Source of the DNA: Pseudogemmatithrix spongiicola
GTDB lineage: Bacteria > Gemmatimonadota > Gemmatimonadetes > Gemmatimonadales > Gemmatimonadaceae
Direction: 5' to 3'
DNA length: 64,000 nucleotides
NCBI RefSeq assembly: GCF_030623445.1
Contig: NZ_CP130613.1
Location: 124,001-188,000, forward strand
The notes beneath the pieces were generated by a model. It ran no database searches. It had not been told where the DNA came from and saw only the letters and a list, made by a program, of their open reading frames with translations. The translations under genes and the position numbers were made by a program. Numbering within the stretch: the stretch's first letter is position 1; each line of letters begins with the position of its first letter. Positions 1-64,000 of the stretch are shown here, one piece after another.

Positions 1-1
1 G

Positions 2-1027
<1,026 letters not shown>

Positions 1028-1031
1028 AGCG

Positions 1032-2573
1032 ATGCAACTCACGCTCTGGACCTACGAGGGCCCGCCGCACGTCGGCGCGATGCGCATCGCCACGTCGATG
1101 CGCGAGGTGCACTACGTGCTGCACGCGCCGCAGGGCGACACCTACGCGGACCTGCTGTTCACGATGATCGAGCGCCGCGACAAGCGCCCGCCCGTGACGT
1201 ACACGACGTTCCAGGCCCGCGACCTGGGCGGCGACACCGCGAACCTCGTGGTGAGTGCCGTGCGCGATGCCTACGAGCGCTTCAAGCCGCAGGCGCTGCT
1301 GGTCGGCGATTCCTGCACGGCCGAACTGATCCAGGATCAATCGGGCGCGCTGGCGATGGGGATGAATCTCCCCGTGCCGGTGGTGCCGCTTGAACTGCCG
1401 GCGTACTCCAAGAAGGAGAACTGGGGCGCGTCGGAGACGTTCTACCATCTCGTGCGCGCGATGGTCGGCAGCGCGAAGCGCGAGCGTCCCCAGCGGTCGG
1501 CGGGGCAGCGCCCCAAGGCCAACCTGCTGGGCCCCACGGCGCTCGGCTTCCGCAGCCGCGATGACGTGCGCGAGGTACGCGCCCTGCTCGAAAGCGTTGG
1601 CGTGGACGTGCACGTCGTCGCGCCCTGGGACGCGACGCCGGCGCAGCTGCAGTCGCTTACCGACGCGGACTTCAACATCTGCCTGTATCCGGAGATCGCC
1701 CTCACGACGGCGAGCTGGCTGCAGCGCACGCAGGGCATGCCGTTCGTGAAGACGGTGCCGATCGGCGTCGGCGCCACGCGCGACTTCCTCACCGAAGTGG
1801 GCCAGCTCGCCGGTGTCGATGTCAGCGACGCCCTCGACGCCGCGCAGAGCCGCCTGCCTTGGTACTCGCGCTCGGTGGACTCGACCTACCTCACGGGCAA
1901 GCGCGTGTTCATCTTCGCCGACGGCACGCATGCGATCGCCGCGGCGCGCATCGCCCGCGACGAACTCGGCTTCACCGTGGTCGGGCTCGGCACCTACTCG
2001 CGCGAGATGGCCCGCGACGTCCGCGAGGCCGCGCAGCAGTATGGACTCGAGGCGCTGATCAGCGACGACTACCTCGAAGTGGAAGCGGCCATCGCCGCCG
2101 CAGCGCCGGAGCTGGTGCTCGGCTCGCAGATGGAGCGCCATATCGCGAAGCGCCTCGGCGTGCCCTGCGCCGTGATCAGCGGGCCTTTCCATGTGCAGGA
2201 CGTGCCGGCGCGGCACTCGCCGCAGATGGGCTGGGAAGGCGCCAACGTGATCTTCGACGCCTGGGTGCACCCGCTCATGATGGGGCTCGAGGAGCACCTG
2301 ATCGGCATGTTTCGCGAGGACTTTGAGTTCGGCGAGCACGGCTCGCACCACGGCAAGGCCCCAGCCAAGCGCCAGGAGCCCGAGCCGCTGCTCGTGGCGG
2401 TGGCCGCCGGCGCGCCGGCGTGGACGGCGGACGGCGAGAAGGAGCTCAAGAAGATCCCGTTCTTCGTGCGCAAGAAGGCGCGCATGAACACGGAGAAGTT
2501 CGCCGTCGAGCGCGGCATCGCGCAGATCGGCGTGGACACGCTCTACGAGGCCAAGGCACACTATGGCAAGTAA
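1032..2573 (+). CDS. bchB: Light-independent protochlorophyllide reductase subunit B
   Basis: A protein of 513 aa. BchB pairs with BchN to form the nitrogenase-like NB protein of dark protochlorophyllide reductase. The start is taken as ATG 1032 because it gives the canonical N-terminus [20 protein letters not shown]; an upstream in-frame ATG at 951 would lie deep inside bchN. Asp36, in the segment [12 protein letters not shown], corresponds to the unusual aspartate ligand of the NB cluster known from this family. The C-terminus carries the small BchB-specific domain ([19 protein letters not shown]) that contacts substrate. The gene begins 4 nt after bchN and its last 11 nt overlap bchH, so the three are probably co-translated. 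Confidence 0.97.
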
Positions 2574-5500
2574 GCGCGCGGCCGGGGCCTCGGCGGTGAA
2601 CGTCCGCGTCACGATCGTGACGCTGGATGCGCACTTTGCCGATGCCTTCGGACGCGCGAAGGCGTTGCTGGCCCGCGAACTGCCGGGCCTGACGCTGAGC
2701 ATGCACATCGCGGCGGACTACAGCGCCAACGAGGCGTTGGCCGAGCGCGCGCGGGCGGATATCGCGCAGGCCGACATCATCATCGCGGGGCAGCTGTTCA
2801 CGGAAGAGAGCGCGGGGCCGGTGAAGGACGCCATCGCGGCGCGGCGCAAGGACTGCGACGCGGTCTGCGCGATGCTCTGCGTGAACGAGATCGTGAAGCT
2901 GACGCGGCTGGGCAAGTACTCGATGGCCGACGAAGACCGGTCCCCGAGTCCGTGGTCGCCGCTGAACATCCTGAAGAAGCTGCGCGGTTCGCGCGACGAG
3001 GGCCGCAGCGCCGGCGAGCGCCAGCTCAACGTGCTGCGCCAGCTGCCGAAGCTGCTCAAGTTCATTCCTGGCGCGGCGCAGGACCTGCGCGCCTGGCTCC
3101 TCGCGATGCAGTACTGGCTGGCGGGTTCGGACACGAACCTCGCGAACCTCGTGAAGATGCTCGTGCACCGCTATGCGGCGGGGCCGCGCGCGGTGCTCCG
3201 GGGCACGCTCGACGTGCAGGAGCCCGAGGAGTATCCGGATGTGGGCGTGTATCACCCGTCGTTGCCGGGCCGCGGGATCAGCGCCGAGCTCAAGAAGCTG
3301 CCGACGAAGGGCAAGGCGGGCACGGTTGGCGTGCTGCTCGGGCGTTCGTACCTGCTCGCCGGCAACACGGCACACTACGATGCGGTGATCCGCGCGCTGG
3401 AGTCTCGCGGCCTGACGGTGATTCCCGCCTTTGCCAGCGGTCTCGACGCGCGTGCGGCGATCCACGAGTACTTCATGGACCGCAAGCTCGCGCTGCGCGG
3501 CACGCACAAGGCGACCATCGACGCCCTGGTGTCGCTCACCGGCTTCTCGCTGGTGGGCGGACCGGCCTACAACGACGCGGGAGCCGCGCAGGCGGTGCTG
3601 ACGGCGCTCGACGTGCCGTATCTCTCGCTGCAGACGCTGGAGTTCCAGACCGTCAGCGAGTGGGAGCGCGACCCGCGCGGACTGAACGCGCTGCAGGCGA
3701 CGTTGCAGGTGGCGATTCCCGAGCTCGATGGCGCGATCGGCCCGCTGGTCTACGGGGGCAAGGGTGAACCGAAGGAAGGCACAGCCGCGGCGTCGGAGCC
3801 GATCGTCGGACGCGTGGATGCCGTGGCGGCCCGCGTGGCCAAGCTGGTGCAGCTGCGGCGCAGGCCGCGCAGCCAGCGCAAAGTGAGCATCGTGCTGTTC
3901 AACTTCCCGCCAAACGCCGGCAATACGGGAAGCGCCGCGTACATCGCGGTCTTCGACTCGCTGTTCAATGTGCTGCAGGCGATGCAGCGCGAAGGCTATA
4001 CGGTGGACGTCCCCGAGAGCGCCGATGCGCTGCGGCAGATGATCACCGAGGGCAACGCGCAGCAGGTGGGTGCGCCGGCCAACGTGCATGCGTTGATCCG
4101 GGCCGACGACCACGTGCGCCGCGAGCCGTTCCTCCAGGAAATCGAAGCGGTGTGGGGACCGGCGCCGGGCAAGCAGCTGAGCAACGGCCGCGAGCTCTTC
4201 GTCATGGGCGCGCGGTTCGGCAACGTGTTCGTCGGCGTGCAACCGGCCTTCGGCTGGGAAGGCGATCCGATGCGCCTGCTGTTCCAGGGCAACTTCGCGC
4301 CGACGCACGCCTTCTGTGCGTTCTATCGCTGGATGCGCGAGGACTTCGGCGCGGACGTCGTGCTGCATTTCGGCACGCATGGCGCGTTGGAGTTCATGCC
4401 GGGCAAGCAGGTCGGCCTCACGGACAAGTGCTGGCCGGAGCGCCTGATCGGCGATCTGCCCAATGTGTATCTCTACGCCTCGAACAATTCGTCGGAAGGC
4501 ACGATGGCCAAGCGGCGCGGTGGCGCGGCGCTGGTCAGCTATCTCACGCCGCCGATCGCGCAGGCCGGGCTCTACAAGGATCTCGCGACGCTCAAGGCCT
4601 CGCTCGATGCCTTCCGCTCGCAGGACGATCCGGACCATGCGCTGGCCGAGGTGCTGCAGGAGCAGGCGGCTGCCCTCGACCTCTGCAAGCTCGAGCCGAA
4701 GTGGAACGGCGACACTGGCGAACGCGTCGCGGATGTTCGGGCGCGGCTGCTGGAGCTCGAGTATTCGCTGATCCCGATGGGTCTCCACGTAGTCGGCGAG
4801 GGCATGCCCGAGCAGGCGCGCCGCGACACGATCAAGGCGATCCGCGATTCGATGCCCGATGGCTTCTCGGATGCCGAGGCGACGGAGCTCGATCGCTTGC
4901 TTGCCGAGGACCATGAGATTCCTGGCATCCTGCGGGCACTGGATGCGCGCTATGTGCCGCCCGCACCGGGCGGCGACATCGTGCGCACGCCGAAGATCGT
5001 GCCGACGGGCCGCAACCTGTACGGCTTCGATCCCTACAAGGTGCCGAGCGCCTATGCGTTGATCGACGGCCGCAAGCGTGCGGACTTGCTGCTGGCGCGT
5101 CATGTGGCCGATGGGCACGCGCTGCCGGAGACGGTGGCCTTCGTGCTCTGGGGTACGGACAACATGAAGACGGAAGGCGCGCCGATCGCGCAGGTGCTGG
5201 CGCTCATGGGTGCCGCCCCGCGCTTCGATGCGGTTGGACGGCTCGCGGGCGCCCGACTCCTTCCGCTCGAGTCGCTGGGCCGTCCGCGCATCGATGTCGT
5301 TTGCACGCTCTCCGGCATCTTCCGCGACCTGCTGCCGCTCCAGACCAAGTTGATCGCCGAAGCGGCGCTGCTGGCCTCGCAGGCCGACGAGCCCATCGAA
5401 GGCAACTACATCAAGAAGCACACGCTGGAGCACATGCAGTCGCTCGGGCTCTCGCTCGACGAAGCGGCGCTGCGCGTGTTCTCCAATGCCGACGGCGCCT

Positions 5501-6195
5501 ACGGATCGAACGTCAACCTCTTGGTCGAGACCGGCCAGTGGCAGCAGGAAGACGAGCTCGCCGAGCAGTTCGTGCAACGCAAGAGCTTTGCCTACGGCGT
5601 GAAGGCCGGCGTGAAGGCGATGCCCGCGCTCATGCAGCGCGCGCTCGGCGGTGCCGACGTCGCGTTCCAGAATCTCGACTCCGTCGAGCTCGGTGCGACG
5701 GACATCGACCAATACGTGGAGTCGCTGGGCGGCATGAACCGCGTGATCACACGCGCCAAGGGCGCCGAGGTGCCGGTGTACCTCGGCGACCACACGGGCA
5801 AGGACGGCCGCGTGCGCACGCTGGGCGAGCAGGTCGCGCTCGAGACGCGGACGCGCATGCTGAACCCCAAGTGGTACGAGGCCCAGTTGCAGCAGGGCTA
5901 CGAGGGCGCGCGCAACATCGCCGGCCACGTGGCGACGACGCTGGGCTGGAGCGCCACGGCGGGGAACGTGCCGCAGTGGGTCTATACGGACATCACGAAC
6001 ACCTTCGTGCTCGATCCCGCGATGCGGGAGCGGCTGGCGAAGGCGAATCCGAATGCGGCGGTGGGCATGACCCAGCGCCTGATGGAAGCGCATGACCGAG
6101 GCTACTGGCAGCCGAGCGAGGAGATGCTCGCCAAGCTGCGGGAGGCGTCGGAGGACTTGGAGGACCGGCTCGAGGGCGTCAGCGCGGTGGCGTAG
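2563..6195 (+). CDS. bchH: Magnesium chelatase subunit H
   Basis: A protein of 1210 aa, normal for BchH (about 1190-1290). It is the porphyrin-binding catalytic subunit that inserts Mg2+ into protoporphyrin IX with the BchI/BchD AAA+ motor. The N-terminal domain begins [16 protein letters not shown]. The cobaltochelatase CobN/Mg-chelatase core follows, including [20 protein letters not shown] and later [20 protein letters not shown]. The ATG overlaps the last 11 nt of bchB, indicating translational coupling. Its partner subunits bchI and bchD are in this window but about 50 kb away in the second half of the cluster. A long open frame on the opposite strand is a GC-driven shadow. Confidence 0.97.
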
Positions 6196-7163
<968 letters not shown>

Positions 7164-7164
<1 letters not shown>

Positions 7165-7910
7165 TGCCGGGCACTCCCTCCACGCCGCCGACCGCCGCCC
7201 TCCCGGGCGGCTACGCGCGCACGCGTGCGTGGCTGCACGAGTATTTCGACCGCCAGGCGGCGAAGTCCTGGGAGACGCTGACCTCGGACGCGCCGGTGAG
7301 CGGTATCCGCGCGACCGTGCGCGCCGGGCGCGATCGCATGCGCACGCTGATGCTCTCGTGGCTGCCGACCAACCTGTCCGGGGTGCGCGTGCTCGACGCC
7401 GGCTGCGGGACGGGCGCGGCGAGCATCGAGTTGGCGCGGCGCGGCGCCGAGGTCGTGGCCATCGACCTCTCGCCGACGCTGGTGGATGTCGCGCGGCAGC
7501 GGGCGGCCCAGAGCACGCTGCGCGGCAGCATCGACTTCCGCGCCGGCGACATGCTCGACGCGGCGCTCGGCGAGTTCGACTACGTGTTCGCGATGGACTC
7601 GCTCATCCACTACGAGCTCGCCGACGCGGTCGCCGCGGTCAGCGCCTTGGCTCCGCGCGTGCGCCAGGGCTTCGTCTTCACCTTCGCCCCGCGCACGCCG
7701 CTGCTCGCGACCATGCATGCCGTGGGCAAGTGGTTCCCGCGCGCCGATCGCGCGCCGCAGATCGTGCCGACCGCGGAGCAGGCGCTGCGCGACGCATTGC
7801 AGCAGGCGCTGCCCGGCTTCACGGCCGGGCGGACGCAGCAGGTGAAGAGTTCGTTCTACACCTCGCAGGCGATGGAACTGCAGTCCACCCCCCGGAGGAT
7901 CTCGCCATGA
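7164..7910 (+). CDS. bchM: Magnesium-protoporphyrin IX O-methyltransferase
   Basis: A SAM-dependent methyltransferase of 248 aa that converts Mg-protoporphyrin IX to its monomethyl ester, the substrate for AcsF. The N-terminus HEYFDRQAAKSWETLTSDAPVS is typical of BchM/ChlM. SAM motif I is VLDAGCGTGAASIEL (residues 76-90), followed by VVAIDLSPTLVDVAR. The start is ATG 7164, overlapping the bchL stop as ATGA. Its own stop overlaps the next ATG in the same way. The order bchL-bchM matches proteobacterial and gemmatimonad clusters. Confidence 0.95.
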
Positions 7911-8227
7911 TGTCCTGGATTGTCCTCTCAGCCGCCGTAATCGGCGCCTGGGCGCTGTACCGACGCACGCGCGTGGTTCCCTGCACGATCGACCTCGAGT
8001 CGCATCCGACGCACCTGCATGCCCATGTCGAGCTCAAGGGCTACGACGTGCATGAGGGCGATGAGGTGCTGGTGCACAACGCGCCGAATCGCGTGAAGCT
8101 CGTCGAGAAGCGGGTGCTCGAGTCCACGGCGACGGTCAAGCAGGCGAGCTGGCCGCGTCGAGTGCTCGTGCGCGTGCTCGGGACCAGCGGCATCACCGAG
8201 CTGTACGAAGTCGGATTCGAGGGCTGA
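7907..8227 (+). CDS. Unknown small membrane-anchored protein of the photosynthesis operon
   Basis: A protein of 106 aa that I do not recognise as a named family. Residues 3-18 (SWIVLSAAVIGAWALY) form one transmembrane helix followed by RRTR, which predicts the C-terminal domain on the cytoplasmic side. The remainder is polar and looks beta-rich, with phrases such as HLHAHVELKGYDVHEGDEVLVHN. The ATG overlaps the bchM stop by 4 nt and acsF begins 3 nt after its stop, so it is translationally coupled between two bacteriochlorophyll enzymes. A role in cyclase function or pigment-complex assembly is an inference from position only. The overlapping starts and conserved operon spacing argue that it is a real gene. 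Confidence 0.8.
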   Translation: MMSWIVLSAAVIGAWALYRRTRVVPCTIDLESHPTHLHAHVELKGYDVHEGDEVLVHNAPNRVKLVEKRVLESTATVKQASWPRRVLVRVLGTSGITELYEVGFEG

Positions 8228-8230
8228 GCC

Positions 8231-9307
8231 ATGTACGAAGCGACGATGAAGCCCCCCATGAAGGAAGTGAACGAGTCGACGAAGGCCGCGACCGAGGACG
8301 CCGTCCTCAACCCGCGCTTCTATACGACGGACTTCGCCGAGATGGACCGCCTGGACGTCTCCGCCCTGCGCAAGGACTGGGACGAGCTGGTGGACGAGTT
8401 CCGCCGCGACCCGAACAAGAACCACTTCAAGCGCAACGAGGAGTTCGAGGCCCTGGACTTCACGGGCTGGAGCCCGGAGCTCAAGACGGCGTTCATCGAG
8501 TTCCTCGTGAGCTCGGTGACGGCGGAGTTCTCCGGCTGCATCCTCTACGCCGAGATCAAGAAGCGCGTGAAGAACCAGGACATCCGCGACCTCTTCGGCT
8601 TCATGAGCCGCGACGAGGGCCGGCACGCCGGGTTCATCAACCACACGCTGGCCGACTTCAACGTGGCCGTGGACCTCTCGTTCCTGACCAAGGCCAAGAA
8701 GTACACGTACTTCAAGCCCAAGTACATCTACTACGCCACGTACCTGTCGGAGAAGATCGGCTACGCGCGCTACATCACGATCTTCCGCCAGCTGGAGAAG
8801 CATCCGGAGTACCGCTTCCATCCGATCTTCAAGTGGTTCGAGAACTGGTGCCACGACGAGTTCCGCCACGGCGAGGCCTTCGCGGTGCTGATGCGGGCCA
8901 ATCCGCAGTTCCTGCAGGGCGGCAACAAGATCTGGATCCGCTTCTTCCTGCTCGCCGTGTTCGCGACGATGTACGTGCGCGACCATGCGCGCCGCGGGTT
9001 CTTCGAGTCGCTGGGCTTCGACGTGGATGACTTCGACCGCCGCGTCATCAAGCTCACGAACGAGATCAGCCAGCAGTGCTTCCCGGTGACCATCGACACG
9101 GACAACCCGAAGTTCTGGGCCCTGCTCGAGACGATGAACCAGAACATGCAGGCCATCGAGCGCGGCAACAAAGCCGGCGGCCTCGGCGGCTGGCTCACGA
9201 GCACGGGCGCCAAGCTCAGCAACGGCTGGACCTTCCTGCGGCTCATGCTGCTGCCGGCGGTGCACAAGCCGCTGCCCGCCAACTTCCGGCTCGAGCCGGT
9301 GTGGTAA
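8231..9307 (+). CDS. acsF: Mg-protoporphyrin IX monomethyl ester oxidative (aerobic) cyclase
   Basis: A diiron oxygenase of 358 aa that forms the isocyclic ring E of bacteriochlorophyll using O2. Diiron ligand motifs are visible: Glu99 (TAEFSGC), Glu129-His132 (RDEGRH) and Glu210-His213 (HDEFRH). The presence of acsF shows an aerobic route for ring closure. No bchE (radical SAM cyclase) is seen in the window. It starts 3 nt after the 106-aa gene and is followed 10 nt later by lhaA. Length and sequence are typical of the proteobacterial/gemmatimonad enzyme. Confidence 0.97.
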   Translation: MYEATMKPPMKEVNESTKAATEDAVLNPRFYTTDFAEMDRLDVSALRKDWDELVDEFRRDPNKNHFKRNEEFEALDFTGWSPELKTAFIEFLVSSVTAEFSGCILYAEIKKRVKNQDIRDLFGFMSRDEGRHAGFINHTLADFNVAVDLSFLTKAKKYTYFKPKYIYYATYLSEKIGYARYITIFRQLEKHPEYRFHPIFKWFENWCHDEFRHGEAFAVLMRANPQFLQGGNKIWIRFFLLAVFATMYVRDHARRGFFESLGFDVDDFDRRVIKLTNEISQQCFPVTIDTDNPKFWALLETMNQNMQAIERGNKAGGLGGWLTSTGAKLSNGWTFLRLMLLPAVHKPLPANFRLEPVW

Positions 9308-9317
9308 GGGGTATGCG

Positions 9318-10766
9318 ATGAGCGCCGCGCCGTCAATCATCACGCGGACGATCCAGCAATTGGGTCCGCGCTTCATGCCGTTCGCGGACATCGCGACGGA
9401 TGACGTGCCGCTGTCGCGCTTCCTGCGGCTGAGCCTGTTCCAGCTCACCGTGGGCATGGCGACGACGCTGTTCTATGGCACGCTGAACCGCGTGATGATT
9501 CTCGAGCTGGGCGTGCCGGCGACGCTGGTGGCGGCGTTCATCGCGATCCCGTTGTTGGTGGCACCGTTCCGGGCGCTCATCGGCTTCAAGTCGGATACAT
9601 ACCGCAACGTGCTGGGCTGGCGGCGCGTGCCGTTCATCTGGTTCGGCACGCTGGCCATGTTCGGCGGGTTGGCCATCATGCCGTTCGCGCTGATCGTGCT
9701 GAGCGGCGAACAGATCTGGGGCGGTCGCTGGATCCCGTTGGCGGGTTCCGCCTTGGCGTTCTTCTTGGTTGGCGCCGGCGCGCACACCGTGCAGACCAGC
9801 GGTCTGGCGTTGGCCACCGACCTCTCTACGGAAGAGAAGCGCCCGCGCGTCATCGCCCTCATGTACGTGATGATGCTCCTGGGCGCGCTCATCTCGGCGT
9901 TCGTGCTCGGCGGCCTGCTGCAGGACTTCACCAGCATCAAGCTGATCCAGGTCATCCAGGGTGCGGCGCTGTTCACGCTGGTGATCAACACGATCTCGCT
10001 GTGGAAACAGGAGGCACGGCGCCGCGGCGTCGTGCCGTACGCCAAGGGCGAACGCCGGCCGTTGTTCCTCGATGCTTGGCGTGCGTTCCTCAAGGGCGGC
10101 AACGCCATCCGCTTGTTGGTCGCGACGGGCCTCGGCTTCTTCGCCTTCAACATGCAGGACGTGCTGCTCGAACCGTACGGCGGCGAGATCCTCGGATGGA
10201 CCGTGGGGCAGACCACCTCGTTGACGGGCCTTACGGCCGCTGGCGCCATCGTCGCGTTCCTCTGGGCGGCGCGGATGATGGAGCGCGGCTCCGACGCCGT
10301 GCGCGTCGCGGCCCTCGGCTGCTTCCTCGGCGTGATGAGCTTCTGCGCCGTGATCTTCGCCTCGCCGCTGCAGAGTTCGACGATGTTCGCGGGCGGGGCG
10401 TTCCTGATGGGTATGGGCGAAGGCCTGTTCGCCGTGGGGACGCTGAGTGCGGCGATGGGGCTGCGCGATGCCACGCAGCACGGCATCGCGCTGGGGGCTT
10501 GGGGCGCGGTGTTCGCCAGCTCCGAGGGACTGTCGATGTTCGGCGCCGGCGTGATCCGCGACTGGGTGGTGCGGGGCATCGCCGATGGTCGCATCACGGG
10601 GGCGATGGCGGATCCCAGTGTGCCGTACAGCGTGGTTTATCACATCGAAACCTTGCTGTTGTTCGCGACGCTGGTGGCCTTGGGGCCGCTGGTGCGGTTG
10701 GTGCGAGCGGGCGCGATTGCGCGGGAGACGGGGAAGGAGTTTGGGTTGGCGGAGTTGCCGGCTTGA
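9318..10766 (+). CDS. lhaA: LhaA/PucC-family light-harvesting assembly transporter (BCD family MFS)
   Basis: An integral membrane protein of 482 aa with about 12 hydrophobic segments of the BCD (bacteriochlorophyll delivery) branch of the major facilitator superfamily. Family phrases include VGMATTLFYGTLNRVMI, PFRALIGFKSD and GAGAHTVQTSGLALATDL. These proteins assist insertion of pigment or LH polypeptides into antenna complexes. LhaA and PucC are paralogous; the position between acsF and puhA favours LhaA. The last base of its stop codon is the first base of a copy of the dispersed hairpin repeat described separately. About 93 nt separate it from puhA. Confidence 0.92.
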   Translation: MSAAPSIITRTIQQLGPRFMPFADIATDDVPLSRFLRLSLFQLTVGMATTLFYGTLNRVMILELGVPATLVAAFIAIPLLVAPFRALIGFKSDTYRNVLGWRRVPFIWFGTLAMFGGLAIMPFALIVLSGEQIWGGRWIPLAGSALAFFLVGAGAHTVQTSGLALATDLSTEEKRPRVIALMYVMMLLGALISAFVLGGLLQDFTSIKLIQVIQGAALFTLVINTISLWKQEARRRGVVPYAKGERRPLFLDAWRAFLKGGNAIRLLVATGLGFFAFNMQDVLLEPYGGEILGWTVGQTTSLTGLTAAGAIVAFLWAARMMERGSDAVRVAALGCFLGVMSFCAVIFASPLQSSTMFAGGAFLMGMGEGLFAVGTLSAAMGLRDATQHGIALGAWGAVFASSEGLSMFGAGVIRDWVVRGIADGRITGAMADPSVPYSVVYHIETLLLFATLVALGPLVRLVRAGAIARETGKEFGLAELPA

Positions 10767-10803
10767 ACTGCAGTTACGAGTTGGAAGTTGTGAGTTGGAA
10801 GTG
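10766..10803. repeat. Dispersed heptamer repeat, copy 1 (single arm)
   Basis: It begins with AACTGCAGTTACGAGTTG, followed by degenerate 7-nt units of the type GAAGTTG / TGAGTTG. The same 18-nt terminus recurs at 23370-23387 (reverse orientation), 26666-26683 and 55818-55835. This copy has only one arm and lies between lhaA and puhA, inside the photosynthesis operon. Confidence 0.75.
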
Positions 10804-10859
10804 GAACGACGATGCGGACGGTTGGTTCTTGCTGGTTACTTGAACGGGGGGAGGGAGTG

Positions 10860-11063
10860 ATGGAGTACATCGATGGAGCACAGATCGCCCTGTACGCATT
10901 CTGGGCGTTCTTCCTCGGCCTGGTGTTCTACCTGCGGCGCGAGGACAAGCGCGAGGGCTATCCGCTCGACTCGCCGCAAGGCAAGCGTGAGGGTTGGCCG
11001 ACGGTGCCGCCCAAGAAGGAGTACCTGCACGTCACCAACCACGTGGACGGAGGGTCGCACTGA
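10860..11063 (+). CDS. puhA: Photosynthetic reaction centre H subunit, N-terminal transmembrane polypeptide
   Basis: A protein of 67 aa corresponding to the membrane-anchor part of PuhA. It has a single transmembrane helix ([19 protein letters not shown], residues 7-25) and then the hallmark [20 protein letters not shown] linker, matching the first 60 or so residues of proteobacterial H subunits. The strong purine-rich site GGGGGGAGGGAG precedes ATG 10860. The frame ends at TGA 11061-11063, which overlaps the start of the next ORF encoding the rest of the subunit. From memory, a two-polypeptide H subunit was reported in the Gemmatimonas phototrophica photosystem structure; I cannot verify that here. 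Confidence 0.88.
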
Positions 11064-11602
11064 TGTCGGAACTCAAGGCTACGCCGGTGGACCACTACAA
11101 CGGCTCGCCGTTGGTGCCGACCGGCAACCCGATGATCGACGGCGTGGGTCCTGCCGCGTGGGCGAATCGCGCTGATGTCGCCGACCTCACGGTGCGTGGC
11201 GAGCCGAAGATCGTGCCGATGCGCGTCGCGCCCGGCTATACGATCGCCGCGGGCGATCCCGATCCGCGCGGACTCCCCGTGAAGGCCTGCGACGGCAACA
11301 TCGCCGGCACGATCGTGGACCTCTGGGTGAATCGCTCCGAACCGCAGGTGAGCTTCTATGAAGTGCAGCTCACGAGCGGCGCGCGCAAGCTGCTGCCGGC
11401 CGCGCTGGTGCAGTGGCCGCACTTCGGGCTCTGGGGCAACGACCACGTGATCGTGAAGGCGATCACCGCCGCGCAGTTCGCGGACGTCCCGACCACGAAG
11501 CGCGATGACCGCATCACGCTGCTGGAAGAGGACAAGATCATGGCGTACTACGCAGGCGGCCACCTGTACGCGACGCCGTCGCGTGCGGAGCCGATCATCT
11601 GA
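11063..11602 (+). CDS. puhA: Photosynthetic reaction centre H subunit, cytoplasmic polypeptide
   Basis: A protein of 179 aa matching the cytoplasmic barrel (PRC-barrel-like) part of PuhA: GNPMIDGVGPAAWANRADV, GLPVKACDGNIAGTIVDLW, and the C-terminal ITLLEEDKIMAYYAGGHLYA typical of H subunits. It has no transmembrane helix. ATG 11063 overlaps the preceding TGA (ATGA) and has its own GGAGGG site at 11049-11054 with an 8-nt spacer, so this is a true start rather than a sequencing frameshift. The two ORFs together cover the whole length of a normal H subunit. The stop overlaps the puhB start. Confidence 0.92.
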   Translation: MSELKATPVDHYNGSPLVPTGNPMIDGVGPAAWANRADVADLTVRGEPKIVPMRVAPGYTIAAGDPDPRGLPVKACDGNIAGTIVDLWVNRSEPQVSFYEVQLTSGARKLLPAALVQWPHFGLWGNDHVIVKAITAAQFADVPTTKRDDRITLLEEDKIMAYYAGGHLYATPSRAEPII

Positions 11603-12231
11603 TGACCGCAACGGCCCTCCCCCCCGGGGTGTCGGACGCTGTGCGCGACCTCCCGCGCGCGCGGCTCCGCGGTGTCAATGAGCCCCTGCCGCCGGGCGAG
11701 CGCGTGCTGTGGGAAGGCGCGCCCGATGCCCGTGCCGTGGCGCGGCACCTGTTCTTCGTTCGACCCCTGGCGGCGTACCTCGCCGTCATGGTGCTCTGGT
11801 GGGTCGGGGTGAACCGCGCCGAGATCGGCACGGCGAGCTTCTGGGCCACGCTCGGCACGCAGTTGCTGCTCTCGGGCGGCCTGCTCTTCGGCGCCTGGTG
11901 GTTCGCGCGGGCGATTGCCGGCGGTACGACCTACGCGATCACGGACAAGCGCATCGTGATGCGCTTCGGCGTGGTGTTCCCGCTCACGATCAACGTACCG
12001 CTGCACTACGTGCAGGGCGCGAGTGCGCGGCAGTTCCCCGATCGCACGGGCCAGATTGCCGTGAAGTTGGGCACGAAGGAGAAACTGGCGTGGATCGTCC
12101 TGTTCCCGCACGTGCGGCCGTGGACGTTCAACAATCCGGAGCCGCTGCTGCGCGGCCTCAAGGATCCGGTGAAGGTCGGCGAGATCCTGCGTGAGGCCGT
12201 GATGGCGGTGCCCGCGAAGGAGTCCGCATGA
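11602..12231 (+). CDS. puhB: Photosynthetic complex assembly protein PuhB
   Basis: A protein of 209 aa with a bacterial PH-like (bPH2) fold. The N-terminal LPPGERVLWEGAPDARAVARH is followed by two or three transmembrane helices (about residues 50-115) and the phrase TTYAITDKRIVMRFGVVFPL. PuhB proteins assist reaction-centre and LH1 assembly. It overlaps both puhA (ATGA at 11602) and puhC (4 nt at 12228), as in proteobacterial puhABC operons. Confidence 0.93.
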   Translation: MTATALPPGVSDAVRDLPRARLRGVNEPLPPGERVLWEGAPDARAVARHLFFVRPLAAYLAVMVLWWVGVNRAEIGTASFWATLGTQLLLSGGLLFGAWWFARAIAGGTTYAITDKRIVMRFGVVFPLTINVPLHYVQGASARQFPDRTGQIAVKLGTKEKLAWIVLFPHVRPWTFNNPEPLLRGLKDPVKVGEILREAVMAVPAKESA

Positions 12232-12734
12232 GCGCCGAGATCCATTTCGAGCCGGAACCCGGTTCGACGTCGGCGATGCCGAACATCACGCCGCCGAAGC
12301 CTGCGTTGCGGGTGGCGGTGGCGATGGTCGCGTTGACGTTCACCATGGCCTTCCTGGCGTCGCAGTTCGGCATCTTCAAGTCGCCGGACATCTATGAGAA
12401 CCCCGTGGCGCAGCGCGCGCTGAGCTTCGCCGATGCGGCGGACGGCGGCATCCTCGTGCGCGATGGCGCAACGGGCGAGACGGCGCTGACGCTTCCTGCC
12501 GGCACAAACGGATTCCTGCGTGGCGCCCTGCGTGCGATGGCCGACCGGCGCCGCGTGGCGCAGAAGTCGCCGGACGCGCCCTTCCTGCTCACCGCCTGGG
12601 GCGATGGTCGCGTGACGATCGAGGATCCCGAGACGCGCGAGCGCATTGCCGTGAGTTCGTTCGGTCCCACGCAGGTGAAGAGCTTCGTCGCCTTGCTCGA
12701 CAAGGACGGTACGATGTTCGCCGGCCCGCCGTGA
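12228..12734 (+). CDS. puhC: Photosynthetic complex assembly protein PuhC
   Basis: A protein of 168 aa with one N-terminal transmembrane helix (about residues 25-45) and a periplasmic domain. The segment GGILVRDGATGETALTLPAGTNGFLRGALRAMADRRR is diagnostic of PuhC. It supports RC-LH1 assembly. The start overlaps the puhB stop by 4 nt. It is the last photosynthesis gene before about 43 kb of unrelated genes; a GC hairpin follows its stop 9 nt later. Confidence 0.93.
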   Translation: MSAEIHFEPEPGSTSAMPNITPPKPALRVAVAMVALTFTMAFLASQFGIFKSPDIYENPVAQRALSFADAADGGILVRDGATGETALTLPAGTNGFLRGALRAMADRRRVAQKSPDAPFLLTAWGDGRVTIEDPETRERIAVSSFGPTQVKSFVALLDKDGTMFAGPP

Positions 12735-12743
12735 TCCTGCTGC

Positions 12744-12766
12744 GGGGCGGGCCGTAATCCCGCCCC
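12744..12766 (+). terminator. Hairpin after puhC
   Basis: Perfect 8-bp stem GGGGCGGG / CCCGCCCC with a 7-nt loop (CCGTAAT), immediately after the puhC stop and ending 2 nt before the next ATG. There is no T-run, so intrinsic termination is unproven. It may instead occlude translation of the downstream gene. Confidence 0.55.
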
Positions 12767-12768
12767 CG

Positions 12769-13209
12769 ATGCCGCCTCCCGAAGATTCGGTCGAGGTGAC
12801 CACGCTCGCCGAATGGCGGGGGTGGCTGCAGGCGAACCATACGCGCCGCGCCAGTGTGTGGGTGGTCACGTACAAGAATGGCGCGAGTCGCCCCCACGTC
12901 GCCTATGACGATCTCGTCAGCGAGGCGCTCTGCTGGGGCTGGATCGATTCGCTGCCGCGCAAGTTGGACGCCGAGCGCACGATGCTGCGCTTCTCCCCGC
13001 GGTCGAAGAACACGGGCTGGTCCGCGCTCAACAAGCAGCGCGCCGAGCAGATGATCAAGGCCAAACGCATGCAGCCGGCCGGACTCGCGAAGATTGCGGC
13101 GGCGAAGGCCGACGGGTCATGGACGCGGCTCGACGCCGGCGAGGCCACGCGTGCCGCGAACGACAAGCGCGCCGCGAAGGGCAAGCGCGCCGCCTGGTGG
13201 CGCGACTAG
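12769..13209 (+). CDS. YdeI/OmpD-associated family protein, short form
   Basis: A protein of 146 aa. The first 100 or so residues match the YdeI/OmpD-associated family: EVTTLAEWRGWLQANH, VWVVTYKNG, LVSEALCWGWIDSLPRKLD, RFSPRSKNTGWSALNKQRAEQMI. Family members are usually about 190 residues with a C-terminal helical region; here the C-terminus is a short Lys/Arg/Ala-rich tail ending AAWWRD, so it is a shortened form. The biochemical role is not established; some homologues are annotated as bacteriocin protection. The ATG directly follows the hairpin after puhC with no visible ribosome-binding site. The stop overlaps the convergent VOC gene by 4 nt. Confidence 0.75.
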   Translation: MPPPEDSVEVTTLAEWRGWLQANHTRRASVWVVTYKNGASRPHVAYDDLVSEALCWGWIDSLPRKLDAERTMLRFSPRSKNTGWSALNKQRAEQMIKAKRMQPAGLAKIAAAKADGSWTRLDAGEATRAANDKRAAKGKRAAWWRD

Positions 13210-13583
13210 AGCGGCCTCGACTCCGAGAGGCCGATGACGTTGCCTTCGGGATCGCGGCAGAAGGCCATCCACAGTTCATGCGTCGCGGTCTTGCCCACGA
13301 GATGGGGCTCGTCGTCGAAGGGCACGCCGCGGACCTTGAGCGCGGCATACGCCGCGGCGCAGTCGGCGACCTCGAAATAGAGAATCGAGTTCTTGTGGTC
13401 GAACTCCGCGCTGCTGGGCTTCGTCAACATGAGCCGCACGCCACCGGCGTCGAAGAACGCCATGCCGGCCATCGCGAACTGCAGCGTGAGGCCGAGCCCG
13501 TCGCGGTAGAAGGGGACCGCGCGCTCGACGTCGTGCTGGACGAGGGCGATCTGCTGGATCTTGCTGAGTCGGATCTCGGTCAT
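13206..13583 (-). CDS. VOC (glyoxalase/bleomycin-resistance) superfamily protein
   Basis: A protein of 125 aa of the vicinal oxygen chelate fold: LSKIQQIALVQHDVERAVPFYRDGLGL starts the first beta-alpha-beta-beta-beta unit, with the metal-type residues ELWMAFCRDPEGNVIGLSE at the end. Such proteins may be lyases, dioxygenases or binding proteins; the substrate cannot be inferred. It lies 33 nt from the OMP cluster stop (upstream on the same strand) and its own stop overlaps the convergent YdeI gene. Confidence 0.85.
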   Translation of the reverse strand: MTEIRLSKIQQIALVQHDVERAVPFYRDGLGLTLQFAMAGMAFFDAGGVRLMLTKPSSAEFDHKNSILYFEVADCAAAYAALKVRGVPFDDEPHLVGKTATHELWMAFCRDPEGNVIGLSESRPL

Positions 13584-13616
13584 GGGGCGCTCGCCGCGAG
13601 GGGTGCCCCAAAGATG

Positions 13617-14774
13617 CTAGAAGGCTTCTTGGAGGGCGAGCAGCAGCACGGGCTTCTGGTCGCTGTTGAAGGCGACGTCGAGACGCAGCGTATTGCGGGT
13701 CTCGGGATCAATCCGGTAGCGCAGGCCCACGCCGGCGGCGATGAAGGGGCCGAAATTCGGGTTCCCGCGGTTATAGTGCACGCTCGAGATGGAGCCGAAC
13801 AGGGTGCTGCCGAGTCGATTGCGCATCCACTGCGTGGGTCCGCGCCATTCGCCCTCCAGACTGACGGCCAGATCCCCGGGCGCGCGGCCGGGCGCGAAGC
13901 CACGGCCGATGCGACAGAAGCCGGCGGATTCGAACTCGGGGAGCAACTCGCTGTCGAGACCGACAAACATCTGCCCGGCAAGCACGGCGCCCGAGGCAAG
14001 GCTCCGGTAGCCGCGAAGTTCGGCACGCGCGCTGTAGTAGCGCTCCGAATCCGGGTTACCAAAGGAGATTGAGCTCGCACGCACGGAAAGATCGAGCACA
14101 CGGCCGCGACTTGGCGCGAAGATGTTGTCCCGCGTGTCTGTCACGCTGCCGAGGCGGGCCGAGAGCGCTTGATACTCCGGCGTGACACCACCGCCACCGA
14201 TGCCGACGCTCAAGTCGTCCGGGCGCCGAATGACAGTCGTCACGCCGTTCGGCGGAATTTGCAGATGCAGCGGTGCGCCGCAGGGACCGGTGGTATCGCA
14301 GGGCGTCCATGGAATGCCGCCAATCGGAAAACTGTACGAGCCGTCGCCCTCACTCTCGTGCAGTCCCACACCGAAGTACGTCCACGTCCGCTCCGTGCGC
14401 CGCCACTGCTGCGTGAGGTCGATGCCGTGCCGACGCGGCATCAGGCGCGCGTCCGAGTCGAAGAAGACGATTGGCTCCTTCGACACGAATGCGTGCACGG
14501 CCGTGCGACGCTGATTTCCGGCCGTCCAGCGATCGTACGTACCACCGAGGTACCAGCCGTCATTCGCGGACTGGCGGTACTCGGCGATCATGACCGTCGG
14601 ACGCGTGCCGAGCGTATCGACGGCTTGTCGGACACCCTGCACGGCGACGCCGAGTACATGGCCGGATTCGTAGCCGGTGCTGCCCAGAGGGAGCACGACA
14701 CTCTTGACCTGTGCGGATGCAACCAACGGTCCGATTGCCAGGACGCCGACGCAGACGCGCACGAACGTGTTCAA
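13617..14774 (-). CDS. Outer-membrane beta-barrel protein, tandem paralogue 3
   Basis: A protein of 385 aa with an N-terminal signal peptide (MNTFVRVCVGVLAIGPLVASA) and a terminal Phe, typical of beta-barrel proteins recognised by the Bam machinery. The architecture (DTLGTRPT near the N-terminus, a TDTRDNIFAPSRGRVLDLSV motif mid-protein, a GLRYRIDPETRNTLRLDVAF strand near the end) resembles the C-terminal barrel domain of the Omp85/BamA-TamA 'surface antigen' family without POTRA domains. It is the most downstream of three adjacent paralogues, overlapping the second by 4 nt. Function is unknown; an outer-membrane channel or secretion role is inferred. Confidence 0.8.
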   Translation of the reverse strand: MNTFVRVCVGVLAIGPLVASAQVKSVVLPLGSTGYESGHVLGVAVQGVRQAVDTLGTRPTVMIAEYRQSANDGWYLGGTYDRWTAGNQRRTAVHAFVSKEPIVFFDSDARLMPRRHGIDLTQQWRRTERTWTYFGVGLHESEGDGSYSFPIGGIPWTPCDTTGPCGAPLHLQIPPNGVTTVIRRPDDLSVGIGGGGVTPEYQALSARLGSVTDTRDNIFAPSRGRVLDLSVRASSISFGNPDSERYYSARAELRGYRSLASGAVLAGQMFVGLDSELLPEFESAGFCRIGRGFAPGRAPGDLAVSLEGEWRGPTQWMRNRLGSTLFGSISSVHYNRGNPNFGPFIAAGVGLRYRIDPETRNTLRLDVAFNSDQKPVLLLALQEAF

Positions 14775-15913
14775 AATGCCTCCTGCAGCGCGAGGTGGAG
14801 GCCGCTCCTCGGCCTACTATAGCGGTCGACGATGAACGACACCGCGTAGTCGAGACGAAGCGTCGTCCGCGTGTCGGCATTCAGGCGATACCGCAGGCCG
14901 GCCCCCGCCCCGAAGAGTGTCGCCGATGTGCCGGCGCGCTGCCAATGCGAACCGCTGACGGATCCGAACGCCGCCGCACCCAAGCGGTTGCGCATCCACC
15001 GCTTCGGACCGCGCCACTCCGCCTGCGCAAACAGCAACAGCTGGTCGCGGTATCCGCCGGCATAGTAACGCCCCATGGGGAGGTCAAACGATTCGTCGAT
15101 CGGAATGGGGTTCCACTTCTCGCTGTCGAGGCCGAACAGCCCTTGCAGTGCCCACACGCCGCCGGCCGCATCTGGACGATAGACGCGCGCATCCAGCCGC
15201 ACCGAGTATGATTCCTCATCCCATTCGTCGCGGCCATAGCGATGCGCGTGCACGGCGAAATCGACGTACCGACCCCATTCCGGCGCGAAGATGTTGTCTC
15301 GGGTGTCGCGCAGCCAGCCAGCGCGCGCCGTGAGCGCGGTGAATCGCTCAGTCCCCGGTACCCAGAAGGACCCGACAGTCGACAACGCATCATGTCCCGT
15401 CGCGGCGGCACAGTTCCCGGCGGAATCGCAGAACGGACCGCCCCAGGGCCGGTACGGGTCCGTCCCTCCGCTGCTCTTCCGGCCACCGAGGCCTGCGTAC
15501 AGCCAGGTGCCCGCTCCGCGCCGCCAGTGCTGCCGCAGCTCCCAGCCCACGCGCTCGGGCTGGAACTCGAAGTCATCGAACACCTCGATCGTGAGCCGCG
15601 AGACGTACGCACTCGCCGTGAGCCGCCGCCGATTGCCCGGTTGCCACTTGTCGAGCGCAAACGACGCGCGCCATCCGCCGTCAACGCCCGCCCCGACATC
15701 CGCCACGACACTACTCGGCCGCGTGCCAAGGCTGTCGCTCGCTAACGTGACGCGCAGCAGGGCAGCCCCCACCGACTGTACGCGATCGGGAATCACCAGC
15801 GCGGTCGGCACGACGACCGAGGTCGTCTGCGCCAGTGCACGCGGTTGCGGAACCGCACTGGTGGCCAGCAGCGCGAGTCCCAGGCGGGGCAGCGCGTGGA
15901 TCGTGTGCATCAA
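14771..15913 (-). CDS. Outer-membrane beta-barrel protein, tandem paralogue 2
   Basis: A protein of 380 aa with a signal peptide ending near PRALAQ and a C-terminal LALQEAF. It shares with its neighbours the landmarks SLGTRPSSVVADVG, DTRDNIFAPEWGRYVDFAV, EWRGPKRWMRNRLGAAAFGS and GLRYRLNADTRTTLRLDYA. These appear in the same order in all three copies, showing tandem duplication followed by divergence. Overlaps of 4 nt with both neighbours indicate one operon. Confidence 0.8.
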   Translation of the reverse strand: MMHTIHALPRLGLALLATSAVPQPRALAQTTSVVVPTALVIPDRVQSVGAALLRVTLASDSLGTRPSSVVADVGAGVDGGWRASFALDKWQPGNRRRLTASAYVSRLTIEVFDDFEFQPERVGWELRQHWRRGAGTWLYAGLGGRKSSGGTDPYRPWGGPFCDSAGNCAAATGHDALSTVGSFWVPGTERFTALTARAGWLRDTRDNIFAPEWGRYVDFAVHAHRYGRDEWDEESYSVRLDARVYRPDAAGGVWALQGLFGLDSEKWNPIPIDESFDLPMGRYYAGGYRDQLLLFAQAEWRGPKRWMRNRLGAAAFGSVSGSHWQRAGTSATLFGAGAGLRYRLNADTRTTLRLDYAVSFIVDRYSRPRSGLHLALQEAF

Positions 15914-17013
15914 AACGCCTCGTTGAACGCCACGTACAACCCCGAGTTGCCCTTCCGCCCGACCCCGAAGTCGATGCGCACCGCCGACCGCGTGCGCGCA
16001 TCGAGGCGGAACCGGATGCCGCCGCCCACGCTCGGGAAGAACGTGCCGCCTTCATCGAAGTCGAACTCGCTGTCGAGCTGCGCCCCACCGCCAAACAGCG
16101 CGAACCCGAGCCGCTCGCGCAGCAGCGGCGTCGCATACCGCCACTCCGCCTGCGCGCCGAGCAGGAAGTCGGCGCGCAGCCGCCCCATCTCGTAGCCACG
16201 AAGCATGGTGTTGCTGCCCATCACGACTTGCTGATCGAGCGGCGCATACGGATCTGCGTTGATGAGCAAGCCTTGCACCGCGATCGTGTGGCGACCGCGC
16301 GTGCGGTAGCCACGGGCATCGGCCCGGAAGCGGAAATAGAGGTCGCTGTCCGGACGGTCGCGCTCTCGCGTGCTCATGCCGGTCAGCGATAGGTCAATGA
16401 ACCGTCCCGTCGTCGGTGCGAACAGGAAATCGCGAGTATCGCGCGTGCGCGCAGCAGTCACGAGCAGCGTCGTGTGCCGTATGGCCGGCGCAGGGGCGCA
16501 ATCCACGACAAACGTAGAATCGCCGCCCGTGCACCAGCCGAGATCCTGTTCCGGCGTCGTATTGAGCACCAGCCGCGCCCCGAGGCTATTCCACACCGCC
16601 GTACGTCCCTTGCGACTCGCCGTCACCCAGAACTCGGCGCTGCGGTTGTCGATCGTCTGCCGCGGCCCCTGAGCGTCCACCGAGTAGCCGTAGAACGGCA
16701 GGGGATACAGCGCGACGATCGCTCCCCACTGCCGCCGTTTGGCGTTCCCCGCCGTCCACTTGTCCGACTCGATGAACGCGCGGAACTGGTCCTTCTGCGT
16801 GAACACGATGTTGCCCATCCGACTGCTGGGCCGCGTGCCGAGCGTATCCTCCGGCTGCCAGGTGCGCAGGTACGCCACCCCGAGTTGCAGGCCGGTCTCC
16901 GGCGCGCTGCCGATGAACGGCAGCACCGCGGCCTTCTTCTCCTGGGCCGCGAGCGGCAGCGCCATCCCAAGGGCGCAGAGGAGTCGGACTGCGCCCAGCA
17001 AGAGTCGTCGCAT
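15910..17013 (-). CDS. Outer-membrane beta-barrel protein, tandem paralogue 1
   Basis: A protein of 367 aa from the chosen start at 17013, which gives a clean signal peptide (MRRLLLGAVRLLCALGMALPLAAQ). A longer in-frame start at 17076 adds 21 residues that would bury it and is less likely. Landmarks are DTLGTRPSSRMGNIVF, RDTRDFLFAPTTGRFIDLSL, GYEMGRLRADFLLGAQAEWRY and GGIRFRLDARTRSAVRIDF, with a C-terminal VAFNEAF. This is the promoter-proximal gene of the three-gene tandem set; it diverges from the 224-aa membrane protein gene across a gap of about 90 nt. Confidence 0.8.
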   Translation of the reverse strand: MRRLLLGAVRLLCALGMALPLAAQEKKAAVLPFIGSAPETGLQLGVAYLRTWQPEDTLGTRPSSRMGNIVFTQKDQFRAFIESDKWTAGNAKRRQWGAIVALYPLPFYGYSVDAQGPRQTIDNRSAEFWVTASRKGRTAVWNSLGARLVLNTTPEQDLGWCTGGDSTFVVDCAPAPAIRHTTLLVTAARTRDTRDFLFAPTTGRFIDLSLTGMSTRERDRPDSDLYFRFRADARGYRTRGRHTIAVQGLLINADPYAPLDQQVVMGSNTMLRGYEMGRLRADFLLGAQAEWRYATPLLRERLGFALFGGGAQLDSEFDFDEGGTFFPSVGGGIRFRLDARTRSAVRIDFGVGRKGNSGLYVAFNEAF

Positions 17014-17106
17014 GCCATCATCTCTCACCCTCGCAGGGTGGGGGCGCAATAGGCCTAGCACCTCTGCAGTTGGCATGGCGAGAGGCCTAGGGCGAGATTC
17101 CTTCCT

Positions 17107-17781
17107 ATGACTGACCGCCGGTATTCCGACGACGAGGTCGCAGAGATCTTTCGCCGCGCCACCGTGCTGCGCCCCGAGTCACGGGTGCCGCTGGCAGCGT
17201 CCGATGGCATGACGCTCGCCCAACTCGAGGCGATCGCCCAGGAAGCTGGCATCGAACCCTCGCGTATCGCCGCGGCGGCGCGGGAGCTCGATGCCCCGTC
17301 GGCCGCCCCGCGTCGCGCGGTCGGGGTGCCGATCAGCGTCTCGCGTAGCGTCGAGCTGCCACGCAATCTCACCGAGCGCGAGTGGGAGTTCCTGGTCACG
17401 CGGCTTCGCGAGACCTTCGATGCCACCGGGAAGCTCGAGACGCACGGCTCGCTCCGTACCTGGTCCAACGGCAACCTGCGCGTGATGCTCGAACCCGGCA
17501 TGAACGGGCATCGCGTGCGCTTCACGTCGCTCAACGCGGGACTCCGTGTCCGCCTCGTCGCGGGCAGCCTCACGGCGGGCTTCGGGCTTACGGTGACGCT
17601 GGTCGCGTCCTTCGTCAGCGCCGATGCAGGCTGGGCGGCCTTCGGCAGCTCGGGCATCGTCGGCGTCGTCGGGCTCGTCATCGCGGCCGTGGCCGGCGGC
17701 GCCAGCAAGAAATGGCGGGGTGAACGTCGGCAGCAGTTCGACACCCTCGCCGCAGAGCTCGAGCGCCTTACCCGCGGCTGA
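17107..17781 (+). CDS. Hypothetical protein with two C-terminal transmembrane helices
   Basis: A protein of 224 aa. The N-terminal RYSDDEVAEIFRRA begins a helical region predicted to be cytoplasmic. A middle domain (residues about 75-145, SVELPRNLTEREWEFLVTRL) looks like a small alpha/beta ligand-binding fold. Two hydrophobic stretches (RLVAGSLTAGFGLTVTLVASF and SSGIVGVVGLVIAAVAGG) sit near the C-terminus. I know similar uncharacterised proteins from Gemmatimonadota but no function. It is divergent from the OMP operon and its end overlaps the phosphotransferase gene end by 14 nt. Confidence 0.7.
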   Translation: MTDRRYSDDEVAEIFRRATVLRPESRVPLAASDGMTLAQLEAIAQEAGIEPSRIAAAARELDAPSAAPRRAVGVPISVSRSVELPRNLTEREWEFLVTRLRETFDATGKLETHGSLRTWSNGNLRVMLEPGMNGHRVRFTSLNAGLRVRLVAGSLTAGFGLTVTLVASFVSADAGWAAFGSSGIVGVVGLVIAAVAGGASKKWRGERRQQFDTLAAELERLTRG

Positions 17782-18814
17782 CGACACTCCCGCCGAACTC
17801 GCCGAGCAGCTGCACGACGTCACCCAAGCCGGCGAAGCGCTCGTCCTTGGTGAGCCCCTTCCGGTAGCGCGCGTAGATCTGCTGCGCGATCACCGCGACC
17901 TTGAACACGCCGAAGGCGTGATACCACGTGGCCGGCCGTTGCATGCGCCCGCTCTTCTTGAGATAGCGCTCCCAGAGCTCGCTGCGCGTGAGGTTGCCGG
18001 GCAACGCGGTGATGCCGAGCCCGAGTGACTTGAACGCGGGATGGTCGCCGGCCTCGATCCAATACGCGAGTGAGGTGCCGACATCGAGCAGCGGATCGCC
18101 CAGCGTCGCCATCTCCCAATCCAGCACGGCAACGATCTTCCCGGGCTGCTTGGCATCGAGCACGAGGTTGTCGTACTTGAAGTCGTTGTGGATGAGACAG
18201 GCCCCGCTCTCGCTCGGCTGATGCTCGGCAAGCCAACTCGCCAACTGCTCGATGCTCGCCACGTCATCCGTGCGCGATTTCTGCCAGCGCTCCGTCCAGC
18301 CGTCGATCTGTCGCGACACGTAGCCCATCGGCCGACCGAGTCCACCGATTACCGGATCTGACGGCGTCGCGCCGTGGATCGCGATGAGCGTGTCGAGGAA
18401 GCGCTCGCCGAGCTGCGCGAAGGCAGCCGCATCGTAGCCCGGCGGCGCCTTCGACCCGCGCAGGATCACGCCGCGCACGCGCTCCATCACGTAGAACGGC
18501 ACGCCGATCACCGACGGATCGTCGCAGCCGGCAATCACGCGTGGCGCGGGAATTCCCCGTAGCTCGCACACCGAGAGAATGCGCGCCTCGCGGCCCATGT
18601 CGTGCGCCGAGCCCGCCGCGATTCCCTTAGGCGGGCGCCGCAGCACGCACTCTCCGTTCGTAGTCTTCAGCAGGTAGGTGAGATTCGAGAACCCGCCGGG
18701 AAACTGTTCTACGCCTGTGACGCGCCCGACCGTCGGCGCCTCAGCGGCTAGCCATGCGTTCAACGCATCGAGCGGAAGTTCCTCGCCGGCGCGCACGGGC
18801 ACGGACTCAGCCAT
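17768..18814 (-). CDS. Phosphotransferase family protein (APH / ACAD10-like)
   Basis: A protein of 348 aa with an aminoglycoside-phosphotransferase-like kinase fold. VEQFPGGFSNLTYLLKT forms the nucleotide-binding lobe, VPFYVMERVRGVIL is the hinge, LIHNDFKYDNLVLDA is the catalytic loop and VLDWEMATLGDPLLDVG is the metal-binding DxE/D motif. Homologues next to acyl-CoA dehydrogenases phosphorylate hydroxy-acyl-CoA intermediates (ACAD10/11 type). The immediate downstream position after an acyl-CoA dehydrogenase, with an 8-nt overlap, supports that role rather than drug resistance. Confidence 0.87.
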   Translation of the reverse strand: MAESVPVRAGEELPLDALNAWLAAEAPTVGRVTGVEQFPGGFSNLTYLLKTTNGECVLRRPPKGIAAGSAHDMGREARILSVCELRGIPAPRVIAGCDDPSVIGVPFYVMERVRGVILRGSKAPPGYDAAAFAQLGERFLDTLIAIHGATPSDPVIGGLGRPMGYVSRQIDGWTERWQKSRTDDVASIEQLASWLAEHQPSESGACLIHNDFKYDNLVLDAKQPGKIVAVLDWEMATLGDPLLDVGTSLAYWIEAGDHPAFKSLGLGITALPGNLTRSELWERYLKKSGRMQRPATWYHAFGVFKVAVIAQQIYARYRKGLTKDERFAGLGDVVQLLGEFGGSVVSRG

Positions 18815-19985
18815 GACGCTTCATCCCCGCGGCGCCGAGGATGCGCTTCGCCACGGCGCTCTTGTGGACTTCATCCGGTCCGTCGTAGATCCGCGCGCCA
18901 CGCTCATGCCGGTACCAGTAAGCCAACGGTGTGTCGTCGGTCATGCCAAGCGCGCCGTGCACCTGGATGGCGCGGTCGAGCACGCGCTGCAGCACACCGG
19001 CTACGTGGAACTTGATGAGCGAGATGCCATCTCGCGCCGCGTGGGCGCCGTCGCGCTCGATGCGGGACGCGACATCGAGTACCAAGAGCTTGGCCGCATC
19101 GATCTCCGCCCGACACTCGGCGATCCAGTGCTGCACCGCCTGCTGCTGCCCCAGCACCTCGCCCGGCGCGATCTCCCGCGTCGCGGCGCGCTGCACCATC
19201 ATGCGGAACGCCCGCTCGCTGATGCCCAACCAGCGCATACAGTGATGGATGCGACCGGGCCCCAAGCGTTCCTGCGCCAGCGCGAAGCCTGCGCCTTCAT
19301 CGCCGATGCGGTTCGTGACCGGCACGCGCACGCCCTCGAAGCGCAGCTCCGCGTGGCTCGCATAATCGCTGCCTTGCTCGCCCATCACGGGGATGTTGCG
19401 CACGAACACCACGCCCGGCGCATCCATGGGCACGATGATCTGGCTCGCGCGCTTGTGCGGCGGGGCGTCAGGGTCGGTCACGGCCATGACGATCGTGAAT
19501 GCCGCGCCGTCGGCGCTCGATGTGAACCACTTGTGGCCCGTGATTACGTACTCGCCTCCCTCGCGCACCGCCCGGGTGTCCATCCACACGGGATTCGAAC
19601 CGGCAAACTCCGGCTCGGTCATCGCGAAGCAGCTGCGGATCTCGCCGCGGGCCAGCGGTTCGAACCACTTCGCCTTCTGCTCAGCGCTGCCGTGCGTCAG
19701 CAGCAGCTCCTGGTTGCCGATATCGGGGGCGTTGCAGTTGAACAGGTAATGGCCGATGGGGCTTTCGCCGAGTACCGCGCTGATTTCGGCGAACTCGGGG
19801 AGGGAGAGGCCGAGGCCGCCGTGAGACTTGGGGAGATGAGGGGCCCAGAGGTGCTCGCGCTTCGCTTGCTCGCGGAGCTTGGCGAGCTGCGGGACGAGGT
19901 CGCGGAAGGGCTTGCTCAAGAACTCGCGCTCAAGGGGATGAGCGTGAGTTTCGAGGAAGGTGCGGTACTGGGAGGGGAGAGGCAT
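18807..19985 (-). CDS. Acyl-CoA dehydrogenase family protein
   Basis: A flavoprotein of 392 aa. The N-terminal helical domain is followed by the beta-domain signature CFAMTEPEFAGSNPVWMDTRA and the C-terminal helical domain with ILGAAGMKRHG at the end. It catalyses alpha-beta dehydrogenation of acyl-CoA esters with FAD. The GLGLSLPEFAEISAVLGESPIGHYLFNCNAPD region is typical of the ACAD10/11-like and long-chain branch. It forms a unit with the phosphotransferase (overlap 8 nt) and probably the upstream SDR (61 nt away), consistent with an unusual fatty-acid catabolic route. Confidence 0.9.
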   Translation of the reverse strand: MPLPSQYRTFLETHAHPLEREFLSKPFRDLVPQLAKLREQAKREHLWAPHLPKSHGGLGLSLPEFAEISAVLGESPIGHYLFNCNAPDIGNQELLLTHGSAEQKAKWFEPLARGEIRSCFAMTEPEFAGSNPVWMDTRAVREGGEYVITGHKWFTSSADGAAFTIVMAVTDPDAPPHKRASQIIVPMDAPGVVFVRNIPVMGEQGSDYASHAELRFEGVRVPVTNRIGDEGAGFALAQERLGPGRIHHCMRWLGISERAFRMMVQRAATREIAPGEVLGQQQAVQHWIAECRAEIDAAKLLVLDVASRIERDGAHAARDGISLIKFHVAGVLQRVLDRAIQVHGALGMTDDTPLAYWYRHERGARIYDGPDEVHKSAVAKRILGAAGMKRHG

Positions 19986-19988
19986 AAC

Positions 19989-20046
19989 GGCAGCTGGAAG
20001 CTCTAAGCTGTAAGCTGGAAGGGAACTGCGAACTGCTTACTACCAC
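19989..20046. repeat. Dispersed heptamer repeat, divergent copy
   Basis: Junction between the SDR and acyl-CoA dehydrogenase genes with AGCTGGAAGCT / AAGCTGTAAGCTGGAAGG units and complementary AACTGC/GCTTACT segments. It follows the same 7-nt periodicity as the other copies but with GCTGGAA in place of GTTGGAA and without the canonical 18-nt terminus. Confidence 0.5.
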
Positions 20047-20922
20047 TTACATCTGCTTCTTGTCTCTTGCGGTAGTGCCGCGGGCGGTCTGTTCCAAGGC
20101 TTCCCACTGTTCCTTGCTCAGGGAGCCCATCCAGCTGAACTGGCCGCCGCCCTTCAGCTTCTCGCCACCGTCGATGGCGATGCATTCGCCGTTGATGTAG
20201 TCGCTGAGGTCGCTGACCAGGAACGCGGCGAGGTTGGCGAGTTCGATCAGCTCGCCGGGGCGCCGGAGCGGGATGCGGTCGATCGCCTCGCCGAGCAGCG
20301 AGGGGTCGGGGAGGAGGCGGTCCCAGGCGCCTTTCGTGGGGAAGGGGCCGGGGGCGATGGCATTGCAGATGATGCCGCGTGGGCCCCACTCCACGGCCAG
20401 CGAACGCGTCATCGCCAGCACGCCGGCCTTTGCCGCGGCGCTCGGCACCACGTACGCGCTGCCGCCTTCGGCGTACGTGGTCACGATGCTCAGCACCTTG
20501 CCCTTGCGGCCCTCGGCCAGCCAACGCTTGCCGGCCGCGAGCGTGCAGTAGAACGACCCGTGCAGCACGATGCCGAGCACGGCGTCCACCGCGCGGTGCG
20601 AGAGACGCTCGGTGGGGGAGGCGATGTTGCCAGCGGCGTTGTTGACCAGGATATCAATGCCGCCGCATTCGGCCCAGGCGTGCTCCATCAGCGCATCCAC
20701 GGCGGCGGGATCGCGCACATCACATGGAATGGCGATCACTCTGCCGCCACACGCTGCCATCATCTCCCGCGCGGCGTCGTCGAGCACCTGCTGCCGGCGG
20801 CCGCAGATGATGACCGTGGCGCCGAGCTCGAGGAAACGCTCGCCCATGGCGCGGCCGAGTCCGGTGCCGCCGCCCGTGATGAGCGCCGTCTTGCCTTTGA
20901 GGAGATCGGTGGAGAATGACAT
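20047..20922 (-). CDS. SDR family oxidoreductase (2,4-dienoyl-CoA reductase-like)
   Basis: A short-chain dehydrogenase of 291 aa. The cofactor motif is TGGGTGLGRAMGERF (residues about 17-31), with NNAAGN and the extended active site around SIVTTYAEGGSAYVVPSAAAKAGVLAMTRSLA. The Tyr of the usual YxxxK is not clearly in place: the segment reads Y-V-V-P-S-A-A-A-K, so the catalytic pattern resembles DECR-type enzymes, which use a modified site. Context next to an acyl-CoA dehydrogenase supports a role in unsaturated fatty-acid oxidation. It lies 3 nt downstream of the S9 peptidase gene. Confidence 0.88.
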   Translation of the reverse strand: MSFSTDLLKGKTALITGGGTGLGRAMGERFLELGATVIICGRRQQVLDDAAREMMAACGGRVIAIPCDVRDPAAVDALMEHAWAECGGIDILVNNAAGNIASPTERLSHRAVDAVLGIVLHGSFYCTLAAGKRWLAEGRKGKVLSIVTTYAEGGSAYVVPSAAAKAGVLAMTRSLAVEWGPRGIICNAIAPGPFPTKGAWDRLLPDPSLLGEAIDRIPLRRPGELIELANLAAFLVSDLSDYINGECIAIDGGEKLKGGGQFSWMGSLSKEQWEALEQTARGTTARDKKQM

Positions 20923-20925
20923 CGG

Positions 20926-23298
20926 TTACTTCAGCAGCACGTCGTCCCACAGCCGCATCATGCGCCGCTGCGAGTCCAGGCGTGCCCAGCGCGATGTCCA
21001 GCCGTGCGCATCGATGGGATACGTGACGAACTCGAAGTCCTTGCCGAGCTCCATCATGCGCTGTACCAGTCGCGCAGCGTCCTGGTACTGCACGTTCCCG
21101 TCCACCAGGCCGTGCTGGAGGATCAGGCGATCGCGCAGGCCCTCGGCGTGGTAGATGGGGGAGCTGACCTTATAGGCCGTGGTGTCGTCGACGGGAGCAC
21201 CGTTGAGGATGCGCGCCGTGTAGCCGTGGTTGTAGTGCGCCCAGTCGGTCACGGAGCACTGCGCCACGCCGCCCTGGAAAGCGCCCGGATGCTGGAACAG
21301 CGCCATCAGCGTGAAGAAGCCGCCGTAGGAGCAGCCGAACAGCCCGATCTTCTGGCGGTTCACGTTGTAGCGCTGCTCGAGCACGGGAATCGCCGCAATC
21401 GCCGACTTCACGTCTCGGTCGCCCATCGAGCGGTAGATGTCGGTGCGCATATCGCGGCCGTAGCCCGCCGAGCCACGGTAGTCGAGCACCATGTAGGTGA
21501 CGCCGCGCGCGGCGAGGTACTGGGCGGTGAGCGAGCCGCCGTGAGCGCTGGAGTTGCTGAACGTCTTGTGCACGCCCTGCGCGTAGCCAGCGCCGTGGAT
21601 CTCCATCACGGCCGGCCGAGTGGCGACCGTGGTGAGCGGCTTGTACACGCGCGCGAACACCGGCTTGCCGCGGTCGTCGGGGAACTGGATGAACTCGCTC
21701 TGCGGCCAGGCAATCCTATAGAAGGCGTCCGTACCCGAACGCGTGATGCGCGTGGCAGGCGCGCCGGCGCGGCGCGGCATGAGGTAGAGGTCCTGCAACT
21801 CCGTCGGGGTAGACCAGCGATACGCCAGCACGGTGCCGTCGGGTGACGGCGTCGGCTGTGCCTCCCCTTCACCCGGCGGATTGATGCGCGTCAGCATGCC
21901 GCCGCGCAGGGGCAGCTCGTAGAGATGCAGTTCGTTGGGATGCTCGACGCCAGCCATGATCCACCAGCTGTTGCCGTCGTTGCTGCGCGTGATGTTGCGG
22001 ATCTCCCACTCGCCGCTGGTCAGCGCCTGCTTCGTGCCGTCCATCTTCACGAGGTAGAGATGCGCCCATCCCGTCTCCTCGCTGGTGATCGCCAACGTCT
22101 CGCCGTCCGGCAGGAACTCGGCCCAGCTCGCGTTCAGCCAGCCCATGGCCTGGCCGGCGCCGCCGAACCATGCGTCGTCATGGATGTGGTGCAGGATGCG
22201 CTCGTGTTTGCCATCGGCAGGGTTCACGAGCACGAACCAGCGATCCTTGTGATCCAGCGACTGGAACTCTACCACGAAGCGCGTGCCGGCGCCGTTCCAC
22301 AGCGCCGAGGTGGCGGTGACACGCTTGCCGCCGAACTTCGCCGTGTCGGACTCGACGGCGATCGCCTTCACGGAGTCCGGCGTGGCCGTGGGATTGTGCA
22401 CCACGATCATCGCGCGGCGCACGGGCACCGGTGCGCCGACCTTCGGGCGCGAAGTGCGCTGCACCACGATGCCTGAATCGTTTACGTAGTCGGAGAACGT
22501 CGTCTGCGTGGTCTGCACGCGCGGCGTGATGAGGAACGTGGCGTAACGTCCGCCGGCCGGCACCTGCAGGAAGGAGATCGTCTCGCCTTCCTTATATGGC
22601 ACCGTAATCGGCTGCGGCCAGCGCTCCGCGACTTGGCGGCGGTACATCGAGTCGCGCGCTGCCTTGCGCGCCTCGGTGAAGTCGAAGATGTCGAGCTGCT
22701 GCCGCACGAGCTCCGCGCGCTGCCGGTCGGTGCGCGAGGAATCGCGCTGCTGCAGGGCGCGAGTGAGCTGCACCAGCGAGCCGGTTTCCGGATCGATCTC
22801 CCAGAGGTTGTTGTCCTCGAGCCAACGCACCGCGCGTTCGTCCGGCGTCCACTGCGGGGTGATGGCCTCAACGCGCTGCAGCAGCGTGCGAGTGATGGCG
22901 CCGCGCTTCCAGTACTGCAGCGCGCCGCGGTGGAACCACACCGCGCGCTGTCCGTTGCGCGTGTGGCGCATCTGGGCGGGAATCTCCAGCGCCGCCTCGC
23001 GCGTCACCTGCTCCACGCGCCGCGCATCGCGCGAGACGCGCCACCAGGGATCGTCGGGCTGCATGCCCTCCATCGCCGGCGAGGGCGTGAGCGCGTACTG
23101 GAAGTACAGCCACTGGCCGTCGGGGCTCCAGCGGGGGGCGGAGACTCCGCCGCCTAGCCACCTCGCGTTGACGGTTGAGTCCAGCGGCACGCGATAGTTC
23201 TCGTCGCGGGCTGAGAAGTCGAGCTGGCTCTGTCGGAGCGGGAGAGACTGGGCATTTACTGCTGAGGTCAGCAGTGCAAGCAGGACTACGACGCGCAT
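20926..23298 (-). CDS. Secreted S9 family (prolyl oligopeptidase / DPP-IV-like) peptidase
   Basis: A protein of 790 aa with a signal peptide (MRVVVLLALLTSAVNAQ). The N-terminal two thirds are a WD40/TolB-like beta-propeller (for example DGQWLYFQYAL, PDGTVLAYRWSTPTELQDLYLM). The C-terminal third is an alpha/beta hydrolase with nucleophile Ser657 in GCSYGGF, Asp733 in VDGNVQY and His765 in IDAHGWTS. It cleaves short peptides in the periplasm or at the cell surface. Its upstream junction holds a hairpin repeat. Confidence 0.92.
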   Translation of the reverse strand: MRVVVLLALLTSAVNAQSLPLRQSQLDFSARDENYRVPLDSTVNARWLGGGVSAPRWSPDGQWLYFQYALTPSPAMEGMQPDDPWWRVSRDARRVEQVTREAALEIPAQMRHTRNGQRAVWFHRGALQYWKRGAITRTLLQRVEAITPQWTPDERAVRWLEDNNLWEIDPETGSLVQLTRALQQRDSSRTDRQRAELVRQQLDIFDFTEARKAARDSMYRRQVAERWPQPITVPYKEGETISFLQVPAGGRYATFLITPRVQTTQTTFSDYVNDSGIVVQRTSRPKVGAPVPVRRAMIVVHNPTATPDSVKAIAVESDTAKFGGKRVTATSALWNGAGTRFVVEFQSLDHKDRWFVLVNPADGKHERILHHIHDDAWFGGAGQAMGWLNASWAEFLPDGETLAITSEETGWAHLYLVKMDGTKQALTSGEWEIRNITRSNDGNSWWIMAGVEHPNELHLYELPLRGGMLTRINPPGEGEAQPTPSPDGTVLAYRWSTPTELQDLYLMPRRAGAPATRITRSGTDAFYRIAWPQSEFIQFPDDRGKPVFARVYKPLTTVATRPAVMEIHGAGYAQGVHKTFSNSSAHGGSLTAQYLAARGVTYMVLDYRGSAGYGRDMRTDIYRSMGDRDVKSAIAAIPVLEQRYNVNRQKIGLFGCSYGGFFTLMALFQHPGAFQGGVAQCSVTDWAHYNHGYTARILNGAPVDDTTAYKVSSPIYHAEGLRDRLILQHGLVDGNVQYQDAARLVQRMMELGKDFEFVTYPIDAHGWTSRWARLDSQRRMMRLWDDVLLK

Positions 23299-23310
23299 GG
23301 AGGTTCTACC

Positions 23311-23388
23311 GGCAGTTGGAAGTTGGAAGTTGTGAGTTGTAAGTAGGTGACTTCCAACTCCCTACTCCCAACTCGTAACTGCAGTTGC
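23311..23388. repeat. Dispersed heptamer repeat, copy with two arms
   Basis: Imperfect inverted repeat between the S9 peptidase start and the amidohydrolase stop. The left arm is built from GTTGGAA / GTTGTGA units. The right arm contains the reverse complement of AACTGCAGTTACGAGTTG at 23370-23387. The RNA would form a long hairpin. Confidence 0.75.
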
Positions 23389-23389
23389 C

Positions 23390-24922
23390 CTACCGTGCCC
23401 CGCGTCTCGCCCGCGCCTCATCCACGATCGCCTTCACTTCTCTCATGAGTGTAGGCCCGTGGTACGGCATCCCGCCCTTGATGGTCCACTCGACGCCGAG
23501 CGTCGGCTGCGATTCGCCGTTGACGATGCGTGTGGTGCCGCCGGGGTAGAGCACCTTGAAGTCCTCGAGCGGATTGCCATCGACAACGATCAAGTCCGCC
23601 TTGAAGCCGGCGCGCACGCGGCCCAGGCGGTTCTCCTCGCCGAGCAGGCGGGCGGCGTTGCCAGTGCAGTGCTGGATGACCTTGAGCGGGTGGAAGCCGG
23701 CTTCCTGATGTAGCTCCATCTCGCGGATGAGGCCGAAGCCGTAGAGCTGGTAGATGAAGCCCGCGTCGTCGCCGCAGCCGATGGTGCCGCCGAGTTCTTC
23801 GAAGCGGCGCAGCGCGCGGAACCAGATCTGGTAGTTCTCCTTCCAGAAGGTCTCGTCGGTGCTGCTCCAGCCGATGAAGTACGAACCGTGGTTGGCGGGA
23901 TCGGGCTTGAAGTACTCCTCGAGCGCCGGGTGCAAGTAGTCGCGGAACCAGGGCTGCGTCTGCGCGCGCTGTAGGTCGCGCGAGGCTTCGTAGATGTCGA
24001 GCGTCGGCACCCAGCCCACGTTGGCCTTCACCATCGACATCAACACGGTGTCGAGCAGGGCAGGGTCGGCTTCGCGCCAGAGACGGCCGGCCCAGCGGAA
24101 GCGGTCGGTCTCGTCGTTGTAGTTGTAGTCGGAGGGGAAGTTCTGCCGCTTGCTGCGGATGGCCGCGTCGGGGATGCCGTACCAGTGCTCGATCGTCGTC
24201 GTGCCGCCGGCGATGTCGTCCCACACGTTGGTCTCTTCGACGCCCACGTGATGGGCCACGCGCAGGCCCTGCTTCTTGGCCTCGTCGAGCATGGCCATCA
24301 GGATGTCGCGGTCGAGGCCGGTGATCTTGATGCCGTCGGCGCCGAGGGTCTTGAGGCCGCGCACGCGTTCGCGGGCTTGTTCGGGTGTGCGGGCACCGCC
24401 GAAGCGCAGGTAGGCGAATGCCCGCGGTGACACGATGGTGCCCGCACGCTCGGCGGCGCGCACGGCGAGCAGGCCAGGATTGGAGTCGGTGCCGACTTCG
24501 CGGAAGCTGGTGATGCCAGAAGCCAGCCACAGCTTCAACGTGTATTCATATGGTTGCGGGTACGCCGCGCGCTCGTGCTGCAGGTGCGCATGGGCGTTGA
24601 TGAGGCCGGGGAGCACGAACTTGCCCGTGGCGTCGATCTCCGACTCGGCTTGCGGGCGGCGCGCGCGACCGGCGCGCAGGGCGACCGGGTCGAGCCAGAC
24701 GATCTGGGCGATCGTGTCGTTGACGATGAGGATGTCGGCCGGGCCGCGGGCGGGGGTGCCGTTGCCGTCGACGATCGTCGCGTTGCGGATCGCGAGCGAT
24801 CGGCTGCGGACGTTGTGGCGGGCGGGGGCGCTGCCGGCTTGGGCCTCGAGAAGTGCCGGGGCGAGGGTGCCGGCAGCGAGGCCGAGCGCGAGCAAAACGC
24901 GGAGCGGGCGGGTGGGACGCAC
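23390..24922 (-). CDS. Secreted amidohydrolase (imidazolonepropionase-like)
   Basis: A protein of 510 aa with a signal peptide (LLALGLAAGTLAPALLEAQ). The metal-dependent hydrolase barrel has the HxH pair at His111/His113 (GLINAHAHLQH), later His residues in VAHHVGVEETN and TTIEHWYGIPD, and the catalytic Asp in GCGDDAGFIY. The flanking composite beta-sandwich is seen in RNATIVDGNGTPARGPADIL and the C-terminal KADLIVVDGNPLEDFKVL. Substrate unknown; many Gemmatimonadota carry several such enzymes. It is downstream of the lone antitoxin gene on the same strand. Confidence 0.88.
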   Translation of the reverse strand: MRPTRPLRVLLALGLAAGTLAPALLEAQAGSAPARHNVRSRSLAIRNATIVDGNGTPARGPADILIVNDTIAQIVWLDPVALRAGRARRPQAESEIDATGKFVLPGLINAHAHLQHERAAYPQPYEYTLKLWLASGITSFREVGTDSNPGLLAVRAAERAGTIVSPRAFAYLRFGGARTPEQARERVRGLKTLGADGIKITGLDRDILMAMLDEAKKQGLRVAHHVGVEETNVWDDIAGGTTTIEHWYGIPDAAIRSKRQNFPSDYNYNDETDRFRWAGRLWREADPALLDTVLMSMVKANVGWVPTLDIYEASRDLQRAQTQPWFRDYLHPALEEYFKPDPANHGSYFIGWSSTDETFWKENYQIWFRALRRFEELGGTIGCGDDAGFIYQLYGFGLIREMELHQEAGFHPLKVIQHCTGNAARLLGEENRLGRVRAGFKADLIVVDGNPLEDFKVLYPGGTTRIVNGESQPTLGVEWTIKGGMPYHGPTLMREVKAIVDEARARRGAR

Positions 24923-24982
24923 GACGCAGGTTCTCCGAGGGATGGAGGGTCTGCGAAGGTTACGCGCGAGGGGGTGGGAGCG

Positions 24983-25273
24983 CTATGCCGCGGCCTTGAG
25001 GGTCAGGGAGACTGTGTAGCCCGCTTGATGCAGCATCTTGACCAGCGCGTCGAGACTGAACTTCTCGATCTGCCCCCGGGCCAGGTCGCTGACGCGCGGC
25101 TGGGACACACCGAACAGGGCGGCGGCGTCCTTCTGGGTCAGTCCGCGCTCTTCGATGATGTCTTCTAGGGCCATCATCAGGCGGCTGCGCATTTGCATGT
25201 TCGCCGCTTCGGCGGGCGGGTAGCCGCCGGCTTCCCAGACGTTGTCGTAGTATTTCAAGTGATGACGAGGCAT
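24983..25273 (-). CDS. XRE-family antitoxin-like regulator without an adjacent toxin
   Basis: A protein of 96 aa with a helix-turn-helix: EERGLTQKDAAALFGVSQPRVSDLARGQIEKFSLDALVKML (residues about 41-81). This HTH type is usually the antitoxin of a HigB/RelE-like pair, but only 74 nt lie between its start and the next gene, too little for a toxin. A HigBA pair is immediately upstream on the same strand, and the two promoters share a palindromic element. It could be a solitary regulator or the remnant of a second pair. Confidence 0.8.
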   Translation of the reverse strand: MPRHHLKYYDNVWEAGGYPPAEAANMQMRSRLMMALEDIIEERGLTQKDAAALFGVSQPRVSDLARGQIEKFSLDALVKMLHQAGYTVSLTLKAAA

Positions 25274-25277
25274 GCTT

Positions 25278-25310
25278 GAAATATATCCAAATCAATATAA
25301 CCGATGCAAC
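25278..25310 (-). promoter_or_regulatory. Palindromic AT-rich operator of the lone antitoxin gene
   Basis: Read on the minus strand: GTTGCATCGGTTATATTG, a short spacer, then GATATATTTC, ending 4 nt before the ATG. The first part matches the higB promoter (GTTGCACCGGATATAATG) at 15 of 18 positions, and both contain facing TATA-type half sites 8-9 nt apart. Confidence 0.5.
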
Positions 25311-25347
25311 TGACCGGGATTGAGGCGATTCGTCGTGATTGAGGTCT

Positions 25348-25728
25348 TCATGCTGGACGCCGGATCGGTTCTAGCTTGGTGATTTGCCGCCCCTGCGGCG
25401 AGCGCAACGCGTGCCAGAGGTCCCAGTCAGACTGAAGGCCCAGCCAGAAGTCGGCGCTCATTCCCGTAACCTGGGCCAGTCGAAGAGCAGTGTCAGCGGA
25501 CACTCCGCGCTTCTTCCGCACAATTTCGTGCAGTCGAACGAACGAGACGCCCAGTCTCGCGGCAAATGCCGACTGGGAAATGCGGAGGGGCTTGAGAAAC
25601 TCCTCCTCTAGCATCTCTCCGGGGTGCGTCGGAGGCCGGTGGGTCGGTAGTCGACGATGCACCAGCCGCGACGTCTGCTTGGCGGACTCAGTGATAGTCT
25701 GTGATCTCGACTTGCGCGGCATTCCCAT
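25348..25728 (-). CDS. higA: HigA-type antitoxin (XRE family)
   Basis: A protein of 126 aa. A basic N-terminal extension precedes PTHPGEMLEEEFLKPLRISQSAFAARLGVSFVRLHEIVRKKRGVSADTALRLAQVTG, the standard HigA domain, followed by the conserved DFWLGLQSDWDLWHA. It neutralises HigB and represses the operon. The toxin gene comes first, as is usual for higBA, and overlaps the antitoxin reading frame by 41 nt. An ATG two codons later (25722) is an equally possible start. Confidence 0.9.
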   Translation of the reverse strand: MGMPRKSRSQTITESAKQTSRLVHRRLPTHRPPTHPGEMLEEEFLKPLRISQSAFAARLGVSFVRLHEIVRKKRGVSADTALRLAQVTGMSADFWLGLQSDWDLWHALRSPQGRQITKLEPIRRPA

Positions 25729-26005
25729 CCTCCCATCGGAAGCAGATACGATACTGACGATTGATTCGGATACTGTACTGACCGAACCGATCGCCCTGAA
25801 GCGGTTCGAGTCGATTGCCCGGTGGCTGTCGCAACTCGTCTAGCCGGCGCACTCGCCGCAACTGGTCCAGCTTGCGCTGAGCGACGTTCCACAGCTGCTG
25901 CGGGCACGCGCGCCGTGCGGCCGCCGTATTCCTGCCGTTGAGGACATCCTCGGTGCCGACATCTGCGAAGGAGTATATCACGAGTCGCGATATAACGCCA
26001 CCCAT
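25688..26005 (-). CDS. higB: HigB-type mRNA interferase toxin (RelE superfamily)
   Basis: A protein of 105 aa. The signature PPGNRLEPLQGDRFGQYSIRINRQYRICFRWEDGNAAQVEITDYH is that of HigB toxins, ribosome-associated mRNA endonucleases. The N-terminus VIYSFADVGTEDVLNGRN is also typical; the family start is often at the VI position, so translation might begin a few codons after ATG 26005. The overlap with higA and the shared promoter define a type II toxin-antitoxin operon. Confidence 0.92.
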   Translation of the reverse strand: MGGVISRLVIYSFADVGTEDVLNGRNTAAARRACPQQLWNVAQRKLDQLRRVRRLDELRQPPGNRLEPLQGDRFGQYSIRINRQYRICFRWEDGNAAQVEITDYH

Positions 26006-26020
26006 TATATCCGGTGCAAC
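25987..26020 (-). promoter_or_regulatory. Palindromic operator of higBA
   Basis: GATATAA (25989-25995) and TTATATC (26005-26011) form a perfect 7-bp inverted repeat with a 9-nt spacer, overlapping the higB start codon. It continues into CGGTGCAAC, matching the promoter of the lone antitoxin gene. A likely autoregulatory site. Confidence 0.6.
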
Positions 26021-26054
26021 CGAATCATTGCCTCACCGATCGTGGAAACGCAGA

Positions 26055-26086
26055 AAGGGCCAGCCCGCCTCAGCGAGCTGGCCCTT
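26055..26086 (-). terminator. Terminator-like hairpin downstream of yceI
   Basis: Perfect 10-bp stem AAGGGCCAGC / GCTGGCCCTT with loop CCGCCTCAGCGA, about 30 nt after the yceI-family stop. The U-tract on the minus strand is short (TTTCTG). The loop is nearly identical to that of the terminator at 38308-38340. Confidence 0.7.
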
Positions 26087-26117
26087 CAAATTCCCGGTGG
26101 AGCGGGAGCGACTTCGT

Positions 26118-26651
26118 TTACGCCGCCACCTCAACCGCCGCCACGGCCTGCGCCGAGACGGTGAGCTTCACGTCGTCGGAGACCAGCACGCCGCCCATCT
26201 CGAGGGCCTGGTTCCAGGTGAGGCCGAACTCGGAGCGCTTGATCTTGCCCGAGACTTCGATCGAGCAGCGCTGCAGGCCCCACGGATCCTTCATCGGCGA
26301 GGAGAGCTCACCGGTGAGCGTGACGCTCTTGGTGACGCCGCGGATCGTGAGGTCGCCGACGATCGTCAGCTCGCTCGGCGTGCCGGTGATCTTCGTGGCG
26401 GTGAAGGAGATCTTCGGGAAGTTGGTGACGTCGAAGAAGTCCGGGGACTTCAGGTGGCCGTCGCGCTGCTCGTTGTTGGTGTTGACGCTGGTGGCGTCGA
26501 TTTCCATCGAGAGCTTGGTCGGCAGGCCGGTGGCGTCGTCGGTCTCGCCGGAGGCGGAGAAGAGGTTGAACGAGCCGCGGACGGTGGAGATCGCCATGTG
26601 CTTCACGGAGAAGTCGACATTGGCGTGAGTGGTATCCAGGTTCCAGATCAT
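26118..26651 (-). CDS. YceI family lipocalin-like protein
   Basis: A protein of 177 aa. It begins MIWNLDTTHANVDFSVKHMA and contains the family phrases NEQRDGHLKSPDFFDVTNFPKISFTATKI, VGDLTIRGVTKSVTLTGEL and RSEFGLTWNQALEMGGVLVSDDV. YceI proteins are beta-barrel binders of isoprenoid-like lipids or amphiphiles. There is no signal peptide, so it is likely cytoplasmic. It lies downstream of a MarR-linked dioxygenase gene, separated by a hairpin repeat, and may belong to the same stress response. Confidence 0.93.
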   Translation of the reverse strand: MIWNLDTTHANVDFSVKHMAISTVRGSFNLFSASGETDDATGLPTKLSMEIDATSVNTNNEQRDGHLKSPDFFDVTNFPKISFTATKITGTPSELTIVGDLTIRGVTKSVTLTGELSSPMKDPWGLQRCSIEVSGKIKRSEFGLTWNQALEMGGVLVSDDVKLTVSAQAVAAVEVAA

Positions 26652-26664
26652 GGTGGGGTCCTTG

Positions 26665-26750
26665 TAACTGCAGTTACGAGTTGTGAGTTATACGTTGTGA
26701 GAGAACTGCCACTTCCAACTGCCAACTACCAACTTCCTACTTCTGTTGTC
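26665..26750. repeat. Dispersed heptamer repeat, copy with two arms
   Basis: Starts with canonical AACTGCAGTTACGAGTTG at 26666-26683, then GTGAGTT / GTTGTGA units, and a facing arm of CTTCCAACTGCCAACTACCAA type. It fills the gap between the yceI start and the dioxygenase stop. Confidence 0.75.
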
Positions 26751-26752
26751 GT

Positions 26753-27829
26753 TTACTTGAGCGGGCCGAGTGCGGCGGCGATTTCTTCGCGCTCCGCTTC
26801 GAGCCAAGCCGGGAGCTTGAGTTCCTCTCCCAGCGCGCCCTTCGGTTCATCTACTGCGAAGCCTGGACCATCCGTCGCGATTTCCAGCAGCTGACCGTCG
26901 GGTGCTTGGAAGTAGATGCTCTTGAAGTACTGTCTATCCATCACGGGCGAGACCTGCAGCCCGATTGTCATGAGATGTTCGCGCCAGGCGAGTTGCTGCT
27001 CGTCGTCCTTGGCGCGGAAGGCGACGTGATGCGTCTGGCCGATGCCATTGCGTGCATGCGGTGAACGCGGGTTCCAGCCAAACAGTGTCCACGAGCTGCC
27101 GGGCAGCACGCGGCTGCCATCGTAGTTGGCCCAGAACCAATGCGGCGTGTCCGGGTCATCCTGATTGATGGTCTTCTTCACCAAGCGCAGGCCGAGCGCT
27201 TCTTCATAGAAGTCGCTGGTGCGCTGGATGTCGTCCGTCATGCCCGTGATGTGGTGCAGGCCGGTGAGGGCCATGTCGGGCGTGATGGTCGGCACCGGCT
27301 CCGGATGCGTGGTGCGGGCGATCATCGCTTCATCGCGCGTGCCGGGCAGCTGGTGCGGCTGTTGGCCGAGCACATGCTGGCCCAACTCGGCGATGGGTTC
27401 GTCGATGTCGTAGCCCGGGCCCGCGGTGGCGATCTCGAGGACCTGACCATCCGGGTCACGGAAGTAGAGCGAGTTGAAGTAGCCGCGCGGCATCGGGCCG
27501 GAGACGGGGAGTCCCAGGTCCTGGAGGCGGCGCTTCCACTTGAGCAGCGATTCGTAGGTGGGCGTCGAGAAGGCCAGGTGGTGGACGCCGCCGACGCCGA
27601 AGCGTCCGCGCGGGGCCTGCGGCCATTCGAAGAAGGTGACCAGCGTGCCCGGCGCGCCCTCGGCGTTGCCGAAGTAGAGGTGGTACGACGACGGGTCGTC
27701 GAAGTTGACCGTCTGCTTCACCAGCTGCAGCCCGAGCACCGTGTGGTAGAACGCGAGGGTGCGGCGCGCGTCGGATGCGACGAGCGTGATGTGGTGGAAG
27801 CCGAGTGTGGTGGGAGCGGTGCGGGCCAT
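26753..27829 (-). CDS. Ring-cleaving dioxygenase (two-domain VOC, MhqO/MhqA-like)
   Basis: A protein of 358 aa from ATG 27829, preceded by an AGAGG site; an in-frame start at 27892 adds residues unlike the family. It has two VOC modules: residues about 8-140 (LGFHHITLVASDARRTLAFY ... FRDPDGQVLEIATAGPGYDIDEP) and 175-330 (LTGLHHITGMTDDIQRTSDFY ... FQAPDGQLLEIATDGPGFAVDEP). The His and Glu metal ligands of extradiol-type enzymes are present in HHIT and LEIAT. Homologues in Bacillus are controlled by the MarR-type regulator MhqR and act on hydroquinones/catechols. The upstream MarR gene and shared operator support the same logic here. Confidence 0.87.
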   Translation of the reverse strand: MARTAPTTLGFHHITLVASDARRTLAFYHTVLGLQLVKQTVNFDDPSSYHLYFGNAEGAPGTLVTFFEWPQAPRGRFGVGGVHHLAFSTPTYESLLKWKRRLQDLGLPVSGPMPRGYFNSLYFRDPDGQVLEIATAGPGYDIDEPIAELGQHVLGQQPHQLPGTRDEAMIARTTHPEPVPTITPDMALTGLHHITGMTDDIQRTSDFYEEALGLRLVKKTINQDDPDTPHWFWANYDGSRVLPGSSWTLFGWNPRSPHARNGIGQTHHVAFRAKDDEQQLAWREHLMTIGLQVSPVMDRQYFKSIYFQAPDGQLLEIATDGPGFAVDEPKGALGEELKLPAWLEAEREEIAAALGPLK

Positions 27830-27850
27830 ATATACCTCTGCTGGTGAACT

Positions 27851-27864
27851 TCTCACTACTAAGA
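27851..27864 (-). promoter_or_regulatory. Putative MarR operator upstream of the dioxygenase
   Basis: TCTCACTACTAAGA, an imperfect palindrome, 22 nt upstream of the start codon. It differs at one position from the site at the marR start (TCTCACTTCTAAGA). The flanking bases (AAGAYAAT) are also shared. Confidence 0.55.
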
Positions 27865-27931
27865 CAATGGTTCTTGGAATGGTTCCCGGCAAGGGGGCCG
27901 GGGTGGCAGGGGGTCCTTCTATATAGATGAC

Positions 27932-28420
27932 CTAGGGCTTGGCGCCGGCTGCCGCGGCGGGTGCGCCGGGGCCGGAGGGCTGGAGCTCGAGGGCGGCGGC
28001 GGAGTGGCCGAGCTTCTTGAGGAGATCGGCCAGGGTTTGCTGTTCGGCCGGGGTGAGGCCGGAGACGGCGCGGCGGATCACCTCGGCGTGGCCCGGGAAG
28101 ATGCGGGCGATGAGGTCGCGGCCGGCGGGGGTGAGCTCGGCGTAGCGGGCGCGGCGGTCGGACTCGCAGAGGCGGCGTTGGACCAGGCCGCGTTGGACGA
28201 GTTTGTCGATGAGGAAGGTGATGCCGCCGCTGCTCACCAGGATCTTCTTCTGGACTTCGCCGAGGAGCATTGAGCCCTTGTGGTAGAGGGCTTCGAGGAT
28301 GGCGAACTCGGTTTGGGTTAGGCCGTGGGATTCGATGTCGGACTTGGTGTGGACGTGCAACGCCTCCGACGCCCTTGAGAGGACGACGTAGAGTCTTAGG
28401 GGGTCGGAGGTGGAATTCAT
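27932..28420 (-). CDS. MarR family transcriptional regulator
   Basis: A winged-helix regulator of 162 aa. Key features are ESHGLTQTEFAILEALYHKGSMLLGEVQKKILVSSGGITFLIDKLVQRGLVQRR and the wing CESDRRARYAELTPAGRDLIARIF. The start is set at ATG 28420 (MNSTSDPLRLYV); longer in-frame starts give unrelated sequence. The C-terminus is Ala/Pro/Gly-rich. It probably represses itself and the downstream dioxygenase in response to electrophilic quinone-like compounds. Confidence 0.9.
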   Translation of the reverse strand: MNSTSDPLRLYVVLSRASEALHVHTKSDIESHGLTQTEFAILEALYHKGSMLLGEVQKKILVSSGGITFLIDKLVQRGLVQRRLCESDRRARYAELTPAGRDLIARIFPGHAEVIRRAVSGLTPAEQQTLADLLKKLGHSAAALELQPSGPGAPAAAAGAKP

Positions 28421-28433
28421 CTCACTTCTAAGA
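28420..28433 (-). promoter_or_regulatory. Putative MarR autoregulatory operator
   Basis: TCTCACTTCTAAGA, 13 of 14 bases identical to the site upstream of the dioxygenase. It touches the marR start codon. Binding here would block the leader or translation start of marR itself. Confidence 0.5.
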
Positions 28434-28543
28434 TAATACGCAGATCGTGGAATTGATATGCCTCGCTCCATCTGATCTTGATCACGCGCGTACCCGGGGC
28501 GAGGTTCTCGAATCCAAGCAATTGACCCATTGCCCCGAATTCG

Positions 28544-29782
28544 ATGACGCGTCGAGAGAAGCACACAAAGCCGTTCACGATTGCAAACCTCGGATTTCTC
28601 ATTGATACCAAGAAGGTCTGGCTAAATCCGACCTATCAACGCGAAGCAGTTTGGACGCGATCTCAGAAGCAGCTGCTGATCGATTCACTCCTGCAGGACA
28701 TCGATATTCCCAAGCTTTACTTCCGGTCAGTCGACACGGATGGGTATCACTACGAAGTCGTCGACGGGCAACAGCGTCTTCGCGCCATCTCCGAATTTCT
28801 CGGAAACGACTACCCGCTTGCCGACGAGGCTGACGCGATCGATAGCCATAAGGTTGCTGGCCAGAGAATGCGCGAACTGCACCACGAATTGCAAATGAAG
28901 CTTCAAAACACACAGCTCGACGTGTGTGTGCTTCAATCAGGCTACAGCGACGACGACATCGAAGAGATCTTCCTGAGACTGCAGAACGGCACACCGCTCA
29001 ATGCCGCAGAGAAGCGACGTGCTCTGGCAGGAAACATGCGACACGTCGTGGAAGAACTCGCGGCACATGATCTGTTTTCTACCGACTTCTGCGGCTTCAC
29101 GGGGAAGCGCTTTGCTTATGAGGATGCAGTTGCAAAGCTCCTTCATCTGACGATTGAAGGACAGATCACGGACATCAAACACTCGACGCTGAAGCGCACG
29201 TACGAAGCAAACAAGACAATCAAAGCCACCGATCCAGCTCCAGCAGCGCTGAAGAGTGCTCTGAACTACTTGGTGAAGGCGTTCAAGGGCGGACCCAATC
29301 CGAAGCTGAAGAAGTTCTCAATCGTATCGCTAGGACATCTCGTAGTTGATCTGCGCGAGAAGTACAACGTCGGCGACTATCCAAAGGAGTTTGCGGCAGC
29401 CTATCTCGCTTTCGAAGAACGCCGCATTTCAAACGACGACCTCGAGGAGCATCTTCAGGACCCGCGGTTGAGTGCGTACACGAGCGCGGCGCGAGCGGAT
29501 CGCGTTCAGGATCTCGAGTTTAGGCACGAGACACTGAGGCGAGAGATTGTAGCGATGCTGCCCGAGCTAGTGCGAAAGGACGAGGAGCGTATGTTTTCTG
29601 AAGATCAGCGACAGGCGATCTTCTTGCGTGACAAAGGTGTCTGCCAGCAGTGCGGCCAGAATTGTAAAGACTCATTGTTCCACGCAGACCACATCGTTCC
29701 GTGGTCGAAAGGTGGAAAGACGAAGATCAGCAACGGACAAGTGCTCTGTCCCGCGTGCAATGCAAAGAAGGGTGCAGGATGA
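28544..29782 (+). CDS. DUF262 domain protein with C-terminal HNH nuclease
   Basis: A protein of 412 aa. The N-terminal ParB/Srx-like DUF262 domain has NPTYQREAVWTRSQKQLLIDSLLQDIDIPKLYF and the EVVDGQQRLRAI motif. The middle is helical. The C-terminal HNH domain (residues about 350-412) has CQQCGQ, HADHIVPWSKGGKT and NGQVLCPACNAKKG, a zinc-supported nuclease core. This domain pair is that of GmrSD-like type IV restriction systems and related anti-phage proteins. Base composition is clearly less GC-rich than the neighbours, suggesting transfer. Anti-phage function is an inference from family. Confidence 0.88.
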   Translation: MTRREKHTKPFTIANLGFLIDTKKVWLNPTYQREAVWTRSQKQLLIDSLLQDIDIPKLYFRSVDTDGYHYEVVDGQQRLRAISEFLGNDYPLADEADAIDSHKVAGQRMRELHHELQMKLQNTQLDVCVLQSGYSDDDIEEIFLRLQNGTPLNAAEKRRALAGNMRHVVEELAAHDLFSTDFCGFTGKRFAYEDAVAKLLHLTIEGQITDIKHSTLKRTYEANKTIKATDPAPAALKSALNYLVKAFKGGPNPKLKKFSIVSLGHLVVDLREKYNVGDYPKEFAAAYLAFEERRISNDDLEEHLQDPRLSAYTSAARADRVQDLEFRHETLRREIVAMLPELVRKDEERMFSEDQRQAIFLRDKGVCQQCGQNCKDSLFHADHIVPWSKGGKTKISNGQVLCPACNAKKGAG

Positions 29783-29810
29783 ACACTGTTTGCGTGGATC
29801 AGTCGCTATT

Positions 29811-31721
29811 CTAGAGGCCCCGAAACCCAGATGCTGAAAGACGCTGCCATGTCTGGTCGAGCTCGCTGAGGGGCGGAATCCAGAGAACGAGCGCGTCTCG
29901 TCCGCGTGTCATGAGAACGCGATAGGCATTGATTCGGAGCCGAAGCGGGTCATGGACAAGCGCACCACGCTTGTAACCGCGAGCGCGCCGGTCAGACCAT
30001 CTCCCGCGTTCGAAGAGAAGGTCGGTGCCCCAGGCAAGCAGGCTGGCGTCAAGTTCAAGTCCCTGGGCACCGAACTCTGTAACGCAGGACTCGAGTCGCC
30101 TGCAGCTCCGGCCACCGGGAGCATCCTCGGCGTCTCCATACCACGGGCCGTGCTTTAAGGCTTTGGTCGCCTGGAATTCATTCGGGATTCCGAAGTTCGA
30201 AAGCGACTTGTCACGCGCCGAGGCCAGCAGCCCATAGCGGGCCTGAGGGTCGTCTGAATAGCGCTCTCGCAGATAGCGCTTCGCAGTCTCCAGTTCACGG
30301 GTGATCCGCAGGCGGTATCCGTCAGCCTCAAGCCGTCGCCCCAGCTCGTCCGACGGCTCAGCGTCTGATAGAACGTCAGCGACCAGCTTGTGTAGATCAG
30401 TCGCGGCGTGAAAGCGGAGTTCACGATCGAGATTCAACGCGTATTTGAACTCAGATGTGACCGAATGTGAACGCATTTCATCTGCAAGCGCTGGGGGCGA
30501 GTGTATGGTCCACTCAGCCCCTCGCGATGACTTCTCTAGGGCGAGTCGCCATTGGCCGACACCTCCTTCCTCCCCGGTGTTGATCTCTTGGCCTGAACCA
30601 ATGAGAGCAACAACAACGCACCAGTCGGGGATTCTCTCCGCAAACTCGATGAACTGCTCGGGTTCAGAGCCGGTCACCGCTCCATCGTGTGAGTCGGCCA
30701 TCTTCGCCGCATCGAAGGCGCGCTGGGCTTCATCGAATACGAGCACGTGCTCAGGCGGCCTTGACTCCCGATTTCGCGAATACTTCTTGACGTAGTCCTT
30801 TACACCACGCACGAAAGTCTTGCCGTCGCCGCCCGCCTGTTTGAGTTCATACTGAAGAACTTCGACGAGTGGGCCATTTCCACTAAGGAAGACCGCGGGA
30901 GCCGACGGCTTCTCTCTGCCTCGCGCGACCGCAAGGTCGTCAAGGAAATGCGCATGGACAGTCCGGAGCCCGACGAGAGTCTTTCCCGCACCCGGGACGC
31001 CAGTCACGAGGACTAGGTGGCGCGACTTAGTGAGCGCTGCTGTGTGGATGATGCTTGATATCTCATTCACACAGGGGTCCGTAGCGGCTTTTGCGCGATG
31101 AATCGAGCGAAGAGTTCCCGAGCTCATAAGCTCGCGAGCTGCTTCCACAAGAGTGGGAAGCGGGCGGTAGGCCGACTCCGCCAGAAACCGGTCACGAGGC
31201 ACGGGGTCGCCTGCGATGTCTCGGACAAAGCGACTAACGAGGTCATCGAGAGCATCCGGACCGGCAACATGGACACCTTCGATAGAACCTGCGTACCCTC
31301 GCGCCCGTGTAGGAACCAGCACCGGGATAACGCTTCTGGATTCGCACTCGCGATGATAGCAGCGCAAGTCTCGCGCGTAGGCCGACACCTGGTCTAGATC
31401 CGCAATAGTCGGCTCTGACTTGCCCTTCAATTCGAGAACTACGACAGCTGCGCCGACAAGCAGAATCACGTCCGGTCGCCGCGATTCCATGGGAAGCTCG
31501 TACTCGAGGATCGTCGAGTACGTCGCTGCAAGTGTGTCGCGCAGAAGTGCCTTGTCGACTTCGCGCTGCAGCGGCGGAATGGAGTCATCCCAAGCGCGTA
31601 TCTGTTCAGGCGATGCGACGCCGAGGAATCTCTCGAGGCGTTCGCGAATTGAACGGGCTGGTGTCGATCTGAACTCAGGAAAGTCAGAACCCCAGCCATG
31701 CCCAGCCTCACGTTCGCTCAT
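29811..31721 (-). CDS. DUF2075 (Schlafen-like) helicase/ATPase with N-terminal nuclease-like domain
   Basis: A protein of 636 aa from ATG 31721 (MSEREAGHGWGSDFPEF); a 34-residue N-terminal extension is possible but unlike the rest. An N-terminal PD-(D/E)XK-like region has RRPDVILLVGAAVVVLELKGK, followed by Walker A VTGVPGAGKTLVGLR (residues about 250-264), Walker B HVLVFDEAQRAFD and helicase-like motifs ending YRVLMTRGRDALVLWIP. This is the DUF2075 family, annotated in many genomes as DNA/RNA helicase and often found in defence islands. Composition is lower in GC than flanking genes. It is convergent with the DUF262-HNH gene at a 28-nt gap. Confidence 0.83.
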   Translation of the reverse strand: MSEREAGHGWGSDFPEFRSTPARSIRERLERFLGVASPEQIRAWDDSIPPLQREVDKALLRDTLAATYSTILEYELPMESRRPDVILLVGAAVVVLELKGKSEPTIADLDQVSAYARDLRCYHRECESRSVIPVLVPTRARGYAGSIEGVHVAGPDALDDLVSRFVRDIAGDPVPRDRFLAESAYRPLPTLVEAARELMSSGTLRSIHRAKAATDPCVNEISSIIHTAALTKSRHLVLVTGVPGAGKTLVGLRTVHAHFLDDLAVARGREKPSAPAVFLSGNGPLVEVLQYELKQAGGDGKTFVRGVKDYVKKYSRNRESRPPEHVLVFDEAQRAFDAAKMADSHDGAVTGSEPEQFIEFAERIPDWCVVVALIGSGQEINTGEEGGVGQWRLALEKSSRGAEWTIHSPPALADEMRSHSVTSEFKYALNLDRELRFHAATDLHKLVADVLSDAEPSDELGRRLEADGYRLRITRELETAKRYLRERYSDDPQARYGLLASARDKSLSNFGIPNEFQATKALKHGPWYGDAEDAPGGRSCRRLESCVTEFGAQGLELDASLLAWGTDLLFERGRWSDRRARGYKRGALVHDPLRLRINAYRVLMTRGRDALVLWIPPLSELDQTWQRLSASGFRGL

Positions 31722-31788
31722 GAACCGGTTCCCGATGTCGTTTGTGCCCTGCGAAGGCACCGGAAACCCGGCGACTGCAGGCGCAAGT

Positions 31789-33216
31789 CTATGTGCCGTC
31801 TGTTTGCATCGCCCGCAGGGCAAGTTCCGGAGTCGTGCGCGGATTCATGACTGTCATGCGAAGCGTCCGAGTTCCACCAACGACGGTAGAGGTGGCCCAG
31901 CCAATCTCGCGCTCGTTCAGCGCCGCCACCAGGTCTGGAATCGCAGAGGTATCAACCGTGGCAGGACGCCAGCAAATAATGTTTGACTCTGGTACGTGGA
32001 TGACGGACGCCAAGCGTGACTCAAGGGCCTCGGCAGCGACCCTCGAAGACAGGTCGCATAGCTGTGCGTAAAGAGCGCCGATGCCGCGAACACCGAACCG
32101 CTGCAGCGAAACCCAAACTTTCAACGCATCTGCCCGCCGCGAACACTGAAAGCTCCGCTTCCCAAGATCCGGACTAAGCTCAACCTCCGAGTCCGCCCCG
32201 TGGAACAGGTAAGGCGCCGACTGGGCAAACGCCCGCTCCAAGTCCTTCCCATCCCGCACCAGCACCATGCCGGCAGACAAAGGCATGAGCATCATCTTAT
32301 GCGGATCCCAAGCCAGCGACCGCGCCCGGTGAATCCCCTTCACTCGCCACTTGTGCTTCTCGCTGAGCAACGCCGACGCGCCGTGCGCACCATCCACGTG
32401 CAGCCAGTGCCCGTACTTGTCGCACAGATCGGCAATCGCCTCGAGATCATCGAAGGCCCCGACGGCCGTACATCCCGCCGTCGCAACGACAGCCAGCACA
32501 TCACGCCCTGCGCGGTGCAGGCGCTCTAACGTCTCAGCGAGCAACGCCGGATCCATCTTGAACTCCGGCGTACTGCCGATCGCAACGCAGTTGTCTGTGC
32601 CGAGTCCCATCGCCCCCGCAGCACGCTGCACCGCGTAGTGCGCATGCTCGCCATGCACGAGCACGGGCGGCTGCTTGCCGAACCACCCGGTGCGCCAGGC
32701 GTCGGGATACTTGGCCGCGCGCGCGGCGAGGAGCGCGGTGAACGTGGCCTCGGTGCCGCCGCTGGTGAACGTGCCCGCGGCGCCGGGGCCGTAGCCGGCG
32801 AGTTGGCACATCCAGCCGATCACGCGCTCCTCGATGACGGTGGTCACGGGCGACATCTCCCACACGGCCTGGGACTGGTTGATGGCGCTGATCACGACAT
32901 CGGTCCACACGGCGGCGGCGAGCGGCGCCGAGACCTGATGGCCCATGTACTTGGGGTGCATCAGTTGGATGATGTCGGGCATGACGTCGCGCTCGACGCG
33001 CGCGGCGACGTCGGCGAGCGGCTGCATGCCCATGGGGATAGGCTCGTCGAAGCGCGCGGTGATCTCGCGCTTATCTAACCGCGTGGACACGGGGCCTTCG
33101 CCGGCGCGGGTCCGCTCGAAGTAGTCAGCGGCGATCTTCAGGAACTGGGCGCCAGCCTCAAAGCGGGTGTCGGCCTCGAGCGCGGCCAGGAGTTCGGCGG
33201 TGCGGGGGTCGGTCAT
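31789..33216 (-). CDS. Pyridoxal-phosphate-dependent decarboxylase (group II, aromatic amino acid type)
   Basis: A protein of 475 aa from ATG 33216 (an upstream TTG at 33225 is a weak alternative). Landmarks are HPKYMGHQVSAPLAAAVW, GTFTSGGTEATFTALLAAR, the cofactor loop HVDGAHGASALLSE, and the Schiff-base lysine in SLAWDPHKMMLMP. It belongs to the PLP fold-type I decarboxylases (aromatic L-amino-acid, glutamate or similar). The substrate cannot be fixed. It is divergent from the vapBC pair across a promoter with palindromes. Confidence 0.9.
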   Translation of the reverse strand: MTDPRTAELLAALEADTRFEAGAQFLKIAADYFERTRAGEGPVSTRLDKREITARFDEPIPMGMQPLADVAARVERDVMPDIIQLMHPKYMGHQVSAPLAAAVWTDVVISAINQSQAVWEMSPVTTVIEERVIGWMCQLAGYGPGAAGTFTSGGTEATFTALLAARAAKYPDAWRTGWFGKQPPVLVHGEHAHYAVQRAAGAMGLGTDNCVAIGSTPEFKMDPALLAETLERLHRAGRDVLAVVATAGCTAVGAFDDLEAIADLCDKYGHWLHVDGAHGASALLSEKHKWRVKGIHRARSLAWDPHKMMLMPLSAGMVLVRDGKDLERAFAQSAPYLFHGADSEVELSPDLGKRSFQCSRRADALKVWVSLQRFGVRGIGALYAQLCDLSSRVAAEALESRLASVIHVPESNIICWRPATVDTSAIPDLVAALNEREIGWATSTVVGGTRTLRMTVMNPRTTPELALRAMQTDGT

Positions 33217-33240
33217 GGCCTGCAATGTATTGATGCCATT

Positions 33241-33280
33241 TGCGATGCTTTGACATCATTCAACTGATGCGTTAGCATCA
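33241..33280 (+). promoter_or_regulatory. Palindromes in the vapBC promoter
   Basis: TGATGC-GTTA-GCATCA at 33265-33280 is a perfect 6-bp inverted repeat ending 4 nt before the GTG start. A second, weaker GATGC..GACATC pair sits at 33244-33257. A typical autoregulation site for a ribbon-helix-helix antitoxin. Confidence 0.6.
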
Positions 33281-33284
33281 CGTT

Positions 33285-33554
33285 GTGCGTACCACCGTGG
33301 ACCTCAATCCGGACCTCCTGAACCGCATCCGCCAGCTCGCGGACGACGAGGGCATCTCATTCAAGGATGCCCTGAACCGCGTCGTCACGCGCGGACTCTC
33401 CGAATCCCCGATCGCTGGCCGGCAGCCGTACACGCTTCCGAAAGTCGCGCTCGGCATTCCGAAGTCCATGGACGCGCGGCGCATGAAGGAGTTCCTCGCG
33501 CAGGATGAACTGAAACGCTACGCGCGCCGCACCACCGCGGACGAGCCGCAGTGA
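33285..33554 (+). CDS. vapB: VapB-type ribbon-helix-helix antitoxin
   Basis: A protein of 89 aa starting at GTG 33285. The N-terminal RHH fold is RTTVDLNPDLLNRIRQLADDEGISFKDALNRVVTRGL; the C-terminal toxin-binding tail is KSMDARRMKEFLAQDELKRYA. The stop overlaps the vapC start (GTGA). The palindromes immediately upstream fit autoregulation. Confidence 0.88.
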   Translation: MRTTVDLNPDLLNRIRQLADDEGISFKDALNRVVTRGLSESPIAGRQPYTLPKVALGIPKSMDARRMKEFLAQDELKRYARRTTADEPQ

Positions 33555-33982
33555 AGATCCTCGATGTCAACGTGTTGATCGACGCGGTCAACACCACCAG
33601 CCCGAATCACGCGCGGGCCTCGGCATTCCTGGAGCGCCTGCTCAATGCCGATGAAGTGGTGGCGATGCCTTGGCATTCCCTGCTCGGCTTCCTGCGCATC
33701 ACGACGGATCATCGCTTCGAACCGCATCTGACGCCCGAAGCCGCCGCCAGCATCGTGGATGGATGGCTCGCGCTTCCGCACGTGAGAGTCGTGCAACCCG
33801 GCGAAAGGCACTGGGAGATTCTTCGTGAGCTTGTTGAGCAGCTCCCGGCGTTCGGCCCGCTCGTTTCGGACGCGCACCTGGCTGCCCTCACGATCGAGAA
33901 TGGCGCCGAGCTCTGCTCGTCAGACGTGGACTTCGCGCGCTTTCCTCGCCTGAGGTGGACGGACCCGTCCCGGCCGGCCTGA
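33551..33982 (+). CDS. vapC: VapC PIN-domain ribonuclease toxin
   Basis: A protein of 143 aa with a GTG start. PIN-domain acidic residues are Asp5 (MKILDVNVLIDA), Asp in GPLVSDAHLAALTI and Asp in SSDVDFARF. The ending FPRLRWTDP is typical of the VapC branch that includes TA loci of mycobacteria and soil bacteria. It cleaves RNA unless bound by VapB. It forms one operon with the preceding gene. Confidence 0.9.
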   Translation: MKILDVNVLIDAVNTTSPNHARASAFLERLLNADEVVAMPWHSLLGFLRITTDHRFEPHLTPEAAASIVDGWLALPHVRVVQPGERHWEILRELVEQLPAFGPLVSDAHLAALTIENGAELCSSDVDFARFPRLRWTDPSRPA

Positions 33983-34044
33983 ACATCGCGATGGAGTTGA
34001 CGCACGCAGCCTAGGTCAATGCCCTAGGCCGTTATTGCGATGTT
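33982..34044 (+). terminator. Extended inverted repeat after vapC
   Basis: AACATCGC (33982-33989) and GCGATGTT (34037-34044) face each other, enclosing CCTAGG..CCTAGG; a TTTTGTGTT tract follows. It could terminate vapBC or lie in the leader of the next gene. No gene is seen in 33983-34132. Confidence 0.4.
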
Positions 34045-34132
34045 TTGTGTTGCATCGTCTGAGCGTAGGACGATAATTGGCGCACCACGCGTGACCGCGC
34101 GTCGTGCGTCCGCTTCCCCTTCGCTCACTCCG

Positions 34133-37100
34133 ATGCAAGCCTCCCACCGCTCGCTCTCGCAGCGCCTCGGCGCGCGCCCCTTCTTCCTCGGCGCGCTTGC
34201 CCTCCTCATCGGCATCTCGTGCAAGGAAGTCACGGGACCTGAAGACTCTGCGGTCGGCTTGACGGTGATCGCCGGCGACAACCAAGCAGGCCGCGTGAGC
34301 AGCGATCTCGACGATCCCATCGTCGTGCGCGTGACGAATCGCAGCGGCGCGGGCGTGAAGGGCGCCACCGTGCTCTTCAGTCCCGACTCCGGCAGCGGCG
34401 CGCCGACTCCGCTCGTCGCGACGACGGACAGCACAGGCGTTGCCAGCGTGCGCTGGCGCCTCGGCCCCGCGCTCGGCCCCATGCGGCTCACGGCGTCGTT
34501 CGCGGATCTCACGCCGGTGACGGTGACCGCGACGGCCGTGCCGGATCGCGTCGAAGTGGTGAGCGGTGACGCGCAGCAGACGCGCGTGACGGGCACGCTG
34601 TCGCAGCCGCTCGTCGTGCGCGTGACGGACTTCCAGGGCCGCACGGTGCAGGGCATCTCGGTGTCCTTCACGCCCGACTCGGGCAGCGGCACGGTCGCCC
34701 CCGCGTTGATCGCGACGGACGCACAAGGCCTCGCACGCGCGACCTGGACGCTCGGCAACGCCGCCGGTGCCATGCGTGTGGTGGCGACCGTCGCGACGAG
34801 CTCGCCGGTCGAGTTCAGCGCCATCGCCAACCAGGACGTGCTCAACCTCGCGTCCGGCGGCGATCAAGGCGCGCGCGCTGGCACGACGCTGCCGCGGCCG
34901 GTGCAGGTGCGGGTGACGGACCAGAACGGCACGCCCGTCGCGAACGTGATCGTGAACTTCGAGCCCGGGACGGGGAGCGGGACGGTGAGCCCCGTGAGCG
35001 CGCAGTCGAACGCGCAGGGCATCGTGCAGACCAATTGGACGCTGGGCGCGACGCCCGGCGCGCAGACACTGACCGCGCGTTCCAACTTCGCGTCGCCGAT
35101 CACGGTGAACGCGGCGGGCCTGCTGCCGAGTGAGATCCTCGTGGTGAGCGGCAACCAGCAGATCACGCGCGTGAGCACGCCGGTGCCGAGCAGCTTGGTG
35201 GTGTTGGTGACGGACTCGACGGGTCGTCGTGTGCCGGGCGCGCAGGTGCGCTTCGTGCCGGATTCCGGCAGCGGCACGGTGGATCCGGCGATTGCGACGA
35301 CGGACACGCTGGGTCAGGCGAACGCGCGCTGGACACTGGGCGCGAGCGTCGGCGTGATGCGACTGCGTGCGATCTCCGGTTCAGATACGCTGGTGTTCCA
35401 GGCGACGACGACGGCAGACCTGCTGACGGTGACGGCTGGCAACGGCCAGACGGGTCGCTTCGGTGCCGCGCTGGGCACGCCGCTGGCAGTGACGGCGCGT
35501 GACCTCGCGGGCAATACGGTGGCAGGTGTGGTGGTGACGTTCACGCCGGATGCGGGCAGCGGCACGGTGGCGCCGGCGTCGGTGACGACGGACGCCACGG
35601 GTGTGGCGCGCACGCTGTGGACGCTGGGTGCTGCGCCGGGTCCGATGCGCGTGGTCGCGTCGGCGGCGACGGCGGCGCAGTCGGTGGAGATTCGCGCGAC
35701 GGCGTCGGGTGACAACCTCACGGTGGCCAGCGGCAGCGGTCAGGCGGCGGCTGCAAACGCGGCACTGCCCGCGCCGGTCGTGATGCAGGTACGTCGCGCC
35801 GACGGCACTCCGGTGTCTGGCGTGACGCTGACGTTCGCGCCCGAGGCCGGCAACGGCACGGTGGCGCCGACGACGGCGACGACGGATGCGAATGGACGCG
35901 CGCAGACGGTGTGGACGCTGGGTGCCGCGGCCGGCACGCAGGTCCTGAACGTGTCATCGGGCACGACGCTGCCGACGACGGTGACGGCGACCGCGCGTAC
36001 CGCGGCCTCGATTGCCGTGACGGGGGATGGCCAGTCGGCGCGCTTCGGGACGGCGCTGACGAATCCGATCGTCGCGACGCTGACTGACCTCGATGGCAAT
36101 GCGGTTGCGGGCGCGACCGTGACGTTCACGCCGGATGCGGGAAGCGGCACGCTGGCCGCCACCTCGGTGACGACTGACGCACTGGGCCGCGCCTCGACGA
36201 CCTGGACGCTCGGCGGCACGCCGGGCGCGATGCGCGTGACGGTAAGCGCGACGGGCGCGACTTCGCAGATCGTCAACGCTACGGCGACGGGTGATGCCAT
36301 CGCGCTCGAAGCGGGCGGCGGCCTCTCGGCCCTCGTGGGCACGGCGCTGAGCCCGGCCGTGCGTGTGCGCGTGACCAATGCGGCCAACGAACCGCAATCG
36401 AATGTGCTCGTGACGTTCGCCCCGACCACGGGCAGCGGCACGGTCTCCGCGGATACGGTGCGTACGGACAGCTTTGGCCGTGCGCAGGTGACGTGGACGC
36501 TCGGTGCCGCGCGCGGACCGATGACGTTGAACGTGACGACCCCTGTGACGCAGCTGCTGGCGGTGAGCGCGACCGCGCTGGCGGCCGACGCGATTGCGTT
36601 GGATACGCAGGGCTCGCTGAGCGGCTTCGTGGGCACCGCGCTGGATTCGACGGTGCGCGTGCGTGTGACGGATCGCGGCGGCGCTGTGGTGCCGGGTGTG
36701 TCGGTGAGCTTTGCGCCGAGCGCTGGCTCGGTGAGCGCGGCGACGGCGACGACGAATGCGAGCGGCATCGCGTCGGTGCGCTGGACGCTGGGCACGACGC
36801 CTGGGGCGCAGACCTTGGCGGCATCGGTGGGCGCGAGCCCGACGGTGAACGTGTCGGCGACGGCGCGGGTGGATTCGAGCCGGGCGATCAGCGTGCAGTC
36901 GGGTGATGCCCAGGACACGACGCTGACGAAGGCGCTCGGTGCGCCGCTGGTGGTGCGTGTGCTGGACCGCTTTGGCAACGCGGTGCAGGGTGCGACGATT
37001 GACTGGACCGGCACGAACGGCGTGACGTTCTCGTCGTCGAGCTCGACGACGAACGCCAGTGGCGACGCCAGCGTGACGGTCACGACGGGAACGACGCTTG

Positions 37101-38287
37101 GTGCGGCAAGCGTGACGGCGACGGTGTCGGGTCGAACCGAGTCCCGAACGTTCACGTTGACGACGCAGGCGGCGTTCACGAGCGTGTGGGCGGGCAACTA
37201 CTTCACCTGCGGCCTAGCCGAGCGCGGCGAGGCGTATTGCTGGGGCTTCAACCAGAACAAGCAGCTCGGGTCGTCGGCGACGGAGGATGCCACCAACGCG
37301 CCAAAGCTGCCGGTAACATCGGGGTCGCAGATTCCGGTGTTCCGAAAGATTGATGGCGGCGAGAACCACGGCTGCGGCGTCACGATCGCCCGTCAGGCCA
37401 TGTGCTGGGGGCTCGGGCAGGGCAGCTTCGGCGTCTCGACCCCGACGGTCATCAATCTCGCCAATGCTTCAATCATTGAGGATGTCACGGTAGGTAGCGG
37501 ACATAGCTGCCTCCTGACGGCCAGCGGAACCGTAGCGTGCGTCGGCGACAATCTTCGCGGACAGCTTGGCATCAACACGGTCGCCGCGAACGCAACGCCG
37601 TACACACCAGTGGACAGCAGCTACTCTGCCGTGTCGGCGGGCGGCCTGCACACCTGCGGTATGGTGCGTGGTTCCGGACGCCTGATGTGCTGGGGTGACA
37701 ATCAGGTCGGCCAGGTGGGCGATGGCACAACCACGCCGCGCCTGCTCGTGCCAACCCCTGTCAGCGTCGGCGGTGGCGTCACGTGGGATACGACGAGCCT
37801 CGTCACGGGCGACTCACACAGCTGTGCCCTGAACTCTGCGGGCCAGGCGATTTGTTGGGGAGCGAACGGTTACGGCCAACTGGGTAATGGAACCACGGCG
37901 TTGAGCCGTGATACGGCACTCGTGGCCGGCGGGTTGACCTTCCGCCGCCTCGCAGCTGGCCGCGACCACACTTGTGGCTTTACGACAACGGACTCGACGG
38001 CATACTGTTGGGGGCGGAACGATGCTGGGCAGCTGGGCGACAGCACGACTACAAACCGCAGCAGCCCGACAGCTGTGAGGGGAGGTCTAAAGTTCCGTTC
38101 GATTGCGACCGGCGAATTCCATTCATGTGGCGTGGCATCCAATGCCAGCATGACGCAGAACACCCTGGCGACCCGCGATCTGTTGTATTGCTGGGGTGAC
38201 AGCGAGTATGGGCAGGCCGGCACCGGTGTCTTTGAACCGAACAACACTCCGATACTGACGCCAAGACGCGTCTCGCACCAACCATAG
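34133..38287 (+). CDS. Large surface lipoprotein with ten Ig-like repeats and an RCC1 propeller
   Basis: A protein of 1384 aa. The start ATG 34133 gives a lipoprotein signal (FFLGALALLIGISCKE) with lipobox Cys. Ten tandem Ig-like (Big_1/invasin-type) repeats of about 93-97 aa follow, each with a V(R)VTD.xGxxVxG core, a TP-D-SGSGTV turn and a WTLG strand. The C-terminal 370 or so residues contain seven RCC1-type blades with the (H/F)xCGL...xYCWGxNxxGQLG pattern. Each blade has a Cys pair, suggesting a disulfide-stapled seven-bladed propeller. It is probably exposed at the outer membrane, with the Ig stalk carrying a C-terminal binding head. Partner unknown. A strong terminator follows. Confidence 0.85.
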   Translation: MQASHRSLSQRLGARPFFLGALALLIGISCKEVTGPEDSAVGLTVIAGDNQAGRVSSDLDDPIVVRVTNRSGAGVKGATVLFSPDSGSGAPTPLVATTDSTGVASVRWRLGPALGPMRLTASFADLTPVTVTATAVPDRVEVVSGDAQQTRVTGTLSQPLVVRVTDFQGRTVQGISVSFTPDSGSGTVAPALIATDAQGLARATWTLGNAAGAMRVVATVATSSPVEFSAIANQDVLNLASGGDQGARAGTTLPRPVQVRVTDQNGTPVANVIVNFEPGTGSGTVSPVSAQSNAQGIVQTNWTLGATPGAQTLTARSNFASPITVNAAGLLPSEILVVSGNQQITRVSTPVPSSLVVLVTDSTGRRVPGAQVRFVPDSGSGTVDPAIATTDTLGQANARWTLGASVGVMRLRAISGSDTLVFQATTTADLLTVTAGNGQTGRFGAALGTPLAVTARDLAGNTVAGVVVTFTPDAGSGTVAPASVTTDATGVARTLWTLGAAPGPMRVVASAATAAQSVEIRATASGDNLTVASGSGQAAAANAALPAPVVMQVRRADGTPVSGVTLTFAPEAGNGTVAPTTATTDANGRAQTVWTLGAAAGTQVLNVSSGTTLPTTVTATARTAASIAVTGDGQSARFGTALTNPIVATLTDLDGNAVAGATVTFTPDAGSGTLAATSVTTDALGRASTTWTLGGTPGAMRVTVSATGATSQIVNATATGDAIALEAGGGLSALVGTALSPAVRVRVTNAANEPQSNVLVTFAPTTGSGTVSADTVRTDSFGRAQVTWTLGAARGPMTLNVTTPVTQLLAVSATALAADAIALDTQGSLSGFVGTALDSTVRVRVTDRGGAVVPGVSVSFAPSAGSVSAATATTNASGIASVRWTLGTTPGAQTLAASVGASPTVNVSATARVDSSRAISVQSGDAQDTTLTKALGAPLVVRVLDRFGNAVQGATIDWTGTNGVTFSSSSSTTNASGDASVTVTTGTTLGAASVTATVSGRTESRTFTLTTQAAFTSVWAGNYFTCGLAERGEAYCWGFNQNKQLGSSATEDATNAPKLPVTSGSQIPVFRKIDGGENHGCGVTIARQAMCWGLGQGSFGVSTPTVINLANASIIEDVTVGSGHSCLLTASGTVACVGDNLRGQLGINTVAANATPYTPVDSSYSAVSAGGLHTCGMVRGSGRLMCWGDNQVGQVGDGTTTPRLLVPTPVSVGGGVTWDTTSLVTGDSHSCALNSAGQAICWGANGYGQLGNGTTALSRDTALVAGGLTFRRLAAGRDHTCGFTTTDSTAYCWGRNDAGQLGDSTTTNRSSPTAVRGGLKFRSIATGEFHSCGVASNASMTQNTLATRDLLYCWGDSEYGQAGTGVFEPNNTPILTPRRVSHQP

Positions 38288-38307
38288 CGCCCGAATCTGA
38301 GCGACAC

Positions 38308-38340
38308 AGGAGCCCGGCCCGCCTCGCGAGCCGGGCTCCT
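38308..38340 (+). terminator. Terminator hairpin after the Ig/RCC1 gene
   Basis: Perfect 11-bp stem AGGAGCCCGGC / GCCGGGCTCCT with loop CCGCCTCGCGA, 20 nt after the stop, followed by GTGCTTTCC. The loop is one base different from that of the hairpin at 26055-26086. Confidence 0.75.
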
Positions 38341-38397
38341 GTGCTTTCCCCACCTGAATCCTATCGCGCCCGTCAGTCCCCCGTGCCAACTTGTGGC

Positions 38398-40245
38398 ATG
38401 CCCCGCCACACCCTCTCCAAGTCCGACTTCAAGACCGCCCGCGGCTGCGGCACCAAGCTCTACTACCGCGAACTGAAGTACCCGGACACCATGCAGCAGA
38501 ACGAGTACCTCCAGCTGCTGGCCGAGGGCGGCTACATGGTGGAGCTGCTGGCCAAGCAGATGTTCCCGACCGGCCTCACGCTGGAGTACGGCAAGAAGCC
38601 GCTCGAAGCAGCCGCGCAGGAGACGGCCGCGCAGCTGGAGCGCGGCGCGCGTGAAGAGGTCGTGCTCTTCGAAGCCACGCTGTTCGACGGCGTGCGTCAG
38701 GCCCGCGTAGACATCCTCAAGCGCACGCCGCGCGGCTTCGATCTCTACGAGGTGAAGTCCTCGTCCATCGACTTTGAGAAGCAGGCCAAGGCGCTGGAGA
38801 AGACCGGCTCGCTGTTCAAGTCGCAGCGTACGCCCTTCGGCATCCACAGCGATTGGCGCGAGTACCTCGAAGACGTCACCTACCAGGTGGCGCTGCTGCG
38901 CGACCTCTACCCAGACGTGCCGATCCGCGCGCACCTGATGCTCATGGACAAGCGCGCGCCCGTGCCGCACGACGGCATGCCGCAGTGGTTCCGCATTGTG
39001 AAGGCCGATGACGGTCGGCTCGCCACGGCGGAGTTCATCGGTGACGCGGCGCTGGCCCGCGAATCGCGCCTCGTCATTGCGGTGGACTGCACTTCAGAAG
39101 TCGAGGAGCTCGAGCCGGGGGTGCGCGAGGCCGCGCAGGACCTGGCCGCGAGCCTCGCACCGGAGCTCACGCGCATCGAGCCGGTGCTCACGCGCGCCTG
39201 CCGAAACTGCGAGTTCCGCACGGATCCCGCCGAGGGACCGAGTGGCTTTCACGAATGCTGGGGCGAGCGCGGCACGGCGCATCCGCACGTGCTGCAGCTC
39301 TTCCGCGGCGGCGATCTCATCGACGAGATGATCGCGCAGGGCATCGACCGTGTGACGGACATCCCGGACGCACACGTGGCGGCGCTTAAAGGCGTGTACG
39401 GCGAGCGCCAGCGCGTGCAGATCGAGCAGACGCGGCTCGGCAAAGAGTGGTTCGACCCCGCACTCGGCCACGAGATCGCGCAGGCGCGGTACCCGCTGCA
39501 CTTCATCGACTTCGAGGCCGCGCGCATCGCAATCCCGCATCACAAGGGCATGACGCCGTACGGCTTGCTCGCCTTCCAGTGGAGCTGCCACACGCAGCGT
39601 GCGCCGGGCGCGGAGCTGGAGCACCGCCATTTCCTGAATACCGATCCGATCTGGCCCAACGAACTCTTCGCGCGCGAGCTGCGCGACGCGGTGGGCCACG
39701 ACGGCACGCTGCTGGTGTGGTCGGCCTTCGAGAAGAGCATTCTCTCGGCGGTGGCCGAGGAGATGTCATCGCTGGGTTCTGGCGATGCAGAGCTCGCGAA
39801 CTGGCTGCGTGAGGCGGCGCTGCCGCTGGGCGACGGCGTGGGGCGGCAGCTCGACATGCTCAAGCTCTGCCGCAAGCGCTACTACCATCCGGGCATGCAG
39901 GGCAGCAACTCGATCAAGTACGTACTCGATGCCCTCTGGAAGCATTCGTCCGAGGCGCGCTCGCGCTTCGCCGCGCTGGCGGGGCGCGAGGGCGATCCGG
40001 AGCTCGGGCCCTACGCGACGCTGCCGCCGGAGATCATCGATGGATCGGAAGCCGAGGTGAAGGAAGGCACGGGCGCGGTGCGTGCGTACTTCCGCATGGC
40101 TTACGGCCTGGAGCGCGAGGACCCGACCATCAAATCGCAGTGGTCGAACCTGCTGCTCGAGTACTGCAAGCTCGACACGCTGGCGATGGTGCTCATCTGG
40201 GAGCACTGGCAGCGCATCACGGGCAGCGCCGCCACCGGGCGCTAG
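38398..40245 (+). CDS. DUF2779 protein: predicted PD-(D/E)XK nuclease plus RNase H-like exonuclease domain
   Basis: A protein of 615 aa; ATG 38398 gives MPRHTLSKSDFKTARGC, the usual family start. The N-terminal half contains a RecB/Cas4-like nuclease region with VDILKRTPRGFDLYEVKSSS (motif E-x-K) and a Cys cluster CRNCEFRTDP..GFHECWG that could bind iron-sulfur or zinc. The C-terminal DUF2779 begins near PLHFIDFEAARIAIP (DFE of a 3'-5' exonuclease-like fold) and ends with LLLEYCKLDTLAMVLIWEHW. The family is uncharacterised; DNA processing or defence is an inference. Its stop codon lies in the CTAG that was the target of the following insertion sequence. Confidence 0.83.
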   Translation: MPRHTLSKSDFKTARGCGTKLYYRELKYPDTMQQNEYLQLLAEGGYMVELLAKQMFPTGLTLEYGKKPLEAAAQETAAQLERGAREEVVLFEATLFDGVRQARVDILKRTPRGFDLYEVKSSSIDFEKQAKALEKTGSLFKSQRTPFGIHSDWREYLEDVTYQVALLRDLYPDVPIRAHLMLMDKRAPVPHDGMPQWFRIVKADDGRLATAEFIGDAALARESRLVIAVDCTSEVEELEPGVREAAQDLAASLAPELTRIEPVLTRACRNCEFRTDPAEGPSGFHECWGERGTAHPHVLQLFRGGDLIDEMIAQGIDRVTDIPDAHVAALKGVYGERQRVQIEQTRLGKEWFDPALGHEIAQARYPLHFIDFEAARIAIPHHKGMTPYGLLAFQWSCHTQRAPGAELEHRHFLNTDPIWPNELFARELRDAVGHDGTLLVWSAFEKSILSAVAEEMSSLGSGDAELANWLREAALPLGDGVGRQLDMLKLCRKRYYHPGMQGSNSIKYVLDALWKHSSEARSRFAALAGREGDPELGPYATLPPEIIDGSEAEVKEGTGAVRAYFRMAYGLEREDPTIKSQWSNLLLEYCKLDTLAMVLIWEHWQRITGSAATGR

Positions 40246-40246
40246 A

Positions 40247-41281
40247 TGTTGTTGGTGAGGAGGTTGTTCACAGGAGCGTAGCGGATGCAAGCTGGGGTTG
40301 CTGAGACGCTCAACCGGCACCCCGCCAGAGGCTCCTGTGAACATCCACAAGAATGCACGTCTGACCGTCGCGGGGCGACTCGCCGTCGCGACCGCCGTTC
40401 TGGGCGGGCAGGATCCCGCCGCCGTCGCCCGGGGCGCGGCCTGTTCCGTCCGCACCGTCTGGAAGTGGGTCGCCCGCTTCCGCACCGGCGGCGCGGCGGC
40501 GCTCGCGGACCGCTCGTCGCGCCCGCATCGCCTCACCCAGCTCCCGCGGCCGCAGCGCCGCGCGATCCTTCGGGGCCGCACCCGGCGGCGCTGGAGCTCG
40601 ACGCGCATCGCCCAGGAGACGGGCATCCCGCTCTCAACGGTGATCCACTTCCTGCGCCGCCACGGCCTGCAGCGGCTCCCTCGGCTCGAGCCGCCGCGCG
40701 CGGTGCGCCGCTACGAGATGCGGGCACCGGGCGAGCTGCTGCACGTCGACACGAAGAAGCTCGGGCGCATCGGCCGCGTGGGGCACCGCATCCACGGCGA
40801 CCGCCGGACCCGCGTGCGCGGGATCGGCTGGGAGGCGGTGCACGTCGCGGTGGACGCCTACTCGCGCGTGGCCTACGCCGAGGTCCTGCCCGATGAGCGC
40901 GCGGCGACCACGGCGGCCTTCCTCGCACGGGCGATCGCGTGGTACGCGGCGCTCGGCGTGCGGGTGCGCGCCGTGCTCACCGACAACGGGAGCTGCTATC
41001 GCAGCCACGCGGTGCGCACGCTCCTCCGCTGCGACGGCATCACGCACAAGCGCACCATGCCCTACACGCCGCGCACGAACGGCAAGGTCGAGCGGCTGAT
41101 CCAGACGCTCCTGCGGGAATGGGCGTACGCGCGCCCCTACCCCTCCTCGCGGGTGCGCACGGAGTGGCTCGCGCGCTACCTGCGGACGTACAATGAGGCG
41201 CGCGGACACTCAGCCCTCAACTACCTCCCCCCCATGCTGCATCTCGCTGCGGCCCTGTGAACAACGTCCTCACTAACAACA
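40247..41281 (+). mobile_element. Complete IS481-family insertion sequence with target duplication
   Basis: An element of 1035 bp. Terminal inverted repeats: left TGTTGTTGGTGAGGAGGTTG (40247 onward), right end reads on the minus strand TGTTGTTAGTGAGGACGTTG; both continue into TTCACAGG, giving 28 bp with two mismatches. It is flanked by a perfect 6-bp direct repeat GCTAGA at 40241-40246 and 41282-41287, matching the NCTAGN target preference known for IS481. The perfect duplication and intact transposase suggest recent insertion. Confidence 0.95.
40337..41260 (+). CDS. IS481-family transposase
   Basis: A DDE transposase of 307 aa from GTG 40337. The N-terminal HTH is NARLTVAGRLAVATAVLGG...ACSVRTVWKWVARFRTGG, with a second HTH-like segment TRIAQETGIPLSTVIHFLRRHGL. 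The catalytic core has the first Asp in LLHVDTKKLGRIG, the second in VLTDNGSCYRSH and the Glu in TPRTNGKVERLIQTLLREW. The C-terminal YNEARGHSALNYLPPM is typical. Intact, so probably active. Confidence 0.95.
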   Translation: MNIHKNARLTVAGRLAVATAVLGGQDPAAVARGAACSVRTVWKWVARFRTGGAAALADRSSRPHRLTQLPRPQRRAILRGRTRRRWSSTRIAQETGIPLSTVIHFLRRHGLQRLPRLEPPRAVRRYEMRAPGELLHVDTKKLGRIGRVGHRIHGDRRTRVRGIGWEAVHVAVDAYSRVAYAEVLPDERAATTAAFLARAIAWYAALGVRVRAVLTDNGSCYRSHAVRTLLRCDGITHKRTMPYTPRTNGKVERLIQTLLREWAYARPYPSSRVRTEWLARYLRTYNEARGHSALNYLPPMLHLAAAL

Positions 41282-41282
41282 G

Positions 41283-42113
41283 CTAGAGCACACCCTTCAC
41301 CGGCAGCGCGGTGCCGCAGGCCTTGCAGAACACGGCATCGAGGTCGTGCCCGTCGCGTCCGCAGCGCGGGCAGGTGACCGCCCGCGGCACACGCCCCGCG
41401 CGCTGCAGCTCCATGGTGACGATGCCCGTGGGCACGGCGATGATGCCGTAGCCGAGGATCATGAGCGCGCTCGCGAGCAGGCGGCCGAACGGCGTGCCCG
41501 GCGAAATGTCGCCGTAGCCGACGGTGGTCATCGTGACGATCGCCCAGTACATCGCGGTGGGGATGCTCGTGAAGCCGTGCTCGGGGCCTTCAATGAGGTA
41601 CATCAGCGAACCGACCACGCTCACCGCGGTGACGATCGTGAACATGAAGACGACGATCTTGTAGCGCGCCGCCACCAGCGCCTGCGTGAGCATGCTGGCT
41701 TCGGCCACATACTGCGTGAGCTTGAGGATGCGGAAGATGCGCAGCACGCGGATGATGCGGATCACGCCGAGGAAGCGGCTCTCGGGCAACACGAGCGCGA
41801 TCCAGGTGGGCAGCACGGCGAGGAGGTCGATCACGCCGTAGAAGCTCTTCGCGTAGCGCAGGCGGTCGGCGGCGCACCAGAGGCGCGTCACGTACTCGGC
41901 GGTGAAGAGCAGCGTGAACAGCCACTCGAACACATAGAGCACGCGGTGGGCGAGCGGCGGCAGCCCGGGCATGCTGTCGAGCAGCATCGTGATGACGCTG
42001 CCGAGGATGGCGACGATGAGTGCGACGTCGAAGGCGCGGCCGGCGCGGGTGTCGTGATCGAAGATCACGCGGCGCCAGAAGGTGCGGGGGTCCATCGCGC
42101 GCGTTTCGCTCAT
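41283..42113 (-). CDS. Voltage-gated-type potassium channel with C-terminal zinc ribbon
   Basis: A protein of 276 aa. Six transmembrane segments are visible. The S4-like sensor RIIRVLRIFRILKL lies near residues 118-131. The pore loop has the selectivity filter TTVGYGD (residues about 195-201) followed by S6. After S6 a cytoplasmic tail carries CPRCGRDGHDLDAVFCKACG, a four-Cys zinc ribbon. It resembles prokaryotic Kv channels. The end of the gene touches the IS481 target duplication, which keeps its TAG stop. Its start overlaps the end of the PIN toxin gene by 4 nt. Confidence 0.9.
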   Translation of the reverse strand: MSETRAMDPRTFWRRVIFDHDTRAGRAFDVALIVAILGSVITMLLDSMPGLPPLAHRVLYVFEWLFTLLFTAEYVTRLWCAADRLRYAKSFYGVIDLLAVLPTWIALVLPESRFLGVIRIIRVLRIFRILKLTQYVAEASMLTQALVAARYKIVVFMFTIVTAVSVVGSLMYLIEGPEHGFTSIPTAMYWAIVTMTTVGYGDISPGTPFGRLLASALMILGYGIIAVPTGIVTMELQRAGRVPRAVTCPRCGRDGHDLDAVFCKACGTALPVKGVL

Positions 42114-42490
42114 GGGACGATGACCTGGAAGCCCATGCCGTGGGCGGCGGTGGCGAGGCGGCGGTCGTAGGTGGCGAGGGGCATCCCGTGACCGGTTCGG
42201 TGCAGATGCTCGAGTGTCGCCAGGTGAATCGCGTCGAGGGTGCGGACGCCGGCAGGCGGCCGTGTGTAGAGCAGGCTGAGAGACGCGGCACTCATCTCGA
42301 TAAACTGCATGTGCGCCAGTACCGCGTCGACGTCCTCGACAGACCCGCGAGGCGCTCGCCCAGCGACTCGTACGCGGACCTCGAGGTCAGCGAGCCGACT
42401 TGCGAATCGTGGGCCGAGCCAGAATCGGTCATCCGGTCTTCGGGCTTCCGCGAACACCGTGGCGAGCACCACGGAAGAGTCCACGTACAT
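42110..42490 (-). CDS. vapC: PIN-domain toxin of a Phd/VapC-type pair
   Basis: A protein of 126 aa. Acidic catalytic residues are Asp4 (MYVDSSVVLATVF), Glu15, Asp in VRTLDAIHLATL and Asp in LATYDRRLATAA. This is the PIN branch usually paired with Phd/YefM-type antitoxins, as here: the antitoxin gene is directly upstream, start to stop without a gap. Ribonuclease activity inferred from the family. Confidence 0.9.
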   Translation of the reverse strand: MYVDSSVVLATVFAEARRPDDRFWLGPRFASRLADLEVRVRVAGRAPRGSVEDVDAVLAHMQFIEMSAASLSLLYTRPPAGVRTLDAIHLATLEHLHRTGHGMPLATYDRRLATAAHGMGFQVIVP

Positions 42491-42793
42491 CTAGAAGCGA
42501 TCCTCGCGGCTCTCGTCGAGGTCACGAAGAATTTCTTCAAGGGGCACGAGTGGATAGTCGCGCTTCAATTCGAGCGGCGTCCCTGGTGGAACCTTCGAGG
42601 GCGTGATATGCCCCAACCGCACCTGCTCGGCGAACCAGGGATCGTCCATCAGGGGATGATCGACATGCTTCGGTGCGCGGAGTTCAGCGACCACCTGTCC
42701 TCGATCCGTGATGGCGATAACCTCGCCTGCCTTCGCGAGGCGGATGTACTCGCTCAGCTTGTTCTTCAGCTCCTTGATGCCGACAGTCTTCAT
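42491..42793 (-). CDS. Phd/YefM-type antitoxin
   Basis: A protein of 100 aa from ATG 42793: MKTVGIKELKNKLSEYIRLAKAGEVIAITDRGQVVAEL is the standard Phd fold. The C-terminal tail (PLVPLEEILRDLDESREDRF) would wrap the PIN toxin. A perfect 26-bp palindrome ends 6 nt upstream of the start, consistent with autoregulation. Confidence 0.9.
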   Translation of the reverse strand: MKTVGIKELKNKLSEYIRLAKAGEVIAITDRGQVVAELRAPKHVDHPLMDDPWFAEQVRLGHITPSKVPPGTPLELKRDYPLVPLEEILRDLDESREDRF

Positions 42794-42798
42794 GCTTT

Positions 42799-42824
42799 CA
42801 AGGTAGCTACTAGTAGCTACCTTG
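42799..42824. promoter_or_regulatory. Perfect 26-bp palindrome, operator of the Phd/PIN operon
   Basis: The half-site CAAGGTAGCTACT is followed directly by its exact reverse complement. Internally TAGCTA occurs twice. It lies immediately upstream of the antitoxin ATG and 91 nt from the divergent GH20 start. Confidence 0.8.
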
Positions 42825-42914
42825 GCAAACCCGTCGCCCTCACCCTCGGCGCGATCAATCATGCGCCACACTACACCCAGCGGCGGCACCAGCCGCAATC
42901 ATTACATTCTGCCG

Positions 42915-45089
42915 ATGCGCCCAATCGCCCTCCTCGCCGCGCTCCTCCTGCCCGCCGCCCTCACCGCGCAGGCCTCCGTGGAGCCCGCCAGCCCGCCGCG
43001 GTTGCTGCCGATGCCGCGCGAGATTGTCCGCTTCGACGGCAGTGCGCTGTTCCGCGCGCCGATCTCGATCGCACCGGGCTCCGAGCGCGCGGACATCGAA
43101 GCCGCCGAGGACTTCGCCGCCGCCATGCGCGAACGCGGCTTCCAGGCCGCCCTGCACGCGACCTCCCGCGGCTGGCACGTGACGATGCTGCGCAATGGCT
43201 CCGAGCAGGCGCGCCGCGTGCTCGCCCAGCTCTCGCTCCGCTTCGAGGCCCCGATGCGCGAGGAAGGCTACATCCTCGTCACCGACACCACGGGCGCGAC
43301 GCTCATCGCCGAAACGGCGGCGGGCGCCTTCTATGGATTGCAGACGCTCAAGCAGCTCTTCGTGGGCGCGGGCACGAGCGCGCGCCTGCACCGCGTAACC
43401 ATCCGGGATTGGCCAGCTATGCGCTGGCGCGGCGCGCAGGACGATATCTCGCGCGGGCCGATGCCCACAATCGAGTACCAGAAGCGTCAGGTGCGGCTGC
43501 TCGCGAGCTACAAGGTGAACGCGTTCACGCTGTACTTCGAGCACACGCTGCAGTTCGCCTCGCAGCCGGTGATTGCGCCGCCGGGCGGGTCGATGAGCCG
43601 CGAGGACGTAGCCGAGCTGGTGGCTTACGCGAAGCGCTATCACGTGACGGTGATCCCGCAGCAGCAGACCTTCGGGCACCTGCATCACGCGCTCAAGCTG
43701 GAGCTCTACGCGGACCTAGCCGAGACGCCGCATGGGCACGTGCTCGCACCGGGCCAGCCGGGCACACTGCAGTTCACGCGCGGGATCTTCGCCGAGATCG
43801 ATTCGATGTTCCCGTCGCCGTTCGTGCACTTGGGCGCCGACGAGACCTTCGAGCTGGGCGCCGGCCGCACGAAGCCGATGGTCGCGGACTCCGGACTGGG
43901 GCGCGTGTACATCAACTATCTGCGCGACATCGTGAACACGGTGCGCAAGCCGGACAAGCGCTACCTGTTCTGGGGCGACATCGCGATGAACTCGCCGGAG
44001 CTGGTGAACCGGCTGCCGAAGGATCTCATCGCGGTGGGCTGGGACTACTGGTCACGCAACAACTTCGACCGCTATCTCAAGCCCTTCCGCGACGCGGGCA
44101 TGGAAACCTGGGTGGCGCCGGGCGTGAGCAACTGGAACGGCGTCTACCCCAACAGCAACACGGCGCTGCCGAACATCCAGGGCTTCATTCGCGACGGGCA
44201 GCGTGCCGGTGCGACGGGTGTCATCAACACCACCTGGGACGACTGGGGCGACGCGATCTTCGAGCAGGTGTGGTACGGGCTGGTGTTCGGCGCGGCGGCG
44301 TCGTGGCAGAGCGGGGAGTCGAGCATCCCGGCGTTCCAGGCGTCCTACGGTCTCAACTTCCACGGCGATACGCTCGGTGCGATCGACGCGGCGCAGCGGC
44401 ATCTGATGGCCGCGCACGCAGCGCTGCAGCGCTCAGGCGCCGGCGATGCGGGTTCGTACCTGTTCTTCCTCGATCCGTGGAGTGACGAAGGTGTGATCGA
44501 GACGCTCCGCCTGCGTCCGCACATCGCGCAGGTGCGCATCCACGCGGAGAGCGCGCTGGTGCAGATCGCGCAGGCCCGCACGCAACGGCACCTGCGTGAG
44601 CCCAGCGCCGTCGACGCCATGGAACTCGGCGCGCGGCGCATCGACTGGCTGGGCATGAAGTTCCAGATCGCCGATGAAGTCGCGCAGGGCGTGTACGCGC
44701 TCGCCACGCTCGACACGGTGACGTGGAAGGAGCTGGCCGAGTTCACGGGGATCAACGGCAAGCTGCAGGACATGCGCGACGGCTGGGTGCTGACGCGCGA
44801 GCTGTTCGAGCGCAGCTGGCGCTACGAGAACCGGCCGTACTGGCTGGGCAACAACCTCGCGCGCTACGACGTGGAGACGCAGCGTTGGGTGGAGCGGATC
44901 AACGCGATGGACGCCGCGCGGCGGAAGTTCACTCGGGAGCGGAAGCTGCCGGATCCGCAGTCGGTTGGAGTGCCGTCAGGATTGGCGCCCCCGCGCCAGG
45001 CCCCGATGCCATGCGGAGGCGGAAGCGGGCGTCCTCCGGCCCGTAGACCCGTCCCACCAACGCCGGGTCAAAGTCCGCCACTGACCTGA
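42915..45089 (+). CDS. Secreted glycoside hydrolase family 20 (beta-N-acetylhexosaminidase)
   Basis: A protein of 724 aa; ATG 42915 gives the signal peptide MRPIALLAALLLPAALTAQ. The GH20b domain spans residues about 30-150. The TIM barrel follows with DWPAMRWRGAQDDISRG and the catalytic Asp309-Glu310 in HLGADETFELG. Later barrel motifs include YLFWGDIAMNSPELVNRLP and GVINTTWDDWGDAIFEQVWYG. It removes terminal GlcNAc or GalNAc from chitin or peptidoglycan fragments. The last 54 residues (from about VGVPSGLAPP) are Pro/Gly-rich and are read antisense to the lipoprotein gene, so the original stop may have been lost. Confidence 0.9.
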   Translation: MRPIALLAALLLPAALTAQASVEPASPPRLLPMPREIVRFDGSALFRAPISIAPGSERADIEAAEDFAAAMRERGFQAALHATSRGWHVTMLRNGSEQARRVLAQLSLRFEAPMREEGYILVTDTTGATLIAETAAGAFYGLQTLKQLFVGAGTSARLHRVTIRDWPAMRWRGAQDDISRGPMPTIEYQKRQVRLLASYKVNAFTLYFEHTLQFASQPVIAPPGGSMSREDVAELVAYAKRYHVTVIPQQQTFGHLHHALKLELYADLAETPHGHVLAPGQPGTLQFTRGIFAEIDSMFPSPFVHLGADETFELGAGRTKPMVADSGLGRVYINYLRDIVNTVRKPDKRYLFWGDIAMNSPELVNRLPKDLIAVGWDYWSRNNFDRYLKPFRDAGMETWVAPGVSNWNGVYPNSNTALPNIQGFIRDGQRAGATGVINTTWDDWGDAIFEQVWYGLVFGAAASWQSGESSIPAFQASYGLNFHGDTLGAIDAAQRHLMAAHAALQRSGAGDAGSYLFFLDPWSDEGVIETLRLRPHIAQVRIHAESALVQIAQARTQRHLREPSAVDAMELGARRIDWLGMKFQIADEVAQGVYALATLDTVTWKELAEFTGINGKLQDMRDGWVLTRELFERSWRYENRPYWLGNNLARYDVETQRWVERINAMDAARRKFTRERKLPDPQSVGVPSGLAPPRQAPMPCGGGSGRPPARRPVPPTPGQSPPLT

Positions 45090-45417
45090 GCAGCGTCGCC
45101 GGCACGAGCTTGCCGCGGGTCTCGAAGAGCAGCAGGTGGAAGTGGTCGGCGTTCTCGATGCCGCGGGTCATCTCGGGGATCCAGGCGTCGCTCTTCATCG
45201 CGGCTTCGATCACCGCAGCCGGTGTGCGCGGGCCGGCGATGTACACGCGGTCGTACGCGAACGGCACTTCGACGTAGAGCCAGAGCGTGGCGGTGTCGCC
45301 GCGGGCGGAGGCCTCGGCGACGGCCTCGACCAAGTCGGCCTCGGTCTTCTCGAGGCGTTCGGGGCCGCATGCGGCCAGGATGATGGCGAACACTGCGACC
45401 CACGAACGCTTGAGCAT
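44929..45417 (-). CDS. Small lipoprotein, unknown function
   Basis: A protein of 162 aa. ATG 45417 gives a lipoprotein signal MLKRSWVAVFAIILAACGPE. The mature part reads TEADLVEAVAEASARGDTATLW, then YVEVPFAYDRVYIAGPRTPA and TRGIENADHFHLLLFETRGK, a small alpha+beta domain I do not recognise. Its last 161 bp overlap the convergent GH20 gene, which is unusual. It starts 5 nt after the stop of the ribosome-associated factor gene, so they probably share a transcript. Confidence 0.65.
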   Translation of the reverse strand: MLKRSWVAVFAIILAACGPERLEKTEADLVEAVAEASARGDTATLWLYVEVPFAYDRVYIAGPRTPAAVIEAAMKSDAWIPEMTRGIENADHFHLLLFETRGKLVPATLLRSVADFDPALVGRVYGPEDARFRLRMASGPGAGAPILTALQPTADPAASAPE

Positions 45418-45422
45418 ACGGT

Positions 45423-45848
45423 TCAGCGCCTCCGCGCCTTGGACTTGGTCTTCTCCAGTGCGCGGCGCACCGCGCGCTCCACGGAGTCTATGCACTTGTC
45501 GAACGCCGCGCGCGGGTCGGCGTCGACGACTTCGACCAGGACGCTCTCGTGGCGCGAGATCACGACCTTGATGGCGCAGCGATCGGCGGGGGAGCCCTTC
45601 TTGGGGCCGTTGAGGTCCTCGAAGCGTACGGTGATGCGCTCGATGGCCTCGGCGAACTTGCCGAGCTTGAAGCCGGCGCGCTTGGCGACGTACTCGCGGA
45701 GCGCCTCGTCCACCTCGACGTCCTTGGTGCGGACGGCCAGCGGGGTTTCAGGGGAATCCGTACGGCCGCGCTCGGCGCGGGGGGCGGCGTTGGCGGCCAC
45801 GCCCATGGGGGCGCGTCGGGTGGCGTGCGAACGGGTGGAACGGGCCAT
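45423..45848 (-). CDS. HPF/RaiA-family ribosome-associated (hibernation) protein
   Basis: A protein of 141 aa from ATG 45848. A basic, low-complexity N-terminus is followed by the S30AE-like fold: VDEALREYVAKRAGFKLGKFAEAIERITVRFEDLNGPKKG, then CAIKVVISRHESVLVEVVDADPRAAFDKCIDSVERAVRRALEKTKSK. The N-terminal extension of about 35 residues is longer than in classical short HPF. It binds the small subunit to silence or protect ribosomes. A very long open frame reaching upstream on this strand is an antisense shadow of the VPS10-like gene. Confidence 0.82.
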   Translation of the reverse strand: MARSTRSHATRRAPMGVAANAAPRAERGRTDSPETPLAVRTKDVEVDEALREYVAKRAGFKLGKFAEAIERITVRFEDLNGPKKGSPADRCAIKVVISRHESVLVEVVDADPRAAFDKCIDSVERAVRRALEKTKSKARRR

Positions 45849-45983
45849 GCGAAGCCTCGCGGTCTCGAGTGTGTGTCGCTGCCTGAAATCTCGCGACTGG
45901 GGCGCGGCAATCCAACGCCTGCGCGGAGGGGGCCGTAGACTATGTGCCCCATCAGGGGCGGACCCCACAACCTCCATACCCAT

Positions 45984-48900
45984 ATGCGTGTGACACGGTT
46001 CCTTTCGACGCTGAGCGGCGTCGCGGCGCTTGCGGCGACCTCGCTCTCCGCGCAGTCGGTCGACCAATCGGTGATCGACGGCCTTCGCTGGCGGCAGATC
46101 GGCCCGGCGAACATGTCCGGCCGCATCGCCGACGTCGAGGGCATTCCCAGCCCGAGCAAGACGTTCTTCGTCGCCGCGGCGGCGGGCGGCGTCTGGAAGA
46201 CGACGAACAACGGCGTGACCTTCCGCCCGGTGTTCGACAACTATGGAATCGCTTCGCTCGGTGATCTCGCGATCGCCCCGAGTGACACGAACATCATCTA
46301 TCTCGGCACCGGCGAGCCGAACTCGCGCAACTCGATCTCTCCGGGCGGCGGCGTGTTCAAGTCCACCGACGGCGGCATGACGTGGACGTACATGGGCCTT
46401 AAGGAGACGGAGCACGTGGGCCGCATCATCGTGCACCCGACGAATCCGAGCGTGGCCTGGGTGGCCGCCCTCGGCGCGGCGTGGCGTCCGAACCGCGAAC
46501 GTGGCCTCTACAAGACCACCGACGGCGGCACGACCTGGCAACTGAAGAAGTTCATCAACGACACGACTGGCTTCGTGGATATCGACATCCACCCGACGAA
46601 CCCGAACGTGCTGTTCGCGACGAGCTATCATCGCCTGCGCGGCCCGTACTTCCTGCAGTCGGGCGGTCGCGGCTCGGCCCTCTGGAAGTCCGAGGACGGC
46701 GGCGAGACCTGGACGGAAGTGCGCGGCGGCGGATTCCCGGCGACGATGAAGGGCCGCATGGAGATCGCGATCGCCCCGAGCGATGGCAACGTGATGTACG
46801 TGATGGTGGAAGCGGACACGAATCCGAATCCGCGTCCGACGGCTGGCGCTGCGGCGCAGAAGAGCCCGAGCGGCCTGTATCGCTCGGCGGACGGCGGCCG
46901 GACCTGGGAGAAGACGGCGGACGACAACGTGCGCCCCTTCTATTACAGCCAGGTGCGCGTGCACCCGACCAACCCGAACCGCGTGTGGTTCAGCTCCACG
47001 CCGGTGAAGGTGTCGGATGAGGGCGGCAAGAACGCCCGCAACGCGACGATCGGGCTGCACGTGGACCACCACGCGCAGTGGATCGACCCGAAGGATCCGG
47101 ACCGCCACATCGTCGGCAACGACGGCGGCATCGGCATCACCTTCGACAACGGCGGCAACTACATCTTCCCGAACACCTTCGCGATCGGGCAGTTCTACAA
47201 CATCTCGTTCGACATGGCCGTGCCGTACAACGTCTGCGGCGGCCTGCAGGACAACGGCTCGTGGTGCGGCCCGTCGCGCCGCCGCCAGGGGCCGATCACG
47301 AACGCGATGTGGTACACGTTCAACGGCGGTGACGGCTTCGTCACCAACCAGGACCCGACGAACCCGGACATCATCTACGGGACCTCGCAGGGCGGCAACA
47401 TGGCGCGGTTCATCGTCTCGACGGGCACGAGCACGCGCCTGCAGAAGCCGAACTACCGCGAGCGTTACATGAAGTGGGAGGACTCGATCATGGTCGTGCG
47501 CGGCGACACGACGCGTCCGGCCTCGGCGGCGCTGCAGCGCACGATCGCCGGCCTGCGCGCGCAGCAGCGCACGGACTCGATCGCCGACAGCCCGCGCTGG
47601 AACTGGAACACGCCGTTCTTCCTCTCGCCGCACAACCCGAGCATCGTGTACATGGGCGCGAGCCGCGTGTACAAGTCGCTGCAGCGCGGCGACAACATGT
47701 TCCCGATCTCGGCGGACCTCTCGTACGCCGACACGATGAAGATTCGCGTGTCGACGCGCACGACGGGCGGTATCACGATCGACGCGACGGGCGCCGAGAC
47801 CTTCGGCACGATCGTCTCGCTCAATGAGTCGCCGCTGGTGGCGGGCAAGCTGTACGCCGGCACCGACGACGGCCGCCTGTGGATGACGGAGAACGACGGC
47901 GGGACGTGGACGGAGCTCACGTCGCGCGTGCCGGGCGTCCCGGCGGGCACGTATGTGTCGCGCATCGAGCCGTCGCAGTTCGACGCGGGCCGCGTGTACG
48001 TGACGTACGACAACCATCGCCGCGGCGACTTCACGCCGTACGTGTTCGTCTCGGACGACAACGGCCGCACGTTCCGGAGCATCGCGAACAACCTGCCGAA
48101 GGGCGGACCGGACTTCGTGCACGTGATCCGCGAAGACGTGAAGAACCAGCACCTGCTCTTCGTGGGCACTGACGTCGGCGCGTATGTGTCGGGCGACCGC
48201 GGCGCGACGTGGCAGAAGTTCATGACCGGCCTGCCGAACGTGCCGGTGCACGACCTCAGGATCCATCCGCGCGACGCCGAGCTGATCGCCGGCACGCATG
48301 GCCGTTCGATCTGGATCGTGGACATCGCGCCGCTGCAGCAGATGGGCGGGGCGCTGTCGCAGACGGCGCATCTGTACGCGCCGCGTCCGGCGTTCCAGTA
48401 CGGCGAGCGCCGCATGGAAGGCCACTCGACGGGCAACATGCTGTTCCAGGCGCCGAGCCCGCAGTACGGCGCGGACATCTGGTACCGCGTGGGCAAGAAC
48501 GTGGGACCGGTGCGCATCGCGATCCTCGACGTGAACGGCGACACGCTGCAGACGCTCACGGGTCAGGGTCAGGCCGGCGTGCACAAGGTGACGTGGGGCT
48601 TCAACGGCCGCCCGGCGCCGCGTCCGGCGCTGCGCGGTGCGGCGCTGCGCGACTCCGTCCTGCAGGCGCGCCGTGTGGCCTTCGTGCTCGACTCGGTCGA
48701 GGCGGAGGGCAAGATCCCGGCGCCGGCGATCGCACAGTTGCGTCGTGCGCTGTCGCAGGGCGCGACGGGCATGCAGGCGATCGCGCGTCAGTTCGGCTTC
48801 GGCGGTGGCGGCGGTGGTGGCGGCGCGCAGCCTGGTGTGTGGCAGGATCGTCCGGCCGAGCAGTCGCCGCCGGCGGCGCGTCCGCAGGGTGGGGCGGGCG

Positions 48901-49214
48901 GACGTCCGGGCGGTGCGCCGGGTGCCGGTGCGCCGGGTGCCGGCGCGCAGGGCATGGGCGGCATCACGCAGGAAGACCTGTTCGCGATCATCCGCGCGGC
49001 CGGCATCATGGGCGGCGGCGGTGGCGGCTTCGGTGGCGGCGGTGCGCCGACGGCGGAGCCGGGTGACTACCGTGTGGCGATGACGATCGAGGGCCAGACC
49101 TACACGCAGACGCTGCGCGTGGAGCGGATGGCTGGCGGTGGCTCGAGCGGCTTCCCCTTCGAGGTCGAGGAGATGGAGAAGGCCTACACGCGCTGGCTGC
49201 GGACGCAGCGCTAA
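45984..49214 (+). CDS. Secreted VPS10/sortilin-like BNR-repeat protein
   Basis: A protein of 1076 aa with a signal peptide (FLSTLSGVAALAATSLSAQ) from ATG 45984. Many BNR/Asp-box motifs of type S-x-D-G-G-x-T-W occur (VFKSTDGGMTWTYMG, LYKTTDGGTTWQLKK, LWKSEDGGETWTEV, LYRSADGGRTWEKT), forming one or two large beta-propellers similar to the sortilin/VPS10 glycosidase-like family. A Gly/Ala/Pro-rich low-complexity linker lies near residues 945-1035, and a short beta domain (GDYRVAMTIEGQTYTQTLRV) ends the protein. It is abundant in Gemmatimonadota; the substrate is unknown. Confidence 0.87.
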   Translation: MRVTRFLSTLSGVAALAATSLSAQSVDQSVIDGLRWRQIGPANMSGRIADVEGIPSPSKTFFVAAAAGGVWKTTNNGVTFRPVFDNYGIASLGDLAIAPSDTNIIYLGTGEPNSRNSISPGGGVFKSTDGGMTWTYMGLKETEHVGRIIVHPTNPSVAWVAALGAAWRPNRERGLYKTTDGGTTWQLKKFINDTTGFVDIDIHPTNPNVLFATSYHRLRGPYFLQSGGRGSALWKSEDGGETWTEVRGGGFPATMKGRMEIAIAPSDGNVMYVMVEADTNPNPRPTAGAAAQKSPSGLYRSADGGRTWEKTADDNVRPFYYSQVRVHPTNPNRVWFSSTPVKVSDEGGKNARNATIGLHVDHHAQWIDPKDPDRHIVGNDGGIGITFDNGGNYIFPNTFAIGQFYNISFDMAVPYNVCGGLQDNGSWCGPSRRRQGPITNAMWYTFNGGDGFVTNQDPTNPDIIYGTSQGGNMARFIVSTGTSTRLQKPNYRERYMKWEDSIMVVRGDTTRPASAALQRTIAGLRAQQRTDSIADSPRWNWNTPFFLSPHNPSIVYMGASRVYKSLQRGDNMFPISADLSYADTMKIRVSTRTTGGITIDATGAETFGTIVSLNESPLVAGKLYAGTDDGRLWMTENDGGTWTELTSRVPGVPAGTYVSRIEPSQFDAGRVYVTYDNHRRGDFTPYVFVSDDNGRTFRSIANNLPKGGPDFVHVIREDVKNQHLLFVGTDVGAYVSGDRGATWQKFMTGLPNVPVHDLRIHPRDAELIAGTHGRSIWIVDIAPLQQMGGALSQTAHLYAPRPAFQYGERRMEGHSTGNMLFQAPSPQYGADIWYRVGKNVGPVRIAILDVNGDTLQTLTGQGQAGVHKVTWGFNGRPAPRPALRGAALRDSVLQARRVAFVLDSVEAEGKIPAPAIAQLRRALSQGATGMQAIARQFGFGGGGGGGGAQPGVWQDRPAEQSPPAARPQGGAGGRPGGAPGAGAPGAGAQGMGGITQEDLFAIIRAAGIMGGGGGGFGGGGAPTAEPGDYRVAMTIEGQTYTQTLRVERMAGGGSSGFPFEVEEMEKAYTRWLRTQR

Positions 49215-49217
49215 GCG

Positions 49218-50720
49218 TTACCGCAGGCGCAGGACCACAGGCGGGCCCTCGACAGCAGCATGGTCGAGGGCCCGTACTGCTAGGCGGTCGGTGGTGGCGT
49301 TGACGGTGATCTCGCGTGCGGCACCGCGGAGCACGGTGGATTCCCAGGTGCCGTCGCCGCGGCGGGTTTGGATCAACCACCAGCGCGGCGTATCGGGCTG
49401 CGGCGTGAGGCGCGCGACGAGCGTGCCGTTCGCGCCGGAGCGCAGCTCGACCTGCGGTTCGCCCTGGCGTACGACGCGCATCCACGGCGAGGCGGGCACG
49501 AGGGCGCGCGTGTCGTACACATGGCGCGAGAGGCGCGTGGCGAGCGAGTCGCGGTCCTCGAGGAACACCTTCGCGCTGAAGTGCACGTTGCCGCTGGCGC
49601 CGGCCTCGGCGCGCGTCACGCGGATCTGGTGCTCGATCTCGTTGGTGCGCCACGCCGTGCGCGAGGGCTCGCCGACCTTGCTCGTGAAGTTGCCCGGCCA
49701 GAGGTGACGGCCGAAGGCGTTCTGCTCGCTCCACCAGCGCAGCAGCACGGGATACTCCTGGCCGCGCTGCTGCACGGGCCAGTAGAGCTGCGGCGAGAAG
49801 TAGTCGAGCCAGCCTTCCTGCAGCCACTTGCGTGCGTCGGCGTAGAGCTCGCTGTAGGCATCGAAGCCCACGACCTGCTCGGGGAAGCCCGGGCGCCAGA
49901 TGCCGAACGGCGAGACGCCGAACTTCACCCAAGGCTTCTCGGCGTGGATGCGCGTGTACAGCTCCTCGACGAGGCCGTTCACGTTCTCACGGCGCCAGTC
50001 GTCGTGGTTGAGCGTGCCGCCGCTGCGTTGGTAGCGCTGGAAGCTGCGGTCGTCGGGGAACGGGATCGTGCGGCCGGCGCGATCGCGCTCCTTGTACGGA
50101 TAGAAGTAGTCGTCGATGTGGACGCCGTCGATGTCGTAGCGCTTCACGACGTCGAGGATGACGCGCACGGTGTGGGCGCGCACGGCGGGCTCGCCGGGAT
50201 CCATCCACTCCTGCCGCCCGTACTGCCGCACGAGCGAGGGCCGCGCGAGCCGCATGTGGCCGCGTGAGTGCGGACCCTTGGCGCTGGTGTGCCGCGCGCG
50301 ATACGGATTGAACCACGCATGCAGCTCGAGGCCGCGCTTGTGGGCTTCGTCGACGGCGAAGCGCAGCGGATCCCACCAGGGGCGCGGCGCGACGCCTTCC
50401 TGGCCGGTGAGGAACTCCGACCAGGGTTCGATCTCGCTGGCGTAGAGTGCGTCGCCCTGCGGGCGCACCTGGAAGATGACGGCGTTGAGGCCGCTGGCCT
50501 GCGCGCGGTCGAGCAGGCGGGTCAGCTCGCGGCGTGCGGAGTCGGGCGGCAGGCCGGGGCGTGAGGGCCAGTCGATGTTGCCGACGGAAGCGATCCATAG
50601 CCCGCGGAACTCGCGGGCGACGGGCGGCGGGACGCAGCTCGCATCCTCTTGCTCACAGCGCTCCTGCGCCGCGACGGGCGCGGCGAGCAACAGCGAGAGC
50701 AGGAGGAAGACGCGATTCAT
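49218..50720 (-). CDS. Family 10-like glycosyl hydrolase (GHL10, DUF187)
   Basis: A protein of 500 aa with a signal peptide (MNRVFLLLSLLLAAPVAAQ) from ATG 50720. The TIM-barrel signature REFRGLWIASVGNIDWPSRPG is followed by GLNAVIFQVRPQGDALYASEIEPWSEFLTG, LHAWFNPYRA, and the acidic site YDIDGVHIDDYFYPY. Homologues cleave glycan backbones including those at division septa. A C-terminal Fn3-like region follows. The start overlaps the cupredoxin stop by 4 nt, so it is the last gene of the copper-delivery operon. It ends 3 nt from the convergent VPS10-like gene. Confidence 0.9.
   Translation of the reverse strand: MNRVFLLLSLLLAAPVAAQERCEQEDASCVPPPVAREFRGLWIASVGNIDWPSRPGLPPDSARRELTRLLDRAQASGLNAVIFQVRPQGDALYASEIEPWSEFLTGQEGVAPRPWWDPLRFAVDEAHKRGLELHAWFNPYRARHTSAKGPHSRGHMRLARPSLVRQYGRQEWMDPGEPAVRAHTVRVILDVVKRYDIDGVHIDDYFYPYKERDRAGRTIPFPDDRSFQRYQRSGGTLNHDDWRRENVNGLVEELYTRIHAEKPWVKFGVSPFGIWRPGFPEQVVGFDAYSELYADARKWLQEGWLDYFSPQLYWPVQQRGQEYPVLLRWWSEQNAFGRHLWPGNFTSKVGEPSRTAWRTNEIEHQIRVTRAEAGASGNVHFSAKVFLEDRDSLATRLSRHVYDTRALVPASPWMRVVRQGEPQVELRSGANGTLVARLTPQPDTPRWWLIQTRRGDGTWESTVLRGAAREITVNATTDRLAVRALDHAAVEGPPVVLRLR
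49243..49273. terminator. Hairpin inside the 3' end of the GHL10 gene
   Basis: Perfect 11-bp stem GGGCCCTCGAC / GTCGAGGGCCC with a 9-nt loop, within the last codons of the minus-strand gene and just past the plus-strand stop. With only 3 nt between the convergent genes, it could serve as the terminator for the plus-strand gene. There is no long T-run. Confidence 0.45.
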
Positions 50721-51052
50721 TGCACGACGTAGACGAGGTTGCCGCTGGGATGGGTGGAGCAAACGCCGCCGTAGGTGCCCGGGTAGGGAATCGTGAAGTC
50801 GCGCGTCTCGCCCGCATCGGCGCCGAAGAGCGCCAGTTGGTGCCGCGTGGAGTCGCCGTTCACCACCCGGATGACGGTGCTGCGCCCGCGCGCCTTGACG
50901 TACAGCGTTTCGGGCAGGACCGCACCGGCGACGGTCGCGATGCCCCCCGGCGCGATGCGGATCGTCACCGCGGGGCGCGGCCACGTCCACCAGGTGAGCG
51001 CAGCCACTACAAGGACGATTGACCCCAGCGTCAGGCTACGGCTGGCGGACAC
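50717..51052 (-). CDS. Cupredoxin-like membrane-anchored protein
   Basis: A protein of 111 aa with an N-terminal anchor (SLTLGSIVLVVAALTWWTW). The compact domain carries a type-1 copper pattern: His71 (DSTRHQLALF), Cys98 and His101 (GGVCSTHPSGN); an axial Met after His101 is absent. It is probably a periplasmic electron or copper carrier. It sits between PCu(A)C (17-nt overlap) and the glycosidase gene (4-nt overlap), in a copper-handling operon. Confidence 0.8.
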   Translation of the reverse strand: MSASRSLTLGSIVLVVAALTWWTWPRPAVTIRIAPGGIATVAGAVLPETLYVKARGRSTVIRVVNGDSTRHQLALFGADAGETRDFTIPYPGTYGGVCSTHPSGNLVYVVQ

Positions 51053-51497
51053 CGGCTCTCACCTCGACCGTGCGGCCCGATTGGAAGCGCAGCGTGACGC
51101 TGAGCGTATCGCCAGGCACGAGCGGGCGACGCAGGTCCGTGAGCATGACATGGGCACCCAAGGGGCGGAAGGCGACGGAATCGCCAGCGGGCACGGGCAG
51201 CGAGGTCACAGGCGACATGTGCATGGTGCGGCCCTGTTGCATGGAGACATGCATCTCCGTGCGCGCCGCGATCTCGCTCGAGACGCCGACGAGGGTGTCG
51301 GACTCGACGCCGCCATTGCCGAGCGTGAAGTAGACGGCGGACATGGCGCCGCTGTCGGCGGGCCGGGCCCAAGCTTCGCGCGCCTCGAGGGCGTTCACGA
51401 CGGGCGCCGCGTCCTTGGGTGCGCAGGCTGCGCCGAGCACGACCGCCGCGAGCAGGCTAGAACAGCTTACGAAGGTCTTGCGCGAGTTCTTCACCAC
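51036..51497 (-). CDS. PCu(A)C copper chaperone lipoprotein
   Basis: A protein of 153 aa with a lipoprotein signal (LLAAVVLGAACAPK). The exact H-x10-M-x21-H-x-M copper motif is present: His83, Met94, His116, Met118. These proteins deliver Cu(I) to the CuA or CuB site of cytochrome oxidase together with SCO, whose gene is directly upstream with a 41-nt overlap. Confidence 0.93.
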   Translation of the reverse strand: MVKNSRKTFVSCSSLLAAVVLGAACAPKDAAPVVNALEAREAWARPADSGAMSAVYFTLGNGGVESDTLVGVSSEIAARTEMHVSMQQGRTMHMSPVTSLPVPAGDSVAFRPLGAHVMLTDLRRPLVPGDTLSVTLRFQSGRTVEVRAGVRQP

Positions 51498-52020
51498 TGA
51501 CTCCCGGTTGGAAGAGCACGCGGAGCCGGCCCTGCCGGTCCACGACGAAGGTATGGGCGGGATGCGCGACGGTGTAGAAGCCGTCGCGCGGATCGCCTTC
51601 GGGGTACGCCGCGATGCTCCAGCGCTTCTTGAGATCTTCCAGTTCGAGCGGCGTGCCGGTTAGCCCGACGAAGGCGCCATCGAACTGCCGCGCATAGGTA
51701 AGCGCGAGTTCTGGCGTGTCGCGATCGGGATCCATGCTCACGAACACGAAGCGGATGTTCGTGGTGTCGGCGCCGAGGGCGCGCTTGGCGCGGGCCCAGT
51801 CGGAGAGCGTGGTGGGGCAGACGTCCGGGCAATGCGTGTAGCCGAAGTACAGCATCACGACCTTGCCGCGTTCGGCGGCGAGATCGAAGCGCTGGCCGTC
51901 GGCGGCGGTGAACGCCAACGCAGGTGCGGGATCGGCATCTTCGATGACGATCCCGCGCTCGAGCTTCCCCGAGCAGGCCGCAAGCATGAGTGCGGCCGCG
52001 AGCATGAGGCGAGACATCAT
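51457..52020 (-). CDS. SCO family copper-delivery protein (SCO1/SenC/PrrC)
   Basis: A thioredoxin-fold lipoprotein of 187 aa (signal MLAAALMLAACSG). The metal-binding CPDVC (Cys64, Cys68) and His156 (VAHPAHTFVVD) are present. It inserts copper into the CuA centre of cytochrome c oxidase. It is the first of the copper genes after a DUF1295 membrane protein and overlaps it by 4 nt. An ATG one codon later is an equally possible start. Confidence 0.93.
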   Translation of the reverse strand: MMSRLMLAAALMLAACSGKLERGIVIEDADPAPALAFTAADGQRFDLAAERGKVVMLYFGYTHCPDVCPTTLSDWARAKRALGADTTNIRFVFVSMDPDRDTPELALTYARQFDGAFVGLTGTPLELEDLKKRWSIAAYPEGDPRDGFYTVAHPAHTFVVDRQGRLRVLFQPGVSGEELAQDLRKLF

Positions 52021-52835
52021 GGCAATTTACCCCGCTGCGGCGGCCAAGGTACGAAGGCACTGACTTCGCGTTGGTATTGGCGATATGCCTCGCCGCGCGA
52101 CCGCAGCGCGTGGGCCTCCGTCGCAGCGATGCCGGTGACGCGCGTGAGGAAGTAGAGCATGAGCGCGGGCCCGAGCAGCCCGGTCCAGCCCCAGGGCGAG
52201 GCGAGGCCGAGCAGCGCGAAGCCGACCCACACGAGCCAGTCGAAGAAGTAGTTGGGATGGCGCGACCAGCCCCAGAGCCCAACACGGCAGACCTGGCCGC
52301 GATTCGCGGGATCGGCCTTGAAGGCGCGCAGCTGCGCGTCGGCGGTGGCTTCGCCGAGCATGCCGAGTGCGGCGACGGCGGCGCCGAGCCAGGTGAGCGG
52401 GTGGATCGCCGGCGAGGGATCGATGGCCGCGAAGAGAAAGGGCAGCGCGAGCAGCACGTCGAGCAGGCCTTGGCCGACGAAGAGCGTGAAGAACTTGAGG
52501 CCGAGGTTGCCGCCCCAGCGGGCGCGCATGTCGCCGTAGCGCGGGTCTTCGGTGGCGCCGATGGTGCGGGTGATGAGGTGCAGCGTGAGCCGCGCACTCC
52601 ACACCCCGACCACGGCCGCGATGAGGATGCGGCGCGGCAGGTGTCCCGGCGCGACGATGGCGTAGGCGACGGCGAGGAGGCCCACGTTGCCGGCCCAGCC
52701 GACGTCCACCCAGCTGGCGTTGCGCGTGCGCAGATGCAGGGCCCAGAGCGCGAGCATCACCGGCGTGGTGATGAGCAGGCCGAGGACGAGCAGGTGGGCG
52801 GTGAGGACGGCGAGGCCGGCGCTGGTGGGAATCAT
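52017..52835 (-). CDS. DUF1295 (steroid 5-alpha-reductase-like) membrane protein
   Basis: A protein of 272 aa from ATG 52835 (MIPTSAGLAVLTAHLLVLGL); the longer in-frame start at 52955 adds charged sequence unlike the family. About seven transmembrane segments. Conserved phrases are RNASWVDVGWAGN, GNLGLKFFTLFVGQGLLD, VGLWGWSRHPNYFFDWLVWVGFAL and the C-terminal EAYRQYQREVSAFVPWPP. These are NAD(P)H-dependent reductase or methyltransferase-like membrane enzymes of unknown substrate. Confidence 0.9.
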   Translation of the reverse strand: MIPTSAGLAVLTAHLLVLGLLITTPVMLALWALHLRTRNASWVDVGWAGNVGLLAVAYAIVAPGHLPRRILIAAVVGVWSARLTLHLITRTIGATEDPRYGDMRARWGGNLGLKFFTLFVGQGLLDVLLALPFLFAAIDPSPAIHPLTWLGAAVAALGMLGEATADAQLRAFKADPANRGQVCRVGLWGWSRHPNYFFDWLVWVGFALLGLASPWGWTGLLGPALMLYFLTRVTGIAATEAHALRSRGEAYRQYQREVSAFVPWPPQRGKLP

Positions 52836-52945
52836 GGGTATGAGAAAGATGCGCGGCCGCGCCTTGTCGCGGGGCCATGTTCGGCCTGGCAGCCCCGATC
52901 GCGAGACGGGGGTTCTGAATGGTGTTGGTATTCGATGCTCACGGA

Positions 52946-53078
52946 TATCGGACAATAGGTGGTCCCCTTAGGTGGTCTCCTTGTCGTGCGGCGCGGAGCT
53001 CGCTGCGCTCGTCGCGTGGCGCGGGGTGGCGCGGCGTGGCGCGGCGTGGTGCTAAGGGGTTCACCAGTTGTCCGAAAT
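52946..53078. repeat. Short element with imperfect terminal inverted repeats (MITE-like)
   Basis: The left end TCGGACAATAGGTGGTCCCC matches the reverse complement of the right end (TCGGACAACTGGTGAACCCC), both continuing into TTAG; about 20 of 24 positions agree. The interior is about 80 bp with GTGGCGCGG units repeated at 53016-53050. No open reading frame of note and no clear target duplication. It lies within a 443-nt gene-free stretch (52836-53278). Confidence 0.5.
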
Positions 53079-53098
53079 GCCGTAGTGCGCGGAGTAGG

Positions 53099-53200
53099 TA
53101 CTGGTGCAGCTCCCAGTGCAGCTCCCAGTGACCGGCCCACAATCCCCGGCCCCCAGTCCCCGGCGCTCAGTCCCCAGCTCTCGGCCACCGCTCCGCAGTT
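53099..53200. repeat. Degenerate tandem repeats of CAGCTCCCAGTG / CCCCGGCCCCCAGT type
   Basis: Two exact copies of GCAGCTCCCAGT are followed by loosely repeated CCCCGG(C)CCCAGT units. Low complexity; no coding potential accepted. The rest of 52836-53278 is the MITE-like element and the promoter of the next gene. Confidence 0.6.
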
Positions 53201-53251
53201 CGCACCGGGACCGTAATCGCCACCACGGTGCTCGCAGGCTTGCGGCGGCAG

Positions 53252-53278
53252 TTATGTTATATTACTATTTGGTTATAT
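53252..53278 (+). promoter_or_regulatory. AT-rich promoter/operator of the persulfide operon
   Basis: GTTATGTTATATTACTATTTGGTTATATATG: an abrupt AT-rich island in high-GC DNA with three direct GTTAT units and a TATATT -10 candidate, running directly into the ATG. There is no Shine-Dalgarno sequence. It is a candidate binding site for the ArsR-type regulator encoded at the end of the operon. Confidence 0.5.
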
Positions 53279-54022
53279 ATGACGCTTATCGCGGCGGTGG
53301 GGGCGGTGCTGGTCGGCCTGACGCTCGGGTTGCTGGGCGGCGGCGGAGCCATCGTGACGGTGCCGGTGCTGGTCTATGCGCTCGGGCTCGACGCCAAGCT
53401 GGCCGTCGTCATGGCCCTGCCGATCGTCGGCGGCGTGTCGCTGATCGGCGTCGTGCAGCACTGGCGCCAGGGCAACGTGGACTTCCGCACGGCCGGTGCC
53501 TTCGGCCTCACGGCGATGGGCGGCGCCTACGGCGGCGCGCGGTTGGCGCAGTTCGTCAGCGGGCGCCTGCAGCTCACGCTGCTCGCATTGCTCATGCTCG
53601 GCTCGGCGTTCTCCATGCTGCGCGGCGCCGGGCCCAAGGCCGCAGCGGAGAGCGACACCCGCAACCTCAGCGTCGGCGTGCTGGCCGTGGGCCTCGGCGT
53701 CGGCGTGCTTACCGGCCTGCTCGGCATCGGCGGCGGATTCCTGCTGGTGCCGGCGCTAGTGCTGCTCGCGCAGGTGCCGATGCGGCAAGCGGTCGGTACC
53801 TCGCTCACGGTGATCGCCATGAACACCGCCGCGGGCTACCTCGGCTACCTCGGCCAGGTCGATTTGCCGTGGACGCTGGTGCTGCAGTTCAGCGCCATCG
53901 CCGGCGTCGGCATCATCATCGGCTCGGCGTTGGTGCCGCGCATCCCGCAACTCGCCCTCAAGAAATCCTTCGGCGTGCTGCTGATCTTCCTCGGCGCGCT
54001 CATCCTTTGGCAGCAGACTTGA
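53279..54022 (+). CDS. TauE/SafE family sulfite/sulfur anion exporter
   Basis: A protein of 247 aa from ATG 53279 (MTLIAAVGAVLVGLTLG); an in-frame ATG at 53228 would place the promoter-like island inside the gene. Eight or so transmembrane helices in two homologous halves, each with a glycine-rich loop (GLLGGGGAIVTVPVLVY and GLLGIGGGFLLVPALVLLAQ). It probably exports sulfite or thiosulfate produced by the following enzyme. Confidence 0.9.
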   Translation: MTLIAAVGAVLVGLTLGLLGGGGAIVTVPVLVYALGLDAKLAVVMALPIVGGVSLIGVVQHWRQGNVDFRTAGAFGLTAMGGAYGGARLAQFVSGRLQLTLLALLMLGSAFSMLRGAGPKAAAESDTRNLSVGVLAVGLGVGVLTGLLGIGGGFLLVPALVLLAQVPMRQAVGTSLTVIAMNTAAGYLGYLGQVDLPWTLVLQFSAIAGVGIIIGSALVPRIPQLALKKSFGVLLIFLGALILWQQT

Positions 54023-54035
54023 TCCGGAGACTCCC

Positions 54036-55472
54036 ATGTTCTTCAAGCGCTTCTACGACGACGGACTCGCCCAAGCCTCGTACATGATCGGTTGCCAGGC
54101 GACCGGCGACGCGATGGTGATCGACGCCAACCGCGACCTGCAGCAGTACCTCGATGCCGCCGCAGCCGAGAAGCTCCGCATCACGCACGTGAGCGAGACG
54201 CACATCCATGCTGACTACGTGTCGGGCTCGCGCGAGCTGGCCAAGCGCACGGGCGCGCAGCTGTTCCTGTCCGCCGAGGGCGGTACGGACTGGCAGTACG
54301 GCTTCGCCAAGCAGGACGGCGCGACACTTGTTCGCGACGGCGACGTGATCAAGGTCGGCAACATCAAGATCGAAGTCATGCACACGCCGGGCCACACGCC
54401 GGAGCACATCTCGTTCCTCGTCACGGACACGGCCGGCGCCAGCGAGCCGATGGGCATCGTGACGGGCGACTTCGTGTTCGTGGGCGACGTAGGTCGCCCG
54501 GACCTGCTCGAGAAGGCCGCCAAGGTGGCGAACACCATGGAAGACGGCGCGCGCACGCTGTTCCACTCGCTGGAGCGCTTCCGCAAGCTGCCGGACTACA
54601 TCCAGGTGTGGCCGGGCCACGGCGCCGGCTCGGCATGCGGCAAGGCCCTCGGCGCCGTGCCGATGAGCACGGTGGGCTACGAGAAGCGCTTCAACTGGGG
54701 CGTGGGCACGACGGACGAGCAGCAGTTCGTCGACATGGTGCTGGCCGGCCAGCCGGAGCCGCCGCTGTACTTCGCCGAGATGAAACGCATCAACCGCGAC
54801 GGTCCGGCGATCCTCGGCGGCTTCAAGCAGCCGCCGCGAGGCACGCGGGAGTCGCTGGGCTTGGCGCTGACCAACAACGCGGCCGTGATCGACCTGCGCC
54901 CGGCGACGGAGTTCGCCAAGGGCCACGTGCCCTTCACGCTCAACATCCCGCTGAACAAGAGCTTCTCCACGTGGGCGGGGTGGCTGGTGAAGTATGACCA
55001 GCCGATCCATCTCATCGGCGAGGAGCTCGAGGTGCAGAAGGCCGTGCGCGAGCTGGCGATGATCGGGCTCGACCATGTGACGGCCTGGTACCAGCCGACG
55101 ATCGTCGGGGCGTGGCAGAACGCGGGCCAGGTGCTCGGCGTGGTCAAGAAGATCGACGTCGCGCACCTCGCGCCGAAGCTCGCGGCGGGTGACGTGACGG
55201 TGGTCGACGTGCGCAATCGCAGCGAGTACGAGGCGGGGCACCTGCCGGGCTCGCTGCACATCCCTGTGGGCTACCTGCCGGAGCGTCTGGCCGAGATCCC
55301 GCGCGACAAGCCGATCGTGGTGCAATGCCAGAGCGGCGCGCGCTCGGCGATCGCGACGTCGGTGCTGCAGAAGCTCGGCGTCACGGATGCGACGGATCTG
55401 GTCGGTGGCTTCGTCGCCTGGGCCAACGCGGGCAAGGACGTGGTGCGCGAAGCCGCGACGGCAGGAGTGTGA
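54036..55472 (+). CDS. MBL-fold persulfide dioxygenase fused to two rhodanese domains
   Basis: A protein of 478 aa. An N-terminal ETHE1-like metallo-beta-lactamase domain has THIHADYVSG (His56, His58, Asp60), HTPGHTPEHISF and VTGDFVFVGDVGRPDL. The first rhodanese domain (residues about 270-355) lacks its catalytic Cys. The second (about 370-470) has CQSGARS with Cys431. The layout resembles CstB/Blh-type enzymes that oxidise persulfides to sulfite or thiosulfate. It lies 13 nt after the exporter and is followed 1 nt later by the regulator: a sulfide/persulfide detoxification operon. Confidence 0.92.
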   Translation: MFFKRFYDDGLAQASYMIGCQATGDAMVIDANRDLQQYLDAAAAEKLRITHVSETHIHADYVSGSRELAKRTGAQLFLSAEGGTDWQYGFAKQDGATLVRDGDVIKVGNIKIEVMHTPGHTPEHISFLVTDTAGASEPMGIVTGDFVFVGDVGRPDLLEKAAKVANTMEDGARTLFHSLERFRKLPDYIQVWPGHGAGSACGKALGAVPMSTVGYEKRFNWGVGTTDEQQFVDMVLAGQPEPPLYFAEMKRINRDGPAILGGFKQPPRGTRESLGLALTNNAAVIDLRPATEFAKGHVPFTLNIPLNKSFSTWAGWLVKYDQPIHLIGEELEVQKAVRELAMIGLDHVTAWYQPTIVGAWQNAGQVLGVVKKIDVAHLAPKLAAGDVTVVDVRNRSEYEAGHLPGSLHIPVGYLPERLAEIPRDKPIVVQCQSGARSAIATSVLQKLGVTDATDLVGGFVAWANAGKDVVREAATAGV

Positions 55473-55473
55473 C

Positions 55474-55803
55474 GTGGCACATCGTACGATGACGCCGGCG
55501 ATGCTGGCCGAGGTGGCGGAGCGCTTCAAGGCGCTGGGCGAGCCGGTGCGGCTTTCGCTGCTGCAGGCGCTGCGCAAGAAGGAGATGTCGGTGGGCGAGC
55601 TGGTCGCAGCGACGGGGCTGGGGCAGGCGAATGTGTCCAAGCACCTGCATCAGTTGCTGGACTGCGGCTACGTCACGCGGCGCAAGGAAGGGACATTCGT
55701 GTACTATCGGATCGCGAGCGACGATGTGTTCATGCTCTGCGATGTGATGTGTTCGCGGATTGACGAAGAGGTACGGATGCGGCGGGAGAGGATCGGCAGG
55801 TAA
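55474..55803 (+). CDS. ArsR/SmtB family regulator, probable persulfide sensor
   Basis: A winged helix protein of 109 aa from GTG 55474 with GGAG at 55464-55467. HTH: MSVGELVAATGLGQANVSKHLHQLLDCGYVTRRKEGTFVYYRI. The metal-site CVC of ArsR helix alpha3 is absent. Cysteines are at 64, 89 and 93 (LLDC, LCDVMC), a pattern different from the two-Cys arrangement of BigR/SqrR as I remember it. By context it represses the exporter/dioxygenase operon and responds to persulfides through thiol chemistry. Confidence 0.88.
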   Translation: MAHRTMTPAMLAEVAERFKALGEPVRLSLLQALRKKEMSVGELVAATGLGQANVSKHLHQLLDCGYVTRRKEGTFVYYRIASDDVFMLCDVMCSRIDEEVRMRRERIGR

Positions 55804-55815
55804 GAGGGGGAGATG

Positions 55816-55896
55816 GTAACTGCAGTTACGAGTTGAAAGTTGGGAGTTGGGAGTTGTGCACTTTCAACTCTCAACTCCCAACTCGTAACTGCTGTT
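55816..55896. repeat. Dispersed heptamer repeat, best-formed hairpin copy
   Basis: The left arm starts with AACTGCAGTTACGAGTTG and continues with AAAGTTGGGAGTTGG units; the right arm (CTTTCAACTCTCAACTCCCA then ACTCGTAACTGC) is close to its reverse complement. It fills the gap between the convergent arsR gene and the 71-aa gene. It could act as a bidirectional terminator. Confidence 0.8.
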
Positions 55897-56111
55897 CAGT
55901 CCTTCTTCCGTACAGCGCGTCCCGTCCTCACCAGATCAATCGCCCAACAGATCGCCAGCACCACCGCTCCCAGCTCAAGCGGCGGGTATGCTCCCACTTC
56001 GCGGTAGACGAGCATTCCGCTGAGTCCGAAGGCGAATAGTCCGCTCCATGCGATCCAGCACTGCACCTCGAACGAGAGCGGTTGGCGCCACTTCGACTTT
56101 GCTGCGTGCAT
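55896..56111 (-). CDS. Small two-helix membrane protein downstream of puhE
   Basis: A protein of 71 aa with two hydrophobic helices (VQCWIAWSGLFAFGLSGMLVY and LELGAVVLAICWAIDLV) and a basic end. Unrecognised. Its ATG overlaps the puhE stop by 3 nt (CATCA on the plus strand), so it is the last gene of the bchI-bchD-puhE transcript. A role in pigment-protein assembly is inferred only from position. Confidence 0.72.
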   Translation of the reverse strand: MHAAKSKWRQPLSFEVQCWIAWSGLFAFGLSGMLVYREVGAYPPLELGAVVLAICWAIDLVRTGRAVRKKD

Positions 56112-56890
56112 CAGTGGCCTCTCGCGCGGAGGAAACTGTCCCAGGGCGTGCTCTCGAGGGTCATGCCGAGGACGATGATCTCGAAGACGGCGAGTCCGAG
56201 GATCGTCGCGTAGAGGATTCCTGACTGCCGCTTACCTTCGCTGGGGGCGCGGCGGCAGAGCCATGCCGTCGCGAAGGTCGCCAGGCTGAGGGCGACGATG
56301 CTGGCGCCGAGGAACCAGGAGTTCTCGAGCGGCCCGAAGAACTGGCGCAGGTAGGCGAGGTGCGGCGGCAGGAAGTTGCCGGCGGGGTTCTCGACGCCGA
56401 GGAACACATTGACCTTCGCGACCTGCTGCACGGCCCAGAAGATGACGAGGCCCCAGAGACCGGTCTTGTTGCGGTCACCGTGGAGCAGCAGCGCGACGGC
56501 GCCCATGAGCAGCAGGGCGGCGACATCGCTGAGCAGCGTGGCTTGTATGGCGGGCAGCACCAGCGCCCACGAGGGCGCAGCGATGCCGAGCGCGTCCACG
56601 TGGAAGCCGGTGAGATAGCCGCCGTAGAACGTGACGGAGACCCAGCCCCAGAGCAGCGCGCCGCCCATGAAGCTGCGCCGCGCGCCGACGGCGGTGTCGT
56701 CGTTGGCGGACGAGCGCAGCTCCCAGAATCCATACACGGCGAGCATCGTCGCAACGACCAGTGCGCTGACGCGCGTCCATCCGGCGCGCTGCATGGCGAT
56801 GATCAGGCCGGTCGCGACCCACCAGAACAGCACGACCAGCGCGATGCCGCGGCCGATCATGCCGCGCAACGCGCCCCTGTGCGCATTCAT
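56111..56890 (-). CDS. puhE: Photosynthetic complex assembly protein PuhE
   Basis: A membrane protein of 259 aa with about seven transmembrane helices. Diagnostic phrases are GFWELRSSANDDTAVGARRSFMGGALLWGW, VFLGVENPAGNFLPPHLAYLRQFFGP and the terminal MTLESTPWDSFLRA. In proteobacteria puhE usually lies next to puhBC and acsF; here it is 43 kb away, behind bchD with a 4-nt overlap. Confidence 0.9.
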   Translation of the reverse strand: MNAHRGALRGMIGRGIALVVLFWWVATGLIIAMQRAGWTRVSALVVATMLAVYGFWELRSSANDDTAVGARRSFMGGALLWGWVSVTFYGGYLTGFHVDALGIAAPSWALVLPAIQATLLSDVAALLLMGAVALLLHGDRNKTGLWGLVIFWAVQQVAKVNVFLGVENPAGNFLPPHLAYLRQFFGPLENSWFLGASIVALSLATFATAWLCRRAPSEGKRQSGILYATILGLAVFEIIVLGMTLESTPWDSFLRARGH

Positions 56891-58665
56891 GCGCGCGCCG
56901 CCGTGACCGCGGCGTGGATGCTGCGCGCATCCGTGCGCGGCAGGGCGACATAGCGCGCGCCCATCGCGGCGGCGACGTCCTGCGCCTGCGGACTGGGGCG
57001 CGGCGACGTGTCGATCACCAGCACCTGGCCCTCGAGGCCGCGCAGAACGCGCGCCGACTGCAGCGCGTCGGCCATCGCCTGCTCGCGGCCGCCGCTGCCG
57101 TCGCGTGCGATGTTGGCGCGGGCGTCGGTGAGGAAGACCACGACGGTGTCGTTGCCCTCGCGGCGCGCGCGCAGCGTGAGCTCCACGGCGCGGTCGATGG
57201 CCGAGGCCAGCGGCGTGCCGCCACCCCCGGGCAGCGCGGCCAGCGCGCGCTTGGCGGCGGCGATGGCACGCGTGGGCGGCAGGAGGATCTCGGCCTGCGC
57301 GCCGCGGAACGCAATCAACGCGACTTCATCGCGGCGCGCGTAGCTCTCGGCGAGCAGCAACTCCACGGCGCCCTTGGCTTCGGCCATGCGATTCGCGGCC
57401 GACGAACCCGACGCGTCGACGACGAAGATGGCCGTGGTGCCGGCGGGTTCGAAGAGCCGGCGGATGCGGAAGTCGTCGGGGCGGACGAGCACACGCGGCT
57501 GCGGTGTGGACGCTTCGGCGGCATGCTGGGCGTCGCGCGTGCGGCGGCGCAGCGGTTGCCAGGGCGCGGCGGCGCGCAGCGTCTCCACCAAGTCGAGCCG
57601 TCCGCCGCCGCGCGGATCGCCGCGGCGCGTGCCGACCTGGCGGCCGCGCAGGCCGCCACTGCGATCCGCACCGGCACGTCCGGCCGCGCGGCCGGCTTTG
57701 GGTGTGCGCGTCGGCGCATCCATGGTGAGGCCGACAGGTAACGCGGCGACCATCGCCTCGATGATGCGCTCCTCAAGCTCACGCACATCCTGCTCGTCGC
57801 GCTCGGCGCTGTCGTCTTGGTTCTGCGCGTCGTCGGGCGGCGGCGGCGGGGGCTCCGGCTCGGAGCTGGCCTCCGGTGGCGGCGCCGGCAGGCGCGTCGC
57901 GCGGGGCCCGAGCACGAGCGCCGCGGCCGTTGCGAGATCGCCGTCGGTGGTCGCGCGGCGGCCATCGAGCGCCGCGAAGCAACGCGCCGCGCGCAGGGCC
58001 GCGCGCACCGCGCGCAGGGAGTCGATGCCATACAGCTCGGCGGTGTGCACGAGGGTGCGCAGCTGCGCCTCGTCGGCGATCACGTTGGGCAGCAACGCGG
58101 CGGCGGTCGAGATGTCATCCCGCGAATACAGTGCGGGCAGCGGCTGCGCGTCGAGCATCAGATGAAACGCGCAGCGGTCGGCGATTGCGCCGTGCACGGG
58201 ATCTTCGTCGGCCTCGGCTTCATCGATGGCGACGATCGTGACCCGCGCGGCATGATGCTCCGGCGCATCCTCGATGCGTACGCGCTGTGCGACGTGACCG
58301 AGGTCGAGCACCTGGGTGAGACGCGCGGCGAGCGAGGCTCCGATGCGTTCGGCGCCGGGGATGACGAGCAGGCCCCCGTCGAGCGCCGCGAGCAGTCCGC
58401 GGTCGGCGACGGGCCGTCCGTGGGCAAGCGTCATCGCGAGGTCGAGTCCGCCGAGGAGCCGATCGTCGGGGATGGCGAGCGGCAAGCGACGATGTGGCGC
58501 GGCTTCAGGCATCAAGCACCGCAGACGCGCGACGAACGCCTCGGCAATGTCACTGCGCGGCGCGCGGAGTACGGCGCCGCCGAGGGCGACGCCGTCGAGC
58601 GCGAGCACGGCCGCCGCGAGTTCGGCGCGCGTCGCGGGATCGAGCGCAGCCGCGGCTTCGTTCAC
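56887..58665 (-). CDS. bchD: Magnesium chelatase subunit D
   Basis: A protein of 592 aa. The N-terminal AAA+ domain lacks an intact Walker A, as usual for BchD. A Pro/Asp/Glu-rich linker (residues about 260-300) is followed by a basic region and a C-terminal von Willebrand A domain with the MIDAS motif FVVDASGSSAANRMAEAKGA and later DTSPRPSPQAQDV. It couples BchI ATPase to BchH. The start overlaps the bchI stop by 4 nt. Confidence 0.95.
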   Translation of the reverse strand: MNEAAAALDPATRAELAAAVLALDGVALGGAVLRAPRSDIAEAFVARLRCLMPEAAPHRRLPLAIPDDRLLGGLDLAMTLAHGRPVADRGLLAALDGGLLVIPGAERIGASLAARLTQVLDLGHVAQRVRIEDAPEHHAARVTIVAIDEAEADEDPVHGAIADRCAFHLMLDAQPLPALYSRDDISTAAALLPNVIADEAQLRTLVHTAELYGIDSLRAVRAALRAARCFAALDGRRATTDGDLATAAALVLGPRATRLPAPPPEASSEPEPPPPPPDDAQNQDDSAERDEQDVRELEERIIEAMVAALPVGLTMDAPTRTPKAGRAAGRAGADRSGGLRGRQVGTRRGDPRGGGRLDLVETLRAAAPWQPLRRRTRDAQHAAEASTPQPRVLVRPDDFRIRRLFEPAGTTAIFVVDASGSSAANRMAEAKGAVELLLAESYARRDEVALIAFRGAQAEILLPPTRAIAAAKRALAALPGGGGTPLASAIDRAVELTLRARREGNDTVVVFLTDARANIARDGSGGREQAMADALQSARVLRGLEGQVLVIDTSPRPSPQAQDVAAAMGARYVALPRTDARSIHAAVTAARA

Positions 58666-59702
58666 GCCGCGCCCAGCACGTCCACGACGGCGCGCTCGAT
58701 GCGCACGGCCGAGCCGACGTCATCGAGTACGTTGCGGCGCAGGCGGTGACGCAGCGCCGAGGGCGCGATGGTACGGAGGTGCGCGGTGGTAACGGCGCGC
58801 GCGCCGTCGTAGGCGGCAAGGGCGCGGGCGCCGCGCAGCAGCGCGAGTTCGCCGCGCACGCCGTCGGTGCCGACGGCGGCGCAGAGGCGGGCGGCGTCGC
58901 GCAGCACGGCGTCGGGCACCTTGAGCGCGTCGATCCTCTTGCGGGCGCGTTCGACGTGCTTGCGCGCGTCGAGGTCTTCGGATGCCCACTTGGCGGTGAA
59001 GCCTTCGGGGTCGCGGTCGAAGGCATCGCGGCGCTTGATCACCTCGACGCGCGCATCGAGGTCGGTGGTGGTGGTGACTTCGACGGAGAGGCCGAAGCGA
59101 TCGAGCAGCTGCGGCCGCAGGTCGCCTTCCTCGGGATTGCCCGAACCGACGAGGACGAAGCGCGCGGGATGGCGCACGGAGATGCCTTCGCGTTCGACGA
59201 CGTTCTCGCCGGTGGCGGCGACGTCGAGCAGGAGATCGACGAGGTGATCCTCGAGGAGGTTGATCTCGTCGACGTAGAGGTAGCCGCGATTGGCGCGCGC
59301 GAGCAGGCCGGGTTCGTAGGCTTTTTCGCCGCGCGTGAGCGCGCGTTCGAGGTCGAGCGCGCCGACGACGCGGTCTTCGGTGGCGCCGAGCGGGAGATCG
59401 ACCACTGGCACAGGGTGCTTGTCGTGGCGCAGCTTCTCGCCGGCGGCGATGCGCGCGCGGCAGTCGTCGCAGCGGCGGGTGTCATTGTCGGGATCGCAGC
59501 CGTAGCGGCAGCCGCGCACGACGGACATCGGCGGGAGCAGGGCGGGCAGTGCACGCACCACGGTGGACTTCGCGGTGCCGCGATGACCGAGGATCAGCAC
59601 CCCACCAATGGTGGGGTCAACGGCGGTGAGGAGGATGGCGCGCTTCATCTCCTCCTGGCCGACAATCGCCGAAAACGGGAAGGCGAGTCGCAACGGGAGC
59701 AC
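58662..59702 (-). CDS. bchI: Magnesium chelatase ATPase subunit I
   Basis: An AAA+ ATPase of 346 aa. FPFSAIVGQEEMKRAIL lies at the N-terminus, Walker A GHRGTAKST is at residues 39-47, RGYLYVDEINLLEDHLVDLLLD is Walker B, and sensor GSGNPEEGDLRPQLLDRFGL is present. The start GTG 59702 is closely preceded by GGAG; the TTG four codons later would have better spacing. It is the first gene of bchI-bchD-puhE; a TTGCGA-N16-TATAAT promoter (minus strand, -10 at 59728-59733) lies 26 nt upstream. Confidence 0.96.
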   Translation of the reverse strand: MLPLRLAFPFSAIVGQEEMKRAILLTAVDPTIGGVLILGHRGTAKSTVVRALPALLPPMSVVRGCRYGCDPDNDTRRCDDCRARIAAGEKLRHDKHPVPVVDLPLGATEDRVVGALDLERALTRGEKAYEPGLLARANRGYLYVDEINLLEDHLVDLLLDVAATGENVVEREGISVRHPARFVLVGSGNPEEGDLRPQLLDRFGLSVEVTTTTDLDARVEVIKRRDAFDRDPEGFTAKWASEDLDARKHVERARKRIDALKVPDAVLRDAARLCAAVGTDGVRGELALLRGARALAAYDGARAVTTAHLRTIAPSALRHRLRRNVLDDVGSAVRIERAVVDVLGAA

Positions 59703-59747
59703 TCCGGGGGGTAAGTGTCAGACCTAGATTATAGGAGGGACCGCAGG

Positions 59748-59790
59748 TGTCGCAATCCCCTGACACTCAATATGTCCAGTAGACTTGACA
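59748..59790. promoter_or_regulatory. Two TGT-N12-ACA palindromes (PpsR/CrtJ-type) in the bchI/crtF divergent promoter
   Basis: Site 1 is 59748-59765 (TGTCGCAATCCCCTGACA) and site 2 is 59773-59790 (TGTCCAGTAGACTTGACA), separated by 7 bp. Site 1 overlaps the -35 (TTGCGA) of the bchI promoter. Site 2 contains TTGACA (59785-59790), the -35 of a rightward promoter with TATCGT 17 nt later. This spacing matches cooperative CrtJ/PpsR binding sites known in purple bacteria. Confidence 0.75.
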
Positions 59791-59908
59791 GATTGAAAAC
59801 ACGGTCTTATCGTCGCCTTGTCGGCACACCCCCACTCCGACGCTCGGTGTGGGGAACAGTGCCGGCCTCTCCCGGGCTTCACTCCGAATGGCACCTCCGG
59901 AGAATACG

Positions 59909-61057
59909 ATGGTTGGGGTGGCGGTCGCTGATGAGGCGCCGCCGATGACCTGGCGCGATCGCCTGCTGGCTTGGCGTGATCGTATCCAGTCGAGCCCCAC
60001 GTTCCAGCGCTGGGCTGCGAGTTTCCCGCTCACGCGACCGATCGCCCTGCGACGGTCACGCGCGCTGTTCGACCTCACGGCCGGCTTCGTCTACACGCAG
60101 ACGCTCACGGCGTGTGTGCGGGTCGGACTGTTTGACTTCCTGGCGGAGAGGCCGCGCACGCGCGCGGAGATTGCCGCCCACGTGGGAATCCCGCTGGAAG
60201 AGACCGAGCGGCTACTCCGTGCGGCGATTGCGCTCAAGCTGGTGCAGGGGCGGTCAGGCGACCGGTTCGGCTGCGGTCCGATGGGTGCGCCGTTGATTGG
60301 AAATGTCGGCTTGGCTCGAATGATTGAGCACAATGCCTTGCTATATCAGGACTTGACGGATCCTATCGAGTTCTTCCGGTCAAGTCAGAGCAGTAACAGA
60401 GCAGTATTGCAACACTTTCCGTACACAAGCGTCACTGATCCTGAAAAGTTCGGCCGCGGTGTGGTCGCCGACTACTCCTCACTGATGGCGGAGACTGTGC
60501 GGCCGCTGGCGGAGGACATCCTCGACCGGTACTCGCTGGACGGTCGAAAGGCGCTGTTGGATGTGGGTGGTGGTGAGGGCGCGTTCCTCGCCGAGGTCGC
60601 CTGGAGGTATCAGGGGATCGGTTTGAAGTTGTTCGACCTCCCTGCTGTGGTAGAGGGGGCGAAGATACGTCTGGCCCGGTTGGGTCTTGTGGGGCGGGTG
60701 GAATTGTCCGGGGGGAACTTTCATCAGGACCCCCTCCCAACCGGTGCCGACGTAATCACGTTAGTGCGCGTGCTCTTGGACCACGATGACGCCTCTGTGC
60801 TGGGGCTGCTGCGGCGGGTGCGCGCGGCGCTCGAGCCGGGTGGCGTCTTGTTGATCGTGGAGCCGTTCTCGGGAGTGCGCGGGGCGGAGACGGTCGGCGA
60901 TGCCTATTTCGGCCTGTACCTGCGGGCGATGGGACGGGGTCGGGCGCGTCGGGCGGATGAGCTCCAGGCCCTACTAATGAAGGCGGGGTTCTCTGGCAGC
61001 AAAGTGCACCGGACCCGGTACCCGGTGTACGCGGGGCTGATTTCGGCGACTCCATAG
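59909..61057 (+). CDS. crtF: Carotenoid O-methyltransferase CrtF (demethylspheroidene / hydroxyneurosporene type)
   Basis: A protein of 382 aa. ATG 59909 is chosen because GGAG (59899-59902) precedes it by 6 nt; earlier ATGs at 59849 and 59888 lack a site. The N-terminal dimerisation part FQRWAASFPLTRPIALRRSRALFDLTAGFVYTQTLTACVRVGLFDFLAE is characteristic of CrtF. SAM motif LLDVGGGEGAFLAEVA and the catalytic region LVRVLLDHDDASVLGLLRRVRAAL follow. It methylates the tertiary hydroxyl of acyclic carotenoids. An intrinsic terminator follows. Confidence 0.9.
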   Translation: MVGVAVADEAPPMTWRDRLLAWRDRIQSSPTFQRWAASFPLTRPIALRRSRALFDLTAGFVYTQTLTACVRVGLFDFLAERPRTRAEIAAHVGIPLEETERLLRAAIALKLVQGRSGDRFGCGPMGAPLIGNVGLARMIEHNALLYQDLTDPIEFFRSSQSSNRAVLQHFPYTSVTDPEKFGRGVVADYSSLMAETVRPLAEDILDRYSLDGRKALLDVGGGEGAFLAEVAWRYQGIGLKLFDLPAVVEGAKIRLARLGLVGRVELSGGNFHQDPLPTGADVITLVRVLLDHDDASVLGLLRRVRAALEPGGVLLIVEPFSGVRGAETVGDAYFGLYLRAMGRGRARRADELQALLMKAGFSGSKVHRTRYPVYAGLISATP

Positions 61058-61089
61058 ACGCACCGGCTCGATTTGAGCTGGGGACTAGC

Positions 61090-61117
61090 GGGCCGGCCCT
61101 CCGGCCCTCAAGTTTTT
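61090..61117 (+). terminator. Intrinsic terminator after crtF
   Basis: Perfect 7-bp stem GGGCCGG / CCGGCCC with loop CCCT, then TCAAG and a run of five T (61113-61117), 32 nt after the crtF stop. It separates crtF from bchC transcription. Confidence 0.8.
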
Positions 61118-61124
61118 CCGGTAG

Positions 61125-61168
61125 TGTAAATCTGTCTTGACGGTTTGTAGTGTCAGTCGTACGTTACG
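61125..61168 (+). promoter_or_regulatory. bchC promoter with two near-consensus PpsR boxes
   Basis: TGT-N12-ACG occurs at 61125-61142 and at 61151-61168, separated by 8 bp; each differs from TGT-N12-ACA at the last base. TTGACG (61137-61142) and TACGTT (61160-61165) form a -35/-10 pair with a 17-nt spacer, each overlapping one box. Confidence 0.6.
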
Positions 61169-61200
61169 GACTGAAGGCTCCTTCCTTATTGAGGACGCTG

Positions 61201-62142
61201 GTGCAGACTCGGGCGATTGTCTTCGAACAACCACGGCAACTCAGCGTGCGCGAGCTCACACTCGCGGCACCGAGTGCATCGGATGTCGTTGTCGACATCG
61301 CGTGGTCGTCGATTAGCGCCGGGACGGAACGTCTGCTGTGGGAAGGCCGCATGCCGATGTTTCCGGGCCTCGCGTATCCGCTGGTGCCGGGCTACGAGTC
61401 GGTAGGCACAGTAATGAAAGTCGGTGATGGGGTCACGCAACTCGCGCCGGGTACGAGTGTCTTCGTGCCGGGCGCGAACTGTTATGGCCCCGACGTGCGC
61501 GGGCTCTTCGGCGGCGCATCACGTCGCGTCGTCGTGCCCGCATCGCGCGTGATCGCCATCGATCCGTCATTGAAGGAGCGCGCGACGTTGCTCGCGCTCG
61601 CCGCCACGGCGCTGCACGCGCTGCGCGGCGGATCCGCGCTGCCCGAGCTCGTGATCGGCCACGGCGTCTTCGGCCGTCTCACGGCGCGCCTGATCCAAGC
61701 GCTGGGTGGCAGCCCCACGGTGTGGGAGCGCAACGACGCCCGCATGGGCGGTGCGACCGGTTACGCCGTGCTCGACGCGGCGAACGATCCGCGCAAGGAC
61801 TACCGCTGCATCTTCGACGCCTCCGGCGATGCGTCGCTGCTTGATGCGCTGGTGATGCGCCTGGCCAAGGGCGGGGAGATCGTGCTCGCGGGCTTCTACT
61901 CGACGCCGATCTCCTTCGTGTTTCCGCCGGCCTTCATGAAAGAAGCTCGCTTCCGCATCGCGGCCGAATGGTCGCCGGCGGATCTCGCCGACTGCGTCGC
62001 CATGCACCGCGACGGTCGGCTCTCGCTGGACGGACTCATCACGGATATCTCCCCCGCCGAACGCGCTGCCGATGCCTATCGCGCCGCGTTCGATGATCCG
62101 CACTGCCTCAAGATGGTCCTCGACTGGAGCACACTATCGTGA
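61201..62142 (+). CDS. bchC: 3-hydroxyethyl bacteriochlorophyllide a dehydrogenase
   Basis: A protein of 313 aa from GTG 61201, preceded by GAGG at 61191-61194; the product begins VQTRAIVFEQPRQLSVRELTL as expected, whereas an upstream start at 61150 overlaps promoter elements. Zinc-less MDR fold: DIAWSSISAGTERLLWEGRMPMFPGLAYPLVPGYESVG, then GASRRVVVPASRVIAIDP and LVIGHGVFGRLTARLIQALGG. It oxidises the 3-hydroxyethyl side chain to 3-acetyl. The stop overlaps the bchX start (GTGA). Confidence 0.94.
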   Translation: MQTRAIVFEQPRQLSVRELTLAAPSASDVVVDIAWSSISAGTERLLWEGRMPMFPGLAYPLVPGYESVGTVMKVGDGVTQLAPGTSVFVPGANCYGPDVRGLFGGASRRVVVPASRVIAIDPSLKERATLLALAATALHALRGGSALPELVIGHGVFGRLTARLIQALGGSPTVWERNDARMGGATGYAVLDAANDPRKDYRCIFDASGDASLLDALVMRLAKGGEIVLAGFYSTPISFVFPPAFMKEARFRIAAEWSPADLADCVAMHRDGRLSLDGLITDISPAERAADAYRAAFDDPHCLKMVLDWSTLS

Positions 62143-63149
62143 TTGACAACGGCACACCGACCGACGCGCTCGTCCAGCTGCACCGCGGCCTCCGCGACGA
62201 AGCCGCCTCCACGCCCGAGCCGGTCAGCACCGGCGAGGTCAAGAAGGAAACGCAGATCATCGCGATCTACGGCAAGGGCGGCATCGGCAAGTCGTTCACG
62301 CTGGCGAACCTCTCCTATATGATGGCGCAGCAGGGCAAGAAGGTCCTGCTGATCGGCTGCGACCCGAAGAGCGACACGACGTCGCTGCTCTTCGGCGGCC
62401 GCGCGACGCCGACGATCATCGAGACGAGCTCCAAGAAGAAGCTGGCCGGCGAAGAAGTCACCATCTCCGATGTGTGCTTCAAGCGCGACGGCGTCTTCGC
62501 GATGGAACTGGGCGGTCCGGAAGTCGGCCGCGGCTGCGGCGGACGCGGCATCATCCACGGCTTCGAACTCCTCGAGAAGCTGGGCTTCCATGAATGGGGC
62601 TTCGACTACGTGCTGCTCGACTTCCTGGGCGACGTGGTCTGCGGCGGCTTCGGCCTGCCGATTGCCCGCGACATGTGCCAGAAGGTCATCGTCGTCGCCT
62701 CCAACGACCTGCAATCGCTCTACGTCGCCAACAACGTCTGCTCGGCGGTCGAATACTTCCGCAAGCTGGGCGGCAACGTCGGCGTCGCGGGCATGGTGAT
62801 CAACAAGGATGACGGCACGGGTGAGGCTGCGGCGTTCGCCGACATCGTCGGCATCCCGGTCTTAAGCGCGATCCCGGCGCACGAGGATATCCGCCGCAAG
62901 AGCGCCAACTATGAGATCGTCGGCTTGCCCGGCGGTCAGTGGGGCTCGCTGTTCGAGACGCTGTCGACAAACGTCGCCGAAGCGCCGCCGGTACGTCCGA
63001 AGCCGCTCACGCAGGACCAGCTGCTCGGCCTGTTCGCCAGCGACGTGACGGGGCGCGACGTGGTGCTCGAGCCGGCGACGATGGTCGACATGGTCGGCCG
63101 CGCCGACATCTCGAAGCCGTCGCTCGAAGTCGTCTACGACACGGTCTGA
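62139..63149 (+). CDS. bchX: Chlorophyllide a reductase iron protein BchX
   Basis: A NifH-like electron donor of 336 aa for BchYZ, starting at GTG 62139 within the bchC stop. P-loop: [21 protein letters not shown]. 4Fe-4S Cys ligands are in VGRGCGGRGIIHG and [18 protein letters not shown]. The N-terminal extension of about 35 residues is normal for BchX. It differs clearly from the BchL in the first half of the window. Confidence 0.96.
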   Translation: MIDNGTPTDALVQLHRGLRDEAASTPEPVSTGEVKKETQIIAIYGKGGIGKSFTLANLSYMMAQQGKKVLLIGCDPKSDTTSLLFGGRATPTIIETSSKKKLAGEEVTISDVCFKRDGVFAMELGGPEVGRGCGGRGIIHGFELLEKLGFHEWGFDYVLLDFLGDVVCGGFGLPIARDMCQKVIVVASNDLQSLYVANNVCSAVEYFRKLGGNVGVAGMVINKDDGTGEAAAFADIVGIPVLSAIPAHEDIRRKSANYEIVGLPGGQWGSLFETLSTNVAEAPPVRPKPLTQDQLLGLFASDVTGRDVVLEPATMVDMVGRADISKPSLEVVYDTV

Positions 63150-63153
63150 GCCG

Positions 63154-64000
63154 ATGACGTCGATTCCGCTTCCCATGGTCGAGAATCCCGACGCCCTCAA
63201 GGGCGACGGGATGGGCTGCCATTCGGGGAAGGAACAGCTGCAGGCGGCGGCCCGCGCGGCGGGGAAGAGCGAGACGCTCGACCAGTACGCCGCGGACTAT
63301 CCCAAGGGTCCGCACGACCAGCCGCAGAGCATGTGCCCGGCGTTCGGCTCACTGCGCGTGGGGCTGCGCATGCGGCGCACGGCGACGATCCTCTCCGGCT
63401 CGGCGTGCTGCGTCTACGGACTGACGTTCACTTCGCACTTCTACGGCGCGCGCCGCACAGTCGGTTACGTGCCGTTCAACTCCGAGTCGCTGGTCACGGG
63501 CAAGCTCTTCGAAGACATCCGTGACGCCGTGCACGCGACGGCGGATCCGGAGAAGTACGACGCGATCGTGATCACGAATCTCTGCGTGCCGACCGCTTCG
63601 GGCGTGCCGCTGCAGCTGCTGCCGAAGGAAATCAACGGCGTGCGCATCATCGGCATCGACGTGCCGGGCTTCGGCGTGCCGACGCATGCGGAAGCCAAGG
63701 ACGTGCTGGCCGGGGCGATGCTGAAGTACGCGCGCACGGAAGCCGAGTTGGGTCCGGTGGCGGCGCCGCGCGGTGGGAAGAGCGAGAAGCCGACGGTCAC
63801 GCTGTTGGGGGAGATGTTCCCGGCCGATCCGATGGGTATCGGCGCGATGCTTGAGCCCATGGGGCTCGCCGCAGGTCCGGTGGTGCCGACGCGCGAATGG
63901 CGCGAGCTGTACGCCGCGCTGGATTCACAGGTGATCGCGGCGATCCATCCGTTCTATACGGCGAGCATCCGCGAGTTCGAGGCGGCCGGCCGCACGATCG
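63154..64000 (+). CDS. bchY: Chlorophyllide a reductase subunit Y (3' partial)
   Basis: The first 282 residues are visible before the window ends. GDGMGCHSGKEQLQAAARAAGKSE, PKGPHDQPQSMCPAFGSLRVG and ATILSGSACCVYGLTFTSHF carry the conserved cysteines that ligate the YZ iron-sulfur cluster. GVRIIGIDVPGFGVPTHAEAKDVLAGAM is also characteristic. With BchX and BchZ it reduces ring B to form the bacteriochlorin. The ATG is 4 nt after the bchX stop. bchZ and the puf genes would be expected beyond 64000. Confidence 0.95.
   Translation, partial: MTSIPLPMVENPDALKGDGMGCHSGKEQLQAAARAAGKSETLDQYAADYPKGPHDQPQSMCPAFGSLRVGLRMRRTATILSGSACCVYGLTFTSHFYGARRTVGYVPFNSESLVTGKLFEDIRDAVHATADPEKYDAIVITNLCVPTASGVPLQLLPKEINGVRIIGIDVPGFGVPTHAEAKDVLAGAMLKYARTEAELGPVAAPRGGKSEKPTVTLLGEMFPADPMGIGAMLEPMGLAAGPVVPTREWRELYAALDSQVIAAIHPFYTASIREFEAAGRTI

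Follow-up and report, generated by a model that had tools for sequence, protein, structure and literature searches.

Phototrophic Gemmatimonadota are a well-known case in which an entire photosynthesis cluster was transferred between phyla. Was the regulation of these genes lost? For Gemmatimonas phototrophica the published view is one of minimal regulation (PMC11406998). A pair of palindromes between bchI and crtF of Pseudogemmatithrix spongiicola raises the question at the level of a single promoter region. The window analysed here is a stretch of 64,000 nucleotides (C1:124001-188000). Its source genome (G000) is 3.26 Mb long in a single contig and belongs to the Gemmatimonas family, though to a different genus.

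Paired palindromes between bchI and crtF

The original prediction placed two exact palindromes with 7 bp between them in the bchI-crtF intergenic region, and both were found where it had put them: box B on the bchI side, TGTCGCAATCCCCTGACA, and box A on the crtF side, TGTCCAGTAGACTTGACA, are exact PpsR-type palindromes (Table 1). With half-sites TGTC/GACA, they also fit the longer published PpsR consensus TGTc-N10-gACA (PMC3949515). The proposal that half-sites form the -35 elements of both promoters likewise held, as TTGCGA-N16-TATAAT was read leftwards and TTGACA rightwards. The rightward -10, TATCGT, had been left unnamed and is new. The name crtF comes from weak methyltransferase matches only (the best, BchU, was under its cut-off) and from the position of the gene upstream of bchC-bchX.

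Table 1. Features of the bchI-crtF region, in window coordinates
Feature	Position	Strand	Remarks
puhE-like, final gene of the bchID-puhE unit	56111..56890	-	TIGR03055, 119 bits, under cut-off
bchD, magnesium chelatase subunit D	56887..58665	-	NF009943, 630 bits
bchI, magnesium chelatase subunit I	58662..59702	-	TIGR02030, 512 bits, above NCBIfam cut-off
bchI -10, TATAAT (perfect)	59728..59733	-	16-nt spacer
Box B, TGTCGCAATCCCCTGACA	59748..59765	none	holds bchI -35 TTGCGA on minus strand; kept in 24 other genomes
bchI -35, TTGCGA	59750..59755	-	within box B
Gap between boxes	59766..59772	none	7 bp; 6, 7, 8 or 17 bp in two-box relatives; sequence not conserved (0/7)
Box A, TGTCCAGTAGACTTGACA	59773..59790	none	holds crtF -35 TTGACA
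crtF -35, TTGACA	59785..59790	+	within box A
crtF -10, TATCGT	59808..59813	+	17-nt spacer; 4/6 vs TATAAT; 3/6 positions invariant in genus
crtF-type methyltransferase	59849..61057	+	weak family matches; place before bchC-bchX
PpsR-like box upstream of bchC, TGTAAATCTGTCTTGACG	61125..61142	none	matrix score 16.8
bchC (listed ORF)	61150..62142	+	TIGR01202, 419 bits
Second, weaker bchC box, TGTCAGTCGTACGTTACG	61151..61168	none	matrix score 9.9; 8-bp gap
bchX	62139..63149	+	TIGR02016, 411 bits

BchI was matched in 42 of 395 Gemmatimonadota genomes, and most of the Gemmatimonadaceae retain the box pair. Together with its promoter elements and in the same layout upstream of bchI, it was present in P. 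spongiicola and 24 other Gemmatimonadaceae genomes; the pair also occurs at two more named MAG loci (L084 and L089). The consensus of the relatives is TGTCAA-N9-AC(A/G) for box A and TGT-N7-TTGC(G/C)A for box B. Box B was imperfect in two genomes, with gaps of 7 and 9 bp (L044, L048), and some Gemmatimonadaceae genera retain a single box or neither. Among seven members of the genus, 13 of 18 positions were invariant in box B and 8 of 18 in box A, compared with none of 7 in the gap and 1/17, 0/14 and 2/33 in neighbouring stretches. The spacer before the bchI -10 measures 17 nt in all relatives (16 in the window); that before the crtF -10 is 17 nt in most of them, and in the AP64 subclade this -10 has decayed. 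Matches to the -10 are mostly 3-4 of 6 and individually not rare, the stronger point being the fixed spacing over relatives that are themselves non-independent.

A divergent crtF was found upstream of bchI in every Gemmatimonadaceae member with sufficient flank. This arrangement was absent from the 72 non-Gemmatimonadota loci among 80 named bchI loci, all proteobacterial bchI loci included, and crtF was not within about 1-1.5 kb of bchI in seven Gemmatimonadota loci from other families. At least one PpsR-like box was present near bchI in 18 of the 69 outside loci having at least 250 nt upstream. As the crtF-bchI divergence is restricted to Gemmatimonadaceae among the loci compared, the shared operator belongs to the layout of that family.

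The regulator and its predicted sites

A ppsR homologue, the presence of which had been proposed as a check, was found 1.9 kb beyond the left edge of the window, on the same chromosome (C1:120820-122136). The gene is full-length, its product scored 458 bits against a curated cut-off of 275 (TIGR02040), and it has three PAS regions followed by a Fis-type HTH (HTH_8) and is homologous to the solved R. sphaeroides PpsR. It adjoins a gene for a B12-binding PpaA/AerR-like protein and bchG. The recognition helix SRQ(S/T)LYVKLRR is common to the PpsR of Gemmatimonadota and Proteobacteria. PpsR was detected at E<=1e-40 in 39 of the 41 other bchI-bearing genomes, the two exceptions being drafts, and in one of 20 genomes without bchI. 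That single genome (G028; loci L074, L215 and L228) carries ppsR, bchF, bchG, bchP and bphP and gave no bchI match at E<=1e-60, which reflects either gene loss or a draft gap.

A matrix trained solely on the bchI-crtF boxes of the relatives was then run on other promoters. It found boxes between bchF and ppaA in 18/18 genomes, at bchG in 16/17 and, as one or two boxes, at bchC in 11/13; none was found at the bchP promoter (0/15). Upstream of ppsR, a box was present in all eight scanned genomes of the P. spongiicola genus and in none of 10 others; because it falls within the last part of the ppaA reading frame, coding constraint may contribute. In 16 genomes the bchF/ppaA boxes are two that overlap by 2 bp, and the same overlapping boxes occur in several Proteobacteria, hence this double box is probably ancestral. 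In P. spongiicola it lies at C1:123131-123164 (L082:6131-6164), and the two boxes could hardly both be occupied by two units in the usual way. The true start of bchC is probably further in, at about 61201, since the weaker bchC box overlaps the listed start.

In 107 kb of the P. spongiicola genome nine hits scored 13 or more, all at bchI/crtF, bchC, bchF/ppaA, bchG, ppsR, the start of bchF or hemC/bphP; shuffled sequences gave 0-2 such hits in the same scan. In G039 (putative AP64) all six were at photosynthesis promoters: bchG, bchF/ppaA (two), bchC and bchI/crtF (two). The published account of G. phototrophica AP64 gives one PpsR site, where bchID-puhE begins (PMC11406998). This is the same promoter as here, and the operator is known in kind. 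The AP64 site was published as the sole one in the cluster, whereas P. spongiicola has a pair at this promoter and G039 has at least four site regions. The retained predicted PpsR regulon is composed of bchI/crtF, bchC, bchF/ppaA and bchG, plus ppsR in this genus.

What do the boxes do? TGT-N12-ACA palindromes lie on promoter elements, a short gap separates them, and a cognate PpsR is encoded in the genome. The operator is an ordinary one in kind, a PpsR operator, real and well conserved, and both boxes are almost certainly PpsR binding sites, as predicted from sequence. The sequences themselves give the boxes and their conservation, and they show that regulator and boxes occur together and that the HTH closely resembles those of characterised PpsR proteins; the pair is best read as a site for cooperative repression of both units. 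PpsR would bind each palindrome through its Fis-type HTH; with 25 bp between their centres, two bound units would touch and hence bind cooperatively. The -35 element of each divergent promoter would then be covered by PpsR, and bchID-puhE and crtF-bchC-bchX would be repressed together. We consider it highly probable that the boxes form such a shared operator. The same PpsR would also act at bchC, bchF/ppaA, bchG and, in this genus, its own gene.

Other readings of the boxes were weighed against this one. A single TGTN12ACA is weak evidence, as the window holds 11 where 5.5 were expected, an approximately twofold excess, and 6 of 400 shuffled windows contained a pair whose gap was 0-20 bp. However, no TGTCN10GACA pair with such a gap arose in the 400 shuffles and the pair is kept across the family, which leaves chance a negligible probability. 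That another regulator with a TGTC-N10-GACA site occupies the boxes is very unlikely: the genome holds 29 copies of the pattern (the backward control has 7) and encodes other proteins with such an HTH, but strong matrix hits concentrate at photosynthesis promoters, and PpsR is matched by both the consensus and the HTH.

The operator might also be largely vestigial, with PpsR binding, expression near-constitutive and the boxes kept chiefly for their -35 elements. The minimal regulation of G. phototrophica and the presence of a -35 hexamer inside each box agree with this. However, in the genus the half-site outside the -35 is invariant at 4/4 positions in box B (59762-59765) and at 2/4 in box A, and the extra ppsR site is present in all eight genomes scanned. 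The gap, moreover, shifts by about one helical turn in the relatives with 17 bp; as one change on the BchI tree suffices for that state, the helical-turn argument rests on a single event. Taken together, these observations make a vestigial operator unlikely.

The preferred reading, a shared operator for cooperative repression, has parallels in known systems. At the Rhodobacter capsulatus bchC promoter, CrtJ binds both of two close TGTN12ACA palindromes (PMC5362033). As there, two close palindromes lie on promoter elements, and P. spongiicola also has a pair at bchC, separated by 8 bp. The R. capsulatus pair spans the -35 and -10 of one promoter, whereas the present pair takes in one -35 from each of two opposite promoters. 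The PpsR sites of Rubrivivax gelatinosus crtI and pucB, with 8- and 9-bp gaps, have the same half-sites and the same spacing class (PMC4452267). In contrast, the gap is 7 bp here, 8 bp in most sister species and 17 bp in one Gemmatimonas clade, and PpsR here has no HTH cysteine.

Candidate signals for PpsR

Repressor and sites have been retained and rearranged across the family, a site has been added in one genus, and the redox cysteine is absent throughout. Whether regulation was lost therefore becomes a testable question of which signal took the place of redox. Phe stands at the position of the redox-active HTH cysteine (Rhodobacter Cys424/Cys420) in each readable PpsR from Gemmatimonadota; in proteobacterial PpsR the residue is often Cys and sometimes Ser or Tyr. 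This cysteine marks part of the PpsR family, not all of it. In P. spongiicola, Val occupies the PAS1 cysteine position, and the one cysteine of the listed PpsR ORF lies elsewhere. In G. phototrophica, transcriptomics detected no response of the cluster to oxygen, and strong light gave transient repression only (PMC11406998); the operator may therefore seldom change its state.

The claim that redox repression was kept after the transfer is not supported by these observations. A thiol-based aerobic repressor of the Rhodobacter type would share its family and operator consensus with the PpsR found here, and PpaA/AerR is retained; nevertheless, with Phe and Val at the two cysteine positions and no oxygen response in G. 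phototrophica, it is improbable, and cysteine-based redox control was rejected on the PpsR alignment (Phe at the HTH position). A cofactor such as heme might still confer redox sensing. In Rubrivivax, PpsR binding was redox-dependent with a 9-bp gap and not with an 8-bp gap, and an HTH cysteine mutant still repressed (PMC4452267); the P. spongiicola gap is 7 bp. The derepressing signal would most likely not act through the classical cysteine switch, the candidates being the PpaA/AerR B12 protein and, in this genus, a BphP1-type bacteriophytochrome.

Since PpsR lacks the oxygen-sensing Rhodobacter cysteine, light is likelier than redox as its signal. The bacteriophytochrome gene (735 aa; C1:109229-111433, L081:9229-11436) is near ppsR and divergent from hemC. 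Its product has the PAS-GAF-PHY-PAS9 architecture of a type 3 bacteriophytochrome with no kinase match, and its best solved relative is RpBphP1 (4gw9), in an alignment that reaches through PAS9. Where a type 3 bacteriophytochrome would carry its C-terminal two-helix output (HOS), the roughly 90 residues after PAS9 are 59-65% identical within the genus and had no match in proteobacterial loci, not all of which reach that end. Strong matches (E<=1e-180) were found in all eight ppsR-bearing genomes of the genus examined and in none of the five examined members without ppsR; among the other Gemmatimonadota searched, matches to the BphP1-type phytochrome were weaker only. In G182 the gene is split over two overlapping frames (C80:84390-86581; L232, L239), owing to a frameshift or an assembly error.

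In Rhodopseudomonas palustris, the PpsR2 of wild strains has no such cysteine and answers far-red light through RpBphP1 (PMC6899989). P. spongiicola resembles this system in combining a PpsR devoid of the HTH cysteine with a kinase-less PAS-GAF-PHY-PAS9 phytochrome; it differs in having a single PpsR, and the interaction of phytochrome and PpsR is putative here. With a BphP1-type phytochrome near ppsR, light control is plausible in this genus, and a phytochrome-PpsR circuit is a lead to follow. We tentatively propose, as a possibility well short of the confidence attached to the operator itself, that in this genus the PpsR regulon has lost its cysteine redox input and that the phytochrome would lift PpsR from a crtF-bchI operator formed after the cluster reached the family. 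In the library searched, papers treating bacteriophytochromes together with Gemmatimonadota and the photosynthesis cluster came to one review. A PpsR-like box between bphP and hemC (C1:109107, score 16.8 in P. spongiicola) is only weakly kept in the genus, and for that reason we do not count it among the firm sites.

The photosynthesis cluster seems to be split in this genome (window about 14000-56000), with bchN-bchB-bchH-bchL-acsF-puhB at the left end and bchD-bchI, crtF-bchC-bchX at the right end. The genes between the two halves are unrelated and encode a Big_1/RCC1 protein, glycosyl hydrolases, a DPP-IV-type peptidase and an acyl-CoA dehydrogenase. In G182 the distance from bchI to ppsR is just about 26 kb. 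Within the intervening stretch (window 28544-31823), a gene for a GmrSD-type restriction protein adjoins one for a Schlafen-group-3 helicase, and the two may form a defence pair.
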